Assembly: GCA_016870835.1 (NCBI GenBank)
Contig: VGAG01000005.1
Span: 1-51,164, forward strand
Length of the DNA stretch: 51,164 bases
From: Actinomycetota bacterium
Lineage (GTDB): Bacteria; Actinomycetota; Actinomycetes; Nanopelagicales; Nanopelagicaceae
Reading direction: 5' to 3'
Under the pieces are notes generated by a model that was given only the letters and a program-made list of their open reading frames with translations, was not told the DNA's origin and ran no database searches. The first letter of the stretch is position 1. The number at the start of each line of letters is the position of its first letter. The translations under genes were made by a program, and so were the position numbers. This document shows, one piece after another, positions 1 to 51,164 of the stretch.

Positions 1-1910
1 AGAATGAATGCGGCCGCAGTAATAATTCGAGCTGATTTCTGGAGGCCAAGTGCGACTGAGTCGACATTTGATTTCCCTGCGTCATGCTCTTCTTTTATCC
101 GCGAGAGCAAGAAGACTTCATAGTCCATAGAGAGGCCGAAAGCGACAACAGCAATAAGTACCAAAGTGCTGGTATCTAAAGCTCCGGTTGGTATGAAGTC
201 GCCAACCAAGAAAGTGAAATAGCCTTCAATGAAGATGAGTGTGAGCACCCCAATAGTTGCAGCAAGTGATGCAACGTTAAGGATGATTGCTTTTATTGGA
301 AGTAGGACAGACCCAGTAAATAAGAAGAGCAGGACTAGAACTGTTATTGCAATCCAGAGAAATACCCAGGGAAGTGTCTCTGCAATTCCATCTTGGGTAT
401 CTGCGTAATCCGCGGCAATTCCACCAACAAGAACTTGAATTGGTGAATCGATATCGCGGATGCGGTTTATAAGATCTTGCGCCTCGGGTGTACGAGGTGC
501 CATCGAGTGAACAGCAACTAGTCGAACTGCTTCGCCTTTAACATCAGGTGTGCCAACACGAACGATGTTTTCAACCTGACTTAGCTTTGTCGCATAAACG
601 TTGACCGCTTCGATTTGATTTCCGCCATTCGGGAAGATGATTTCAATCGGATTTCCCTCTTGACCCGGAAACTTCTCTTGAATGAATGCTGATGCTTGAT
701 AGGCCGGATCACTTGCAGGAAGAACTCGACTATCAACTTGAGAGAACTTAACGTTGCTCACTGGTGCAATCATCAGACCAAGAACAAGAAGTGAGAAAGC
801 AACAACTGGGATTGGTCTTCGCATTACAAATCTTGAAAGACGGGCCCAGCCGCCATCTTCCTTCGGTGCGAGTCCACTCTTACGTACGACGCCCTTATTA
901 ACCTTTTCGCCCAACAACATTAGAAGCGCAGGGAGTGGGAGAAGCGCACCTACAACGGCAAGTGCGACAACAATTGCGCCGGCATAACCCATTGATTTCA
1001 AGAAGTTCATGGGGAAGAAAGCAAGTGAAATCAGAGTGAGGACGACAGTTAGCCCAGAGTAAAACACAGTCTTACCCGCGCTCTTCATCGTGTTTACTAT
1101 CGCATCTTCGCGTCCGACGCCTCGACCTAGCTCTTCTCGGAACCTATTTACAATCAAAAGCGCGTAATCAATCCCAAGTCCCAAGCCAAGACCCGTTGTT
1201 AGATTTAGAGCAAATACGCTCACATCGGTTACAAGAGTAAGTAAGTACAGTCCAAAGAATGTTCCGAGGATTGCCGTCACGCCGATAACGAGAGGCATAG
1301 CAGAAGCAACTAAGGCACCAAAGACTAGAACGAGCATTATGAAAGTAAGCGGGATTGAGATTGCTTCGGAAATCTTTAAATCATCTTGAATCCGACTATT
1401 TATTGAATTGGCGAAGATTGCGCCACCAGCTACGCGGATACGTTGGTTTTCAAATTCACCTTCGTATCTATCTTGGTAATAACCGCCAAGGGAATCGATC
1501 TCGGTGAAGTCATCAGACCTTAAGTAGACAAAGATGTAGGCAGCAGTGCCATCTGTACTCTTGAAGGCAGGATTGCGCCCGGCGCTCCAATAGGAAAGAA
1601 CGCTCTCAGCGCTAACTTCGCTTCTAATTTGATTTTCAAGGGCGGTTGCCGCAGCAACTGTGGTTTCATCATCAACCGAGCCACTCTTTGACTCAAGCGT
1701 CATCACAACGGCCGGATCTTTAACTCCGAAAGTTTCTTCTAGGTAGTCAAAAACTTTTGCTGAATCACTAGAGGGGTCTGAGTAGCCTCCGGAATCAAAA
1801 CGCGAAAAGACTTGGGTTCCGATGGTGCCAAAGAGAAGCACGAGCGCAACTGAAAGTAAGAAAATCGCTTTGCTTCGACGGGCAATTGAGTGGCCTAGTT
1901 TTTCAAACAT
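1..1910 (-). CDS. MMPL/RND-family membrane exporter, 3' part outside the window
   Basis: The reverse strand is open from an ATG at 1908-1910 to the window edge, giving 636 complete codons; the C-terminus is missing. I translated it by hand. It has an N-terminal membrane segment, a large extracytoplasmic loop, then a membrane block with GLGLGIDYALLIVNRFREE (TM4 type), a second loop, and a second block with FGLSMDYEVFLLSRIKEEH (TM10 type). These paired Gly/Asp-Tyr motifs are the proton-relay signature of MMPL transporters. The family is usually 700-750 residues, so roughly 100 residues should lie beyond the edge. A Shine-Dalgarno AGAAGG lies 6 nt before the start. The gene is divergent from a TetR regulator 50 bp away, so regulated export of a lipid or toxic compound is likely. 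The substrate cannot be told. Confidence 0.9.
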   Translation of the reverse strand, partial: MFEKLGHSIARRSKAIFLLSVALVLLFGTIGTQVFSRFDSGGYSDPSSDSAKVFDYLEETFGVKDPAVVMTLESKSGSVDDETTVAAATALENQIRSEVSAESVLSYWSAGRNPAFKSTDGTAAYIFVYLRSDDFTEIDSLGGYYQDRYEGEFENQRIRVAGGAIFANSINSRIQDDLKISEAISIPLTFIMLVLVFGALVASAMPLVIGVTAILGTFFGLYLLTLVTDVSVFALNLTTGLGLGLGIDYALLIVNRFREELGRGVGREDAIVNTMKSAGKTVFYSGLTVVLTLISLAFFPMNFLKSMGYAGAIVVALAVVGALLPLPALLMLLGEKVNKGVVRKSGLAPKEDGGWARLSRFVMRRPIPVVAFSLLVLGLMIAPVSNVKFSQVDSRVLPASDPAYQASAFIQEKFPGQEGNPIEIIFPNGGNQIEAVNVYATKLSQVENIVRVGTPDVKGEAVRLVAVHSMAPRTPEAQDLINRIRDIDSPIQVLVGGIAADYADTQDGIAETLPWVFLWIAITVLVLLFLFTGSVLLPIKAIILNVASLAATIGVLTLIFIEGYFTFLVGDFIPTGALDTSTLVLIAVVAFGLSMDYEVFLLSRIKEEHDAGKSNVDSVALGLQKSARIITAAAFI

Positions 1911-1923
1911 GATCTACCTTCTC

Positions 1924-1969
1924 TTGACTCGGAGATTCCCATTAGGCAATAATGTAAACAATGTTAACA
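1924..1969 (+). promoter_or_regulatory. tetR promoter and candidate TetR operator
   Basis: TTGACT at 1924-1929 and AATAAT at 1948-1953 are separated by 18 bp, a good sigma70-like pair. The -10 ends 7 nt before the tetR ATG at 1961, which predicts a leaderless transcript. TGTAAAC (1953-1959) and GTTAACA (1963-1969) form a 7-bp inverted repeat around AAT with one mismatch. It covers the end of the -10, the transcription start and the start codon, as expected for an autorepression site. Confidence 0.55.
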
Positions 1970-2590
1970 CCGCTGCGCAAGGGTTCTGAATATCATCATG
2001 GTGACTTAGGCCATGCTGCTATCCGAGCTGCTCGAAATCTTGTGGATCGCGAAGGTTGGAACGCGCTAGGAATACGGCGGGTGGCGGAAGTTGCCGGCGT
2101 TACCCCAGCTGCTCTCTATCGACATTTCGAAAACCTTGAACAACTAAGAGGTGAAGTTTCGCTTCAAGTACGGATTGAACTTGGTGACTTTATTCGTGCG
2201 CGAAGAGAACGAGTTAAGACCTCGCGAAGTAAGGCAACAAATGCCATTCTCAGATTCGAAGCGCTCGGTGAAGGGTATGTGGACTTTGCTCGAAGACACC
2301 CACGGCTATTTGAAGTTGCATTCTTACATTGTGATGAAAAGCCGATTAGTGAATTCTCAGACTTAGCCTGGGAGTTACTACAAGAGTCAATCCAAGAGTT
2401 ATGGGAATGCGGGCTATTAGATAAAAAAGTTAAAGATGCAGCCCCCATGTTTGCATGGAGCTCGGTCCACGGGCTTGCGGTTTTAGTGGCGCAGCGTGCG
2501 CTGCTGCAGCGGGATCAAGATCTCGTGCTGCGACAAATTATGGATGGGGTACAACGTTCCTTTGCACCAAATTCTGGGCGGTCTCGATGA
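1961..2590 (+). CDS. TetR/AcrR-family transcriptional regulator
   Basis: A 209-residue protein of standard TetR length. The N-terminal helix-turn-helix spans about residues 12-60, beginning with YHHGDLGHAAIRAA and continuing through VAEVAGVTPAALYRHFENLE, the usual TetR recognition-helix pattern. The remainder is a variable ligand-binding domain. It is divergent from the MMPL exporter at 1-1910, and an imperfect palindrome lies over its own start, so it probably represses itself and perhaps the exporter. The ATG at 1961 has no ribosome site but sits 7 nt after a -10 element, consistent with leaderless initiation. The effector is unknown. Confidence 0.88.
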   Translation: MLTPLRKGSEYHHGDLGHAAIRAARNLVDREGWNALGIRRVAEVAGVTPAALYRHFENLEQLRGEVSLQVRIELGDFIRARRERVKTSRSKATNAILRFEALGEGYVDFARRHPRLFEVAFLHCDEKPISEFSDLAWELLQESIQELWECGLLDKKVKDAAPMFAWSSVHGLAVLVAQRALLQRDQDLVLRQIMDGVQRSFAPNSGRSR

Positions 2591-2703
2591 GTGAGTTAAT
2601 TCCTTCGAAGACCAAAGAAGAGATTGAGGATGGTCAAGATAAATCTGGCGAAGAGCGCCGCGAAGAGGAAATTAAGGGCGATAAACCCCCGCATCACGAT
2701 TAA
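2587..2703 (+). CDS. Small acidic hypothetical protein (38 aa)
   Basis: The ATG at 2587 overlaps the tetR stop as ATGA, a typical coupling arrangement. The product is 38 residues, rich in Glu, Lys, Asp and Arg (MSELIPSKTKEEIEDGQDKS at the start, ending PPHHD), with no hydrophobic segment or cysteine. Its stop codon shares bases with the stop codon of the convergent fmdB gene, so the space is filled exactly. I do not recognise the family. It could be a chance open frame; the overlap and its own charged composition favour a real gene only modestly. Confidence 0.4.
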   Translation: MSELIPSKTKEEIEDGQDKSGEERREEEIKGDKPPHHD

Positions 2704-2972
2704 CTATCTGACTTAGTTGGCGCCTTAGTTTCGCTTTTGGTTTCAGTCTTCTTCTCAGACCTAGTTTCAGTCTTCGCTTCAGATTTGGTTTCAGTCTTCT
2801 TCTGAGAATCAGTTTTGTAGAAACCTGAGCCCTTAAAGACGATTCCTACATTGGAATAGACCTTGCGAGCAGGTGCGCCACACTCTGGACAGGCATCAAT
2901 AGCCTTATCTGTAAATGATTGAAATACCTCAAATTCGTGCTCTGCTTCGCACTTATATTCGTAGGTTGGCAC
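2700..2972 (-). CDS. FmdB-family zinc-ribbon protein (Ruc-like) with disordered tail
   Basis: A 90-residue protein starting at GTG (MPTYEYKCEAEHEFEVFQSF). The first 55 residues match the FmdB zinc-ribbon family, including CPECG and the IVFKGSGFY signature. Residues from about 56 are a low-complexity Lys/Thr/Glu/Ser tail built on KTETKSE. In M. tuberculosis the FmdB protein next to the formyl-THF cyclo-ligase is Ruc, a redox-regulated chaperone with a zinc ribbon and a disordered tail; position and shape match here. One of the four expected cysteines is absent: only Cys8, Cys28 and Cys31 remain, with His12 as a possible substitute ligand. Chaperone function is inferred from the homologue, not shown. 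Confidence 0.85.
   Translation of the reverse strand: MPTYEYKCEAEHEFEVFQSFTDKAIDACPECGAPARKVYSNVGIVFKGSGFYKTDSQKKTETKSEAKTETRSEKKTETKSETKAPTKSDS
2720..2815 (-). repeat. Short repeats encoding the KTETKSE tail of FmdB
   Basis: On the reverse strand the segment reads as near-identical units of about 21 to 33 nt, giving KTETKSEAKTETRSEKKTET and similar. The units differ by single bases. This is a low-complexity coding repeat, not a mobile element. Confidence 0.6.
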
Positions 2973-3003
2973 AGCGTAATCTTAGGTTCGTGGCCAAGAA
3001 TCC

Positions 3004-3009
3004 TATAAT
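3004..3009 (+). promoter_or_regulatory. -10 element of ctaG
   Basis: A perfect TATAAT lies 11 nt before the ATG at 3021, predicting a leader of only about 5 nt. No convincing -35 box is seen at 17 bp upstream. Confidence 0.55.
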
Positions 3010-3020
3010 CGAGAATCAAT

Positions 3021-4796
3021 ATGCTCTTTGATCTTCTCAATACCCTTCTAGGGGCGCTTGCACTTGGTCTACTCCTCTCACTTACTTTTGTATTTCCCGA
3101 ATCTGGTGGAAGGTTTACTGAATCTTCCAAGCGGCTTCGCAACGTTTTGCCCATTATTTTTCTTGCCTGGCTAGTTGCGGCAATCGGAAATCTTCTAGCA
3201 ACTCTTGCAAATCTCTTTGAGTCTTCAATCGTCGAGATGTTGGATGTAACAACAATTAGATCTTATGTAACTCAAACCTCACTTGGAAGACTTCAACTCA
3301 TCCAGGTTGTATCTGCGCTATTTCTTCTTCTAATTTGTAAGAATCTTAGACGAACCGGCGGGTCTCTAATCGCTTACTTAGTCGCTTTAATCGGCGTAGC
3401 TGCGCCATTACTTCAAAGCCATACTGCACAAGCTGCCGGTCATGGATTAGCAATTGGTTCACTAATAATCCATGTAATTGCCCTTTCTGCTTGGACCGGC
3501 GCGGTTATCTCACTTCTCTTTATGGATATAGATTGTAAGAAGTTTGCGCTTACTCGAATCGGCCTAATTGCGACATGGTCAGTAGTTGCCATAGTGATAA
3601 CGGGAACTACCAGCTCGATACTCCGGTTGGGTTTTTCCACAGAGTGGTTTAGTTCCTACGGTTTGATGATTATGGCGAAGGTATTAATTTTGGGCATAAT
3701 TGCGTTAACTGCACCGAAAATTCGTAATGGTATAGAGAATGAAAAGCTAATCAAATTTGAAGTTGCGCTACTACTCGTAGTCCTTTCGCTCGGTTCATTG
3801 CTCTCGAGATTCACGCCGATTGTTGAAGGTGAGTATCAATACGATCGAGTAAAGGAGCTTGTCGGCATCTCAATGCCACCAGAACCAAACCTATTTAGGC
3901 TCTTCTTTGAATATGAAGCTGATGCGTTGATGCTGGGAACACTTGTATTTGCAACAGCGCTTTATATCCGCGGGGTAGTGAATCTTGCGCGGCGCGGTGA
4001 TAAGTGGCCGGTAGGAAGAACTATCTCTTTTGCAATTGGAATCTCGCTGATCGACTACAGCACGAGTGGTGGTCTTGGGCTTTATTCAATCTTCTCCTTT
4101 CAGTATCACATGATTGCGCATATGACTTTAAGCATGATTGCACCGATACTTATTGTGTTGAGCGCCCCGATTACATTGGCACTTCGAACTCTTCCGATCG
4201 GTAGAAACAAAGAGGAGCGCGGCCTGCGCGGCTGGTTAATTCAATCGCTACATTCAAGGTTCTCAAAGGTATTTACTCATCCCATAATTGCGCTGGCGAT
4301 ATTTGATGGTTCGCTCTTTGCGCTTTACTTCACACCACTCTTTGGCAACTTAATGTCTAGCCACTTCGGACATCTCTTGATGAATTTCCATTTCATACTT
4401 GCCGGGCTGCTTTTCTTCCATGTGATAGTAGGAATCGATCCAAATCCAAGGAGAGTTCATCACCTTGTTCGAGTAGTCATATTGCTTGGTGCAATAAGTA
4501 TTCACGCCTTCTTCTCAATTGCTTTGCAAGCTTCAAGCACACTCATTGATGGTGGCTTCTATCAATCGCTAGAACGCCCATGGGCGACCGATCTGCTGGC
4601 AGACCAGAAAACTGGAGCAGCAATTGGCTGGGCAATGGGAGAGATTCCGATTGTGATTGCGCTTATTGCAACGTTTATCCAGTGGACGCGAGTGGATGCG
4701 CGAGAGGCAAAGCGAGCCGATAAAAATTCTGAGCGAGACTTAGCGGAATACAACGATTATTTGCGCAAACTCGCCGAAGGTCGAAGAGACTCGTAG
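3021..4796 (+). CDS. CopD-CtaG fusion: copper-related cytochrome c oxidase assembly protein
   Basis: A 591-residue polytopic membrane protein. The N-terminal half (about residues 1-270) has the CopD-like pattern of hydrophobic helices. The C-terminal half (about 300-560) is a CtaG-type domain, with FQYHMIAHMTLSMIAPILIV near residues 358-377 followed by LSAPITLALR, whose histidines and methionines are typical of this family. The two-domain fusion is common in Actinobacteria and is thought to handle copper for the CuB centre of cytochrome c oxidase. SURF1, another oxidase assembly factor, is encoded at 38433, which supports an aa3-type respiratory chain. The last 35 residues are charged and cytoplasmic. 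Start choice follows the -10 placed 11 nt upstream. Confidence 0.88.
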   Translation: MLFDLLNTLLGALALGLLLSLTFVFPESGGRFTESSKRLRNVLPIIFLAWLVAAIGNLLATLANLFESSIVEMLDVTTIRSYVTQTSLGRLQLIQVVSALFLLLICKNLRRTGGSLIAYLVALIGVAAPLLQSHTAQAAGHGLAIGSLIIHVIALSAWTGAVISLLFMDIDCKKFALTRIGLIATWSVVAIVITGTTSSILRLGFSTEWFSSYGLMIMAKVLILGIIALTAPKIRNGIENEKLIKFEVALLLVVLSLGSLLSRFTPIVEGEYQYDRVKELVGISMPPEPNLFRLFFEYEADALMLGTLVFATALYIRGVVNLARRGDKWPVGRTISFAIGISLIDYSTSGGLGLYSIFSFQYHMIAHMTLSMIAPILIVLSAPITLALRTLPIGRNKEERGLRGWLIQSLHSRFSKVFTHPIIALAIFDGSLFALYFTPLFGNLMSSHFGHLLMNFHFILAGLLFFHVIVGIDPNPRRVHHLVRVVILLGAISIHAFFSIALQASSTLIDGGFYQSLERPWATDLLADQKTGAAIGWAMGEIPIVIALIATFIQWTRVDAREAKRADKNSERDLAEYNDYLRKLAEGRRDS

Positions 4797-4799
4797 TAT
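4794..4799 (+). promoter_or_regulatory. -10 element of acyl-CoA dehydrogenase gene
   Basis: TAGTAT overlaps the TAG stop codon of ctaG and ends 7 nt before the ATG at 4807, matching the leaderless pattern seen elsewhere in the window. Confidence 0.5.
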
Positions 4800-4806
4800 T
4801 CGCGTC

Positions 4807-5952
4807 ATGGATGCGCTATTTACTCTCCCAGAAGAATACGAAGCGCTCCGAGAAAGTGTTCGCGCCCTTGCTGATAAAAAAATACAACCCTTTGCTCATG
4901 ATGTAGATGCCAGCGCGAGATTTCCGCAAGAAGCATTTGATGCCTTACAAAGTGCAGGACTTGCAGCACCACATGTTCCAACAGAATACGGCGGCGAGGG
5001 CGCTGATGCGCTTGCCGTAGTAATTGTTATTGAAGAGGTGGCAAGGGTTTGCGCTTCTTCTTCTTTGATTCCTGCGGTGAATAAATTGGGCTCGGTCCCA
5101 TTGATGTTGGCCGGAAGTGCGCAGCAGAAGAAGCGTTGGATGAGCGAGCTGGCCAAGGGAAAAGGTTTCTCTTATTGCTTATCTGAATCAGAAGCGGGTT
5201 CTGACGCCGCATCAATGAAGACTCGCGCAGTTCGAAAAGGTGATGGTTGGGTACTGAATGGAAGTAAAAAGTGGATCTCTCATGCTGGAGTATCTGAGTT
5301 TTATACGGTTCTGGCCTCAACTGATCCAGAGAAAGGTTCGAAGGGAATCACAGCATTTATTGTTGAAAAGAGCGATCCCGGACTCTCTTTCGGCGCCCAC
5401 GAAAAGAAAATGGGCTTTAAAGGTTCACCAACAAGAGAGGTTTATCTCGATAACGTAGAGATTGGTGATGACCGAAGAATTAGCGAAATCGGGGCTGGCT
5501 TCTCACTTGCGATGCAGACGCTAGATCACACTCGAATTACGATTGCAGCACAAGCGCTTGGGATTGCCCAAGGCGCTTTCGAGGTAGCAACTAAGTACGC
5601 AAAAGAGCGCCGCCAATTTGGCAAGGCAATCTTTGATTTCCAAGCAATCCAATTCATGCTCGCTGATATGGCGATGGAGATTGAGGCAGCTCGACAACTT
5701 ACATATGTAGCTGCTGCCAAGAGTGAACGAGGCGAGCGTGACCTTACTTTCTTCTCGGCCGCATCAAAATGTTTTGCTACCGATGTAGCGATGAAAGTGA
5801 CGACCGATGCAGTCCAAGTTCTTGGCGGATATGGCTATGTAAATGACTATCCAGTTGAGCGGATGATGCGAGATGCAAAACTAACTCAAATATATGAAGG
5901 CACAAATCAAATCCAGCGCCTCGTAATGGCGCGCAACCTTGGTATCAACTAA
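4807..5952 (+). CDS. Acyl-CoA dehydrogenase
   Basis: A 381-residue flavoprotein of full family length. It has the N-terminal helical domain, the middle beta domain with YCLSESEAGSDAASMKT (FAD/substrate region) and the C-terminal helical domain with ERRQFGKAIFDFQAIQFMLA and QVLGGYGYVNDYPVERMMRD. The catalytic base is predicted to be Glu364 in QIYEGTNQIQ, the position used by short- and medium-chain enzymes. It should oxidise an acyl-CoA to the 2-enoyl-CoA and pass electrons to ETF. The chain length or branched substrate cannot be read from sequence. Its stop codon overlaps the convergent cyclo-ligase gene by 4 nt. Confidence 0.93.
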   Translation: MDALFTLPEEYEALRESVRALADKKIQPFAHDVDASARFPQEAFDALQSAGLAAPHVPTEYGGEGADALAVVIVIEEVARVCASSSLIPAVNKLGSVPLMLAGSAQQKKRWMSELAKGKGFSYCLSESEAGSDAASMKTRAVRKGDGWVLNGSKKWISHAGVSEFYTVLASTDPEKGSKGITAFIVEKSDPGLSFGAHEKKMGFKGSPTREVYLDNVEIGDDRRISEIGAGFSLAMQTLDHTRITIAAQALGIAQGAFEVATKYAKERRQFGKAIFDFQAIQFMLADMAMEIEAARQLTYVAAAKSERGERDLTFFSAASKCFATDVAMKVTTDAVQVLGGYGYVNDYPVERMMRDAKLTQIYEGTNQIQRLVMARNLGIN

Positions 5953-6479
5953 AACCGAATCAAACGAGTAGGCGTAAGCGCCGCTCTTACCTTCTGATCG
6001 TGTGGCTCGGAAGGAACTAGTTCCACTAATTCATTCTCATTAATGAGAGCAATAGTGAACACATCAACCCGTCCAAGAGCTCGATCATAGGAACCGCCCC
6101 CTTGTCCGAGCCTGTTTCCAAAAGTATCGACCGCGAGCGCCGGCAGAATTATCAAATCAATTTTGCCGTGAAAGGTTGCACCAATCGGTTCTTCAATCTT
6201 TCCATTTGCTCTTAGATTCATTAATTCTCCATCCCAGTTACAAAATTCAATTCCAAAACCATCTTGGAGGCGCGGAAGAAGCAATTGCTTTCCAGAATCG
6301 AGGATCAACTTATTGAGAATCTCAGTTGCTGGTTCGTTGCCAAAGGAGCGATAGCTGCCGATTACTTTGGCGCCGATGAATTCCGGAGACTTTGTAATTA
6401 GGTTAAAGTCAAAATGTGATTTTGATTGGCCGCGTTGCTGGCGAATCAAATTCCGCAATCCTGACTTCGTGTTCTCCAC
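5949..6479 (-). CDS. 5-formyltetrahydrofolate cyclo-ligase
   Basis: A 176-residue protein starting at GTG. The C-terminal signature DTFGNRLGQGGGSYDRAL matches the nucleotide/folate-binding loop of MTHFS enzymes, and the N-terminal basic helix LRNLIRQQR fits the family. It converts 5-formyl-THF to 5,10-methenyl-THF using ATP, recycling a storage folate. It is slightly short (family about 180-200). It is divergent from the gephyrin-like gene across 33 bp and convergent with the acyl-CoA dehydrogenase. In mycobacteria galU normally separates this gene from moeA1; galU is absent here. Confidence 0.92.
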   Translation of the reverse strand: MENTKSGLRNLIRQQRGQSKSHFDFNLITKSPEFIGAKVIGSYRSFGNEPATEILNKLILDSGKQLLLPRLQDGFGIEFCNWDGELMNLRANGKIEEPIGATFHGKIDLIILPALAVDTFGNRLGQGGGSYDRALGRVDVFTIALINENELVELVPSEPHDQKVRAALTPTRLIRF

Positions 6480-6485
6480 GGGATT

Positions 6486-6506
6486 AGCGTAGATTCAAAG
6501 TATCTT
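6486..6506. promoter_or_regulatory. Divergent -10 elements for cyclo-ligase and glp
   Basis: On the minus strand TACGCT (6491 down to 6486) lies 6 nt before the GTG at 6479. On the plus strand TATCTT (6501-6506) lies 6 nt before the GTG at 6513. Both predict leaderless transcripts starting at or next to the start codon, from promoters packed into 33 bp. Confidence 0.55.
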
Positions 6507-6512
6507 TTCTGC

Positions 6513-7436
6513 GTGAGTGAGAACATCCGCGTAGCTGAATTAGCCACAGAGCTATTAGCGCTATCAAAACCGCTGGCTGAGTTTGATATGCCGCTCCTTG
6601 ATTCTCATGGCGCGACGCTCGCCTCGGATCTTTTTCGTGGCGATCAAGTTGCACTTCGAGCAGGCTCGCGAATTCGCTCAACTCAAATTGGATTAGCCGC
6701 TTCTTTAGGGCGGGATCATTTACCAACTCGCCCACAACCAAGAGTTGTAGTCGTATCGGCCGGAGATGATTTAGTTGAACCAGGTAAAGGCACGCCTGGT
6801 GAAGATGAGGAATACGAGGTTAATTCCTGGCTTTTAACTACCGCTGTAAAAGAGGCGGGAGCGGTCGGTTATCGCGTAACCACAATTCCGGAAACCCCAG
6901 ATGCCTTGAAAGATGTAATTGAAGATCAACTTGTTCGAGCTGATTTGATAGTTATCTGTGGTGAGAGTCATGATGAATCTTTTGATTTAATTTTTGGCGT
7001 ATTGAGTCGACTCGGTGAAGTAAAGAGCGTTCTGCCCAATATTGAAGGAAGTGGCCGCCACGCTTTTGGATTAATTGGCCCAGATAAGACTCCGGTCGTT
7101 GCACTTCCCGGTGATCCGATTTCAGCTTATATATCTAACGAACTCTTTATTCGCCCGATGATTCGTAACATGATGGGTCTATATGACATCCACCGGCCGA
7201 TTGCCCGCGCGACTCTTACAAATGATGTGGCAAGTGAAGCCGGAAAGCATGCATTTATCCGCGCGACTCTCTCAAGTGACAATCCAAATCGCAGGCTCGT
7301 AACAGCGCTAGAAAATCAAGGAGATTTGATTGGATTATCGGATGCAACTGGATTAATTGTTATGAATGAAGAGTGCACTGAGTTAAAGGCGGGTGAGGAA
7401 GTAGATGTTCTACTTTTGGAGCGACGCTTCAACTAA
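6513..7436 (+). CDS. Gephyrin/MoeA-like protein lacking domain II (Glp-type)
   Basis: A 307-residue protein clearly related to MoeA/gephyrin: QPRVVVVSAGDDLVEPG, PVVALPGDPISAYISNELFI and the C-terminal domain IV align with the family. MoeA is normally 400-430 residues. Here residues near 38 jump from MPLLDSHGATLASDL straight to VALRAGSRIRSTQIGLAASL, which in MoeA lie more than 100 residues apart. The whole of domain II, with its MDGYA motif, is gone. The usual SGGVSxGxxD loop reads CGESHDESFD and the MQPGKPQGFG loop reads LPNIEGSGRHAFG, so molybdopterin binding is unlikely. It is followed by rimJ and a GlpR/SepX homologue. In Corynebacterium the equivalent Glp binds FtsZ and its membrane receptor GlpR, so a cell-division scaffold role is inferred. 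No other molybdenum-cofactor gene is in the window. Confidence 0.85.
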   Translation: MSENIRVAELATELLALSKPLAEFDMPLLDSHGATLASDLFRGDQVALRAGSRIRSTQIGLAASLGRDHLPTRPQPRVVVVSAGDDLVEPGKGTPGEDEEYEVNSWLLTTAVKEAGAVGYRVTTIPETPDALKDVIEDQLVRADLIVICGESHDESFDLIFGVLSRLGEVKSVLPNIEGSGRHAFGLIGPDKTPVVALPGDPISAYISNELFIRPMIRNMMGLYDIHRPIARATLTNDVASEAGKHAFIRATLSSDNPNRRLVTALENQGDLIGLSDATGLIVMNEECTELKAGEEVDVLLLERRFN

Positions 7437-7991
7437 ATGAGTTGGCCAGTTTCTCTAGTAGAGGGCGAGCTAACGCTTCGCCCACTAAGGCTTCGGGATC
7501 GAAAAGCTTGGCTGGAGCTAAGAGCAAAAAATCGCAGCTGGTTGACTCCTTGGGAAGCAACTACCCCGATACTCGAGGAAGCGAAATCCCTACCGACTTA
7601 TTATGAGATGGTCGCTTTTCATCGACGTGAAGGTAAGGCGGGACGCTCCTTCTCCTTTGCAATCTGGTTTGCCGGCAAATTGATAGGGCAGATAACCCTC
7701 GGTGGGGTTTCATACGGTGCATATAGAGGCGCACATATTGGTTATTGGATTGATGAATCACATGCGAATAAGGGTCTTACGACACGAGCCGTTCGCGAAG
7801 TAGCGCGCTTTGGATTTGAAGAGCTTCGACTTCATCGGATTGAAATTGCGCTCCGTCCAGAAAATGCCGCGTCGAAACGAGTTGCTGAGAAAGCAGGATT
7901 TTCTTTTGAAGGTTTAAGAGCGCGCTATTTACATATTGATGGTGGATGGCGAGATCACATTGTCTTTGTAAAAGAGAACACGAGAATTTAG
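7437..7991 (+). CDS. RimJ/RimL-type GNAT N-acetyltransferase
   Basis: A 184-residue GNAT protein whose ATG directly follows the glp stop codon with no gap, so it is translated from the same mRNA. It has the N-terminal TLRPLRLRDRKAWLELR strand-helix, the YWIDESHANKGLTTRAVREV acetyl-CoA pyrophosphate loop (a variant of Q/RxxGxG/A) and RIEIALRPENAASKRVAEKA, as in RimJ/RimL. The family acetylates N-termini of ribosomal proteins, but substrates vary widely. In mycobacteria the gene also sits between moeA1 and the glpR homologue, so the association with this presumed division module is old. Whether it modifies Glp, GlpR or FtsZ is unknown. Confidence 0.88.
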   Translation: MSWPVSLVEGELTLRPLRLRDRKAWLELRAKNRSWLTPWEATTPILEEAKSLPTYYEMVAFHRREGKAGRSFSFAIWFAGKLIGQITLGGVSYGAYRGAHIGYWIDESHANKGLTTRAVREVARFGFEELRLHRIEIALRPENAASKRVAEKAGFSFEGLRARYLHIDGGWRDHIVFVKENTRI

Positions 7992-8029
7992 TAATTAAGG
8001 AAATACCCGGAAAGTCCGAACTCTGCCTT

Positions 8030-8035
8030 TAGGGT
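8030..8035 (+). promoter_or_regulatory. -10 element of glpR-like gene
   Basis: TAGGGT ends 8 nt before the ATG at 8044, in the 52-bp gap after the acetyltransferase gene. It would allow glpR to be made independently of glp. No clear -35 box. Confidence 0.4.
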
Positions 8036-8043
8036 TAGGCTTC

Positions 8044-8811
8044 ATGGGTTCAGGTCTCATCTACATCATCATCGTAGGTATGTGGATCGCCTATTTCCTC
8101 CCGCGCTGGATAGCAAATCATGATGAAGTATCAGGACGCTCGGTAGATAAATTCAATGAGGCGATGCGTGTAGTTGGTAGGGCCTCAGGTAAAACAAAAG
8201 TTGATCTTGATGAACTTTTGCGCAGGAAAGAAAATCAGATGTTGGTTCGCCGAATAGTCTTCTTCTCTATTCTCGGGTTAATGACAATTATCGCGCTCTT
8301 TATTCTTGTTGGATTCTTATCGCCCACAATTATTTTGTTACCGATCTCTGGAATCGGTCTTTATCTGGTAAATACTCGCCACCAGATAAATTCAATAAAT
8401 GAAGAGATTGAATATGCAAAGCAAAATCCAGAATCAAAGCGAGAAGATAGTAAGTACTCTGACTTGATAATTCGCTCAAAGCGAGTTGCACGTGAGAAGA
8501 GTGAAAGAGAGGAAGAACATTGGGTCCCACTCTCTGAGCGCGTTACAAAGTCAGAGAATGAAGTTCATGGAATCACAATAATTCCAAAGGGAAGTCGAGG
8601 GGTATCAAGTACTTGGGATCCAATCAGCGTTCCGCCTCCAACTTATACTCAAACATCAAAAGCTGCCCCACAGCGATCCAATCAAGGTGAAGAATTTAGT
8701 CATGAAGATTTAGAACGCTTAAGTCGACCAGACTCAGATCAAATCTTTGATCAACAAGCTGCTGATATCGTTGAAGAACAGATAAGAACTGATCGCGCCG
8801 CAAACGAATAG
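8044..8811 (+). CDS. GlpR/SepX-like cell-division membrane protein
   Basis: A 255-residue protein. The N-terminus (SGLIYIIIVGMWIAYFLPRW) is the characteristic first membrane segment of the actinobacterial GlpR/SepX family. It is followed by a cytoplasmic stretch with ELLRRKENQMLVRRIVFF, two close membrane helices (about residues 69-110), and a long charged, Pro/Ser-rich C-terminal tail that looks disordered. In Streptomyces SepX is needed for septum formation. In Corynebacterium GlpR is the membrane receptor for the gephyrin-like Glp. Here it lies two genes downstream of the shortened glp, so the pair probably acts together at the division site. Assignment rests on the N-terminal motif, topology and neighbourhood; the tail is not conserved enough to judge. 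Confidence 0.8.
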   Translation: MGSGLIYIIIVGMWIAYFLPRWIANHDEVSGRSVDKFNEAMRVVGRASGKTKVDLDELLRRKENQMLVRRIVFFSILGLMTIIALFILVGFLSPTIILLPISGIGLYLVNTRHQINSINEEIEYAKQNPESKREDSKYSDLIIRSKRVAREKSEREEEHWVPLSERVTKSENEVHGITIIPKGSRGVSSTWDPISVPPPTYTQTSKAAPQRSNQGEEFSHEDLERLSRPDSDQIFDQQAADIVEEQIRTDRAANE

Positions 8812-8824
8812 TAATTAGAAAGCG

Positions 8825-10054
8825 CTAGATCCAACTCGGTAACCACATCCGAGCAAACCAATCTTCGTAAGTTAGAACAATCCCAAGGTAGACCGGGGCA
8901 AAGTAAGCAAAAGTCAGTGCTGTTAGCCCCAATGCGACATTCACACTCTGGGTCCGTTTTACGCGTTTATTCTCATCTTCCAGATAGAGCTTTAACGAAT
9001 AAATAATGGCCAGGATGAGGAATGGGAAGAAGGAAATTGCGTAGAAATAAAAGGTTGTCCGATCTGGGAATAGTAGCCAGGGGAGATAGTTAGAAAGCAA
9101 GCCCATAAGAATCAAGCCAGCAACTTTCTCTCTTCTGGATAGGAAGTATCCAATTGTGATAGCAAGTGCAACTAAACCAAACCACCAGATAACGGGCGTT
9201 CCCATTGCAAGGATTTCTTGAGAGCAATTCTCAGCGCCACAAGCTTTAGGCGATTCATAGAAAAATGATGTAGGCCGTCCAAGTATCAACCAATTCCATG
9301 GACTTGCCTCATACGAGTGATCTGTTTTAAGTCCTGTGTGGAAATTTAAAATTTCTCGGTGATAGTGAATGAAGGAGAGAATTGGATTAGAAGAGTGATT
9401 ACGTGACCAGCCTTGATCTGAGGCAAACCAACCGGACCAAGAAATTAAATAAATAATTGGGATGGTGGGTAAGTAGTAAGAAAGTTTCCGCCAATTTGTT
9501 ATCGCAAGATAAATTCCGATTGCGATGATGAAATAGACCGCGCTCCACTTTGTGGCGAGCGCGAGCGCTAAGAAGATTGCTGTTGCAAGATGTTTTTCAT
9601 AAAGCAGTGCTAGAAATGCCGCAATGAGAAAGAACATAAGAAAAATATCAAGAAGTGCGGTACGCGACATAACGAGATGCAATCCATCAATCGTCATAAG
9701 TCCGGCTGCTACTAGGGCAAGATAATCCGAATTAAAAAGTCGCTTAGCAACGAGATAGATAAGTACAATCGAGAGCGTTCCAATTACGGCCGAGGCGATG
9801 CGCCAACCGGTAGAGGTATCACCAAAGAGAGCGATACCAAGTGCTATTAACCACTTACCAAGTGGCGGGTGTACGACAAATTCAGCTACACCATTAGTTA
9901 CCTCAACGCCTCCGGCCAAATAATCACGGGCGCCATCGACGTAATAGACCTCATCAAAGACCAGCGAGTCAGGAGTTCCCAAATTCCAAAACCGGAGCAT
10001 TGCCGCCAAGGAGAGGATCAATCCGAGTATCCAGCGAGGAGATATTCGGTGCAT
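8825..10054 (-). CDS. pmt: Protein O-mannosyltransferase (PMT/GT39)
   Basis: A 409-residue polytopic membrane protein. RFWNLGTPDSLVFDEVYYVD carries the catalytic Asp-Glu pair of the first extracytoplasmic loop of PMTs, and VVHPPLGKWLIALG follows as expected. About ten or eleven hydrophobic helices continue to the end. It should transfer mannose from polyprenyl-phosphate-mannose to exported proteins. The frame stays open upstream to 10138, but I place the start at ATG 10054 (MHRISPRW), because the longer version would overlap rsmI and a -10 element lies 7 nt before this ATG. At 409 residues it is shorter than mycobacterial Pmt (about 500). The pmt-rsmI divergent pair is conserved in Actinobacteria. 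Confidence 0.88.
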   Translation of the reverse strand: MHRISPRWILGLILSLAAMLRFWNLGTPDSLVFDEVYYVDGARDYLAGGVEVTNGVAEFVVHPPLGKWLIALGIALFGDTSTGWRIASAVIGTLSIVLIYLVAKRLFNSDYLALVAAGLMTIDGLHLVMSRTALLDIFLMFFLIAAFLALLYEKHLATAIFLALALATKWSAVYFIIAIGIYLAITNWRKLSYYLPTIPIIYLISWSGWFASDQGWSRNHSSNPILSFIHYHREILNFHTGLKTDHSYEASPWNWLILGRPTSFFYESPKACGAENCSQEILAMGTPVIWWFGLVALAITIGYFLSRREKVAGLILMGLLSNYLPWLLFPDRTTFYFYAISFFPFLILAIIYSLKLYLEDENKRVKRTQSVNVALGLTALTFAYFAPVYLGIVLTYEDWFARMWLPSWI

Positions 10055-10061
10055 GAAGGTA

Positions 10062-10080
10062 AGGATACTGATGCGAGAAT
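10062..10080. promoter_or_regulatory. Divergent -10 elements for pmt and rsmI
   Basis: On the minus strand TATCCT (10067 down to 10062) lies 7 nt before the pmt ATG. On the plus strand GAGAAT (10075-10080, four of six matches to TATAAT) lies 6 nt before the rsmI ATG. The gap between the two genes is 32 bp, leaving no room for separate leaders. Confidence 0.4.
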
Positions 10081-10086
10081 TACCAA

Positions 10087-10920
10087 ATGGGGACCTTGGT
10101 AGTTGCTGCTGCACCAATTGGAAATAGCGGTGATGCAACCGGCCGACTCAAGGAAGTAATTTCCAAATCGACCTTTGTGGCGGCAGAAGACTCGCGCAAG
10201 TTCGCCCGGCTCTGTAAGGATCTTGGAATCGAACATCGCGCAAAAGTCATCTCGTTCTTTGAAGGAAATGAGCGTGAACGGTTAGATGAATTAGAGCGAG
10301 CGCTAACTGAACATGACGAGGTGCTTCTGATTACGGATTCTGGAATGCCGGGAGTAAGCGACCCTGGTTATCGAGCAATAATTCTTGCTTTAGAAAAGAA
10401 CTTTCCGATTCAAGTACTTCCAGGTGCAAGCGCTGTGACAACTGCACTTGTGCTCTCCGGGCTACCAAGTGATCGCTTCGCCTTTGAAGGATTTGCGCCT
10501 CGTACTGATGTTGCACGGGATAAATTCTTAGAGGAACTAGCCGAGGAAGAGCGGACCATGATTTTCTTTGAAGCCCCACATCGCATCGCAGCTTTTTTAC
10601 AGTCGGCAACAAAGTCATTTGGTGAAAATCGTCGCGCTGCTGTTTGCCGCGAGATGACCAAGACCTATGAAGAAGTACAGCGTGGAACGCTCGCGGGACT
10701 TTTTGATTGGGCTAATTCAAAGGAGATGCTGGGTGAGTTCACGATTGTGATCTCTGGATTTTCAAAGCGGGATGTAACTCACAGTGAAGATGAGATTGCT
10801 GGTTTAGTGAAGCGGTTAGAGAGCGCGGGAATTTCAAGAAAAGAGGCGATTTCTACTGTTGCAAAAGAATTAGGAGTGCCTAAACGTTCGGTCTTCGACA
10901 TCATGGTTTCACACAAGTAG
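10087..10920 (+). CDS. rsmI: 16S rRNA (cytidine1402-2'-O)-methyltransferase
   Basis: A 277-residue protein of normal family length. It begins with the RsmI signature VAAAPIGNSGDATGRLKE and contains AAEDSRKFARLCKDLGI, LLITDSGMPGVSDPGYR (SAM-binding region of the tetrapyrrole-methylase fold) and PGASAVTTALVLSGLPSDRF. It methylates the 2'-OH of C1402 in 16S rRNA, fine-tuning the P site. It heads a run of translation and envelope genes on the plus strand and is divergent from pmt, the usual actinobacterial arrangement. rsmA, which acts on the same rRNA, lies three genes downstream. Confidence 0.95.
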   Translation: MGTLVVAAAPIGNSGDATGRLKEVISKSTFVAAEDSRKFARLCKDLGIEHRAKVISFFEGNERERLDELERALTEHDEVLLITDSGMPGVSDPGYRAIILALEKNFPIQVLPGASAVTTALVLSGLPSDRFAFEGFAPRTDVARDKFLEELAEEERTMIFFEAPHRIAAFLQSATKSFGENRRAAVCREMTKTYEEVQRGTLAGLFDWANSKEMLGEFTIVISGFSKRDVTHSEDEIAGLVKRLESAGISRKEAISTVAKELGVPKRSVFDIMVSHK

Positions 10921-10921
10921 A

Positions 10922-10927
10922 TAGACT
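10922..10927 (+). promoter_or_regulatory. -10 element of metG
   Basis: TAGACT begins 2 nt after the rsmI stop codon and ends 6 nt before the metG ATG at 10934, fitting a leaderless transcript. No convincing -35. Confidence 0.5.
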
Positions 10928-10933
10928 TTTCAC

Positions 10934-12514
10934 ATGTCCGGCTCAGAAAAATCTTTTTATCTGACTACCCCGATTTACTATGTAAATGATGCGCCGCATA
11001 TCGGGCATGCCTATACAACTGTTGCTGGCGATTTCTTAACTCGTTGGCACCGACAAAAAGGTGAATCAGTCTGGTACCTAACGGGCACTGATGAACATGG
11101 TCAAAAAGTTATGCGTACCGCAGAAGCAAATGGTACAAAGCCACAAGAATGGTGCGATCGACTTGTAGAAAGCGCCTGGAAACCGGTCTGGCGAGATCTT
11201 GAAATTGCTTACGATGATTTCATCCGTACGACCGAACCAAGACATACCGAGCGTGTCGCTAATTTCCTCCAAGGTTTGATGGAGAAGGGTTATATCTATG
11301 AGGGTAAGTATGAAGGCCCTTACTGCGTTGGTTGTGAAGAGTTCAAACTCCCAGGCGATCTCGATGATGGCAAGTGCAAGATTCATTCAAAACCAGTCGA
11401 GATTGTGAAAGAGACAAACTGGTTCTTCAAGCTCTCCGAATTTGTACCAAAGCTAATAGATCACTACAAGAAAAATCCATCAGCTTGTGAACCCGAAAGC
11501 GCTCGAAGTGAAGTTCTGGCCTTCCTTGAAGGTGGCGTTTCTGATTTATCGATTTCAAGATCTACTTTTGATTGGGGAATTAAAGTTCCTTGGGATTCGA
11601 AGCAAGTTGTCTACGTCTGGTTCGATGCACTTTTGAATTACGCAACGGCGGTTGGGCTAACGGATGGAAAAGAGAGTGCTGGGGGTAAGAAGTTCGAACA
11701 GACTTGGCCGGCCGATGTGCATCTTGTCGGTAAAGATATCTTGCGATTTCATGCAGTTATATGGCCAGCAATGTTGATGGCTGGTGGAATCTCAGTCCCG
11801 AAGAAAGTTTTTGCCCATGGTTGGTTACTTGTTGGTGGCGAGAAGATGAGTAAGAGCAAATTAACCGGAATTGCACCATCAGATATCACCTCGCACTTTG
11901 GGGTAGATGCGTTCCGTTATTACTTTATGCGTGCAATTCCCTTTGGAAGTGATGGATCATTCTCTTGGGAAGATATGAGCGCTCGTTATACAAGTGAGCT
12001 CGCAAATGATTTTGGAAACCTTGCTTCTCGTTTGACTGCGATGATTGAGAAATATTGTGGCGGAGTACTTCCAGCAAGGGCTGAATCTAAAGAGCTATCG
12101 CAATCGCTAGCCAAAACTGTGGATGTGGCCGATAAAGCGATCTGCGCTTTGGATTTCCAGAGCGGAATCAACGCGATTATGGATTTTTGTAAGGAAGTAA
12201 ATGGTTATGTCACAGCAACTGAGCCTTGGGCGGTAGCAAAAGATCCAATGCGCAAAGCAGAGCTAGATGCGATTCTTTATAACACTGCAGAGTCACTAAG
12301 GGCGCTTGCTATCTTGTTGTATCCAATAATGCCGATTTCGACTACAAAGTTATGGGGATATTTAGGCGCAGAATCTGCGTTAGGTGCGCTCGATAAACAA
12401 GTCATCTCAAAGGCAAGTAGTTGGGGACAACTCTCACCAGGTGCAAAAATAAGTAAGGGCGAGATTCTCTTTCCTAGGCTGGAAGAAAAAATAGCTTCCG
12501 ATACAAAGAATTAA
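10934..12514 (+). CDS. metG: Methionyl-tRNA synthetase
   Basis: A 526-residue class I synthetase. HIGH occurs at residues 22-25 (NDAPHIGHAYTT) and KMSKS near 305-309 (GGEKMSKSKLTG), which together bind ATP and the tRNA acceptor end. A zinc-knuckle region with CVGCEEFK and GKCKIH lies near residues 130-155. The C-terminus ends after the anticodon-binding helical domain; the EMAP-like C-terminal dimerisation domain found in some bacteria is absent, as is common in Actinobacteria. It charges both initiator and elongator tRNA-Met. It lies 13 nt after rsmI and 15 nt before tatD. Confidence 0.97.
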   Translation: MSGSEKSFYLTTPIYYVNDAPHIGHAYTTVAGDFLTRWHRQKGESVWYLTGTDEHGQKVMRTAEANGTKPQEWCDRLVESAWKPVWRDLEIAYDDFIRTTEPRHTERVANFLQGLMEKGYIYEGKYEGPYCVGCEEFKLPGDLDDGKCKIHSKPVEIVKETNWFFKLSEFVPKLIDHYKKNPSACEPESARSEVLAFLEGGVSDLSISRSTFDWGIKVPWDSKQVVYVWFDALLNYATAVGLTDGKESAGGKKFEQTWPADVHLVGKDILRFHAVIWPAMLMAGGISVPKKVFAHGWLLVGGEKMSKSKLTGIAPSDITSHFGVDAFRYYFMRAIPFGSDGSFSWEDMSARYTSELANDFGNLASRLTAMIEKYCGGVLPARAESKELSQSLAKTVDVADKAICALDFQSGINAIMDFCKEVNGYVTATEPWAVAKDPMRKAELDAILYNTAESLRALAILLYPIMPISTTKLWGYLGAESALGALDKQVISKASSWGQLSPGAKISKGEILFPRLEEKIASDTKN

Positions 12515-12529
12515 AGCTGAGTAAGGAAT

Positions 12530-13387
12530 ATGGCAGATCGTCATAATCGCGATCTAGATCGCGCACCCGCCCCACTTCCACAGCCACTTCCCAACAAATG
12601 CGTTGATACCCATGTGCACTTAGAGATAGTCACAAATACTGAGCCTGATCATGAAGATATCGGTAGGGTTTTAAAAGAAGCTGCCAGTGTTGGAATCGAT
12701 CGAATTGTTCAAATCGGTTACTCGGTAGAACAATCAGAATGGTCGGTACGTCTTGCTGAGAATTGGCCGGGTGTATTAGCTGCTGTTGCGCTACATCCAA
12801 ATGAAGCGCCGGTTGTAGCTGATTTAGAGGGAGATTTGAAGAGAATTGAATCGCTCGCAAGTCATAAAAAGGTGCGAGCGATTGGTGAGACAGGCCTGGA
12901 CTTCTACCGTACCGAACCAGAACTTCGAGAGCGCCAAAAATATTCATTTGTAAGACATATCGAAATTGCTAAGAACTTCAATAAGGCGCTCGTGATTCAT
13001 GATCGGGATGCTCATCGAGCGGTATTAGATGTCCTTGATGAAGTGGGCGCGCCAGAAAAGACCGTCTTTCACTGTTTCTCCGGAGATGCTGACATGGCAA
13101 GGGAGTGCGTTGCAAAGGGTTATTACCTCTCCTTTGCTGGAACTGTGACTTTTAAAAATGCGCCACACCTTCGAGAGGCGCTAAAACTTGTGCCAGCTGC
13201 GCAACTCTTAGTTGAAACTGATTCGCCTTTTCTGGCGCCAATGCCACATCGCGGTGCGCTAAATACTCCTGCTCAAATCCCAAACATATTACGTGTTATG
13301 GCAAGTGAACGTGGCGAAGAACTTTCAACTTTGGCCGATGTAATTAGCGCTAATGCCGAGCGAGTATTTGGTTCATTCCGGGAATGA
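12530..13387 (+). CDS. tatD: TatD-family metal-dependent hydrolase (DNase)
   Basis: A 285-residue TIM-barrel hydrolase. Metal-binding motifs are visible in order: DTHVHLE (about residue 27), GETGLDFYR (about 119), the HDRDAH region (about 160), FHCFSGD and ETDSPFLAP (about 222). TatD proteins are 3'-5' exonucleases linked to DNA repair or RNA quality control. It has a short, Pro-rich N-terminal extension of about 20 residues. The metG-tatD-rsmA order is conserved in Actinobacteria, but rpfB, which often lies between tatD and rsmA, is absent. The rsmA start overlaps its stop by 4 nt. Confidence 0.93.
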   Translation: MADRHNRDLDRAPAPLPQPLPNKCVDTHVHLEIVTNTEPDHEDIGRVLKEAASVGIDRIVQIGYSVEQSEWSVRLAENWPGVLAAVALHPNEAPVVADLEGDLKRIESLASHKKVRAIGETGLDFYRTEPELRERQKYSFVRHIEIAKNFNKALVIHDRDAHRAVLDVLDEVGAPEKTVFHCFSGDADMARECVAKGYYLSFAGTVTFKNAPHLREALKLVPAAQLLVETDSPFLAPMPHRGALNTPAQIPNILRVMASERGEELSTLADVISANAERVFGSFRE

Positions 13388-14238
13388 CAATCACGATGCT
13401 GGGCGCAGCTGAGATTCGTACCCTTGCGCAAGGTCTAGAGCTAAGGCCATCAAAATCTCTTGGTCAGAATTTTGTAGTCGATGCAAATACCTGTCTGAAA
13501 ATCGCACGTATGGCTGGGGTAGAAGCATCAGATCGGGTAGTAGAAATTGGACCAGGACTTGGCTCGTTAACTCTGGCACTCTTGAGTTTCACAAAGAACG
13601 TTACGGCGATTGAGTTAGATAAGCGCCTTGCCTCAAAATTACAAGAAACGCTAAGAACTCATGGCAGCGAAGAAATTGAAATCATAAATCAAGATGCGCT
13701 TGAAGTAAGAAGTCTAGAGAAGCAGCCCAATAAGTTAGTTGCGAATCTGCCCTACAACGTGTCAGTCCCCGTTCTACTTACATTCCTTGAAAGATTTCCA
13801 TCAATTCAATCTGGCGTTGTGATGGTGCAATATGAAGTTGCGGAGCGGCTCGCAGCAAAGCCGGGGAGTAAAAGTTATGGCGTCCCCAGTGCAAAAGCTG
13901 CCTGGTGGTGCGATGTCCAATTAAGAGATTCAGTTTCACGAACTGTGTTCTGGCCAATTCCAAATATTGATTCGGCGCTCCTTACATTTCAACGTCATAA
14001 ACCAAGTGGTGAGCCAATTGGAAGTGAGGAACTTAGAACCGTTACATTCGCTCTTATTGATGCCGCATTTGGAAAACGGAGAAAGATGTTGCGGGCAGCG
14101 CTTGCAGGGCTGATTGGATCATCGGCGAAAGCCGAGGCAGTTTTAGCTAAGGCCGGGATTGACCCAACGGCGCGTGGTGAGTCCCTGGATATAACTCAGT
14201 TCGCAGAGATTGCGAAGGCGTGGCAAGCAAGTAAGTAA
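13384..14238 (+). CDS. rsmA: 16S rRNA dimethyladenosine transferase
   Basis: A 284-residue methyltransferase of normal length. LRPSKSLGQNFVVDANT, VEIGPGLGSLTLALL (SAM-binding motif I) and NLPYNVSVPVLLTFL (the NLPY catalytic motif) are the standard KsgA signatures. It dimethylates A1518 and A1519 near the 3' end of 16S rRNA during late 30S assembly. The ATG at 13384 overlaps the tatD stop as ATGA, so I keep it rather than the internal ATG four codons on. The ispE gene follows after 12 nt, as in most Actinobacteria. Confidence 0.95.
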   Translation: MTITMLGAAEIRTLAQGLELRPSKSLGQNFVVDANTCLKIARMAGVEASDRVVEIGPGLGSLTLALLSFTKNVTAIELDKRLASKLQETLRTHGSEEIEIINQDALEVRSLEKQPNKLVANLPYNVSVPVLLTFLERFPSIQSGVVMVQYEVAERLAAKPGSKSYGVPSAKAAWWCDVQLRDSVSRTVFWPIPNIDSALLTFQRHKPSGEPIGSEELRTVTFALIDAAFGKRRKMLRAALAGLIGSSAKAEAVLAKAGIDPTARGESLDITQFAEIAKAWQASK

Positions 14239-14244
14239 TACGCT
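14239..14244 (+). promoter_or_regulatory. -10 element of ispE
   Basis: TACGCT starts right after the rsmA stop codon and ends 6 nt before the ispE ATG at 14251. The same hexamer and spacing precede the cyclo-ligase gene on the other strand. Confidence 0.45.
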
Positions 14245-14250
14245 CGCGGT

Positions 14251-15156
14251 ATGACCGATCAGGTATCTGTCCGAGTTCCGGGCAAGATCAATTTGCAACT
14301 ATCGGTCGGTCCACTTCAGCGCGATGGCTATCACGAGTTAGCAACAGTCTTTCAATCAGTATCACTCTTTGATGAGATAACCATTTCAGAGATCGATGAA
14401 GGTATTGAGATTAAAGATGATTCGAAGTTGGCGATTCCGCTTGGAAAGGAGAACCTTGCCTATCAAGCAGCAGAGCTTATGCGTAAGAAATTTGAAATTA
14501 AGAGTGGTCTTTCAATAAAAATAAGGAAAGAGATTCCAATTGCCGGAGGAATGGCCGGCGGAAGCGCTGATGCGGGGGGGACAATTGTGGCGATTGATTC
14601 GTTATTTTCTCTTGGTCTAAAACGTGACGAAATGGAGCGAATTGGTGGAAAACTTGGAGCAGATGTTCCATGCACTATCTTGGGTGGAACTGCGATTGGA
14701 ACTGGAAGAGGCGATCAGATTGCGCCCGTTCTTTCTCGCGGCACATATAACTGGGTTCTGGCATTATCAAGTTCCGGCTTATCGACGCCATCAGTTTATA
14801 AAGAGTGTGATCGATTAAGAGAAGGACTTGATATCTCAAAACCATTTGTAAGTGAGACGCTCTTACAAGCGCTAAGTCATGGCGATGCGAAAGCACTTGG
14901 TAAATCACTTTCAAATGATCTGCAACCTGCTGCATGTTCACTTAAGCCCGCACTTCGATTAATTCTTGATGTTGGACTTGATTACGGAGCACTTGGTGGC
15001 ATTGTTTCCGGTTCTGGTCCAACGGTGGCGTTCCTTGCAGAGCATGAGGATCACGCCTTGGATCTCGTTGTTGCCCTTACTTCAAGTGGCGTAGTTGGAA
15101 ATGTAATTCGTGTTGCCGGGCCGGTTCCGGGCGCTCGCGTTATTACCAATGCCTAA
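14251..15156 (+). CDS. ispE: 4-diphosphocytidyl-2-C-methyl-D-erythritol kinase
   Basis: A 301-residue GHMP kinase. VPGKINLQLSVGPLQRDGYH (N-terminal substrate loop), PIAGGMAGGSADAGG near residue 95 (the glycine-rich ATP loop) and GIVSGSGPTVAFLA (GHMP motif 3) are all present. It phosphorylates CDP-ME in the non-mevalonate isoprenoid pathway. ispH, the last enzyme of the same pathway, is encoded at 45589, and a Z-isoprenyl transferase at 39449, so the organism uses the MEP route. It is the last gene before tRNA-Gln. Confidence 0.95.
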   Translation: MTDQVSVRVPGKINLQLSVGPLQRDGYHELATVFQSVSLFDEITISEIDEGIEIKDDSKLAIPLGKENLAYQAAELMRKKFEIKSGLSIKIRKEIPIAGGMAGGSADAGGTIVAIDSLFSLGLKRDEMERIGGKLGADVPCTILGGTAIGTGRGDQIAPVLSRGTYNWVLALSSSGLSTPSVYKECDRLREGLDISKPFVSETLLQALSHGDAKALGKSLSNDLQPAACSLKPALRLILDVGLDYGALGGIVSGSGPTVAFLAEHEDHALDLVVALTSSGVVGNVIRVAGPVPGARVITNA

Positions 15157-15163
15157 TACCCAA

Positions 15164-15169
15164 TAGAAT
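15164..15169 (+). promoter_or_regulatory. -10 element of tRNA-Gln
   Basis: TAGAAT ends 6 nt before the first base of the tRNA at 15176, so transcription would start almost at the mature 5' end. It sits in an 11-base word, CCAATAGAATT, that recurs exactly 100 bp downstream before glmU. Confidence 0.5.
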
Positions 15170-15175
15170 TCAGGT

Positions 15176-15250
15176 TCCTCCATTGTGTAGTGGCTAGCAC
15201 ATGGGCCTTTGAAGCCCAGGGTCCAGGATCGATACCTGGTGGAGGAGCCA
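15176..15250 (+). tRNA. tRNA-Gln (anticodon TTG)
   Basis: The cloverleaf can be drawn by hand. The acceptor stem TCCTCCA pairs with TGGAGGA (15240-15246), followed by discriminator G and an encoded CCA. The anticodon arm TGGGC-CTTTGAA-GCCCA gives anticodon TTG (UUG), which reads CAA glutamine codons. The T arm is CCAGG-ATCGATA-CCTGG. The T loop has A at position 54 in place of the near-universal T. It lies alone between ispE and glmU, with a -10 element 6 nt upstream. Confidence 0.93.
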
Positions 15251-15263
15251 ATACGCGAGCCAA

Positions 15264-15269
15264 TAGAAT
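15264..15269 (+). promoter_or_regulatory. -10 element of glmU
   Basis: A second TAGAAT, within the same 11-base word as the tRNA-Gln promoter, lies 21 nt before the GTG at 15291, leaving room for a short leader with the ribosome site AAAGGTGG. Confidence 0.45.
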
Positions 15270-15290
15270 TAGAACATCACGAAAGGTGGG

Positions 15291-16715
15291 GTGTTGAGCC
15301 GGCTCGATCTAGTGATCGTCCTCGCCGCAGGCGATGGAAAACGGATGAAGTCCTCTACCCCTAAAGTCCTACATCAAATCGCAGGTCGCTCAATTCTTGC
15401 CCATGTATTAAGCGCAACTTCCAAATTAGAAGCTGGTGAACTCCGGGTTGTTATTGGAGCTGGAAAAGAATTAGTAAGCGAAGAATTAAAGGAAATTACC
15501 CCTAAAGCAAAACAAATAATCCAAGAAGTACGCGGCGGTACCGGCCATGCAACGCGCCTTGCACTTGAAGGAGCAGCGAGTAAGGGGCGGGTATTGATTT
15601 GTGCCGGAGATACCCCACTTTTAACCAGCGCAACCTTAAGTTCTTTAATTGAAGTACATGAGAGCGCTGGCGCAATCGCTACCGTTTTAACAACTGAACT
15701 TCCCGATCCCTTTGGATACGGGCGAATCTTGCGTGACAGCACAGGCGAACTCGATTCAATTGTGGAAGAGCGCGATGCCTCCGAGGCCGTTAAAGAAATC
15801 CCGGAGATTAATTCAGGTGTTTACCTCTTTGAAATTGAAGCTCTTAATAAGGCGCTGGGAAAGATTGGCAAATCAAATTCCCAAGGCGAAGAGTATTTAA
15901 CTGATGTAATCGCTATTTTGAAAGCTGAAGGTGTAAAGGTTGCAACCCACCAAGCGGAGGATTTCACCGAAATCCTTGGGATTAATGATCGGGCCCAACT
16001 ATCTGATGTTTCAGCGATGATGCGCGATCGAATAAATGATGCCTTGATGCGAAGCGGTGTCACGATTGAAGATCCGGCAAGTGTTTGGATAGATGTAAGC
16101 GTTGAGATTGATGCCGATGTACATATTGAGCCGGGCGTTGCAATAAAAGGTGGCTCAAAAATTCAAACCGGCGCAAAGCTAGGACCGCGCACCACCCTTA
16201 TTGATTGTGAGGTTGGAGCCGGAGCTAGTGTTATTGAGTCACACTGCGAGTCCAGCAAGATCGGTGCGCGCGCCAAAGTTGGACCTTATGCCCACCTTCG
16301 CGGCGGAACTGTGCTCGCTGATGAAGTAAAAGTTGGCTCCTTTGTTGAGATGAAGAATTCAACTCTGGGCGAAGGTTCAAAAGTTCCGCACCTTTCCTAT
16401 GTAGGAGATGCAAAGATCGGGCGCGAGAGCAATATCGGCGCTGCAACTATCTTCGTCAATTACGACGGCGTATCAAAGCATGAGACAAAAGTCGGTGACC
16501 ATGTTCGAATCGGAAGTGATTCGATGTTGATTGCCCCAGTTGAAATTGGGGATGGCGCCTACACGGCAGCGGGCTCAATCATCAATGAAGATGTTCCGCC
16601 GGGCGCGCTTGGTATCGCAAGAGCCCGTCAGGTCAATATTCTTGGCTGGGTGTTGAAGAAGCGCAAAGGAACTAAATCCGCGGAAGCGGCCGAGAAGAAA
16701 GAGGGATCAAAGTGA
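15291..16715 (+). CDS. glmU: Bifunctional UDP-N-acetylglucosamine pyrophosphorylase/glucosamine-1-phosphate acetyltransferase
   Basis: A 474-residue two-domain enzyme of normal length. The N-terminal uridyltransferase domain (about 1-230) has VLAAGDGKRMKSSTPKVLH and GGTGHATRLAL. The C-terminal left-handed beta-helix (about 255-460) shows hexapeptide repeats (VGPYAHLRGG, VGSFVEMKNS, IGAATIFVNYDG) and carries the acetyltransferase. It makes UDP-GlcNAc for peptidoglycan. The start is GTG 15291 or TTG 15294; AAAGGTGG lies 4-7 nt before, so both are possible. The Lys/Glu-rich tail is typical of Actinobacteria. prs follows with a GTGA overlap. Confidence 0.96.
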   Translation: MLSRLDLVIVLAAGDGKRMKSSTPKVLHQIAGRSILAHVLSATSKLEAGELRVVIGAGKELVSEELKEITPKAKQIIQEVRGGTGHATRLALEGAASKGRVLICAGDTPLLTSATLSSLIEVHESAGAIATVLTTELPDPFGYGRILRDSTGELDSIVEERDASEAVKEIPEINSGVYLFEIEALNKALGKIGKSNSQGEEYLTDVIAILKAEGVKVATHQAEDFTEILGINDRAQLSDVSAMMRDRINDALMRSGVTIEDPASVWIDVSVEIDADVHIEPGVAIKGGSKIQTGAKLGPRTTLIDCEVGAGASVIESHCESSKIGARAKVGPYAHLRGGTVLADEVKVGSFVEMKNSTLGEGSKVPHLSYVGDAKIGRESNIGAATIFVNYDGVSKHETKVGDHVRIGSDSMLIAPVEIGDGAYTAAGSIINEDVPPGALGIARARQVNILGWVLKKRKGTKSAEAAEKKEGSK

Positions 16716-17695
16716 GCAACGAACTCCGTCTCGGTTCTGAGAAGCGACTTCGGATCTTTACTGGTCGCGGTTATCCCGAATTAGCGGAAGAGGTTGCAGC
16801 AGAACTTGGAGTCACAATAACTCCAACATCTGCATATGACTTTGCCAATGGCGAAATTTTTGTTCGCTTTGAAGAGAGCGTTCGCGGTTGTGATGCTTTC
16901 GTAATCCAGAGTCATTGCGAACCGGTTAATAAACAGATCATGGAGCAATTAATCATGGTCGATGCGCTAAAGCGCGCTTCTGCAAAAAGAATTACCGTGA
17001 TCGCACCTTTCTACGCCTACGCCCGCCAAGATAAAAAGCACCGCGGCCGCGAGCCGATCTCAGCTCGATTGATGGCTGATTTATTTAAGACAGCTGGCGC
17101 TGATCGTTTGATGACTGTTGATCTTCACTCATCTCAAATTCAAGGCTTTTTCGATGGACCGGTCGATCACCTCTTTGCACTTCCACTTCTTGCCAATTAT
17201 GTTGGTTCAAAAGTTGATCGCAAGAGATTAACTGTGGTCTCACCAGATTCTGGTCGAGTAAGAGTTGCTGAGCGTTGGAGTGATATCTTGGGCGGAACCC
17301 AGATCGCATTTATCCATAAGACGAGAGATTCACGAGTTCCCAATGAAGCAATCACCGGTCGCGTTGTCGGTGAGGTAGAAGGCCAAACTTGCGTGGTTAT
17401 CGATGACATGATCGATACCGGTGGCACCATCGCCAAGGCAGTTGATGCTCTATACAACGCCGGGGCTAAGGACGTAATCGTCGCCGCTACCCACCCAGTC
17501 TTCTCGGGACCTGCTGCAGAACGCTTGATGAATTCAAAGGTAAGTGAAGTAGTTGTTGCAAATACTCTTCCAATCCCTGAAGAGAATCGGTTCCCGAACC
17601 TGACTGTACTTTCAATCGCTCCGCTAATCGCAAGGGCAATCAAGGAGGTCTTCGAAGATGGTTCAGTCACGAGCCTCTTCGATGGTCATTCTTAA
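16712..17695 (+). CDS. prs: Ribose-phosphate pyrophosphokinase
   Basis: A 327-residue PRPP synthetase. FANGEIFVRFEESVRG, the flexible-loop region with ARQDKKHRGREPISARL, DLHSSQIQGFF and the PRPP-binding motif VVIDDMIDTGGTIAKA (about residues 228-243) are all present. It makes PRPP from ribose-5-phosphate and ATP for nucleotide, His and Trp synthesis. The GTG start overlaps the glmU stop by 4 nt. glmU-prs-rplY-pth is a conserved order; here a secreted protein gene is inserted after prs. Confidence 0.96.
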   Translation: MSNELRLGSEKRLRIFTGRGYPELAEEVAAELGVTITPTSAYDFANGEIFVRFEESVRGCDAFVIQSHCEPVNKQIMEQLIMVDALKRASAKRITVIAPFYAYARQDKKHRGREPISARLMADLFKTAGADRLMTVDLHSSQIQGFFDGPVDHLFALPLLANYVGSKVDRKRLTVVSPDSGRVRVAERWSDILGGTQIAFIHKTRDSRVPNEAITGRVVGEVEGQTCVVIDDMIDTGGTIAKAVDALYNAGAKDVIVAATHPVFSGPAAERLMNSKVSEVVVANTLPIPEENRFPNLTVLSIAPLIARAIKEVFEDGSVTSLFDGHS

Positions 17696-17697
17696 GA

Positions 17698-19041
17698 GTG
17701 CGCCGGCTCTCTCTTTTTCTCTTAGTTTCACTTTTAATTCCAGTAAGTAAAGTTGAGGCTGCTGAGCCTTATCAAGTTACGGTGATGTCTAGGAATCTTT
17801 ATCTTGGAGCTGATGTTGGAGTAGCCCTAGAGCTAATTCCAAATTTTCCAGCTGCTGCTCAATTTATGTGGGATCAAGTTAAAGCCACTGATTTTCCCAA
17901 GCGAGCAAAGAAATTAGCGGGCGAGGCAGCCCTAGATAAGCCTGATCTGATTGGAGTTCAAGAGGCAACAATTTGGTATTGCCGAAAAAATGCATGGAGC
18001 GAGAAGGTCGAGGTATTTAATTTCCTTGATCAATTTATTGAATCTACAAAAGCCACGGGAACTGGTTATTCACTAGCTAGATTTGGGGGAGTTTCGGCAT
18101 TTAATCCCGGCTATTCAATTGCGGCGATTCCTTATCTAACTAAGGTGAAGGATCCTGAGACTTTCCCAGCGACATTTGGTAGCGAGAGCGCATCTTGCGG
18201 CTTCACAATTGGGGATGCAATCTTGGTTCGAGATGATTTAGCTGGGAATATAAAGCAGGTCGGAAATACTGAATATGACGCTACCTATTCAATCGTTCCA
18301 ACTTTGATGACGATTTACCGTGGATATACCTGGGTTGATTACCAAGTTAAAGATTCACTAGTAAGGGTTATCTCTACTCATCTCGAATCGATCTGGGATG
18401 AGGACAAGATTCCTAACTCAGCGCTGCAAGCCGCCCAATTAGTTGATGATCTAAAGTCAGCAAAAATGCCACTCATTGTTATGGGTGACTTCAACGCTGA
18501 CTATCGCGACCCGCGAGCAAAGGACGCTCCAAATCCGGGTGAGCAACCTGAAGTTAGTGAAAGTTGTCCAACCCCTGGGGCTGCAAAGTGCAATGCCTAT
18601 ACAACGATGATCGAAGCTGGTTTTGCTAATGCATCACCGGATGCGAAAGATCCCAAACATTTCTCATGGGGTTCAGGCGCACTTCTAGATGGTCCAGATC
18701 CAAAGCGCGCGAAGATTGCAGCTGAATATGGAAATCAATATGGCTTTACCGATCGGCTCGACTACATCTTTACTAAGAGCGTTTATGCAAATATTTCCTC
18801 AAAAATGATTGGCAACATTTATCCAGATGGAACTTCAATCTGGGACTGTGGCGATAAGAAGTGTTTTGCATCAGATCATGCCGGCGTTGTGGCAACTATC
18901 GAAATTCCGCGAGGTGTGAGCGTTCAAGATCCGGCGCTTGCTGACCACGCTCGCTTCCCACTTGGATTCTGGCACTATGTAGTAATTGCGCTAGTGGCGT
19001 TAATAGGTTGGCGGATTACACGTAGGATTCGTCGCCGGTAA
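17698..19041 (+). CDS. Secreted, membrane-anchored endonuclease/exonuclease/phosphatase (EEP) family protein
   Basis: A 447-residue protein with a signal peptide (RRLSLFLLVSLLIPVSKVEA, cleavage likely after about residue 22) and a C-terminal membrane helix (about 425-441) ending in RRIRRR, so the catalytic domain is probably outside and tethered. EEP-fold motifs appear in order: MSRNLYLGADV (30), GVQEAT (85), ISTHLE, MGDFNADYRD (about 262), DRLDYIFTK and the terminal SDHAGVV (about 392). These are the metal and catalytic residues of this superfamily, which covers DNases, sphingomyelinases and phosphatases; the substrate is not clear. It starts 2 nt after prs at GTG. A nutrient-scavenging role is a guess. 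It looks inserted into the prs-rplY neighbourhood. Confidence 0.85.
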   Translation: MRRLSLFLLVSLLIPVSKVEAAEPYQVTVMSRNLYLGADVGVALELIPNFPAAAQFMWDQVKATDFPKRAKKLAGEAALDKPDLIGVQEATIWYCRKNAWSEKVEVFNFLDQFIESTKATGTGYSLARFGGVSAFNPGYSIAAIPYLTKVKDPETFPATFGSESASCGFTIGDAILVRDDLAGNIKQVGNTEYDATYSIVPTLMTIYRGYTWVDYQVKDSLVRVISTHLESIWDEDKIPNSALQAAQLVDDLKSAKMPLIVMGDFNADYRDPRAKDAPNPGEQPEVSESCPTPGAAKCNAYTTMIEAGFANASPDAKDPKHFSWGSGALLDGPDPKRAKIAAEYGNQYGFTDRLDYIFTKSVYANISSKMIGNIYPDGTSIWDCGDKKCFASDHAGVVATIEIPRGVSVQDPALADHARFPLGFWHYVVIALVALIGWRITRRIRRR

Positions 19042-19050
19042 TCTCGGGAT

Positions 19051-19079
19051 TTGTAGTTTAAAGAGCCGCTCGGTAGCCT
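19051..19079 (+). promoter_or_regulatory. Candidate promoter of rplY
   Basis: TTGTAG (19051-19056) and TAGCCT (19074-19079) are separated by 17 bp. Both are partial matches. Transcription would start near 19086, giving a leader of about 45 nt. Confidence 0.4.
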
Positions 19080-19123
19080 TCCTCCACTTAAGGCGAGGGG
19101 TAAACCCCGTAATCGACGAAAGG
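19076..19123 (+). promoter_or_regulatory. Hairpins and ribosome site in the rplY leader
   Basis: GCCTT (19076-19080) pairs with AAGGC (19090-19094), and GGGG (19097-19100) pairs with CCCC (19105-19108) around a TAAA loop. The ribosome site AAAGG (19119-19123) lies 7 nt before the ATG. This is one of the few genes in the window with a real leader. A feedback or processing element is possible but unproven. Confidence 0.35.
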
Positions 19124-19130
19124 CAAGAAA

Positions 19131-19781
19131 ATGGCTGAAGTAGGAATTAAAGGCGCGCTCCGTAATGAATTCGGAAAAGGCGCATCACGCAGAATCCGCC
19201 GGGATGGATTAGTTCCCGCAGTTATCTATGGACATGGCGAGAAGCCAACTCATATCTCACTTCCAGCTCGTGAAGTTGGAATCGCAATTAAGACTTCAAA
19301 CGTCCTACTAAATATTGATCTAGGCGAGAAACAAGAGCTCGTCCTACCTAAGTCAATTGTTCGTAACCCGCTAAAGGGCACGCTTGAACATATAGATTTA
19401 ATTATCGTCCGTCGTGGTGAGCGCGTTGTCGTTCACGTCCCAGTCCACACAACTGGTAAGCATGATCCTGAAGGAATTCTTGAGCACGTCCACAATTCAA
19501 TTGAAGTTGAAGTTGATGTTACTTCGATTCCACAATTCCTCGAGTTAGATATAACTGGCTTGATGGCCGGAGATTCAAAGCTTGCCGAGGATGTAGTTCT
19601 GCCTGAAGGCTTGACTCTTAAGAGCGATCCAAAAATGGTTGTTGCACACGTCTCGGTCCGCGCCGCTATTGAAGAGGTGGTACCAGTCGCTGCTCCTGCT
19701 GAAGGTGAAGCCGCTGCTGCTCCTGCTGAAGGCGAAGCCGCTGCTCCCGCTCCTGCTGAAGGTGAAGCAAAGAGCAAGTAA
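19131..19781 (+). CDS. rplY: 50S ribosomal protein L25/general stress protein Ctc
   Basis: A 216-residue L25 of the long (TL5/Ctc) type. The N-terminal L25 domain (about 1-90), GKGASRRIRRDGLVPAVIYG onward, binds 5S rRNA. The C-terminal beta domain (about 95-180) contains VHNSIEVEVDVTSIPQFLEL. The last 35 residues are Ala/Pro/Glu repeats (APAEGEA). It stabilises the central protuberance of the 50S subunit. pth follows after 19 nt, a conserved pairing. The leader carries two short hairpins and a good ribosome site. Confidence 0.95.
   Translation: MAEVGIKGALRNEFGKGASRRIRRDGLVPAVIYGHGEKPTHISLPAREVGIAIKTSNVLLNIDLGEKQELVLPKSIVRNPLKGTLEHIDLIIVRRGERVVVHVPVHTTGKHDPEGILEHVHNSIEVEVDVTSIPQFLELDITGLMAGDSKLAEDVVLPEGLTLKSDPKMVVAHVSVRAAIEEVVPVAAPAEGEAAAAPAEGEAAAPAPAEGEAKSK
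19689..19769 (+). repeat. Coding repeat for the APAEGEA tail of L25
   Basis: Three near-identical units of roughly 21-27 nt containing GCTCCTGCTGAAGGTGAAGC encode APAEGEA. Such Ala/Pro/Glu tails are common in actinobacterial L25. They may slip during replication. Confidence 0.7.
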
Positions 19782-19788
19782 GCCCTAC

Positions 19789-19794
19789 TAACCT
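19789..19794 (+). promoter_or_regulatory. -10 element of pth
   Basis: TAACCT ends 6 nt before the pth ATG at 19801, fitting the leaderless pattern; it lies 8 nt after the rplY stop. Confidence 0.45.
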
Positions 19795-19800
19795 TCCGAT

Positions 19801-20382
19801 ATGTTTTTAAATAGGAAGGCGCGTTGGATAGTTATTGGCCTTGGAAACCCTGGTCAAGAATATGAACGCACCCGCCATAACATCGGAGCTATGGTCGTAG
19901 CCCAACTCGCCAAGAGATCTGGAAAGAAGCTAACTTCTCACAAGTCGCGCGCAAATTTGGCTGAGTACAAATTGGAAACAGGCGATTCAATCTCGGTTGC
20001 CACGCTGCGCTCATACATGAATGAATCTGGCGGACCAACTAAATCGCTAATTGACTTCTATAAATCAAGTAATGATCACTTGATTGTGATTCATGATGAA
20101 TTAGATATCCCATTTGAAGCGATTAGGTTGAAGCAAGGTGGCGGCGATAACGGCCATAACGGTTTAAAAAGCATCACAAAAGTATTGGGCCCAGATTATT
20201 TTCGATTACGGATGGGTATTGGCAGGCCGATGGGCAATCAGGATCCAGCAGATTTCGTGCTAAAGCCATTTAGTTCCGGCGAGCGAAAGAACTTAGAACT
20301 CTTTATCGATATGGGCGCAGATGCCGTAGAAGCGCTCATAGTTAATGGACTTGAGCGAGCTCAAGCCGACTTTAATTCTTAA
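19801..20382 (+). CDS. pth: Peptidyl-tRNA hydrolase
   Basis: A 193-residue protein of standard length. VIGLGNPGQEYERTRHNIG contains the catalytic histidine (His27 or so) and the substrate Asn. MNESGGPTKSLIDFYK, VIHDELDIPFEAIRLK (catalytic Asp) and GGGDNGHNGLKSI complete the set. It recycles tRNA from peptidyl-tRNA released by stalled ribosomes. It is convergent with ppc across 11 bp. Confidence 0.96.
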   Translation: MFLNRKARWIVIGLGNPGQEYERTRHNIGAMVVAQLAKRSGKKLTSHKSRANLAEYKLETGDSISVATLRSYMNESGGPTKSLIDFYKSSNDHLIVIHDELDIPFEAIRLKQGGGDNGHNGLKSITKVLGPDYFRLRMGIGRPMGNQDPADFVLKPFSSGERKNLELFIDMGADAVEALIVNGLERAQADFNS

Positions 20383-20393
20383 AACGTTTGCTC

Positions 20394-23078
20394 TCAACCA
20401 GTATTTCTTAGCCCGGTGGCAACGCCATTAATTGTGAGCAATAACGCCCTTGAGATAAGAGGATCGATTTCTTCTTGCGCGCGCACCTTCTTTAGTAGTG
20501 ATACTTGAAGGAGGTGTAAAGGTGCAAGATAGTTATCTCTGATTTGAAGAGTACGCGCGAGAATCTCTTGATCGCCGAGGATTTCGGTCTTGCCTGTTAG
20601 CGCCAAGATTTCACTTATCGTCAACTCATATTCACTTCTTATCATTTCAAACATGTGGTGAAGCTTCGGCTCAACTAGCGCTTCTACATATTTCTGGGCT
20701 GTCTTCAAATCCGTCTTTGCAATAGTCATCTCAACATTGCTGATGAAAGTACTAAAGAAATGCCAATCACTTAACATTTTGCGCATAACTTCGCCATGTC
20801 CAGCTTCGCGCGCTGCCTTCAATCCACTTCCGACTCCATACCAACCTGGAACAATCTGGCGTGATTGGGTCCAACCAAATACCCAGGGAATTGCTCGAAG
20901 TGAGGAGAGATCATTTCCGGCATCTGGTCTTCGCGATGGGCGAGAACCCAAGAAGAGATTTCCAAGTTGTTCTACCGGGGTTGATTGGTAGTAGTAATCA
21001 GCAAGATCGGGGTGGTCGACGAGTGAGCGATAACTCTTAAATGCGCTTTCACTTATCGAATCCATAGCGCTATTCCAACTCTTCAAATCAGAATCGGATT
21101 GTCGAGCGGAACGATTCAAAATAGTTGCTTCCAGCGCTGCGGCAAGAGTTAACTCGACATTTTCACGAGCAAGTGCGGGTATTGCATATTTATCCGAGAT
21201 AACTTCACCTTGTTCGGTCATCTTTATATGGCCATCAAGCGTCCCCCAGGGAAGAGCAATGATCGCATCGTAGGTTGGGCCACCGCCGCGTCCTACTGAA
21301 CCACCTCGACCGTGAAAGATTCGAAGTTGAATGTTGTATTTCTTAGCCACATCGCGGAGCCGTCGTTGTGCTTGATGGATCTCCCATTGGCTTGTAGCGA
21401 TTCCAGCATCTTTATTGGAATCTGAATAGCCAAGCATGACCTCTTGAATATTTCCTCTTAGTTCAACAATTTTGCGATAAGCCGGGTTAGCGAGAAGCGT
21501 TTCAAGGATTTCATCAGCAGAGCGGAGCTCGGTAACCGTCTCCAACAGTGGCACGATATTGATACGCGCAAAACTCTCCTTTTCAACTGAGATCAAACCA
21601 GCAATCTTTGCAAGCAAGGCTGCGGCAAGGACATCCTCAGCACCACGAGTCATTGAGATTATGTAGGTTTCTATTACATCTGGATCAAATATATTTTGCG
21701 CATCAGCTATTGCTATAAAGGTATTGAGAGTCTTGCTGGTATCAGCATCTAAATTTGAAACTTTTGGATTTTCATTTGCAAATTCTCTAGATAAGAAATC
21801 ACACTTTTCCCGAGGGGAGAGCTTTACATAATTGCTAGCGGGAAATAGCTGCTGGATTGCTTTCTCATGCGCTGCAGAATGCTCACGAACATCCATAGTT
21901 GCGTGGAATAGGCCAAAAGCAGCAACTGCGCGAATTGTGCGCTCAAGCAAGCCATGAGCTATCAATTCGCCGCGATTTGCAATCAATGATTTATGCATCA
22001 ACATAAGGTCATCTAGCAACTCATTTGTGCTGGCGTAATCACGACCTGGTTCATGTGGCGTACCTTTTGCATGTCGCTCGCGTGTGAGATTCAATCTGTG
22101 ACGAATTGCTGTTGCTTTTAGACGATATGGCTCCTCGACATTAATCCGCTTAAACCTAGGTTCGATTTCTGGGATTCGCTCAATATCTTTAGCTACAGAT
22201 TCAAGTAAGGCAGGTGAAGTTCCAGCTAGCTTTGTTGATACTGAGAGCGCCTGGCGGATTTCATCGATTGCGATGGTTAGGACTCTTATTGCATGGCCCA
22301 TCTGAAGAACGATTGCTTGCTTTGTAACTTCAGGATTGATGTTGGGATTGCCATCTCTATCTCCACCAATCCAAGAGCCTAAGGTAAAGGGGGTTGCGGT
22401 TGGTGCAAGATCTATCTTTAACCGCTTCAACTCGCGGGCAAAGTCATCCAACACATCCGGCATCGTGAAACGCAACAGGTCATCTAAGTAATAAAGCGCA
22501 TTAATTGCTTCATCTAGCGGTTCAGGCCTGCCGAGACGTAGTTCATCGGTCTGCCAGAGCAGATCAACTGCTTCAGCTAATTGGCGCTCGCGCTGCTTAG
22601 AATTTTTCTCATCGAGCAGATCTGCAATTGTTCCCAATTTACTTAAGACCGAGCGCCGGGCAGCTTCGGTTGGATGAGCGGTAAAAACTGGGCGCACTTC
22701 AAAAGAGGTAAGCCACTTTGCGATATCGGCATCAGTAAAACTCTTGCCCGCATCTTTTGCGGCAATTATTCGATCAACTGCACGTGAGATCCAAGAACCT
22801 TTTGCTTCGCGCTCCTCATTTAATTGGCGCGAGCGATGTACCTGTTCTGCGATATTTGCAAGATTGAAATAGACATTAAAGGCTCTAACTAACTTAACAG
22901 CATCTGCAGTAGAAACAGATTGAAGTAGCTCTTCTCCGCCGCCTTCTCGAACTGATTTGCGGACCGATTCAACGAGATTAAGTAGCGCCTGACCATCTTG
23001 TCGAACAAGGGATTGGCCAAGCAGGTCTCCGAGAGTTCGTACATCGCTTCGCAGCGCTGAATTATCGCTCTCGGTCAT
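20394..23078 (-). CDS. ppc: Phosphoenolpyruvate carboxylase
   Basis: An 894-residue enzyme of full length. VFTAHPTEAARRSV places the catalytic His at 135; GYSDSNKDAGI and FHGRGGSVGRGGGP carry the essential Arg/His residues; SRPSRR and the C-terminal RNTG (here ending GLRNTG) match the family. It fixes bicarbonate onto PEP to give oxaloacetate, replenishing the TCA cycle, which ties in with the fumarase at 42505. It is divergent from mfd over 121 bp. GATTAT lies 6 nt before the ATG on the reverse strand and may be the -10. Confidence 0.97.
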   Translation of the reverse strand: MTESDNSALRSDVRTLGDLLGQSLVRQDGQALLNLVESVRKSVREGGGEELLQSVSTADAVKLVRAFNVYFNLANIAEQVHRSRQLNEEREAKGSWISRAVDRIIAAKDAGKSFTDADIAKWLTSFEVRPVFTAHPTEAARRSVLSKLGTIADLLDEKNSKQRERQLAEAVDLLWQTDELRLGRPEPLDEAINALYYLDDLLRFTMPDVLDDFARELKRLKIDLAPTATPFTLGSWIGGDRDGNPNINPEVTKQAIVLQMGHAIRVLTIAIDEIRQALSVSTKLAGTSPALLESVAKDIERIPEIEPRFKRINVEEPYRLKATAIRHRLNLTRERHAKGTPHEPGRDYASTNELLDDLMLMHKSLIANRGELIAHGLLERTIRAVAAFGLFHATMDVREHSAAHEKAIQQLFPASNYVKLSPREKCDFLSREFANENPKVSNLDADTSKTLNTFIAIADAQNIFDPDVIETYIISMTRGAEDVLAAALLAKIAGLISVEKESFARINIVPLLETVTELRSADEILETLLANPAYRKIVELRGNIQEVMLGYSDSNKDAGIATSQWEIHQAQRRLRDVAKKYNIQLRIFHGRGGSVGRGGGPTYDAIIALPWGTLDGHIKMTEQGEVISDKYAIPALARENVELTLAAALEATILNRSARQSDSDLKSWNSAMDSISESAFKSYRSLVDHPDLADYYYQSTPVEQLGNLFLGSRPSRRPDAGNDLSSLRAIPWVFGWTQSRQIVPGWYGVGSGLKAAREAGHGEVMRKMLSDWHFFSTFISNVEMTIAKTDLKTAQKYVEALVEPKLHHMFEMIRSEYELTISEILALTGKTEILGDQEILARTLQIRDNYLAPLHLLQVSLLKKVRAQEEIDPLISRALLLTINGVATGLRNTG

Positions 23079-23119
23079 TAGCGAATAATCTCACGATAAG
23101 ATTTCGCTCGTATTACGAA

Positions 23120-23150
23120 GTAGCCCCCTCCTTTTTGGAAGCGGGGCCAT
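23120..23150. other. GC-rich hairpin between ppc and mfd
   Basis: CCCC and GGGG arms with an inner TCC/GGA pairing around TTTTT can fold at about 23123-23147. It lies in the 121-bp divergent gap, so it cannot terminate either gene. It may be an operator or part of an untranslated leader. Nothing else is recognised in this gap. Confidence 0.3.
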
Positions 23151-23199
23151 TCGGCTATTCCCAGATGCAAATTAGTGATACTTGAGATTGGAGGCGAGA

Positions 23200-26100
23200 G
23201 TGGATACCTCGTTACTCGGTTTCATCTCGCTATCTGAAACAAATAGCAAGATCTTGGCGGAATCGAGATCACTCATTTCGCCTTCACCTACTCACCCATT
23301 TCTAATCGCTGAGTTAGCGAAGCAGCGCCGCCTTGTTCTAGTTACCCACTCGAGTAAGCGGGCAAGTGAATTGGCGAGCGAGCTAAGTTCGCTAATGGGC
23401 GATGTAACTGAGTTTCCGGCATGGGAGACCTTGCCGCATGAGAAGTTAAGTCCCAATAGCGACACCGTCGCCAAGCGAATTGGAGCCTTGTATAACCTTG
23501 AGAAAGCTCGAGTGGTAATTGTTCCGATCCGCGCACTTGTTCAGCCAATTAATTCAGATGTCATAAAGAATCCACCCTTAGAGATAAAGGTGAAGAGCGA
23601 ACTTGGATTTGACCCACTAATAAGAGAACTTATCAAGCTTGCCTATTTGAGAGTTGATTTAGTTGAACGACGAGGTGAGTTCGCGGTGCGCGGGGGAATA
23701 ATAGATATTTTTCCACCAGATTCGGATTATCCAGTTCGACTTGATTTCTTCGGCGATGAGTTAGAGGAGATTAGAAAGTTTGAATTAGGAAGTCAGCGAA
23801 CTTATGGCGAAAGCGCTGATGCTTTAAACCTGCTTCCCTGTCGAGAACTCTTAATAGATGATGAAGTAATTGAGCGAGCTGAAAGTCTTCGCACGAAGTA
23901 TCCAGAAATGATTGAACTTCTAAACAAAGTTACCCAGGGCATTTATGCAGAGGGAATGGAATCCCTAATTGGGGCGCTACATCCAGAAATGAAGCAATTC
24001 CTAGAGTTTCTTCCCAGTGACTTCGAGGTTGTACTTATTGAAGAAGAGCGAATCAGAAACAGAAACCTTGATCTAATCAAAACTAGTGAGGAATTTCTTG
24101 AGGCGGCTTGGTCAAATTCAGCTCAAGGTTCAGGTGCCCCGTTGAAAAATGAATTGCAACGTGGTGGATATCTGACATTGGGTGAAGTCGCAGAGCGCGC
24201 TGAAGAATTAGGAATTAATTGGCGTTCGATAAATCTCTTTGGTGATGTTGATGATTCCGCGCTTGAACAGTTCGGTGAGATTTCGCCCTATCGAGGCGAT
24301 ATTGAACGATTGATGGTTGATTTGAAGGCTTGGCTAGCAAGTGGGCACTTAGTCGCGCTTACTTTTAGAGGCCATGGTCTGGCCGAGCGCTATCACCAAC
24401 TATTGAGCGAAGTAGATATACCGGCTCGAATAACGGAGCGACTTGAGCAAAATTTGTCCCGCACTACGGTCTATCTACTGACTGCAAATATCACTAGTGG
24501 TTTTGAAGATAAAGAGAACAAAGTGATTCTCCTGGCTGAATCAGATATCACCGGAATAAAAGATCGTCGCGCTGCATCAGGCAAGATGCCCACTCGTCGT
24601 AAGAAAGCAATTGATCCACTTGAACTTCGCCGGGGCGATTATGTAGTTCATGAAATTCATGGCGTTGGCAGATATCAAGAGCTCATTAAACGGAGTGTGG
24701 GCGGCGTGGAACGTGAATATGTGGTTATCGAATATGCCGCTTCAAAGCGTGGTCAACCAGCAGATCGAATCTATGTTCCTACTGATTCACTTGAGTTAGT
24801 CACTAGATATGTTGGAGGAGATACACCTGCCATTCATAAAATTGGTGGCGGAGATTGGGTAAAAGCAAAATCACGGGCGCGAAAAGCGGTAAAGGAAATC
24901 GCTGGTGAGTTAATTCGACTCTATGCGGCACGAACAAGTCTTCCTGGCTTTGCCTTCTCACCCGATACGACTTGGCAACGAGAGCTCGAGGAATCTTTCG
25001 AATATGTAGAGACCCCCGATCAATTAGTAACCATTAATGAAGTTAAGGCAGATATGGAGCGGTCTTATCCGATGGACCGAATTGTTTGCGGCGATGTTGG
25101 TTACGGCAAGACCGAGATCGCAATTCGAGCTGCATTTAAAGCAGTTCAAGATGGAAAGCAAGTCGCGGTTCTAGTTCCCACCACTCTCTTGGCACAACAG
25201 CACTTTGCAACTTTTTCAGAGAGATACGCCGGTTTTCCGTTACGAATCCGAGCGCTTTCCCGTTTTAACACCACAAAGGAAATTAACGAGACGCTAACGG
25301 GGCTCACAAGTGGAACCTTTGATGTGGTTATTGGGACGCATCGATTGCTCTCTGAGGATGTGAAATTCCGCGACCTCGGTCTAATAATTGTGGATGAAGA
25401 GCAGCGCTTTGGCGTTGAGCATAAGGAGAAGTTAAAGAAACTTCGAACGACTGTGGATGTTCTGGCTATGTCAGCGACTCCTATTCCGCGCACGCTGGAG
25501 ATGGCGATAACTGGGATTCGAGAGATGTCCACAATTGCAACTCCGCCTGAGGAACGCCATCCAGTTCTCACTTATGTGGGCGCATATGATGAAAAACAAA
25601 TCGTTGCAGCTATTCATCGAGAGCTATTGCGTGATGGGCAAATCTTCTATATTCATAATCGCGTCGAGAGCATCGATGATGTTGCATCTAATCTTCGTCG
25701 ACTGGTTCCCGAAGCACGAATAGCAATTGCTCATGGCCAGATGAATGAGTCTGCGCTAGAGCAAGTTGTAATTGCATTTTGGAATCGAGAGTTTGACATC
25801 CTTGTATGTACCACGATTGTGGAGAACGGGATTGATGTGGCGAATGCAAATACTTTAATTGTGGATCGGGCCGATAAGTTTGGCCTTTCCCAATTACATC
25901 AATTACGAGGCCGCGTCGGTCGAAGCCGGGAGCGCGCTTATGCCTATTTCTTATATCCCGGCGATAAACCATTAACCGAGATTGCGATGGAGCGATTGAC
26001 GACGATTGCGAGAAATTCAGAGTTAGGTGCAGGGATGCAAGTAGCGCTTAAAGACCTTGAGATTCGCGGTGCGGGGAATTTATTGGGCGGAGAGCAATCA

Positions 26101-26712
26101 GGCCATATTGCTGAAGTTGGCTTTGATTTATACATGAGGATGGTTGGAGAGGCTGTAACAGAATTTAAGCGCGGCATAGTCACTCAAGATGAGTTGGAAA
26201 AAGAGTGCAAAGTTGAGATTCCGGTAACGGCGCATCTTTCAACGCAATACGTTCCCTCAGATCGACTTCGACTTGATTTATATCGAAGGCTTGCCGATGC
26301 CAAGAGTGATAGCGATATTGATGGAATTTCAGAAGAGCTACAAGATCGCTTTGGCGCGCTACCCGAGGAGACCGAACGTTTGATTGAGATTGCTAAATTG
26401 CGAATCAAAGTTAAGTCATTTGGTATTCAAGACTTGGCTGTACAAGTAAAGTATTTGAAGATCTCGCCAATCAAGTTAACTGAATCCATGGAGATGAGAG
26501 TTCAGCGACTTTATCCAGGCTCCATTGTGAAATCAGTAACTGAGACGCTCATGATCGCAAGACCAGTAGCGGCTGCTTGGGAGGATCAGGATTACCAAGA
26601 TAGTGGCGCAATAGGAGATACTGCGCTCCTTGGCTGGGTGAGCGAAGCGCTCGCAGTAGTCACTGGTGGCGATAAGCAAAAGAACATTTCGAGCGAAGAG
26701 GTAAAGAAGTGA
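23200..26712 (+). CDS. mfd: Transcription-repair coupling factor
   Basis: A 1170-residue protein. The N-terminal UvrB-like module is followed by the RNA polymerase interaction domain (GDYVVHEIHGVGRYQELIKR, about residue 480), then the RecG-like translocase with Walker A GDVGYGKTEIAIRA (about 630), DEEQRFGVEHKEKLKK, SATPIPRTLEMAITGIREMS and QLRGRVGRSRERAYAY, and the C-terminal TRCF domain. It removes stalled RNA polymerase and recruits UvrA. The frame opens at TTG 23182, but GGAGG at 23190-23194 lies 5 nt before GTG 23200, which I take as the start. The next gene overlaps as GTGA. Confidence 0.96.
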   Translation: MDTSLLGFISLSETNSKILAESRSLISPSPTHPFLIAELAKQRRLVLVTHSSKRASELASELSSLMGDVTEFPAWETLPHEKLSPNSDTVAKRIGALYNLEKARVVIVPIRALVQPINSDVIKNPPLEIKVKSELGFDPLIRELIKLAYLRVDLVERRGEFAVRGGIIDIFPPDSDYPVRLDFFGDELEEIRKFELGSQRTYGESADALNLLPCRELLIDDEVIERAESLRTKYPEMIELLNKVTQGIYAEGMESLIGALHPEMKQFLEFLPSDFEVVLIEEERIRNRNLDLIKTSEEFLEAAWSNSAQGSGAPLKNELQRGGYLTLGEVAERAEELGINWRSINLFGDVDDSALEQFGEISPYRGDIERLMVDLKAWLASGHLVALTFRGHGLAERYHQLLSEVDIPARITERLEQNLSRTTVYLLTANITSGFEDKENKVILLAESDITGIKDRRAASGKMPTRRKKAIDPLELRRGDYVVHEIHGVGRYQELIKRSVGGVEREYVVIEYAASKRGQPADRIYVPTDSLELVTRYVGGDTPAIHKIGGGDWVKAKSRARKAVKEIAGELIRLYAARTSLPGFAFSPDTTWQRELEESFEYVETPDQLVTINEVKADMERSYPMDRIVCGDVGYGKTEIAIRAAFKAVQDGKQVAVLVPTTLLAQQHFATFSERYAGFPLRIRALSRFNTTKEINETLTGLTSGTFDVVIGTHRLLSEDVKFRDLGLIIVDEEQRFGVEHKEKLKKLRTTVDVLAMSATPIPRTLEMAITGIREMSTIATPPEERHPVLTYVGAYDEKQIVAAIHRELLRDGQIFYIHNRVESIDDVASNLRRLVPEARIAIAHGQMNESALEQVVIAFWNREFDILVCTTIVENGIDVANANTLIVDRADKFGLSQLHQLRGRVGRSRERAYAYFLYPGDKPLTEIAMERLTTIARNSELGAGMQVALKDLEIRGAGNLLGGEQSGHIAEVGFDLYMRMVGEAVTEFKRGIVTQDELEKECKVEIPVTAHLSTQYVPSDRLRLDLYRRLADAKSDSDIDGISEELQDRFGALPEETERLIEIAKLRIKVKSFGIQDLAVQVKYLKISPIKLTESMEMRVQRLYPGSIVKSVTETLMIARPVAAAWEDQDYQDSGAIGDTALLGWVSEALAVVTGGDKQKNISSEEVKK

Positions 26713-27308
26713 AGCGGATACTTGTTGCGTTACTTGCAAGCGTTGGATTGTTCTTAACTGGCTGCTCCCAGATGAATAGCGCGGCTACCGTGGGTGAAGA
26801 AGAGATCACCGTAAAGCTGCTCCAAGCCCAAGTAGATTCAATCCTTGAGGCTCGCAAGGGCGTTGATACCTCCCAGATGCAACTAGAAACCGGTGAAGCG
26901 CTAACTCGTGATCAATTGACTTTCCTAATCGCAAATTTAGTTATTGATGAGGTTAGTAAAGAAGCTGGAATTAAAGTGAATACGACTGACCTTGAGCTCT
27001 ACAAGCAAGAGATTTTCCAAAGCATTGGTGGCGAAGAGATGCTTCCGAGCGTTCTCGTTAACGCTGCTATCGCTCCAGAGTCGCTAGATAGCGTTCTTCG
27101 TCGCGATTTGATTCTGCGCAAGCTCACCGCGGGAGCAAAAGATGCTGGCGCTGATGATGCGGCTGTGAATGAATTGGTTCAAACTGCTGTCACGAAGAAG
27201 GCTAGTGAATTGAAGATTGTTATTAATCCTAGGTATGGAGTTTGGGATTCAAATTCATTTGCGGTCGTTGCAAAAGACCCAGCAGGCGACGCGGTAACTG
27301 ATAAGTAG
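26709..27308 (+). CDS. SurA N-terminal-like lipoprotein
   Basis: A 199-residue protein with a lipoprotein signal (MKRILVALLASVGLFLTGCS, lipidated Cys at 19). The mature part has VGEEEITVKLLQAQVDSI, the start of a SurA-N/peptidyl-prolyl isomerase-like helical domain, but it ends without a PpiC catalytic domain. A chaperone-like role on the outer face of the membrane is possible. The GTG start overlaps the mfd stop by 4 nt. A similar lipoprotein sits between mfd and mazG in Streptomyces and relatives (from memory). Function is not established. Confidence 0.75.
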   Translation: MKRILVALLASVGLFLTGCSQMNSAATVGEEEITVKLLQAQVDSILEARKGVDTSQMQLETGEALTRDQLTFLIANLVIDEVSKEAGIKVNTTDLELYKQEIFQSIGGEEMLPSVLVNAAIAPESLDSVLRRDLILRKLTAGAKDAGADDAAVNELVQTAVTKKASELKIVINPRYGVWDSNSFAVVAKDPAGDAVTDK

Positions 27309-27314
27309 GGCGAT

Positions 27315-29242
<1,928 letters not shown>

Positions 29243-29251
29243 TAGGTGGCT

Positions 29252-29695
29252 ATGAAAGCTCGAGTTTCACTACGCGGCGCCTTTCGAAATTTTGCCGAGC
29301 GCCGCGGAATCTCTACTCGACTCTTGGTTCTCTTTATTGTGCTCTTTGCAGTTGCAGTAACGCTTGCCCCACCAACTCAACATTATTTTGCTCAAAGAGC
29401 CCAGATAAGCGCTCTTGAGTCAAGCGTTGAATCAAATAAGAAGAAACTTGAGGAGGCGCGTGCGGAATTAGAGAGATGGCGCGACCCCGAGTACATCCGC
29501 TCTCAAGCAAGAACGCGATTGCATTTTGTGCTTCCAGGCGAGCGGCAATACATCATCCTGGGAATTGGAAATGAAGTCACCTCAGAGAATGAAGGCGCAG
29601 CCCCAATAAATGAAGATTTCCCACTCGGAGTTCCTTGGTATTCAAGGATTATCTCCTCAATAACTTCAGTCGGCGTTGGCAGCGGAAATCCATAA
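29252..29695 (+). CDS. FtsB/DivIC-family septum protein
   Basis: A 147-residue bitopic protein. A basic cytoplasmic N-terminus precedes one membrane helix (about residues 23-40, LLVLFIVLFAVAVTLAPP), then a coiled coil (ALESSVESNKKKLEEARAEL) and the ERWRDPEYIRSQARTRLHFV motif of the FtsB/DivIC family. It bridges FtsL and FtsQ in the division complex. ATG 29252 has AGG five nt upstream; GTG 29246 two codons earlier is an alternative. The eno-ftsB-DUF501-ppx order is conserved in Actinobacteria. Confidence 0.88.
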   Translation: MKARVSLRGAFRNFAERRGISTRLLVLFIVLFAVAVTLAPPTQHYFAQRAQISALESSVESNKKKLEEARAELERWRDPEYIRSQARTRLHFVLPGERQYIILGIGNEVTSENEGAAPINEDFPLGVPWYSRIISSITSVGVGSGNP

Positions 29696-30205
29696 ATGCA
29701 AGGCGAAAAAGCTACGCCTGAGGATCTGCGCGCACTAGAAATCCAACTTGGTAGACCCGCTCGCGATGTACATAAGGTTTCCTATCGATGCCCTTGTGGT
29801 AATCCAGCGGTAATTGAGACGCCACCACGGCTAAGTGATGGAACGCCATTTCCAACTTTTTATTATGCGACTTGCCCTAATCTAACCGCTGCAATTTCTA
29901 CCTTGGAAAACTCAGATTTAATGGAAGAAATGAATCGCCGCCTTGCTATTGATGCCCAGCTTGCAGGTGAGTATCACGCTGCCCATGATGATTACATCGC
30001 AGCGCGAAGCGCCCTCGGCATAGATGTCCCAGAAGTCGCAGGAATTTCTGCAGGTGGAATGCCAGAACGCGTTAAGTGCCTCCATTCACTCATCGCTCAC
30101 TCGCTCTCAGCAGGTCCCGGAGTAAATCCACTTGGCGATCAAGCCCTTGAAAAGTTGGGCGAGTGGTGGCAAAACGGAAATTGCTTAGAGCGGAGGGAGA
30201 GTTGA
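29696..30205 (+). CDS. DUF501-family protein
   Basis: A 169-residue protein whose ATG follows the ftsB stop with no gap. LEIQLGRPARDVHKVSYRCP, CGNPAVIETPPRLSDGTPFP and FYYATCPNLTAAIS match the actinobacterial DUF501 family, with conserved cysteines that might bind metal. C-terminal ERVKCLHSLIAHSLSAG is also a family mark. The function is unknown. It is always found between ftsB and ppx, and its stop overlaps the ppx start (TTGA). Confidence 0.88.
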   Translation: MQGEKATPEDLRALEIQLGRPARDVHKVSYRCPCGNPAVIETPPRLSDGTPFPTFYYATCPNLTAAISTLENSDLMEEMNRRLAIDAQLAGEYHAAHDDYIAARSALGIDVPEVAGISAGGMPERVKCLHSLIAHSLSAGPGVNPLGDQALEKLGEWWQNGNCLERRES

Positions 30206-31116
30206 GTCGGGTAGCTGCGATTGATTGTGGCACCAACTCAATCCGATTATTAATCGCCGATATCTCAGACGGTAACTTTCGTGAGATAACTCGAACCATG
30301 GAGATTGTTCGACTAGGTGAAGGCGTTGATAAGAATAAGCGCTTTGACCCCAAAGCAATCGAGCGAACCCTTAACGCGGTAAGTGAATTTAGCGAGGAGA
30401 TAAAGCGAAGAGGAGCAAGTGCGATTCGCTTTTGTGCGACAAGCGCTACTAGAGATGCTGAGAATAGGGCGCTCTTTGTCGATGGCGTGAAGCAGATACT
30501 TGGGATTGAACCAGAAGTCATTAGCGGCGATGAGGAAGCTCGCCTTTCTTTTATGGGAGCGGTTAGAGAAATTCATCCATCTGATGCGCCTTTTCTAGTT
30601 GTTGATATCGGCGGCGGGTCAACCGAATTTGTCTATGGCGATAGCAAGGTGAGTGCAGCAAAGAGCGTAAATATCGGGTGCGTTCGAATGAGTGAGCGTC
30701 ATTTCAAATCTGCCCCAGTCGCAGAAGAAGATATTGAGCGCGCGATTATTGATATCGATCGGGCAATAGATGAGGCTGGAAGATATGTACCTCTTAAAAG
30801 TGCACGGACTCTGGTCGCCGTAGCAGGAACTGCGACAACTGTTGCAGCAGCAGCCCTCGAACTTGAGAGCTATGACCGCTACTCAATCCATCAATCAAGA
30901 ATCTCCTCTCAAAAAGTCGCAGAAATTTCAAAACACTTTTTAGAGATGAAGCGGGAAGAGTTAGCGGCGCTTGGTTATATGCACCCAGGTAGAGTTGATG
31001 TGATTGCTGCTGGCGCGCTAGTTCTAGATCGAATCATGAAAGCCGTTGGATTATCAGAGTTTGTGGCATCTGAATCAGATATTCTCGATGGAATTGCCTG
31101 GTCACTTGCCAACTAG
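30202..31116 (+). CDS. ppx: Exopolyphosphatase (Ppx/GppA family)
   Basis: A 304-residue single-domain Ppx of the short actinobacterial type. AAIDCGTNSIRLLIADI (phosphate loop) and VDIGGGSTEFVYG are the two ASKHA-fold signatures, and RFCATSATRDAENRALF lies between them. The frame stays open to 30163, but GGAGG at 30192-30196 lies 5 nt before TTG 30202, giving MSRVAAID, the expected N-terminus. It hydrolyses polyphosphate or (p)ppGpp. The start overlaps the DUF501 stop by 4 nt. Confidence 0.92.
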   Translation: MSRVAAIDCGTNSIRLLIADISDGNFREITRTMEIVRLGEGVDKNKRFDPKAIERTLNAVSEFSEEIKRRGASAIRFCATSATRDAENRALFVDGVKQILGIEPEVISGDEEARLSFMGAVREIHPSDAPFLVVDIGGGSTEFVYGDSKVSAAKSVNIGCVRMSERHFKSAPVAEEDIERAIIDIDRAIDEAGRYVPLKSARTLVAVAGTATTVAAAALELESYDRYSIHQSRISSQKVAEISKHFLEMKREELAALGYMHPGRVDVIAAGALVLDRIMKAVGLSEFVASESDILDGIAWSLAN

Positions 31117-31819
31117 CCTTGCGGTAATTGATAAGAAAATTGTTAAGTGTTCTGCCTGCCCACGTCTTGTTAAGTGGCGCGAAGAGGTCGCGATCACAAA
31201 GAGAAAGTCATATCGCGATGAGAAATATTGGGGGCGACCTGTTACAGGATTTGGACCAAGTGATGCAAAGGTATTAATTATTGGTCTGGCACCTGGTGCT
31301 CACGGTGCAAATAGAACTGGGCGAATCTTTACTGGAGATAGTTCGGGGGATTGGTTGTATCGCGCACTTCATAGAGCCGGTTTAGCAAAGCAAGAGACGA
31401 GCAAGAGTAGAGATGATGGACAAGAACTATTCGATACTCGAATTACTTGCGCGGTTCACTGTGCGCCACCAGATAACAAGCCGTCGACCAAAGAAATCGA
31501 GAGATGTGGCGAATGGCTTAATTTGGAGTTGGACTCGCTCTTTGCCACCACGCGCGCCTACTTGGCGCTTGGAGGGGTTGCATGGAAGGCGACCCAGAAG
31601 GCCCTGATTGAGATAGGTGAGGAATTGCCTAGAAAGCGCCCAAAGTTCAGCCACGGCGCCAGTTTCAAGTTTCAAGGAAGTGATGGGAATACTAGGATGG
31701 TCATTGGTAGTTATCACCCGAGTCAGCAGAACACTTTCACGGGAAAGTTGACGCGATCCCAGCTAGATTCTGTTGTACGTAAGGCAGGTAGATTTGCCCA
31801 CGCTGGTAAGCCCCTGTAG
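31088..31819 (+). CDS. Uracil-DNA glycosylase, family 5 (UdgB)
   Basis: About 243 residues. GLAPGAHGANRTGRIFTGD is the family-5 motif A, which lacks the usual catalytic Asp/Asn of family 1, and SYHPSQQNTFTGKL is the motif B. Cys in KCSACPRL (about 21, 24) and in the HCAPP...ERCGEW region probably hold an iron-sulfur cluster. It excises uracil and other deaminated bases. Start ATG 31088 lies inside ppx; TTG 31106 is also possible. The gene's stop codon lies inside the downstream tRNA. Confidence 0.9.
   Translation: MELPGHLPTSLAVIDKKIVKCSACPRLVKWREEVAITKRKSYRDEKYWGRPVTGFGPSDAKVLIIGLAPGAHGANRTGRIFTGDSSGDWLYRALHRAGLAKQETSKSRDDGQELFDTRITCAVHCAPPDNKPSTKEIERCGEWLNLELDSLFATTRAYLALGGVAWKATQKALIEIGEELPRKRPKFSHGASFKFQGSDGNTRMVIGSYHPSQQNTFTGKLTRSQLDSVVRKAGRFAHAGKPL
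31789..31794 (+). promoter_or_regulatory. Candidate -10 for the UAA tRNA inside the UDG gene
   Basis: TAGATT lies 15 nt before the tRNA 5' end at 31810, within the UDG coding region. No clear -35 is present, so the tRNA may instead be cut from the UDG transcript. Confidence 0.3.
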
Positions 31820-31885
31820 CCCAATGGCAGAGGCAGACGACTTAAAATCGTCCAAGTGTGGGTTCGACCCCCACCGGGGGCACCA
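31810..31885 (+). tRNA. tRNA with anticodon TAA (nominal Leu), short variable loop
   Basis: The acceptor stem GCCCCTG pairs with CGGGGGC (31875-31881; one G-T pair), followed by discriminator A and encoded CCA. The anticodon arm is GACGA-CTTAAAA-TCGTC, so the anticodon is TAA (UAA), which reads UUA. The T arm is GTGGG-TTCGACC-CCCAC. The variable region is only CAAGT. Bacterial tRNA-Leu normally has a long class II variable arm of 10 or more bases, so this is a class I body with a Leu anticodon. The tRNA starts within the penultimate codons of the UDG gene, whose TAG stop occupies tRNA bases 8-10. Confidence 0.85.
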
Positions 31886-31934
31886 CAAAAAATCAAAAAA
31901 AACTTAATAACGAAAAACTAAAACAAGGAGAGCA

Positions 31935-32711
31935 ATGAACAGTTCGAATCCGATTCTTAACCGTGCATACGGTCAACGCGGGTACGCAGCGATGGGAACG
32001 CTTCCCCAAGACAATCTTGAGGATACGTATAACGCCCCAGCTGCTTCTTCACTTCGCACTGGACGGATGACGATGGATGATGTCGTCGCTCGTACCGGAA
32101 CGCTATTGGGAATAGTCGTACTTGTTGGTGCGGCTGCCTGGTATCTAAATTTTCCACCATCACTTCTATTTGTTGGTTTGATAGGCGGTCTTGTTACCGG
32201 ACTTATTGGCGCCTTTAGCCGAACGGTTCGACCTGCTCTTTATCTAACTTACGCAGCCTTCCAAGGACTCTTCCTCGGAATTCTTAGTAAAACTTTTGAA
32301 CTCTTCTACCCCGGAATAGTTCAGCAAGCAGTCGTAGCGACTGTCGCAGCGTTCGTGGGAATGCTATTTATGTATAAGAGTGGAAGACTCCGTGCGACTC
32401 CAAAATTTACAAAGGTTTTGATTGGCGCAGCTTTTGGTTACATCCTTCTTGCACTCGGTAGCTTAATTAGCGTGATGCTAGGTGGCGGAAGTCTTTACTC
32501 ACTAAGTCTCTTTGGACCAATGCTTGCAATTGCCGGCGTTGCAATCGCTAGCTTCTTCTTGATTTTGGACTTTGATCAAGCAGAGAAGGGCGTTCGTTTG
32601 GGACTACCCCAAGAAGAGTCATGGCGCGCTGGTTTTGGTCTAGTAATGACTATCGTCTGGCTATACCTAGAGGTACTTCGCTTAATCGCGATTTTGCGAG
32701 GTAACGACTAA
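31935..32711 (+). CDS. Bax inhibitor-1/YccA-like membrane protein
   Basis: A 258-residue protein with a soluble N-terminus of about 50 residues and seven hydrophobic helices (about 57-250), matching the actinobacterial Bax1-I/YccA family (MTMDDVVARTGTLLGIVVLV; LDFDQAEKGVRLGLPQEESW near the C-terminus, with the acidic residues of the family's pH/calcium site). It has a good ribosome site, AAGGAG, 6 nt before the ATG. It may act as a calcium-leak channel or membrane-quality factor; not established in this group. A long hairpin follows its stop codon. Confidence 0.82.
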   Translation: MNSSNPILNRAYGQRGYAAMGTLPQDNLEDTYNAPAASSLRTGRMTMDDVVARTGTLLGIVVLVGAAAWYLNFPPSLLFVGLIGGLVTGLIGAFSRTVRPALYLTYAAFQGLFLGILSKTFELFYPGIVQQAVVATVAAFVGMLFMYKSGRLRATPKFTKVLIGAAFGYILLALGSLISVMLGGGSLYSLSLFGPMLAIAGVAIASFFLILDFDQAEKGVRLGLPQEESWRAGFGLVMTIVWLYLEVLRLIAILRGND

Positions 32712-33931
32712 CCCTCTTGTAGGCGCGGTTTCTCAGAATCCCCGAGGCGAGCAGAATTCGTCTCGGGGATTCTTATTGCAATAAGGAGTGCAAGCGAGAA
32801 AACAATCGCGCTAACTAACATCGCGCTTCGATAAGAGAATAGATCTGCGATAAGTCCGAGAACTAGTGGGCCAACCATCATTCCGGCATCTCCAGCCATC
32901 TGCCAGAGCGCATAGACCTTTCCGCTTCTTCCTTTAATTACATCGCCAACAATCGCACCGGCAGCTGTCGCAAAACCAGCGCCTAAACCAAGAATGAGCA
33001 TGGCAATTAGATACATAACAACATTGGTTGAGATAGTCAGAAGAAATAGGGAGAGCAGAGTGATAACGAATCCAACCAAGATTACTGGTTTTCTTCCGTT
33101 CTTATCTGAGTATTTTCCAGCTCGGACCATGACTAAACCTTGGGAAATTAATGCCAGGGTAAAGCTAAGTCCCACAATTGATGTTGTCACTCCAATATCT
33201 TCGATTGCAAATAGCGGAAGAATTGAGGAGCGCATACCAAAAAAGACCCAAGTTCCTAGGAATGCAAGAATGAGCGAGTAGCGATAAGCGCGGAGTTGTA
33301 ACGCTTCCTTGATTGTCATGACTTGCGTATTACTCTCTTGTGGGTTCTCTGATTTCCCAAGGCGTTTTTCATGAAGAAATGTAATTGCAAAAATGCCAGC
33401 GATAACTAAGAGTCCTGAGTAAATAAAGAAGGGCGCTCTCGGGGAGATCGCAAGGAGCGCGCCGCCGAATGCAGGGCCGGCAACTCCGCCTGCAATAAAG
33501 CCTCCGTTGTAAAGAGATTGAGCGCGCCCGCGTTGACTGTCACTAACCACTCGAAGCAGAAGCGCTCCAGCTGCGATAGTGAACATGGAAGAACCCAGTC
33601 CACCGGCTGAGCGGAAGAAAAGGAGTTGGCTATAACTCTGTGCCAGACCAGCAACAAGAGTAAAGAAGGCAACCATCAACAATCCAAAGCCAAGGACAAT
33701 CCGCTCGCCGAATCTATCTACGAGCTTTCCGGAGAAGAGCCCTGAAACAAAGCGCATAATCGCAAAACTAGAAATTACCAAACCGATTAAGGTATTCGAG
33801 ACGTTAAAACTCTTAGCAAAAATTGGAATTGCTGGAATTATCACCCCAAAACCGATGGCAACAAGAAATGAGATTGAGGTTAAAATCGAAACTTCACGCG
33901 GAAGTCCCTGAAAGGGTGAGCGGAATTTCAA
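32708..33931 (-). CDS. MFS drug/proton antiporter (12-TM)
   Basis: A 407-residue transporter with about 12 membrane helices. [19 protein letters not shown] carries motif A (GxLaDrxGrr), and [20 protein letters not shown] resembles the antiporter motif C. It is closest in pattern to TetA/MdtG-like multidrug pumps. It shares a 4-nt overlap with the upstream DHA2 pump gene, so both come from one mRNA. Its 3' end contains a perfect hairpin (see 32735-32773). Substrate unknown. Confidence 0.87.
32735..32773 (+). terminator. 16-bp hairpin, probable terminator of the Bax inhibitor-like gene
   Basis: AGAATCCCCGAGGCGA (32735-32750) pairs with TCGTCTCGGGGATTCT (32758-32773), 16 bp with one G-T pair and a 7-nt loop. 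The plus strand continues with TATT, a weak T tract. It lies 24 nt past the stop of the gene at 31935, inside the coding end of the convergent MFS gene. Confidence 0.55.
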
Positions 33932-35514
33932 CTTAGAGATTCTCCAGCAGCATCTTGACGCGCTGTTGCATGCGCCTGGCTATCTTGAAGTGGTTTCTCT
34001 CGAAGGAAAAGTGCAAAGAAGAATCCAATCACCATAACTGGGACCGCTACCCAGAATACGACTTGGAATGAATTCATAAAGGCGTCGAGTACCGTGTTCT
34101 GGGCTTCAACGGGAAGTGTTGAAATCACCTCAGTGTTGTTTTGCAGGGCGTCGACTACGGAGGGATCAAGTTTTGAAATTGCCTCAGGATTTGTTAGCGC
34201 TAATTCTTTAAATCCACTTTCAAGATTCTTACCGATTTGTTGACTCAAAATTGTGCCAAAAATTGCAGTACCAAAAGCGCCACCAAGTGAGCGGAAAAAG
34301 GTATTTGAGGAGGTTGCGATACCGAGATCTTTGAAATCAACGGCATTTTGTAGCGCAATCACAATTGTCTGCATTGATGCACCAAGGCCAGCACCAAGAA
34401 TGATTGAGTAAATTGAAAGTTGCCAATACGGAGTATCAACTTCTAGTTGTGTCATCAGAAGTAGTCCGATACTCATAGCGATTGTTCCCAGAATTGGGAA
34501 AATCTTGTACTTACCAGTCTTTGTGATGATGCGACCGCTTGTGATTGTTACAGCAAGAATCCCAATCATTAGAGGTATCAGTTTCAATCCGGCCTCAGTC
34601 GCGCTCGAACCTTGGACTATTTGAAGATAGAGCGGGAGCATGATGATTGCGCCGAACATTCCAGCGCCGATGATGAAGCCAATAATTGAAGTAAGGCTAA
34701 ATGTATGGTTTTTAAAGAGCGAGAGCGGAAGAATTGGCTCGCTCACACGCTTCTCCCAGAGCATGTAGATAATTACGATCACAACGCCAAGTGATAGCGC
34801 TGCGACGGTGCGAGGATCGCTCCAGCCATTTTCAGGTCCAAGGACTGAGAGCGCAATCAGAATTGATACAACCGAAGCGACTATCAAAAGCGCCCCTAAA
34901 TAATCGATTTTATGCTCCCGCTTTACTTTAGGAATATGAAGAACCATCGTCGTTACAACCAGAGCGAGAATTCCAAAGGGGAGATTTATATAGAAAATCC
35001 AACGCCAACCAGTTATGCCTAGTATCTCTGCTCGATCTGAGAAGAAGCCACCAAGAAGTGGACCGGCCACAGATGAAAGGCCCCAGACTGCGCCAAATAA
35101 ACCTTGATATTTTCCGCGCTCTCGAGGTGAGACGATGTCGCCCACAATCACAAAGGTAAGCGCCATCAAACCGCCGGCGCCCAGGCCCTGAATAGCACGG
35201 AAGATAATCAGCTGATCCATTGAGGTTGCAGCGCCTGCAAGAAATGATCCGATTAAGAAAACAACAATTGCAAATTGATAAACCGGTCGGCGCCCATATA
35301 AATCCGAGATTTTTCCGTAAAGTGGCGTTGAAGCCGTAGACGTCAATAAATATGCAGTGACAACCCATGAGTAGTGATTCAGTCCATTGAAATCTTCCAC
35401 AATCATCTTAAGCGCCGTAGAGACAATGGTCTGATCAAGTGCAGCTAAGAGCAGACCAGTCATGAGGCTTCCCATGATGATCATGATTTCGCGGTGAGTT
35501 AGTGGTTTTGTCAT
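33928..35514 (-). CDS. MFS drug exporter, DHA2 (EmrB/QacA) family, 14-TM
   Basis: A 528-residue transporter. [17 protein letters not shown] (motif D1), [20 protein letters not shown] (motif A) and [19 protein letters not shown] (motif C, antiporter) are all in place, and 14 hydrophobic helices fit the DHA2 subfamily. An extracytoplasmic segment of about 60 residues near the C-terminus precedes the last helix. It exports lipophilic cations or drugs in exchange for protons. It is the first gene of a two-pump operon and is divergent from a DrrAB-type ABC exporter across 42 bp. Confidence 0.92.
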
Positions 35515-35543
35515 ATTGATTTTGTTCTCTGCCGTAAGGCTAC

Positions 35544-35549
35544 TACCCT
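35544..35549 (+). promoter_or_regulatory. -10 element of the drrA-like gene
   Basis: TACCCT ends 7 nt before the GTG at 35557, matching the leaderless pattern. TTGTTC at 35522-35527 is a possible -35 with a 16-bp gap. Confidence 0.45.
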
Positions 35550-35556
35550 CAACCGC

Positions 35557-36552
35557 GTGAAGAGCGTAGTTGCAGAAGATTTAGTAAAAACTTATGACCG
35601 CGGCAAGGTGCGTGCGCTCGATGGTTTAAGCCTAGATGTGAGTGAAGGCACAGTCCTTGGAGTCCTTGGCCCTAACGGCGCTGGAAAAACAACAACTGTT
35701 CGTGTGCTCACAACTCTACTGATTCCAGATTCAGGGAGAGCTACGGTTGCAGGTATTGATGTAATAAAGCACCCAGAGAAAGTGCGCGAAGTAATTGGTT
35801 TATCGGGCCAATACGCAGCTGTCGATGAGACATTAACCGGCTGGGATAACTTGATTATGTTTGGCCGGCTTTATCACCTCTCCGCAAAAGCTGCGAAGGT
35901 GCGCGCTGAAGAATTGTTAGAACAATTCAGCCTTACTGATGCAGCAAAGCGCCCAATTCGAACATATTCAGGCGGAATGCGCAGAAGGCTTGATTTATCA
36001 GCATCACTAATCGTGAAACCAAAGATTCTTTTCTTAGATGAACCAACAACTGGACTCGATCCACGGGGCAGACAAGAGATGTGGGGCGTTATAAAAGGCT
36101 TAGTTGCTGGCGGCACAACCTTGCTTCTCACAACGCAATATTTGGAAGAAGCCGATCATCTTGCCGATGACATCGTCGTTGTAGATCACGGAAAGGTAAT
36201 TGCTCGCGGAACTTCAGATCAGCTAAAGCGACAAGTAGGTGGCGAACGCCTTGAAGTCGTCGTGGAGGCAAAAGATTTGAATAGCGCTAAAGAGATTTTA
36301 AGTAGAGTTTCAGGTGCGCATATAAATGTTGATGAAGGGCTCCGCCAAGTTTCGGCCCCTGTGACTACAGGTTCGAAGGCTTTGATTGAAGCGGCGCGCG
36401 AGTTAGATGACCTTGGTATCCACCCGTTAGATATTGGGCTTAAACGACCTTCACTCGATGATGTTTTTATTTCACTAACTGGCCATGTAGCCGAGGAGCC
36501 GAAAGTGGAAGAAGATGGCGAAGCCGGCAAGAAGCGCAGGAGGAAAAAGTAG
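35557..36552 (+). CDS. ABC transporter ATP-binding protein (DrrA-like)
   Basis: A 331-residue ATPase. Walker A is [10 protein letters not shown] (about residues 39-48), the signature is [15 protein letters not shown], Walker B is [15 protein letters not shown], and [13 protein letters not shown] holds the H-loop region (Gln-Tyr variant typical of DrrA). The C-terminal domain (about 225-320) is the DrrA-type extension, ending in a Lys/Arg tail. It drives export with the permease that follows at once. It starts at GTG with no ribosome site but a -10 at 7 nt. Confidence 0.92.
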
Positions 36553-37353
36553 ATGTCGCACGCAATTTCTGATGCCTTAGTCGTTACGAAGCGTCAATGG
36601 CTCCAGTTAATTCGAGTTCCTGAGGTCCTCATCTTTTCAACTATCCAGCCGGTGATGTTTGTTCTGCTCTTTCGTTATGTATTCGGCGGCTCTATCTCCA
36701 CCGGAATTCCTGGCGTTGATTATGTACAACTTTTGATGCCGGGCATCTTCGTACAAACAGTCGCATTTACTCTTGCCGGTACAGCCGTTGGTCTCGCAGA
36801 AGATATGCAGAAAGGGCTGATTGATCGCTTCCGTTCACTTCCTATTTCAAGGGGAGCGGTTGTCTTTGGCCGAGCACTTGGTGATGGACTTTTAAATATT
36901 GTCGTTTTATTTGTAATGGGGATAGCTGGTTATGTTGTTGGGTGGCGACCCGATTCTGGAATCTTCAAGGTATTACTCGGGTTTCTCTTTCTTCTCTTTT
37001 TTGGTTTCTCGATGGCATGGATTGGTATCTTAATTGGGCTATCAGTCCGCTCTGCTCGAGTCGCAAACGCGGCCGTTTTCATTGCAGTCTTTCCGCTCAC
37101 CTTTTTATCCAATGCTTTTGCCCCAACAACCGGAATGCCGAGAGCGCTCCAATACTTTGCAGAGTGGAATCCGGTATCAACAATGGTTGCCGCTTGTCGC
37201 GAACTCTTTGGCCTGCAAAATATTTTTGGGGTTACAGCGAATTCCTGGCCAAGCCAAAATCCACTTGCGATGTCATTAATCTATATAGTCTTGTTAATGG
37301 CAGTTTTTGTTCCCTTAAGTATTCGCAAGTACATCAATACCGCAACTAAATAA
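36553..37353 (+). CDS. ABC-2 type permease (DrrB-like)
   Basis: A 266-residue membrane protein with about six helices of the ABC-2 fold. VTKRQWLQLIRVPEVLIFS at the N-terminus and QVMF-type segment near PVMFVLLFRYVFGG, plus LMPGIFVQTVAFTLAG and KGLIDRFRSLPISRGAV (the coupling-helix region), match DrrB-like permeases. The ATG directly follows the ATPase stop codon. With its partner it should export a lipophilic compound or glycolipid. It is convergent with greA. Confidence 0.9.
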   Translation: MSHAISDALVVTKRQWLQLIRVPEVLIFSTIQPVMFVLLFRYVFGGSISTGIPGVDYVQLLMPGIFVQTVAFTLAGTAVGLAEDMQKGLIDRFRSLPISRGAVVFGRALGDGLLNIVVLFVMGIAGYVVGWRPDSGIFKVLLGFLFLLFFGFSMAWIGILIGLSVRSARVANAAVFIAVFPLTFLSNAFAPTTGMPRALQYFAEWNPVSTMVAACRELFGLQNIFGVTANSWPSQNPLAMSLIYIVLLMAVFVPLSIRKYINTATK

Positions 37354-37355
37354 AG

Positions 37356-37829
37356 TTACGCGAAGAAATCTGCAGCGAGAATTTTTACTGTAATTGATTT
37401 GCCATTAGGCGCGGTGTAGCTCCGTTCATCGCCAACGCTTGCGCCCATAACCGCAGCGCCCAACGGGGATTGCTCGCTATAAACATCAAGCTCACCACTT
37501 GCAATCTCTCTTGAACCGAGAAGGAATTCCATCTCCTTTCCCATAATCTCAACGCCGACTTTCATCCCCGGTCCAACTTTTCCAGCCTCGCCACTCGGGG
37601 TACCGATCTCTGCATTTTCAAGGAGGGCTTTAAGTTGTCTAATTCGCGCCTCTAACTTTCCTTGCTCTTCACGTGCGGCGTGATAACCGCCATTTTCTTT
37701 TAGATCACCCTCAGCGCGGGCTGCTTCAATCTTCTTCACAACCTCAGCTCTACCAGTTGACTCAAGTTGAGAGAGTTCTGACTGGAGGCGATCTGCAGCC
37801 TCTTGGGTCAACCAGGTCTTTGCGCTCAT
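37356..37829 (-). CDS. greA: Transcription elongation factor GreA
   Basis: A 157-residue Gre factor. The N-terminal coiled coil ends in the acidic tip ARAEGDLKENGGYHAAREEQ, where Asp42 and Glu45 should bind Mg at the RNA polymerase active site. The C-terminal FKBP-like domain begins near residue 85. It stimulates cleavage of backtracked RNA. The tip is Gly-Gly-Tyr rather than the common Ala-Glu-Tyr. TAATCT (37842 down to 37837) ends 7 nt before the ATG, so its own leaderless promoter is likely. The next gene, DUF4307, follows the mycobacterial order. Confidence 0.95.
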   Translation of the reverse strand: MSAKTWLTQEAADRLQSELSQLESTGRAEVVKKIEAARAEGDLKENGGYHAAREEQGKLEARIRQLKALLENAEIGTPSGEAGKVGPGMKVGVEIMGKEMEFLLGSREIASGELDVYSEQSPLGAAVMGASVGDERSYTAPNGKSITVKILAADFFA

Positions 37830-37836
37830 AAGGGAG

Positions 37837-37842
37837 AGATTA
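37837..37842 (-). promoter_or_regulatory. -10 element of greA
   Basis: TAATCT on the reverse strand ends 7 nt before the greA ATG at 37829. Confidence 0.5.
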
Positions 37843-37880
37843 TTGCGACTTTCGCATGAGTTTTCTAAATCTCTAAATCG

Positions 37881-38288
37881 CTATGGTTTTATGCGACATT
37901 CGAGCACGCCTGCGTTCACAGCCGCGAGCCGAGTGGGTATTACCGCTGTGATTTTCACGGGGTTAGAGCTACTTGAAGCTACTTCAAGATCGATCTCGCC
38001 AACGATGTTTTTATCAAGATCTCTAGCAACGAGGGTGCAACTTTGAGCGATTTTTGGATCACTTCGATCTAACTCAAAAGTAATCTCGATGGCTCGCTCA
38101 TCAATTGGTTTAAAACTCACTAAAGTAACGCGAGCAGGCGGATTGGAGTGATACCAAGCGCTCCACATCAACCACGGAAGTCCAATCACCAAAATCGCGA
38201 TTGCTAGATATTTCCATAGACCAGCTTCAGACTTACCGTAGCGAGCTTCTAAAAGCTCCTTAGTCTCCCTAGGTAACTCTTGGTTCAT
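37881..38288 (-). CDS. DUF4307-family membrane protein
   Basis: A 135-residue protein: short cytoplasmic N-terminus (MNQELPRETKELLEARYGKS), one membrane helix (about 25-44), then an extracytoplasmic beta-rich domain. This is the DUF4307 family found beside greA and mca in Actinobacteria; function unknown. The frame is open to 38348, but ATG 38288 gives the family's N-terminus and has CAGAAT 6 nt upstream. It is divergent from the 47-residue gene across only 14 bp. The mca gene that normally sits next to it is missing. Confidence 0.8.
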   Translation of the reverse strand: MNQELPRETKELLEARYGKSEAGLWKYLAIAILVIGLPWLMWSAWYHSNPPARVTLVSFKPIDERAIEITFELDRSDPKIAQSCTLVARDLDKNIVGEIDLEVASSSSNPVKITAVIPTRLAAVNAGVLECRIKP

Positions 38289-38290
38289 GG

Positions 38291-38300
38291 GATGATTCTG
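38291..38300. promoter_or_regulatory. Overlapping divergent -10 candidates
   Basis: On the plus strand GATGAT (38291-38296) lies 6 nt before ATG 38303. On the minus strand CAGAAT (38300 down to 38295) lies 6 nt before ATG 38288. The hexamers overlap by 2 bp, in a 14-bp gap. Each matches TATAAT at four positions. Confidence 0.35.
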
Positions 38301-38302
38301 GC

Positions 38303-38446
38303 ATGGAAAGTGGCTATCTAGACCAAGGTATTGCTGGATCAATAACAATGATCACTCTAACTTTGGCAACCGTACTCCTGCTCCGCAGTTTCTATAAGAG
38401 ATACAAACGGATGGAGCAACGACGGATTGAAGATGAGTCAAAGTAG
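38303..38446 (+). CDS. Small single-helix membrane protein (47 aa)
   Basis: An ATG at 38303 opens 47 codons ending at TAG 38446. The product has a short acidic N-terminus (MESGYLDQGIAGSI), one membrane helix (about residues 9-27, ending LATVLLLRSFY) and a basic, cytoplasmic tail (KRYKRMEQRRIEDESK). It resembles, by pattern, the small conserved membrane protein encoded after mca in other Actinobacteria (position of Rv1083), which also has an LLLRSxxRRxRK segment. The SURF1 gene starts 14 nt before its stop. Function unknown. Confidence 0.7.
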   Translation: MESGYLDQGIAGSITMITLTLATVLLLRSFYKRYKRMEQRRIEDESK

Positions 38447-39125
38447 AGGCCTTTTAAAAAAAGCAGGCAATTCACTTCTAGCTTTAATTCTAATTAGCGC
38501 ATTTATCTGGTTAGGTTTTTGGCAGCTTGATCGGGCAGGAGAAGTAAAAGAATTACAGAAGCCATATCAAGAACAGCCGATTGTTCCTTTATCTGAAGTA
38601 GCGAGACCAAATAGCAACTTGAGTGGCGAATCGGTAAACAGAATTGTTGAGTTTTCAGGTGTTTATGTCGCACAGTTTGATGCGCCAAACCAGGTCGATA
38701 GCGCCGGAAGAAAATCAGATTGGCTAGTCGCCTTGATGGAAGTAGATGGTGGTGGATATCTTCTTGTTCTTAGAAGCGGTGTACAAAGTGATCTGCCTAG
38801 AGGCGACATCAAAGTCACCGGAAGAATTTTTCCAAGGCAATATGAAGATATAAGTGAACGAGAAGCAGGAAAGCTAAGTCGACTAGATCCATCTTTGCTC
38901 GTTGCCCAATATCCTGGTGATTACTACGACGGATTTGTTGCCGCCAATAACGAGATTCGAGATGGCATGGAGCTATCTGTTCCGCGAGTGATTCTCGAAC
39001 CAGCCGAGCCGAGCATCCCGAGGTACTACTGGCAACACATCGCATATGTGGTTATTTGGTGGCTCATGGCTCTCGTAGTACTTTTCTTACCGTTATATGG
39101 CCGCTGGCGAGAGAGGAACCCATAA
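38433..39125 (+). CDS. SURF1-family cytochrome oxidase assembly protein
   Basis: A 230-residue protein with two membrane helices (about 13-30 and 201-222) around an extracytoplasmic domain. FIWLGFWQLDRAGEVKELQK is the SURF1 N-terminal motif, and RSGVQSDLPRGDIKVTGRIF plus YYWQHIAYVVIWWLMALVVL are also typical. It assists haem a insertion into cytochrome c oxidase and complements the CopD-CtaG protein at 3021. ATG 38433 is preferred over TTG 38427 because GGA lies 6 nt upstream of it. The DUF3817 gene follows after the stop with no gap. Confidence 0.88.
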   Translation: MSQSRGLLKKAGNSLLALILISAFIWLGFWQLDRAGEVKELQKPYQEQPIVPLSEVARPNSNLSGESVNRIVEFSGVYVAQFDAPNQVDSAGRKSDWLVALMEVDGGGYLLVLRSGVQSDLPRGDIKVTGRIFPRQYEDISEREAGKLSRLDPSLLVAQYPGDYYDGFVAANNEIRDGMELSVPRVILEPAEPSIPRYYWQHIAYVVIWWLMALVVLFLPLYGRWRERNP

Positions 39126-39428
39126 ATGAAGGGCGTAGTTCAACGCTTTCGAGTCATGGCGCTACTTGCCGGGGTTATGTCTCTACTTCTCTGGTTTGTT
39201 GAGCTTCCCGTTGTCTATCTACTAGATGCACCAGAACTTGAAGCAAAGGTGAAGTGGATTCCCTTTGTTCACGGCTACGTATATGCAGTTTATGTATTAA
39301 CTGCAATTCACTTCACCGCAAAGGCCCGCTTCACTATTAAGCGAATGATTCTCTTCATCCTCGCTGGAACTTTGCCTGTCCTCTCATTTATCGCAGAGCG
39401 AAGGGTCTCTCGCGAGTACAAGTTCTAG
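39126..39428 (+). CDS. DUF3817-family membrane protein
   Basis: A 100-residue protein with three hydrophobic segments. FRVMALLAGVMSLLLWF at the start, PFVHGYVYAVYVLTAIHFT in the middle, and ILAGTLPVLSFIAERRVSRE at the end match DUF3817, which usually neighbours SURF1 or guaA genes in Actinobacteria. Function unknown. Its ATG follows the SURF1 stop codon directly, so it may be tied to the respiratory chain. Confidence 0.85.
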   Translation: MKGVVQRFRVMALLAGVMSLLLWFVELPVVYLLDAPELEAKVKWIPFVHGYVYAVYVLTAIHFTAKARFTIKRMILFILAGTLPVLSFIAERRVSREYKF

Positions 39429-39448
39429 AGCTATAGAAATAGAGAAAA

Positions 39449-40237
39449 TTGAAAATTAAAGCAATCATCAAGTCCGCTCTCTATCCAATTTATGAGCGAC
39501 GGTTACTTCGCCGCTTAGATTTAGCAAACACCCCAAATCACATCGGAGTGATCCTTGATGGCAATCGCAGGTGGTCAAAGGAAAATCCATCGCCAACCGG
39601 AGATACCTCAGCTCGCCGCGGACATATTGCGGGCGCAGAGAAAATTATTGAACTTCTAGATTGGTGTGAAGAAACTGATATCAAAGTTGTAACGCTCTGG
39701 TTGCTCTCAAGTGATAATTTCAAGCGCCCTAGTGATGAAGTCCAATCTCTACTTGGCATTATTAATGACGCGGTTGAGAGATTGCGTTCAACCGGCCGTT
39801 GGAAAATTCGCCCCGTTGGTTCATTTGATTTACTTCCGGAATCATTACAGAAAACTCTTAAAGAAATCGAAGCAAGTACTGCAAATATTGAAGGTATAAC
39901 GGTAAATGTGGCGATTGGGTATGGCGGCCGCCTTGAGATTATCGATGCGGTGCGTCGTTACATTGCCGAGTCGGCCTCTTTTGGAAAGAGTGCGGCTGAG
40001 ATAAGCGAGGCGCTCTCGGCCGAGAAGGTCGATCAATATCTTTACACCGCCGGCCAACCGGATCCAGAGTTGGTCATACGTACTTCAGGTGAGCAACGCC
40101 TCGGCGGATTCTTACTCTGGCAGAGCCACCAATCTGAGTTCTACTTCTGCGAGGCTTACTGGCCAGACTTTCGTAAGGTGGATTTTCTCCGCGCACTTCG
40201 CTCATATTCATTAAGAGAGAGAAGATTAGGTAAATAG
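39449..40237 (+). CDS. Short-chain Z-isoprenyl diphosphate synthase (UppS family)
   Basis: A 262-residue cis-prenyltransferase. HIGVILDGNRRWSKENP holds the catalytic Asp and the phosphate-binding motif; VVTLWLLSSDNFKRPSDEV, VAIGYGGRLEIIDAVRR and PDPELVIRTSGEQRLGGFLLWQ complete the set. NRRW in place of the usual NGRW is typical of the actinobacterial Z-FPP synthase group (Rv1086-like), which makes short Z-prenyl chains for decaprenyl phosphate. The frame's only reasonable start is TTG 39449, with a poor ribosome site. phoH lies 141 bp downstream. Confidence 0.92.
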   Translation: MKIKAIIKSALYPIYERRLLRRLDLANTPNHIGVILDGNRRWSKENPSPTGDTSARRGHIAGAEKIIELLDWCEETDIKVVTLWLLSSDNFKRPSDEVQSLLGIINDAVERLRSTGRWKIRPVGSFDLLPESLQKTLKEIEASTANIEGITVNVAIGYGGRLEIIDAVRRYIAESASFGKSAAEISEALSAEKVDQYLYTAGQPDPELVIRTSGEQRLGGFLLWQSHQSEFYFCEAYWPDFRKVDFLRALRSYSLRERRLGK

Positions 40238-40293
40238 TTAGTTAGTAGAAAAAAACTTTGAGCGTGTCGCATGACTAGCAGGGCTCTCAGGAT

Positions 40294-40355
40294 TTACCGT
40301 TTTCCAGTAAATAATTTCCCTCACTAACGAAGCTGTTAGTGCGAGACAACAGAAT
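40294..40355 (+). promoter_or_regulatory. Inverted repeats and -10 upstream of phoH
   Basis: The 141-bp gap holds two inverted repeats: ATTTAC/GTAAAT (about 40294-40314) and CACTAAC (40322-40328)/GTTAGTG (40335-40341), the second perfect with a 6-nt loop. CAGAAT at 40350-40355 is a possible -10. They may be protein-binding sites or leader hairpins. Confidence 0.4.
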
Positions 40356-40378
40356 AAAAGTGCAGGAAGAGGAGCCAA

Positions 40379-41701
40379 TTGGCCCGTCGTAGCTCCGAAG
40401 TTCTTAAGACCTACGTTCTTGATACCAGCGTCTTGCTAGCCGACCCCACCGCCCTGTTTCGCTTCGAAGAGCACGAAATAATCATCCCAATCGCTGTAAT
40501 TGGCGAGTTAGAAACTAAGCGCGATCACCCTGAGTTGGGCTATTTTGCAAGGGCAGCTCTGCGCGCCCTAGACGACCTTCGGGTGGCTCATGGCCGGCTC
40601 GATAAACCACTAAAGATAAATGCCCAAGGCGGCACTCTCTCGGTCGAGCTAAATCACACAGATACCTCCGCACTTCCACATGGCTTTTTGCGCGATGGCA
40701 CAAATGATTCGCGGATCTTGGCGATTGCCCGAAATCTTGTTGGTGAAGGAAAAGATGTCATCCTCGTAACGAAAGACCTACCTCTTCGCGTTAAGGCATC
40801 TTCGGTTGGAATCGTTGCTGAGGAGTATCGCGCTGAGTTGGTCCCAAGTAGCGGTTGGACCGGAATGGTCGAAGAGAGCGTTGGAAGTAAATTGATTGAT
40901 GCCCTCTATGCCGGTGAGAAAGTTAGCGATCCGCTCGCGAAAGACCTTCCTTGTCATACCGGAGTCGTCTTGCACTCGGAAAAAGGAAGCGCTCTTGCCC
41001 GGGTTACTGCAGATAAATCTTTAGTTCTAGTCCGCGGCGATCGCAGCGCTTTTGGAATCCATGGTCGTTCCGCAGAACAGAGAGTCGCTCTTGATCTATT
41101 ACTTGATAATGAAGTTGGAATTGTCTCTCTTGGCGGAAGAGCTGGAACAGGTAAATCTGCTCTAGCGCTCTGCGCTGGACTAGAGGCGGTAATGGAGCGA
41201 AGACTCCATAAGAAAGTTGTGGTCTTTCGCCCGCTCTATCCCGTTGGCGGACAAGAACTTGGCTACCTTCCTGGAACTGAAGGGGAGAAGATGTCTCCTT
41301 GGGCCCAAGCCGTCTTTGACACTCTTGGAGCGTTGGTCTCAAACCAAGTTATCGAAGAGATTATGGATCGAGGGCTAATTGAGGTCCTTCCACTTACTCA
41401 CATCCGCGGCCGCTCACTTCATGATGCATTTGTAATTGTTGATGAAGCCCAATCCCTTGAGCGCGGGGTTCTCTTAACGGTGCTCTCCAGAATTGGCCAA
41501 GGCTCAAGAGTTGTCCTTACCCATGATGTCGCCCAGCGCGACAACCTTCGGGTCGGTCGCCATGACGGAGTTGTCGCCGTAATCGAGTCGCTCAAAGGCC
41601 ATCCGCTCTTTGCTCATGTGACCCTTACCCGCTCCGAGCGTTCCCAGATCGCAGCCCTTGTGACTGAGCTACTTGAGGATCCAGTCCAACTCTTTGCCTA
41701 A
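40379..41701 (+). CDS. PIN-PhoH fusion RNA helicase/RNase (PhoH2)
   Basis: A 440-residue protein. The N-terminal PIN domain (about 1-135) begins [16 protein letters not shown], with acidic residues for nuclease activity. The C-terminal PhoH ATPase domain (about 220-435) has Walker [13 protein letters not shown] and Walker [12 protein letters not shown]. This fusion is called PhoH2 in mycobacteria, where it unwinds and cuts RNA and is linked to a toxin-antitoxin-type regulation. The start is TTG 40379, supported by AGGAG 4 nt upstream. The preceding antitoxin gene seen in some species is not present here. Confidence 0.93.
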
Positions 41702-41733
41702 AGCCCGAAAATAAGGGATTTTGCTTCATAAGG

Positions 41734-41777
41734 TATAAATCAGACAGTTTCGCATACGAACTGGGCTTTTATTATCC
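41734..41777 (+). promoter_or_regulatory. -10 and hairpin between phoH and the transglycosylase gene
   Basis: TATAAA (41734-41739) is a strong -10 candidate that would start a leader of about 180 nt. CAGTTTCG and CGAACTG (about 41747-41765) fold into a small hairpin followed by GGGCTTTTATT, which may instead terminate phoH. The two readings conflict and cannot be settled by eye. Confidence 0.35.
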
Positions 41778-41829
41778 ACATTTCCTGTGAGATTTTACTT
41801 TTTTCCGCCACGCGCCTGTTTTGATTTGC

Positions 41830-41915
41830 GGGTGGCTTCACCCTTTGTCACCCTTCAGGTCGGATTTCCAACCTAACCGACCACCTTCCCCCTTATATGA
41901 CCTCGAAAGAGGAGG
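41830..41915 (+). promoter_or_regulatory. Structured leader with ribosome-site hairpin, transglycosylase gene
   Basis: GGGTG-gctt-CACCC (41830-41843) and GGTCGG/CCGACC (41858-41882) form two stems. CCTC-GAAA-GAGG (about 41901-41912) forms a stem that takes in the start of the ribosome site GAGGAGGT (41909-41916), 7 nt before the ATG. In other Actinobacteria similar genes sit behind cyclic-di-AMP riboswitches, but I cannot find that motif here. Confidence 0.4.
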
Positions 41916-41922
41916 TAGAAGC

Positions 41923-42501
41923 ATGCGAAAGCGAGCGCTAGCGCCCTTTGCGGCATCGGCTATCGCCGCCTTCTCTCTCTTCGCCACCCTTGAATTGGCG
42001 GTTGTAAGTGGCGCATCGGCCGAGCAGGCAGAAGTTGAGAGCTCTGAAAGGAGCGCCAACTTGGTTGTTGATGTCCCCGATCTTCCACAGCCTCTGCGCC
42101 CAACCTCGGTGGTAATTAGTGAGCGCCGCGCAGTGGCATCGATGGATATGTTGATGGTCTCCCAGATGGTTGAACAGGTCGAAAAGGCGCGTACCCCAAA
42201 GGGCGCACGGAAGATTGCCCAAGGTATCGCCAAGGAAAAGTATGGCTGGGGCAGCTACCAGTTCTCTTGCCTAAATACTCTCTGGACAAAAGAAAGTCAT
42301 TGGAATTACCGGGCTCGCAATCCACGTACCGGCGCACATGGAATTCCACAAGCCCTTCCTGCTGCAAAGATGGATGTAATCTCGACGGATTGGCGGACCA
42401 ATCCAATCACTCAGATCCGCTGGGGACTTCATTACATAGATGTCCGCTATGAAACACCTTGCCGAGCGCTCGCAAAATTCAAGCGCTCCCGTTATTACTA
42501 A
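41923..42501 (+). CDS. Secreted lytic transglycosylase-like protein
   Basis: A 192-residue protein with a signal peptide (MRKRALAPFAASAIAAFSLF onward, cleavage near residue 36 after SGASA). The C-terminal domain (about 105-192) is the compact SLT-like domain: GWGSYQFSCLNTLWTKESHW with catalytic Glu about 124, then RTGAHGIPQALPAAKM and NPITQIRWGLHYIDVRY. It should cut peptidoglycan during growth or division. The frame is open to 41821, but the perfect GAGGAGGT ribosome site fixes ATG 41923. The last 14 residues (PCRALAKFKRSRYY) differ from the usual PCGAWxHSxxxxWY. Confidence 0.87.
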   Translation: MRKRALAPFAASAIAAFSLFATLELAVVSGASAEQAEVESSERSANLVVDVPDLPQPLRPTSVVISERRAVASMDMLMVSQMVEQVEKARTPKGARKIAQGIAKEKYGWGSYQFSCLNTLWTKESHWNYRARNPRTGAHGIPQALPAAKMDVISTDWRTNPITQIRWGLHYIDVRYETPCRALAKFKRSRYY

Positions 42502-42504
42502 TTT

Positions 42505-44157
42505 TTAGATTGGGCGAGCACCAATAGTTAACGGTTTAGAAGTTTCGGCAAAGAAATCATTTCCTTTATCGTCAACCACAATAAATGCCGGAAAATCTTG
42601 AACTTCAATCTTCCAGACTGCTTCCATACCTAATTCTTCATAATCAAGAACTTCTACCTTCTTGATGCAATCTTGGGCAAGGCGAGCAGCAGGGCCACCA
42701 ACAGAGCCAAGATAGAAACCACCAAATTTCTTACAAGCCTCAGTAACTTGCTTTGAGCGATTTCCTTTTGCCAGCATAACTAGCGAACCACCAAGTGCTT
42801 GGAATTGTTCGACATAAGAATCCATTCGCCCAGCTGTAGTTGGGCCAAATGATCCGGATATATAGCCTTCGGGAGTCTTTGCCGGACCCGCGTAATAGAC
42901 CGGATACTGTTTGAAATATTCTGGCATTGGCTTTCCTGAGTCAATCACCTCTTTTATTTTTGCATGGGCAAGATCGCGCGCCACAACCAAGGTTCCAGTT
43001 AGAGAAAGCCTTGTTTTTACAGGGTACTTAGAGAGTTCTTTATTGATCTCAGCCATCGGGCGATTCAATTCAATCCGAACCACGTTATCGTCGAGATGCT
43101 CATCTGTTGTCTCAGGTAAGAAGTGGGCTGGATCAGTCTCTAATTTCTCAATAAAGACGCCCTCTTTAGTGATCTTCGCTTTTGCTTGGCGATCGGCTGA
43201 ACAAGAGACGGCGATTGAAATTGGAAGTGACGCACCGTGGCGAGGTAGGCGAATTACCCGTACATCGTGACAGAAGTATTTGCCACCGAATTGAGCGCCA
43301 ATACCGAGCTTCTGGGTTAACTCAAAAACCTGCTTTTCTAGCTCCGGGTCGCGAAAAGCCCTTCCGGTTTTGGCATTTCCAGTAGTTGGTAGCGAATCTA
43401 AGTATCTGGTTGAGGCTAGCTTCGCTGTTTTCGCGGTGAATTCAGCGCTCGTTCCGCCAATCACGATTGCCAGGTGATAGGGAGGACAAGCGGCAGTTCC
43501 AAGGGAGCGCAACTTCTCTTCTAGCCAGATCAAGAAAGTCTTAGGGTTAAGGATTGCCTTTGTTTCTTGATAAAGAAATGACTTGTTGGCACTTCCGCCA
43601 CCCTTTGCGATGAATAAGAAGTTGTATTCATCTGGGTGATCAAAGTCAGAGTAGATCTCAACTTGGGCGGGAAGATTATTTCCAGTGTTCTTCTCTTCCC
43701 ACATCGTCACGGGAGCTAATTGTGAATACCGCAGATTTAACTTTGTAAATGCATCATAAACACCGCGTGAGATTGTTACCTCATCGCGCTCAGAGGTTAG
43801 AACTTGTTGCCCCTTCTTTCCCATGATGATTGCAGTTCCAGTGTCTTGGCACATGGGCAGGATTCCACCGGCTGAGATATTGGCATTCTTTAACAGATCA
43901 AGGGCTACGAATCGATCGTTAGGTGAGCTCTCTGGGTCTTTTAGGATCTTCGCTAACTGGGCTAAATGATCGCTTCTTAGATAATGCGAGATATCGTGCA
44001 TAGCAACTTCAGTTAAATTGCGAATTGCTTCTGGGCTTACTTTTAAGAAGGTTCGACCATCCGCTTCAAAGGTAGATACGCCCTCTTTTGAAACTAATCG
44101 ATACTCGGTCTCATCCTCACCAATCGGCAAGAGATCCTCATAGATGAATTCCGGCAT
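42505..44157 (-). CDS. Fumarate hydratase, class I (iron-sulfur)
   Basis: A 550-residue class I fumarase of full length. [20 protein letters not shown] carries the first cluster Cys (103), and the C-terminal beta part has [20 protein letters not shown] and the [18 protein letters not shown] loop. It hydrates fumarate to malate with an oxygen-sensitive 4Fe-4S cluster. It is unrelated to the class II FumC used by mycobacteria in the same syntenic place. It is translated from the xseA-xseB mRNA: its ATG shares one base with the xseB stop (TAATG). Confidence 0.95.
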
Positions 44158-44378
44158 TACTTTTCCTTCGAATTCTCTCTCGCTTCAACGCCACTTATTT
44201 TGCTTGCGGCCTCAAGTTTTGCCTTCGCGCCATCGAGCCACTCTTGGCAGATTGCTGCTAACTCTTCGCCCCGCTCCCAAAGTTTTAACGAATCCTCAAG
44301 ACCAAGACCACCTGATTCAAGAGTTGCCACGACTTTAGCCAATTCATCACGCGCAGCTTCATAACTCATCTCGGCCAT
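44157..44378 (-). CDS. xseB: Exodeoxyribonuclease VII small subunit
   Basis: A 73-residue helical-hairpin protein. [20 protein letters not shown] and [20 protein letters not shown] are the family's two helices. Several copies bind the large subunit XseA, encoded 9 nt upstream. An ATG three codons later (MSYEA) is an alternative start. The order xseA-xseB is the usual one. Confidence 0.94.
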
Positions 44379-44387
44379 ATTCGTAAT

Positions 44388-45563
44388 CTACTCGCCTTTC
44401 ATCGCGCGAGAGGTTGAATCACTCTCAACTTCGCCTGTGGCTGTTGCAATCGCCACACCTTCGGCAAGACGAAGTCTTAACCGTTCACCTTTATCGAGAC
44501 TCTTAGGTGAGCGAAGGATTGAACCATCACTTCTTTGGACTACCGCATAACCGCGATCAAGCGTTGCTTGTGGTGAGAGCGTACGAACTCGCGCGATGAG
44601 ATGAGTTAACTCTTCTGTTGATCGAATAAGTCGTGAATTGATTCCGGCAAATGAGCGTTGCATCAAGCCAACGACTTTGGTCATCTCTAATACGACTCGA
44701 TCATTTATTTTTCGATCAGCCCGCTCTCTTAATTGTTTGATGCGTTCATATTCCTCTTTAATATCAGGAACTACTCGCTTTGCTGCATCTGTAGGTGTTG
44801 AGGCTCTTAAGTCCGCCACAAGGTCCAACAGTGGAGTATCTTGTTCGTGACCGATTGCGCTAACGATGGGCTTTTTGCAACTTGCCGCAAGGCGCACTAG
44901 TCCTTCATCGGAGAAGGGCAACAAATCTTCGAAGGAACCGCCACCGCGGGTAATGATGATGACATCAATTTCAGGGTCGGCATCGAGCTCTTTAAGGGCT
45001 GCAGATACTTGGATTACCGCATCCGCGCCTTGGACTGCGACTTCGCGGGTCTCGAATAGAACAGCTGGCCATCTACGTTTGGCATTCTCTTTCACATCTT
45101 TCTCAGCTGCACTAGCCCGGCCACAAATTAATCCAATCTTTCGCGGCAGAAAGGGAAGCGGCTTCTTACGCTCGGATGCGAATAAACCTTCGGCGGCGAG
45201 CATCTTCTTTAGCGCCTCAAGGCGCGCTAATAATTCACCAACGCCAACCTGGCGAATCTCTTTTGCATTTAACGAAAGCCGACCGGTTGGGGTGTAGAAA
45301 TTCACTTTTGAGTTGATGACAACGCGGGCGTTATCAGTAAGTGGAGCAACTGCTTTAAAAACAGAGCGCGGACAGGTCACTTCTAAGTACATATCAACGC
45401 TGGGATCACGGAGGCGCATGTAAACCATTCCGGAACCAGCGCGATCATTTAGTTGAGCAATCTCACCTTCAACCCAGATTTGGCCAAGTCGATTAATGTA
45501 ATCGCTAATTGCTTCTGAAACGACGCGTACCGGAACTGGCTTCTCCGCTGAAGTTTCGAGCAT
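44388..45563 (-). CDS. xseA: Exodeoxyribonuclease VII large subunit
   Basis: A 391-residue nuclease. The N-terminal OB fold (about 10-105) contains [20 protein letters not shown]. The catalytic core has [20 protein letters not shown] and [20 protein letters not shown] (GHExD motif), followed by [15 protein letters not shown] helical coiled region then binds XseB. It degrades single-stranded DNA from both ends in mismatch repair. Its promoter, TAGTAT 6 nt upstream, is back to back with that of ispH. Confidence 0.95.
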
Positions 45564-45569
45564 GGCGCG

Positions 45570-45582
45570 ATACTAATAGGAT
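45570..45582. promoter_or_regulatory. Back-to-back -10 elements of xseA and ispH
   Basis: On the minus strand TAGTAT (45575 down to 45570) lies 6 nt before the xseA ATG at 45563. On the plus strand TAGGAT (45577-45582) lies 6 nt before the ispH ATG at 45589. The hexamers are one base apart in a 25-bp gap. Confidence 0.6.
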
Positions 45583-45588
45583 GCGCGC

Positions 45589-46542
45589 ATGACGAAGCGA
45601 GTTCTTCTAGCTGCGCCTCGCGGTTATTGCGCCGGAGTAGATCGCGCGGTTATTACCGTCGAAAAAGCGTTAGATCTCTATGGCGCCCCGGTCTATGTAA
45701 GAAAGCAGATTGTTCATAATAAACATGTTGTTGAATCCCTGGAAAAGAAGGGCGCAATATTTGTTGAGAATACCGATGAAATTCCTGAGGGGGCGCTAGT
45801 TGTCTTCTCGGCACATGGAGTTTCACCTCAAGTTCACCAAGAAGCTGCAACCCGCCAACTAAAAACAATTGATGCGACCTGTCCGCTCGTTACGAAGGTG
45901 CACCAAGAAGCACGTCGGTTTGCCGCAGATGACCTACAAATTCTCCTTATCGGCCATCATGGCCATGAAGAGGTCGAAGGCACCGCTGGTGAAGCCCCAG
46001 ATCACATCAAATTAGTGGATGGGCTAGAGCAAGCGCGCAGTATTGAAATTGATCCAAATCGCCCAGTTGCCTGGCTCTCACAGACAACACTTAGCGTTGA
46101 TGAAACACTAGACACGGTTAGAATTCTTAAAGAGCGTTTTCCAAATCTTCAAGATCCACCATCAGATGACATCTGTTACGCGACCCAGAATCGCCAAGTA
46201 GCAATAAAGCAGATCGCTCCCCAGACCGAGTTGGTACTTGTTGTGGGATCAACCAACTCTTCAAATTCAGTCCGCTTGGTAGAAGTAGCTAAGGAATACG
46301 GCGCAAAGGCGGCTTACCTAATTGATTATGCAAGTGAGATAAAAGATGAATGGTTTGAGGGCGTTGAGACAATAGGTGTAACTAGCGGCGCCTCAGTCCC
46401 AGAGTTACTTGTTAAGGATCTCTTAGAAGTGCTAGCCCGCCGTGGTTTTAGCGATGTGCAAGAGGTAAGAGCGATGGAAGAGAGCCTCTTATTTGCCCTT
46501 CCACCAGAGTTACGGAAAGACCTAAAGGCTGCTGGAAAGTAG
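45589..46542 (+). CDS. ispH: 4-hydroxy-3-methylbut-2-enyl diphosphate reductase
   Basis: A 317-residue iron-sulfur enzyme. The three cluster cysteines are in [13 protein letters not shown] (Cys14), [16 protein letters not shown] (Cys98) and [12 protein letters not shown] (Cys196). SAHGVSP and [11 protein letters not shown] carry substrate-binding histidines, and [17 protein letters not shown] is the diphosphate site. It makes IPP and DMAPP, the last step of the MEP pathway, whose ispE is at 14251. It is convergent with the DUF6542 gene with a 21-nt overlap. Confidence 0.97.
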
Positions 46543-46944
46543 TTGCTTCCGCTCTTTGAAGTAATACCACCAACCAAATAACGATCCGCTAATTAAAAAG
46601 GGCGCAACGCTTGCAAGGCCCGTTATTAGATCAATCCCAATTCGAGTAAAGCTAAGTGAGATACCTCCAACGGTTGGAAGGAGCAAGAGAGTTGCGATGG
46701 CAAAGGCGATTGGTGGGTTTACTACTGCAACGTATGTAGTGCCTTTACGCCCGTAAATCAAAGCTCCGTAATAAGAAATCCAGATTGCAATACCAGTTAT
46801 AAATCCGACATTAGAGCGGAAGAAGATTTCAACCAGTGCAACAAAACCAATCAGTGCGAATTGCAGAATCACTATTCCTGGTTTAGTTAAACCGGCGCCT
46901 TTGACTGGGCTCTTTATTGGTGGTTTGGGAAGGTTATTTGTCAT
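46522..46944 (-). CDS. DUF6542-type membrane protein
   Basis: A 140-residue protein with about four hydrophobic helices. [19 protein letters not shown] and [20 protein letters not shown], and the ending [12 protein letters not shown], fit the DUF6542 family found between ispH and ychF in Actinobacteria. The frame is open to 46977, but ATG 46944 (MTNNLPKPP) is preferred, overlapping the end of rmuC by 11 nt. Function unknown. Confidence 0.72.
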
Positions 46945-48088
46945 CACTATCACTTTCATCAGAGTCATCAAGGTCAATATCTTCAGCCGCTAAATCCGGC
47001 GCCTCAAGCTCCTTTGGAGCAATAAGCCTTACCTCGTCATCAACATCTTCAATTGCTTTTAACTTACTTGAGGATGGGGCACCAAGCTTGACCATCTTTC
47101 GAGCTGGCTTTAGAACATTCTCTTCAGCGCTCTTAATTAGATCGTTAAAGGCTCGCTCTGTTGATTTAATGCGATCACCAAGGGTCTCGATCTTTGAATG
47201 TACTTTTCCGATTCGCTTTAATAATTCCCCAGCGAGATCAGTAATTTCTTGGGCGTTCTTTGCAAGGTCGCTACGGCTAAAGACATAGGCAACGGTGCGA
47301 AGAAGCGCCATCATCGTAGTTGGGGTGGCGATAGTTACATTCTTCTCGAAAGCTTTATGGAGCAGTTGTGGCTCAACATCAAGGGCCTCAGAGAGAATTG
47401 ATTCAAAAGGCGCGAAAAGAACTACGTAATCAGGGGAGTTGCCCTTCTCTTGATAGCCCCGTTTTGCTAGTGCATTTACATGACCAAGCAGATCCTTCGC
47501 ATGCTGTTGCATTAACTCTTTCCGCTTAATTGGATCTTTCTCAACGACCGCTTCAAGAAAGCGATCAAAGGGGAATTTGGAGTCGATAAAAATTTCACTT
47601 CCACCGGGGACAGAGATCTTTATATCTGGCTTTGAAATTTCAGTTCCAGTTGTTCGGTAATCCTGTTTAAAGAAGTGTTCGTTCTCTAGTAGCCCGGCAT
47701 TTTCAAGGAGAGTTTCTAGTTGGGCTTCACCATATTTACCGCGAGTTTGGGAGTTAGATAGTGCGCCAGCAAGTTTTGTTGTCTCGCGGAGCAGATTCTC
47801 ATTTCCAAGTCGCATTGTTTCGATTTGGGAGCGCATCTCACTTTCAGCCCGTGCGCGCTTTACTTCAGCTTCTTGCGCTTGGGTAGTTAGTTGGGTCATC
47901 CCAGTTGTAACAGCGCGAAGTTGTTCATTAAGAGTTGTTAAGCGAGCTTCTTCACGGCGAAGTTCTTCTAGTTGTGTATTAAGTATCGCTACCTTTCCCT
48001 TTTCTGCGTTTACACGTAGTGAGGCAAAGAGAAATCCGATAGCAAGGCCAATCGCCAAGCCGATGATGAGGAATATCGCACCGTTCAT
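46934..48088 (-). CDS. rmuC: RmuC-family DNA recombination protein
   Basis: A 384-residue protein. An N-terminal membrane helix (about 4-22), a coiled coil (about 30-110) and the RmuC nuclease-like domain: NSQTRGKYGEAQLETLLENA, EIFIDSKFPFDRFLEAV (the catalytic acid/Lys motif), SPDYVVLFAPFESILSEAL and PTTMMALLRTVAYVFSR. The last 20 residues are very acidic (ending [11 protein letters not shown]). It limits inversions at inverted repeats. It is divergent from ychF over 51 bp and followed by the DUF6542 gene. Confidence 0.93.
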   Translation of the reverse strand: MNGAIFLIIGLAIGLAIGFLFASLRVNAEKGKVAILNTQLEELRREEARLTTLNEQLRAVTTGMTQLTTQAQEAEVKRARAESEMRSQIETMRLGNENLLRETTKLAGALSNSQTRGKYGEAQLETLLENAGLLENEHFFKQDYRTTGTEISKPDIKISVPGGSEIFIDSKFPFDRFLEAVVEKDPIKRKELMQQHAKDLLGHVNALAKRGYQEKGNSPDYVVLFAPFESILSEALDVEPQLLHKAFEKNVTIATPTTMMALLRTVAYVFSRSDLAKNAQEITDLAGELLKRIGKVHSKIETLGDRIKSTERAFNDLIKSAEENVLKPARKMVKLGAPSSSKLKAIEDVDDEVRLIAPKELEAPDLAAEDIDLDDSDESDSDDK

Positions 48089-48124
48089 ATGCCAATCGTG
48101 GCAGGAGGGACTGACATTGCCGGT

Positions 48125-48130
48125 TAGGCT
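48125..48130 (+). promoter_or_regulatory. -10 element of ychF
   Basis: TAGGCT ends 9 nt before the GTG at 48140, a little farther than in the other leaderless candidates. Confidence 0.4.
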
Positions 48131-48139
48131 CTACCCCTC

Positions 48140-49213
48140 GTGAGCCTTTCAATCGGAATCGTCGGCCTTCCAAATGTTGGAAAATCGACCCTCTTTAATG
48201 CGCTGACTAAGAACAATGTCCTCGCTGCGAATTACCCCTTCGCCACAATCGAGCCCAATGTCGGCGTCGTCGGCGTCCCAGATGAGCGTCTAAGAGTCCT
48301 AGCCAAAATCTTCAATTCTGAGCGGGTAATACCAGCCTCCGTCTCCTTCGTCGATATCGCCGGAATCGTAAAAGGGGCATCAGAAGGTGCTGGCCTTGGA
48401 AATAAGTTCCTTGCAAATATCCGCGAGAGCGATGCAATCTGTCAGGTAATTCGCGTCTTTAGCGATCCTGATGTTGTCCATGTCGATGGCTCGGTAAACC
48501 CATCTAGTGATATCGAGACGATCAATACCGAACTTCAATTAGCCGATCTCCAAACTATTGAAAAAGCGATTCCGCGGGTTGAGAAAGAGGCCCGCCAAAA
48601 CAAAGAGCGCGCTGTATTTCTTGAGGCGATCAAAGCCGCAGAGAAAGTGTTAGCAGATGGCAAATTGCTATTCGGCTCAAATCTTGATCTCGAAGTTCTT
48701 AAAGAATTAGGACTTCTGACCGCAAAGCCTTTCTTATATGTCTTTAATGTCGATGCGGCTGAATTGGGCGATCTAGAACTAAGAAAGAAATTACAAGCGC
48801 TAGTTGCTCCGGCCGAAGCGATCTTTCTTGATGCTAAGACTGAGGCCGAACTTGCTGAGTTAGATGATGCTGAATCCTTGGAATTGCTCAAGTCAATTGG
48901 GCTAGAAGAGCCAGGTTTGAGTACCCTTGCTCGAGTCGGCTTCAATACCTTGGGGCTACAGACTTATCTAACGGCGGGTGAGAAGGAAGCTCGCGCTTGG
49001 ACAATCCATAAGGGCGATACCGCTCCGATGGCCGCCGGAGTCATTCATACAGATTTTCAAAAAGGTTTTATCAAGGCAGAGATCATCTCTTTCGATGAGT
49101 TGGTCGCTGCCGGTTCGATGAGCGAAGCTCGCTCGCGCGGAAAGGTCCGCATGGAAGGAAAGGATTACGTAATGCAAGTTGGAGATGTTGTGGAGTTCCG
49201 ATTTAATGTCTAA
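48140..49213 (+). CDS. ychF: Redox-regulated Obg-like ATPase YchF
   Basis: A 357-residue GTPase-fold ATPase. GIVGLPNVGKSTLFNALTKN (P loop), FVDIAGIVKGASEGAGLGNK (G3 and switch) and LYVFNVDAAEL (the altered NxxE base-recognition motif that gives ATP preference) are visible. The C-terminal TGS domain has TAGEKEARAWTIHKGDTAPM. It binds ribosomes and affects translation and oxidative-stress tolerance. It starts at GTG, common in this genome. typA begins inside its last codons. Confidence 0.96.
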   Translation: MSLSIGIVGLPNVGKSTLFNALTKNNVLAANYPFATIEPNVGVVGVPDERLRVLAKIFNSERVIPASVSFVDIAGIVKGASEGAGLGNKFLANIRESDAICQVIRVFSDPDVVHVDGSVNPSSDIETINTELQLADLQTIEKAIPRVEKEARQNKERAVFLEAIKAAEKVLADGKLLFGSNLDLEVLKELGLLTAKPFLYVFNVDAAELGDLELRKKLQALVAPAEAIFLDAKTEAELAELDDAESLELLKSIGLEEPGLSTLARVGFNTLGLQTYLTAGEKEARAWTIHKGDTAPMAAGVIHTDFQKGFIKAEIISFDELVAAGSMSEARSRGKVRMEGKDYVMQVGDVVEFRFNV

Positions 49214-51113
49214 AAACCATTCAAAATCGACACATTTGGCCGGTCTTGCTGAGAAAGAGCGGGCCGAACTTCGCAATATCGCAATCATCGCCCACGTAGA
49301 TCATGGCAAGACAACTTTGGTTGATGCGATGTTATGGCAATCCGGCGCCTTTGCGGCCCACAAGGAGCAATCTGAAACTCAAGATCGCGTTATGGATTCG
49401 ATGGATCTTGAACGCGAAAAGGGAATTACGATTCTTGCGAAGAACACCGCCGTTAAGCGTGGCACAACAATCGTAAACATTATCGATACCCCAGGCCATG
49501 CTGACTTTGGTGGCGAAGTCGAGCGCGGACTTGAGATGGTTGATGGCGTTGCGCTTCTTGTTGATGCCTCTGAAGGTCCATTACCTCAAACTCGTTTCGT
49601 ACTTCGCAAAGCGCTGCAAAAGAATCTTCCAGTTATTTTGATTATCAATAAAGTCGATCGCCCTGATGCGCGTATCGCAGCAGTTGTCGATGAGACCTAT
49701 GAGTTGTTCTTAGATCTTGATGCAACTGAAGATCAAATTGATTTTCCAATTGTCTATACCTCAGCAAAAGCTGGCCGAGCATCGCTAAATCGTCCAAGTG
49801 ATGGCGGTATGCCAGATACTGAAAATCTCGATGTACTTTTTGATGTAATTTTTAAAACGATTCCGGCGCCCAAGTTCCACGAAGGCGCGCCACTACAAGC
49901 ACACGTCACAAATCTTGATTCATCCCCATACCTCGGTCGCCTCGCGCTCTGTCGCGTACATGAAGGCACAATTAAAAAAGGCCAGATGGTTACTTGGATG
50001 AAGACTGATGGCTCACAAGAGAAGGTGAAGATCTCAGAGTTAATGATGACCGAGGGCCTTGAGCGCATCCCCGTAACTCAAGCTGGCCCAGGCGACATAA
50101 TCGCTGTTGCAGGTATTGAAACCATCACTCTAGGTGAGACCTTGGCTGACATTGAAAACGCTCATGCCCTGCCCTTAATCACAGTTGATGAGCCAAGTAT
50201 TTCGATGACTATCGGTATAAATACCTCTCCTCTAGCTGGCCGAGTAGGTAAGAAATTGACCGCCCGCCTTGTCAAAAATCGCCTTGATAGCGAGCTTGTT
50301 GGAAATGTTTCACTTCGAGTATTAAATACCGAACGCCCAGATACTTGGGAAGTTCAAGGCCGCGGAGAATTACAACTAGCAGTTCTCGTAGAGATGATGC
50401 GCCGCGAAGGATTTGAGTTAACCGTTGGAAAGCCACAAGTAGTTACAAAGATGATTGATGGCAAATTAAATGAACCGATGGAGCGCCTCACGATTGATGC
50501 CCCAGAAGATTATCTAGGTGTAATCACCCAACTCATGGCGCTTCGTAAGGGACGTATGGAACAGATGGTCAATCATGGAACCGGTTGGATTCGAATGGAT
50601 TTCAAAGTCCCATCCCGCGGATTAATTGGATTTAGAACTGAGTTCTTAACTGAGACTCGTGGTACCGGACTTTTGCACCATGTCTTTGATGGATATGAAC
50701 CTTGGAACGGTGAACTTCGCACGCGACCAACTGGTTCTCTAGTTTCTGATCGCTCTGGAACTGCAACCTCATATGCAATCTTCGCGCTACAGGAGCGTGG
50801 CACAATTTTCTCTGAAGTTGGTTCGGATGTTTATGAGGGAATGGTGATTGGTGAGAATTCCCGTCCGGAAGATATGGATGTAAATATCGTGCGCGAGAAG
50901 AAGTTAACCAATATGCGCGCTGCCGGCTCTGATGAAAATGAGCGGCTCATCCCGCCGAAGATTTTGAATCTAGAACAAGCCCTTGAATATTGCCGCGAAG
51001 ATGAGTGCGTTGAAGTAACCCCAATTAATGTGCGGATACGCAAAGTTGTTCTTGATCAAAATGAGCGCTCGCGACTTACCTCAAAGGCAAAGAAGGCGAA
51101 TCAAGAGGGTTAA
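49206..51113 (+). CDS. typA: Ribosome-associated GTPase TypA/BipA
   Basis: A 635-residue translational GTPase. IAIIAHVDHGKTTLVDAMLW (G1), DLEREKGITILAKNTA (switch I), DTPGHADFGGEVER (G3), IINKVDRPDA (G4) and YTSAKAGRA (G5) are followed by domains II, III and V and the BipA C-terminal domain (GLIGFRTEFLTETRGTGLL, about 465 on). It acts on ribosome assembly and stress growth. The frame is open to 49179, but ATG 49206 (MSKNHSKS), overlapping the ychF stop by 8 nt, is the likely start. Confidence 0.96.
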   Translation: MSKNHSKSTHLAGLAEKERAELRNIAIIAHVDHGKTTLVDAMLWQSGAFAAHKEQSETQDRVMDSMDLEREKGITILAKNTAVKRGTTIVNIIDTPGHADFGGEVERGLEMVDGVALLVDASEGPLPQTRFVLRKALQKNLPVILIINKVDRPDARIAAVVDETYELFLDLDATEDQIDFPIVYTSAKAGRASLNRPSDGGMPDTENLDVLFDVIFKTIPAPKFHEGAPLQAHVTNLDSSPYLGRLALCRVHEGTIKKGQMVTWMKTDGSQEKVKISELMMTEGLERIPVTQAGPGDIIAVAGIETITLGETLADIENAHALPLITVDEPSISMTIGINTSPLAGRVGKKLTARLVKNRLDSELVGNVSLRVLNTERPDTWEVQGRGELQLAVLVEMMRREGFELTVGKPQVVTKMIDGKLNEPMERLTIDAPEDYLGVITQLMALRKGRMEQMVNHGTGWIRMDFKVPSRGLIGFRTEFLTETRGTGLLHHVFDGYEPWNGELRTRPTGSLVSDRSGTATSYAIFALQERGTIFSEVGSDVYEGMVIGENSRPEDMDVNIVREKKLTNMRAAGSDENERLIPPKILNLEQALEYCREDECVEVTPINVRIRKVVLDQNERSRLTSKAKKANQEG

Positions 51114-51164
51114 GTAAAAGGGCTAAGCCCAACACGCCGAAAAATCGCTCAAAAACGCTTATAA
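51114..51164. other. Downstream of typA, end of window
   Basis: A short hairpin GGGC-taa-GCCC lies at 51121-51131 without a T tract. TATAA at the very end may belong to a promoter beyond the edge. No gene is seen here. Confidence 0.3.

Follow-up and report, generated by a model that had tools for sequence, protein, structure and literature searches.

The gene investigated in this study is located in a stretch of DNA of 51,164 nucleotides, in the following referred to as the window. It originates from a member of the Ca. Nanopelagicaceae, small-genome freshwater actinobacteria that are very abundant in lakes. The gene, termed short glp, and its surroundings contain the following features:

5949-6479, minus strand: 5-formyltetrahydrofolate cyclo-ligase, a neighbour that is conserved on the upstream side of glp (Pfam, locus comparison)
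6513-7436, plus strand: short glp, encoding a Glp/MoeA homologue of 307 residues without domain II, GTG start (ORF, profile and structure evidence)
6570-6638, plus strand: domain I ahead of the junction, residues 20-42 (aligned with E. coli MoeA and with the full-length Glp of genera g17 and g19; limits from PMC10522489)
6638-6639, plus strand: excision junction between residues 42 and 43, from which domain II, about 100 codons long, is absent (alignment gap)
6639-6731, plus strand: domain I after the junction, residues 43-73 (alignments)
6732-7184, plus strand: MogA-like domain III, residues 74-224, with the altered loops GESHDESFD, IEGSGRHAFG and LPGDP (Pfam, alignments)
7185-7433, plus strand: domain IV, residues 225-307, including the region that corresponds to the hairpin with which C. 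glutamicum Glp binds FtsZ and GlpR (Pfam, alignments)
7437-7991, plus strand: RimJ-like GNAT acetyltransferase, conserved between glp and glpR (Pfam, locus comparison)
8044-8811, plus strand: homologue of the membrane receptor glpR/sepX (NCBIfam SepX/GlpR_2, E 3.6e-24, below the curated cut-off)

The order is thus cyclo-ligase on the minus strand, short glp, GNAT and glpR, followed by a minus-strand gene at 8825-10138. The reading frame of short glp contains no internal stop, and its product matches the Pfam families MoCF_biosynth (residues 80-218) and MoeA_C (residues 232-302), with only the final 25 of the 160 positions of MoeA_N being recovered at residues 42-66, below the cut-off. Upon alignment with E. 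coli MoeA, the biggest gap comprises residues ~47-144 of the E. coli protein and falls between residues 42 and 43 of short Glp, a position that is identical in all 27 aligned short forms. In C. glutamicum Glp, domain II extends from residue 46 to 145 (PMC10522489). Since the gap covers this domain, the MDGYA motif and the positions equivalent to D59, T100, R137 and D142 of E. coli MoeA are missing from the protein, the latter four being deleted in 27/27 short proteins. The excision is clean in that both halves of domain I are present, and in the absence of domain II the protein does not have the four-domain architecture (I-IV) of Glp. A preliminary description of this DNA had already pointed out the deleted domain, the clean frame, the conversion of the GGVSxG loop to CGESHDESFD and of the QPGKPQGFG loop to IEGSGRHAFG, and the conserved location of the gene, all of which hold in our alignments and in the synteny with glpR across short-Glp loci.

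The remaining domains I, III and IV are predicted by AlphaFold2 to fold confidently (pLDDT 92.0, pTM 0.90), and this fold is shared with E. coli MoeA, Cnx1E and the gephyrin E domain (Z about 29-33). The model matches Cnx1E at 2.2 Å over 298 residues and, as a single chain that cannot settle between open and closed states, it appears nearer to the closed form of MoeA (E. coli, 2.3 Å over 295 residues) than to the open form of C. glutamicum Glp (3.3 Å over 295 residues, 32% identity), whose hinge makes the FtsZ site. On the level of sequence, the closest entry in the PDB is C. glutamicum Glp (E 7e-41), followed by a Pyrococcus MoeA (5e-20), and for every short protein tested the NCBIfam model of Glp scored above the MoeA_actino model, with values of 248 and 169 bits for the window protein. 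The former value is below the curated cut-off of 475 bits for NF045515, as the protein leaves roughly a third of the model uncovered, whereas the full-length proteins of g17 and g19 exceed it with 509 and 543 bits. In a phylogenetic tree, the window protein groups with full-length proteins encoded at Glp loci (support 100), and both the MoeA2 paralogues (support 100) and the 14 included separate MoeA proteins, which form their own clade, are found apart. Together with the synteny with glpR, these relationships support the proposal of the preliminary description that the protein is a minimal form of Glp. With its C. glutamicum counterpart (Cgl0883; PDB 8bve/8bvf; PMC10522489) it shares domains I, III and IV and a conserved locus with glpR nearby, and the proline-rich linker preceding domain III (LPTRPQPR) resembles the corresponding VYPRPR in a comparison that concerns this second linker alone. 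It differs in the missing domain II, in an FtsZ loop that is shorter by one residue and does not contain the equivalents of M361 and Y369, and in that no other MoeA was found in the genome of the window.

The short form is not a peculiarity of a single assembly. A match to glp was found in 280 of 296 genomes of the order, covering 17/17 genera, and with every genus sampled, short forms of ~300 residues are present in 15 of these, single-contig genomes among them, with open frames of 404-409 residues being confined to g17 and g19. Among the matches listed for 394 genomes sampled across the class, which do not comprise the genome G406 described below, one-piece short matches occur only in the family of the window. 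The short proteins constitute one clade (support 100/100) that joins the full-length Glp of g17 and g19 (95/99) through a long internal branch (~0.9 changes per column), as expected from one deletion and a subsequent release from catalytic constraint. Within the genus, dN/dS values of 0.025-0.07, at a dS near saturation, demonstrate that short glp is under purifying selection. The genome of the window, distributed over 49 contigs at 76% completeness, could by itself raise the suspicion of an assembly artefact or a pseudogene, a reading to which we attribute a vanishingly small probability. The deletion common to 15 genera excludes chance or misassembly, the open frame, the selective constraint and the confident fold all speak against it, and the relatives with the same junction led us to discard it. 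In one record titled Clavibacter sp. BS5 (L018 / L152), an organism name at odds with its placement, short glp is broken into two frames of 218 and 125 residues, which probably reflects a sequencing frameshift.

The loss of molybdenum chemistry proposed in the preliminary description is well supported by the deletion of half of the active site and by the gene content of the window's own genome and its relatives. In a profile search of the genome of the window (76% complete), we detected no MoeA_N (PF03453), and the single match to MoCF (PF00994) was short glp itself; equally, no MoaC, no MogA, no other MoeA and no separate open reading frame containing domain II were found in this genome. We analysed co-occurrence in a set of 113 genomes, consisting of that of the window and further ones that are at least 90% complete, where 42 contain both MoeA_N and MoaC, 70 contain neither and one (G276) contains MoaC only. 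Of these 42, 39 have MoeA_N in a separate MoeA and the remaining three, which belong to g17, have it in full-length Glp, and the molybdoenzymes of the xanthine-dehydrogenase type found in 14 genomes are all (14/14) within the same set of 42. The molybdenum cofactor (Moco) pathway in relatives thus tracks a separate full-length MoeA, and the short Glp of the window does not co-occur with it. A complete pathway in the absence of another moeA was not found in any short-Glp genome. G276, which is 95% complete, also has no detected Glp, and its solitary MoaC is probably a consequence of missing sequence. In light of these data, we regard it as highly improbable that short Glp still makes Moco, with domain II being replaced or supplied in trans. 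The equivalents of D259, P298, P301 and R350 of E. coli MoeA are retained in the window protein, which favours this reading, but D59, T100, R137 and D142 were lost together with domain II, its own genome contains neither MoaC nor any MoeA_N domain, and genomes with MoaC, with one exception, also contain a full-length MoeA. Short Glp therefore differs from molybdenum insertases in the absence of domain II and of most catalytic residues, and its genome in the absence of a detected Moco pathway.

What has been lost is illustrated by the locus in g17, which harbours the cyclo-ligase on the minus strand, galU, full-length glp, moaC, a mogA-like gene, GNAT, glpR and a minus-strand gene resembling the neighbour of the window at 8825-10138. 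No MoeA_N protein other than full-length Glp is present there; it is encoded adjacent to moaC (L173:2403-4555) and constitutes the only MoeA in genomes with molybdoenzymes. The proteins of g17 and g19, which are the nearest full-length relatives in the tree and are encoded in the same upstream neighbourhood, differ from short Glp by their length of 404-405 residues, their intact catalytic motifs and the presence of galU upstream, and in g17 moaC and mogA are next to the gene, whereas GNAT and glpR are found downstream as in the window. The comparison implies that galU, moaC, mogA and the molybdenum-specific part of glp have disappeared from the window locus and that the genes of the Glp/GlpR pair remain. 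In every short-Glp locus whose sequence reaches that far, glpR is located two genes downstream of glp.

Changes are also found in the part of the active site that was spared by the deletion. Among the positions defined in E. coli MoeA, D228, which binds Mg (PMC9458074), is replaced by Glu in the window protein, K279 by Glu and N300 by Asp, and S371 falls into a gap. Across the 27 short proteins, the position of D228 is occupied by Glu in 17, by Asp in six and by others in the rest, that of S371 lies opposite a gap in 26, P298 is invariant, P301 is present in 25, N300 is replaced by Asp or Glu in all, and the position of G256 is acidic in 24. In most short Glps, an acidic motif GExxDxSFxLI, located in the window at 6957-6989 (residues 149-159), occurs in place of the cofactor loop GGVSxGxYD and is itself conserved, a pattern that may leave room for a new partner or ligand.

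The retained parts of the protein can be related to the role of C. glutamicum Glp in cell division. C. glutamicum Glp is a dimer and holds the FtsZ tail with a hairpin of domain IV, in the middle of the dimer and remote from the molybdenum site, and the deletion of a loop there also abolishes binding of GlpR (PMC10522489). The distance between both sites implies that the loss of domain II should spare the divisome surface. On the side of FtsZ, the tail in the family retains the sequence [IL]D[VI]PDF, whose residues contact Glp in the published complex (PMC10522489). On the side of Glp, M361 and Y369 of the FtsZ loop of the C. glutamicum protein are replaced by S254 and R261 in the window and vary within the short clade. 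As M361 is also absent from other aligned Glps of Actinomycetes, it may be specific to Corynebacteriales. These replacements count against a divisome role of short Glp, together with the proximity of the model to closed MoeA and the score of GlpR below its cut-off, so that we infer the binding of FtsZ by short Glp, and similarly its dimerization, the interaction with GlpR and a structural role in the divisome, from the remaining features of the system. The FtsZ tail ends with DFMK or DFMR in most genera with short Glp and with DFLK in g17, g19, g18 and g26, and the stretch ahead of it is also longer (L108 and other FtsZ loci). Since g18 and g26 combine a short Glp with DFLK, we have dismissed the idea that this change coincided with the loss of the domain.

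Two other assignments of function deserve consideration. In one, short Glp would act as an adaptor for GlpR only and would have abandoned FtsZ, as might be suspected from the lost contacts of M361 and Y369 next to a glpR gene that persists two genes downstream. We find this unlikely in view of the conserved FtsZ tail and of the fact that in C. glutamicum GlpR requires the same loop as FtsZ (PMC10522489). In the other, to which we would assign a slightly better yet still doubtful prospect, the old cofactor pocket of domain III would bind a new ligand or partner, with GExxDxSFxLI as its site, so that the protein would reach beyond scaffolding. It is consistent with the conservation of the motif across most of the short clade (in E. 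coli numbering, Asp at 255 in 23/27, Ser at 257 in 25/27, Phe at 258 in 24/27) and with the uniform acidic replacement of N300, whereas a site that had simply decayed should show scattered replacements. However, the motif is absent in g18, g26, g25 and g21, there is no known ligand, and its conservation could equally serve the folding of the loop.

A second Glp without domain II was identified outside the family in G406 (family f34, 1.5 Mb), whose protein of 307 residues (L188:9571-10494) is encoded between galU and GNAT with a GlpR-like protein downstream, in a genome where MoeA_N and MoaC are both absent. In contrast to the Nanopelagicaceae, galU is kept upstream and the junction is shifted by about four residues. 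The protein is placed outside the Nanopelagicaceae clade (95/99), but a topology uniting all short Glps with that of G406 was not rejected by an AU test (p 0.13). An independent second loss in f34 is thus suggested by its position in the tree, by galU having been kept and by the displacement of the junction, though short of proof. Conversely, full-length Glp may be an enzyme elsewhere. Of 24 further actinobacterial genomes tested, 13 (G023, G024, G025, G026, G312, G314, G317, G320, G330, G337, G340, G352, G362) have no MoeA_N protein besides the one encoded at the Glp locus, with moaC directly adjacent. This implies that full-length Glp is a working molybdenum insertase there, and the catalytic residues are kept in most of nine aligned Glp-locus proteins. 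In genomes of f5, f11 and f12, which yielded no match to MoaC, Glp has retained domain II, with altered active-site loops in f5 and f12. One small genome of f5 without MoaC (L028) encodes a Glp that contains domain II and has lost the catalytic loops (IDGAGARTRAVV, EPISVVGHG, VPCEP).

We consider it likely that the gene in the window, which encodes a Glp orthologue devoid of domain II, was left as a minimal scaffold of the actinobacterial divisome after its molybdenum half had been dropped. The ancestral full-length Glp probably had two jobs, the insertion of molybdate into molybdopterin, as implied by its operon with moaC and mogA, and the binding of FtsZ and the membrane protein GlpR. Once Moco synthesis was lost on the stem of the Nanopelagicaceae, selection for the enzyme would have lapsed, the locus would have shed galU, moaC, mogA and domain II, and what was left of the active-site loops would have changed, an order of events that we propose from the comparison of extant loci. 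Domains I, III and IV should still give a MoeA-type dimer, and short Glp would serve as a small cytoplasmic adaptor joining the C-terminal tail of FtsZ to GlpR at the membrane. On a broader scale, we tentatively propose, at somewhat less than even chances, that Glp has two jobs in many Actinomycetes and that small-genome lineages losing Moco, such as Nanopelagicaceae and f34, have shed the enzyme domain independently, leaving a minimal scaffold whose old pocket may have acquired a new binding role.

As far as the literature was searched, short Glp is a previously undescribed variant of a known protein. With subscription journals outside the scope of this search, we found no published MoeA or Glp without domain II and no work linking Nanopelagicales with SepX or Planktophila with molybdopterin. 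Previous work has left open whether enzymatic function is needed or retained in Glp (PMC10522489), and its loss was predicted from sequence alone (PMC11733289). In this respect, an abundant freshwater family provides a natural deletion experiment, where Glp persists beside GlpR with half of its active site gone and where most genomes lack a Moco pathway. The retention of short glp beside the receptor gene suggests that the role in division does not need the enzyme, and it points to domains I, III and IV as the smallest unit of Glp and as a compact construct for structural work. In turn, actinobacteria with a single full-length Glp as their only MoeA beside moaC offer a testable case of true moonlighting. 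In the published view, Glp is a repurposed paralogue and Glp-bearing bacteria have at least two copies of MoeA; if the two-job proposal is true, this view of a protein always found alongside a second MoeA would need revising.
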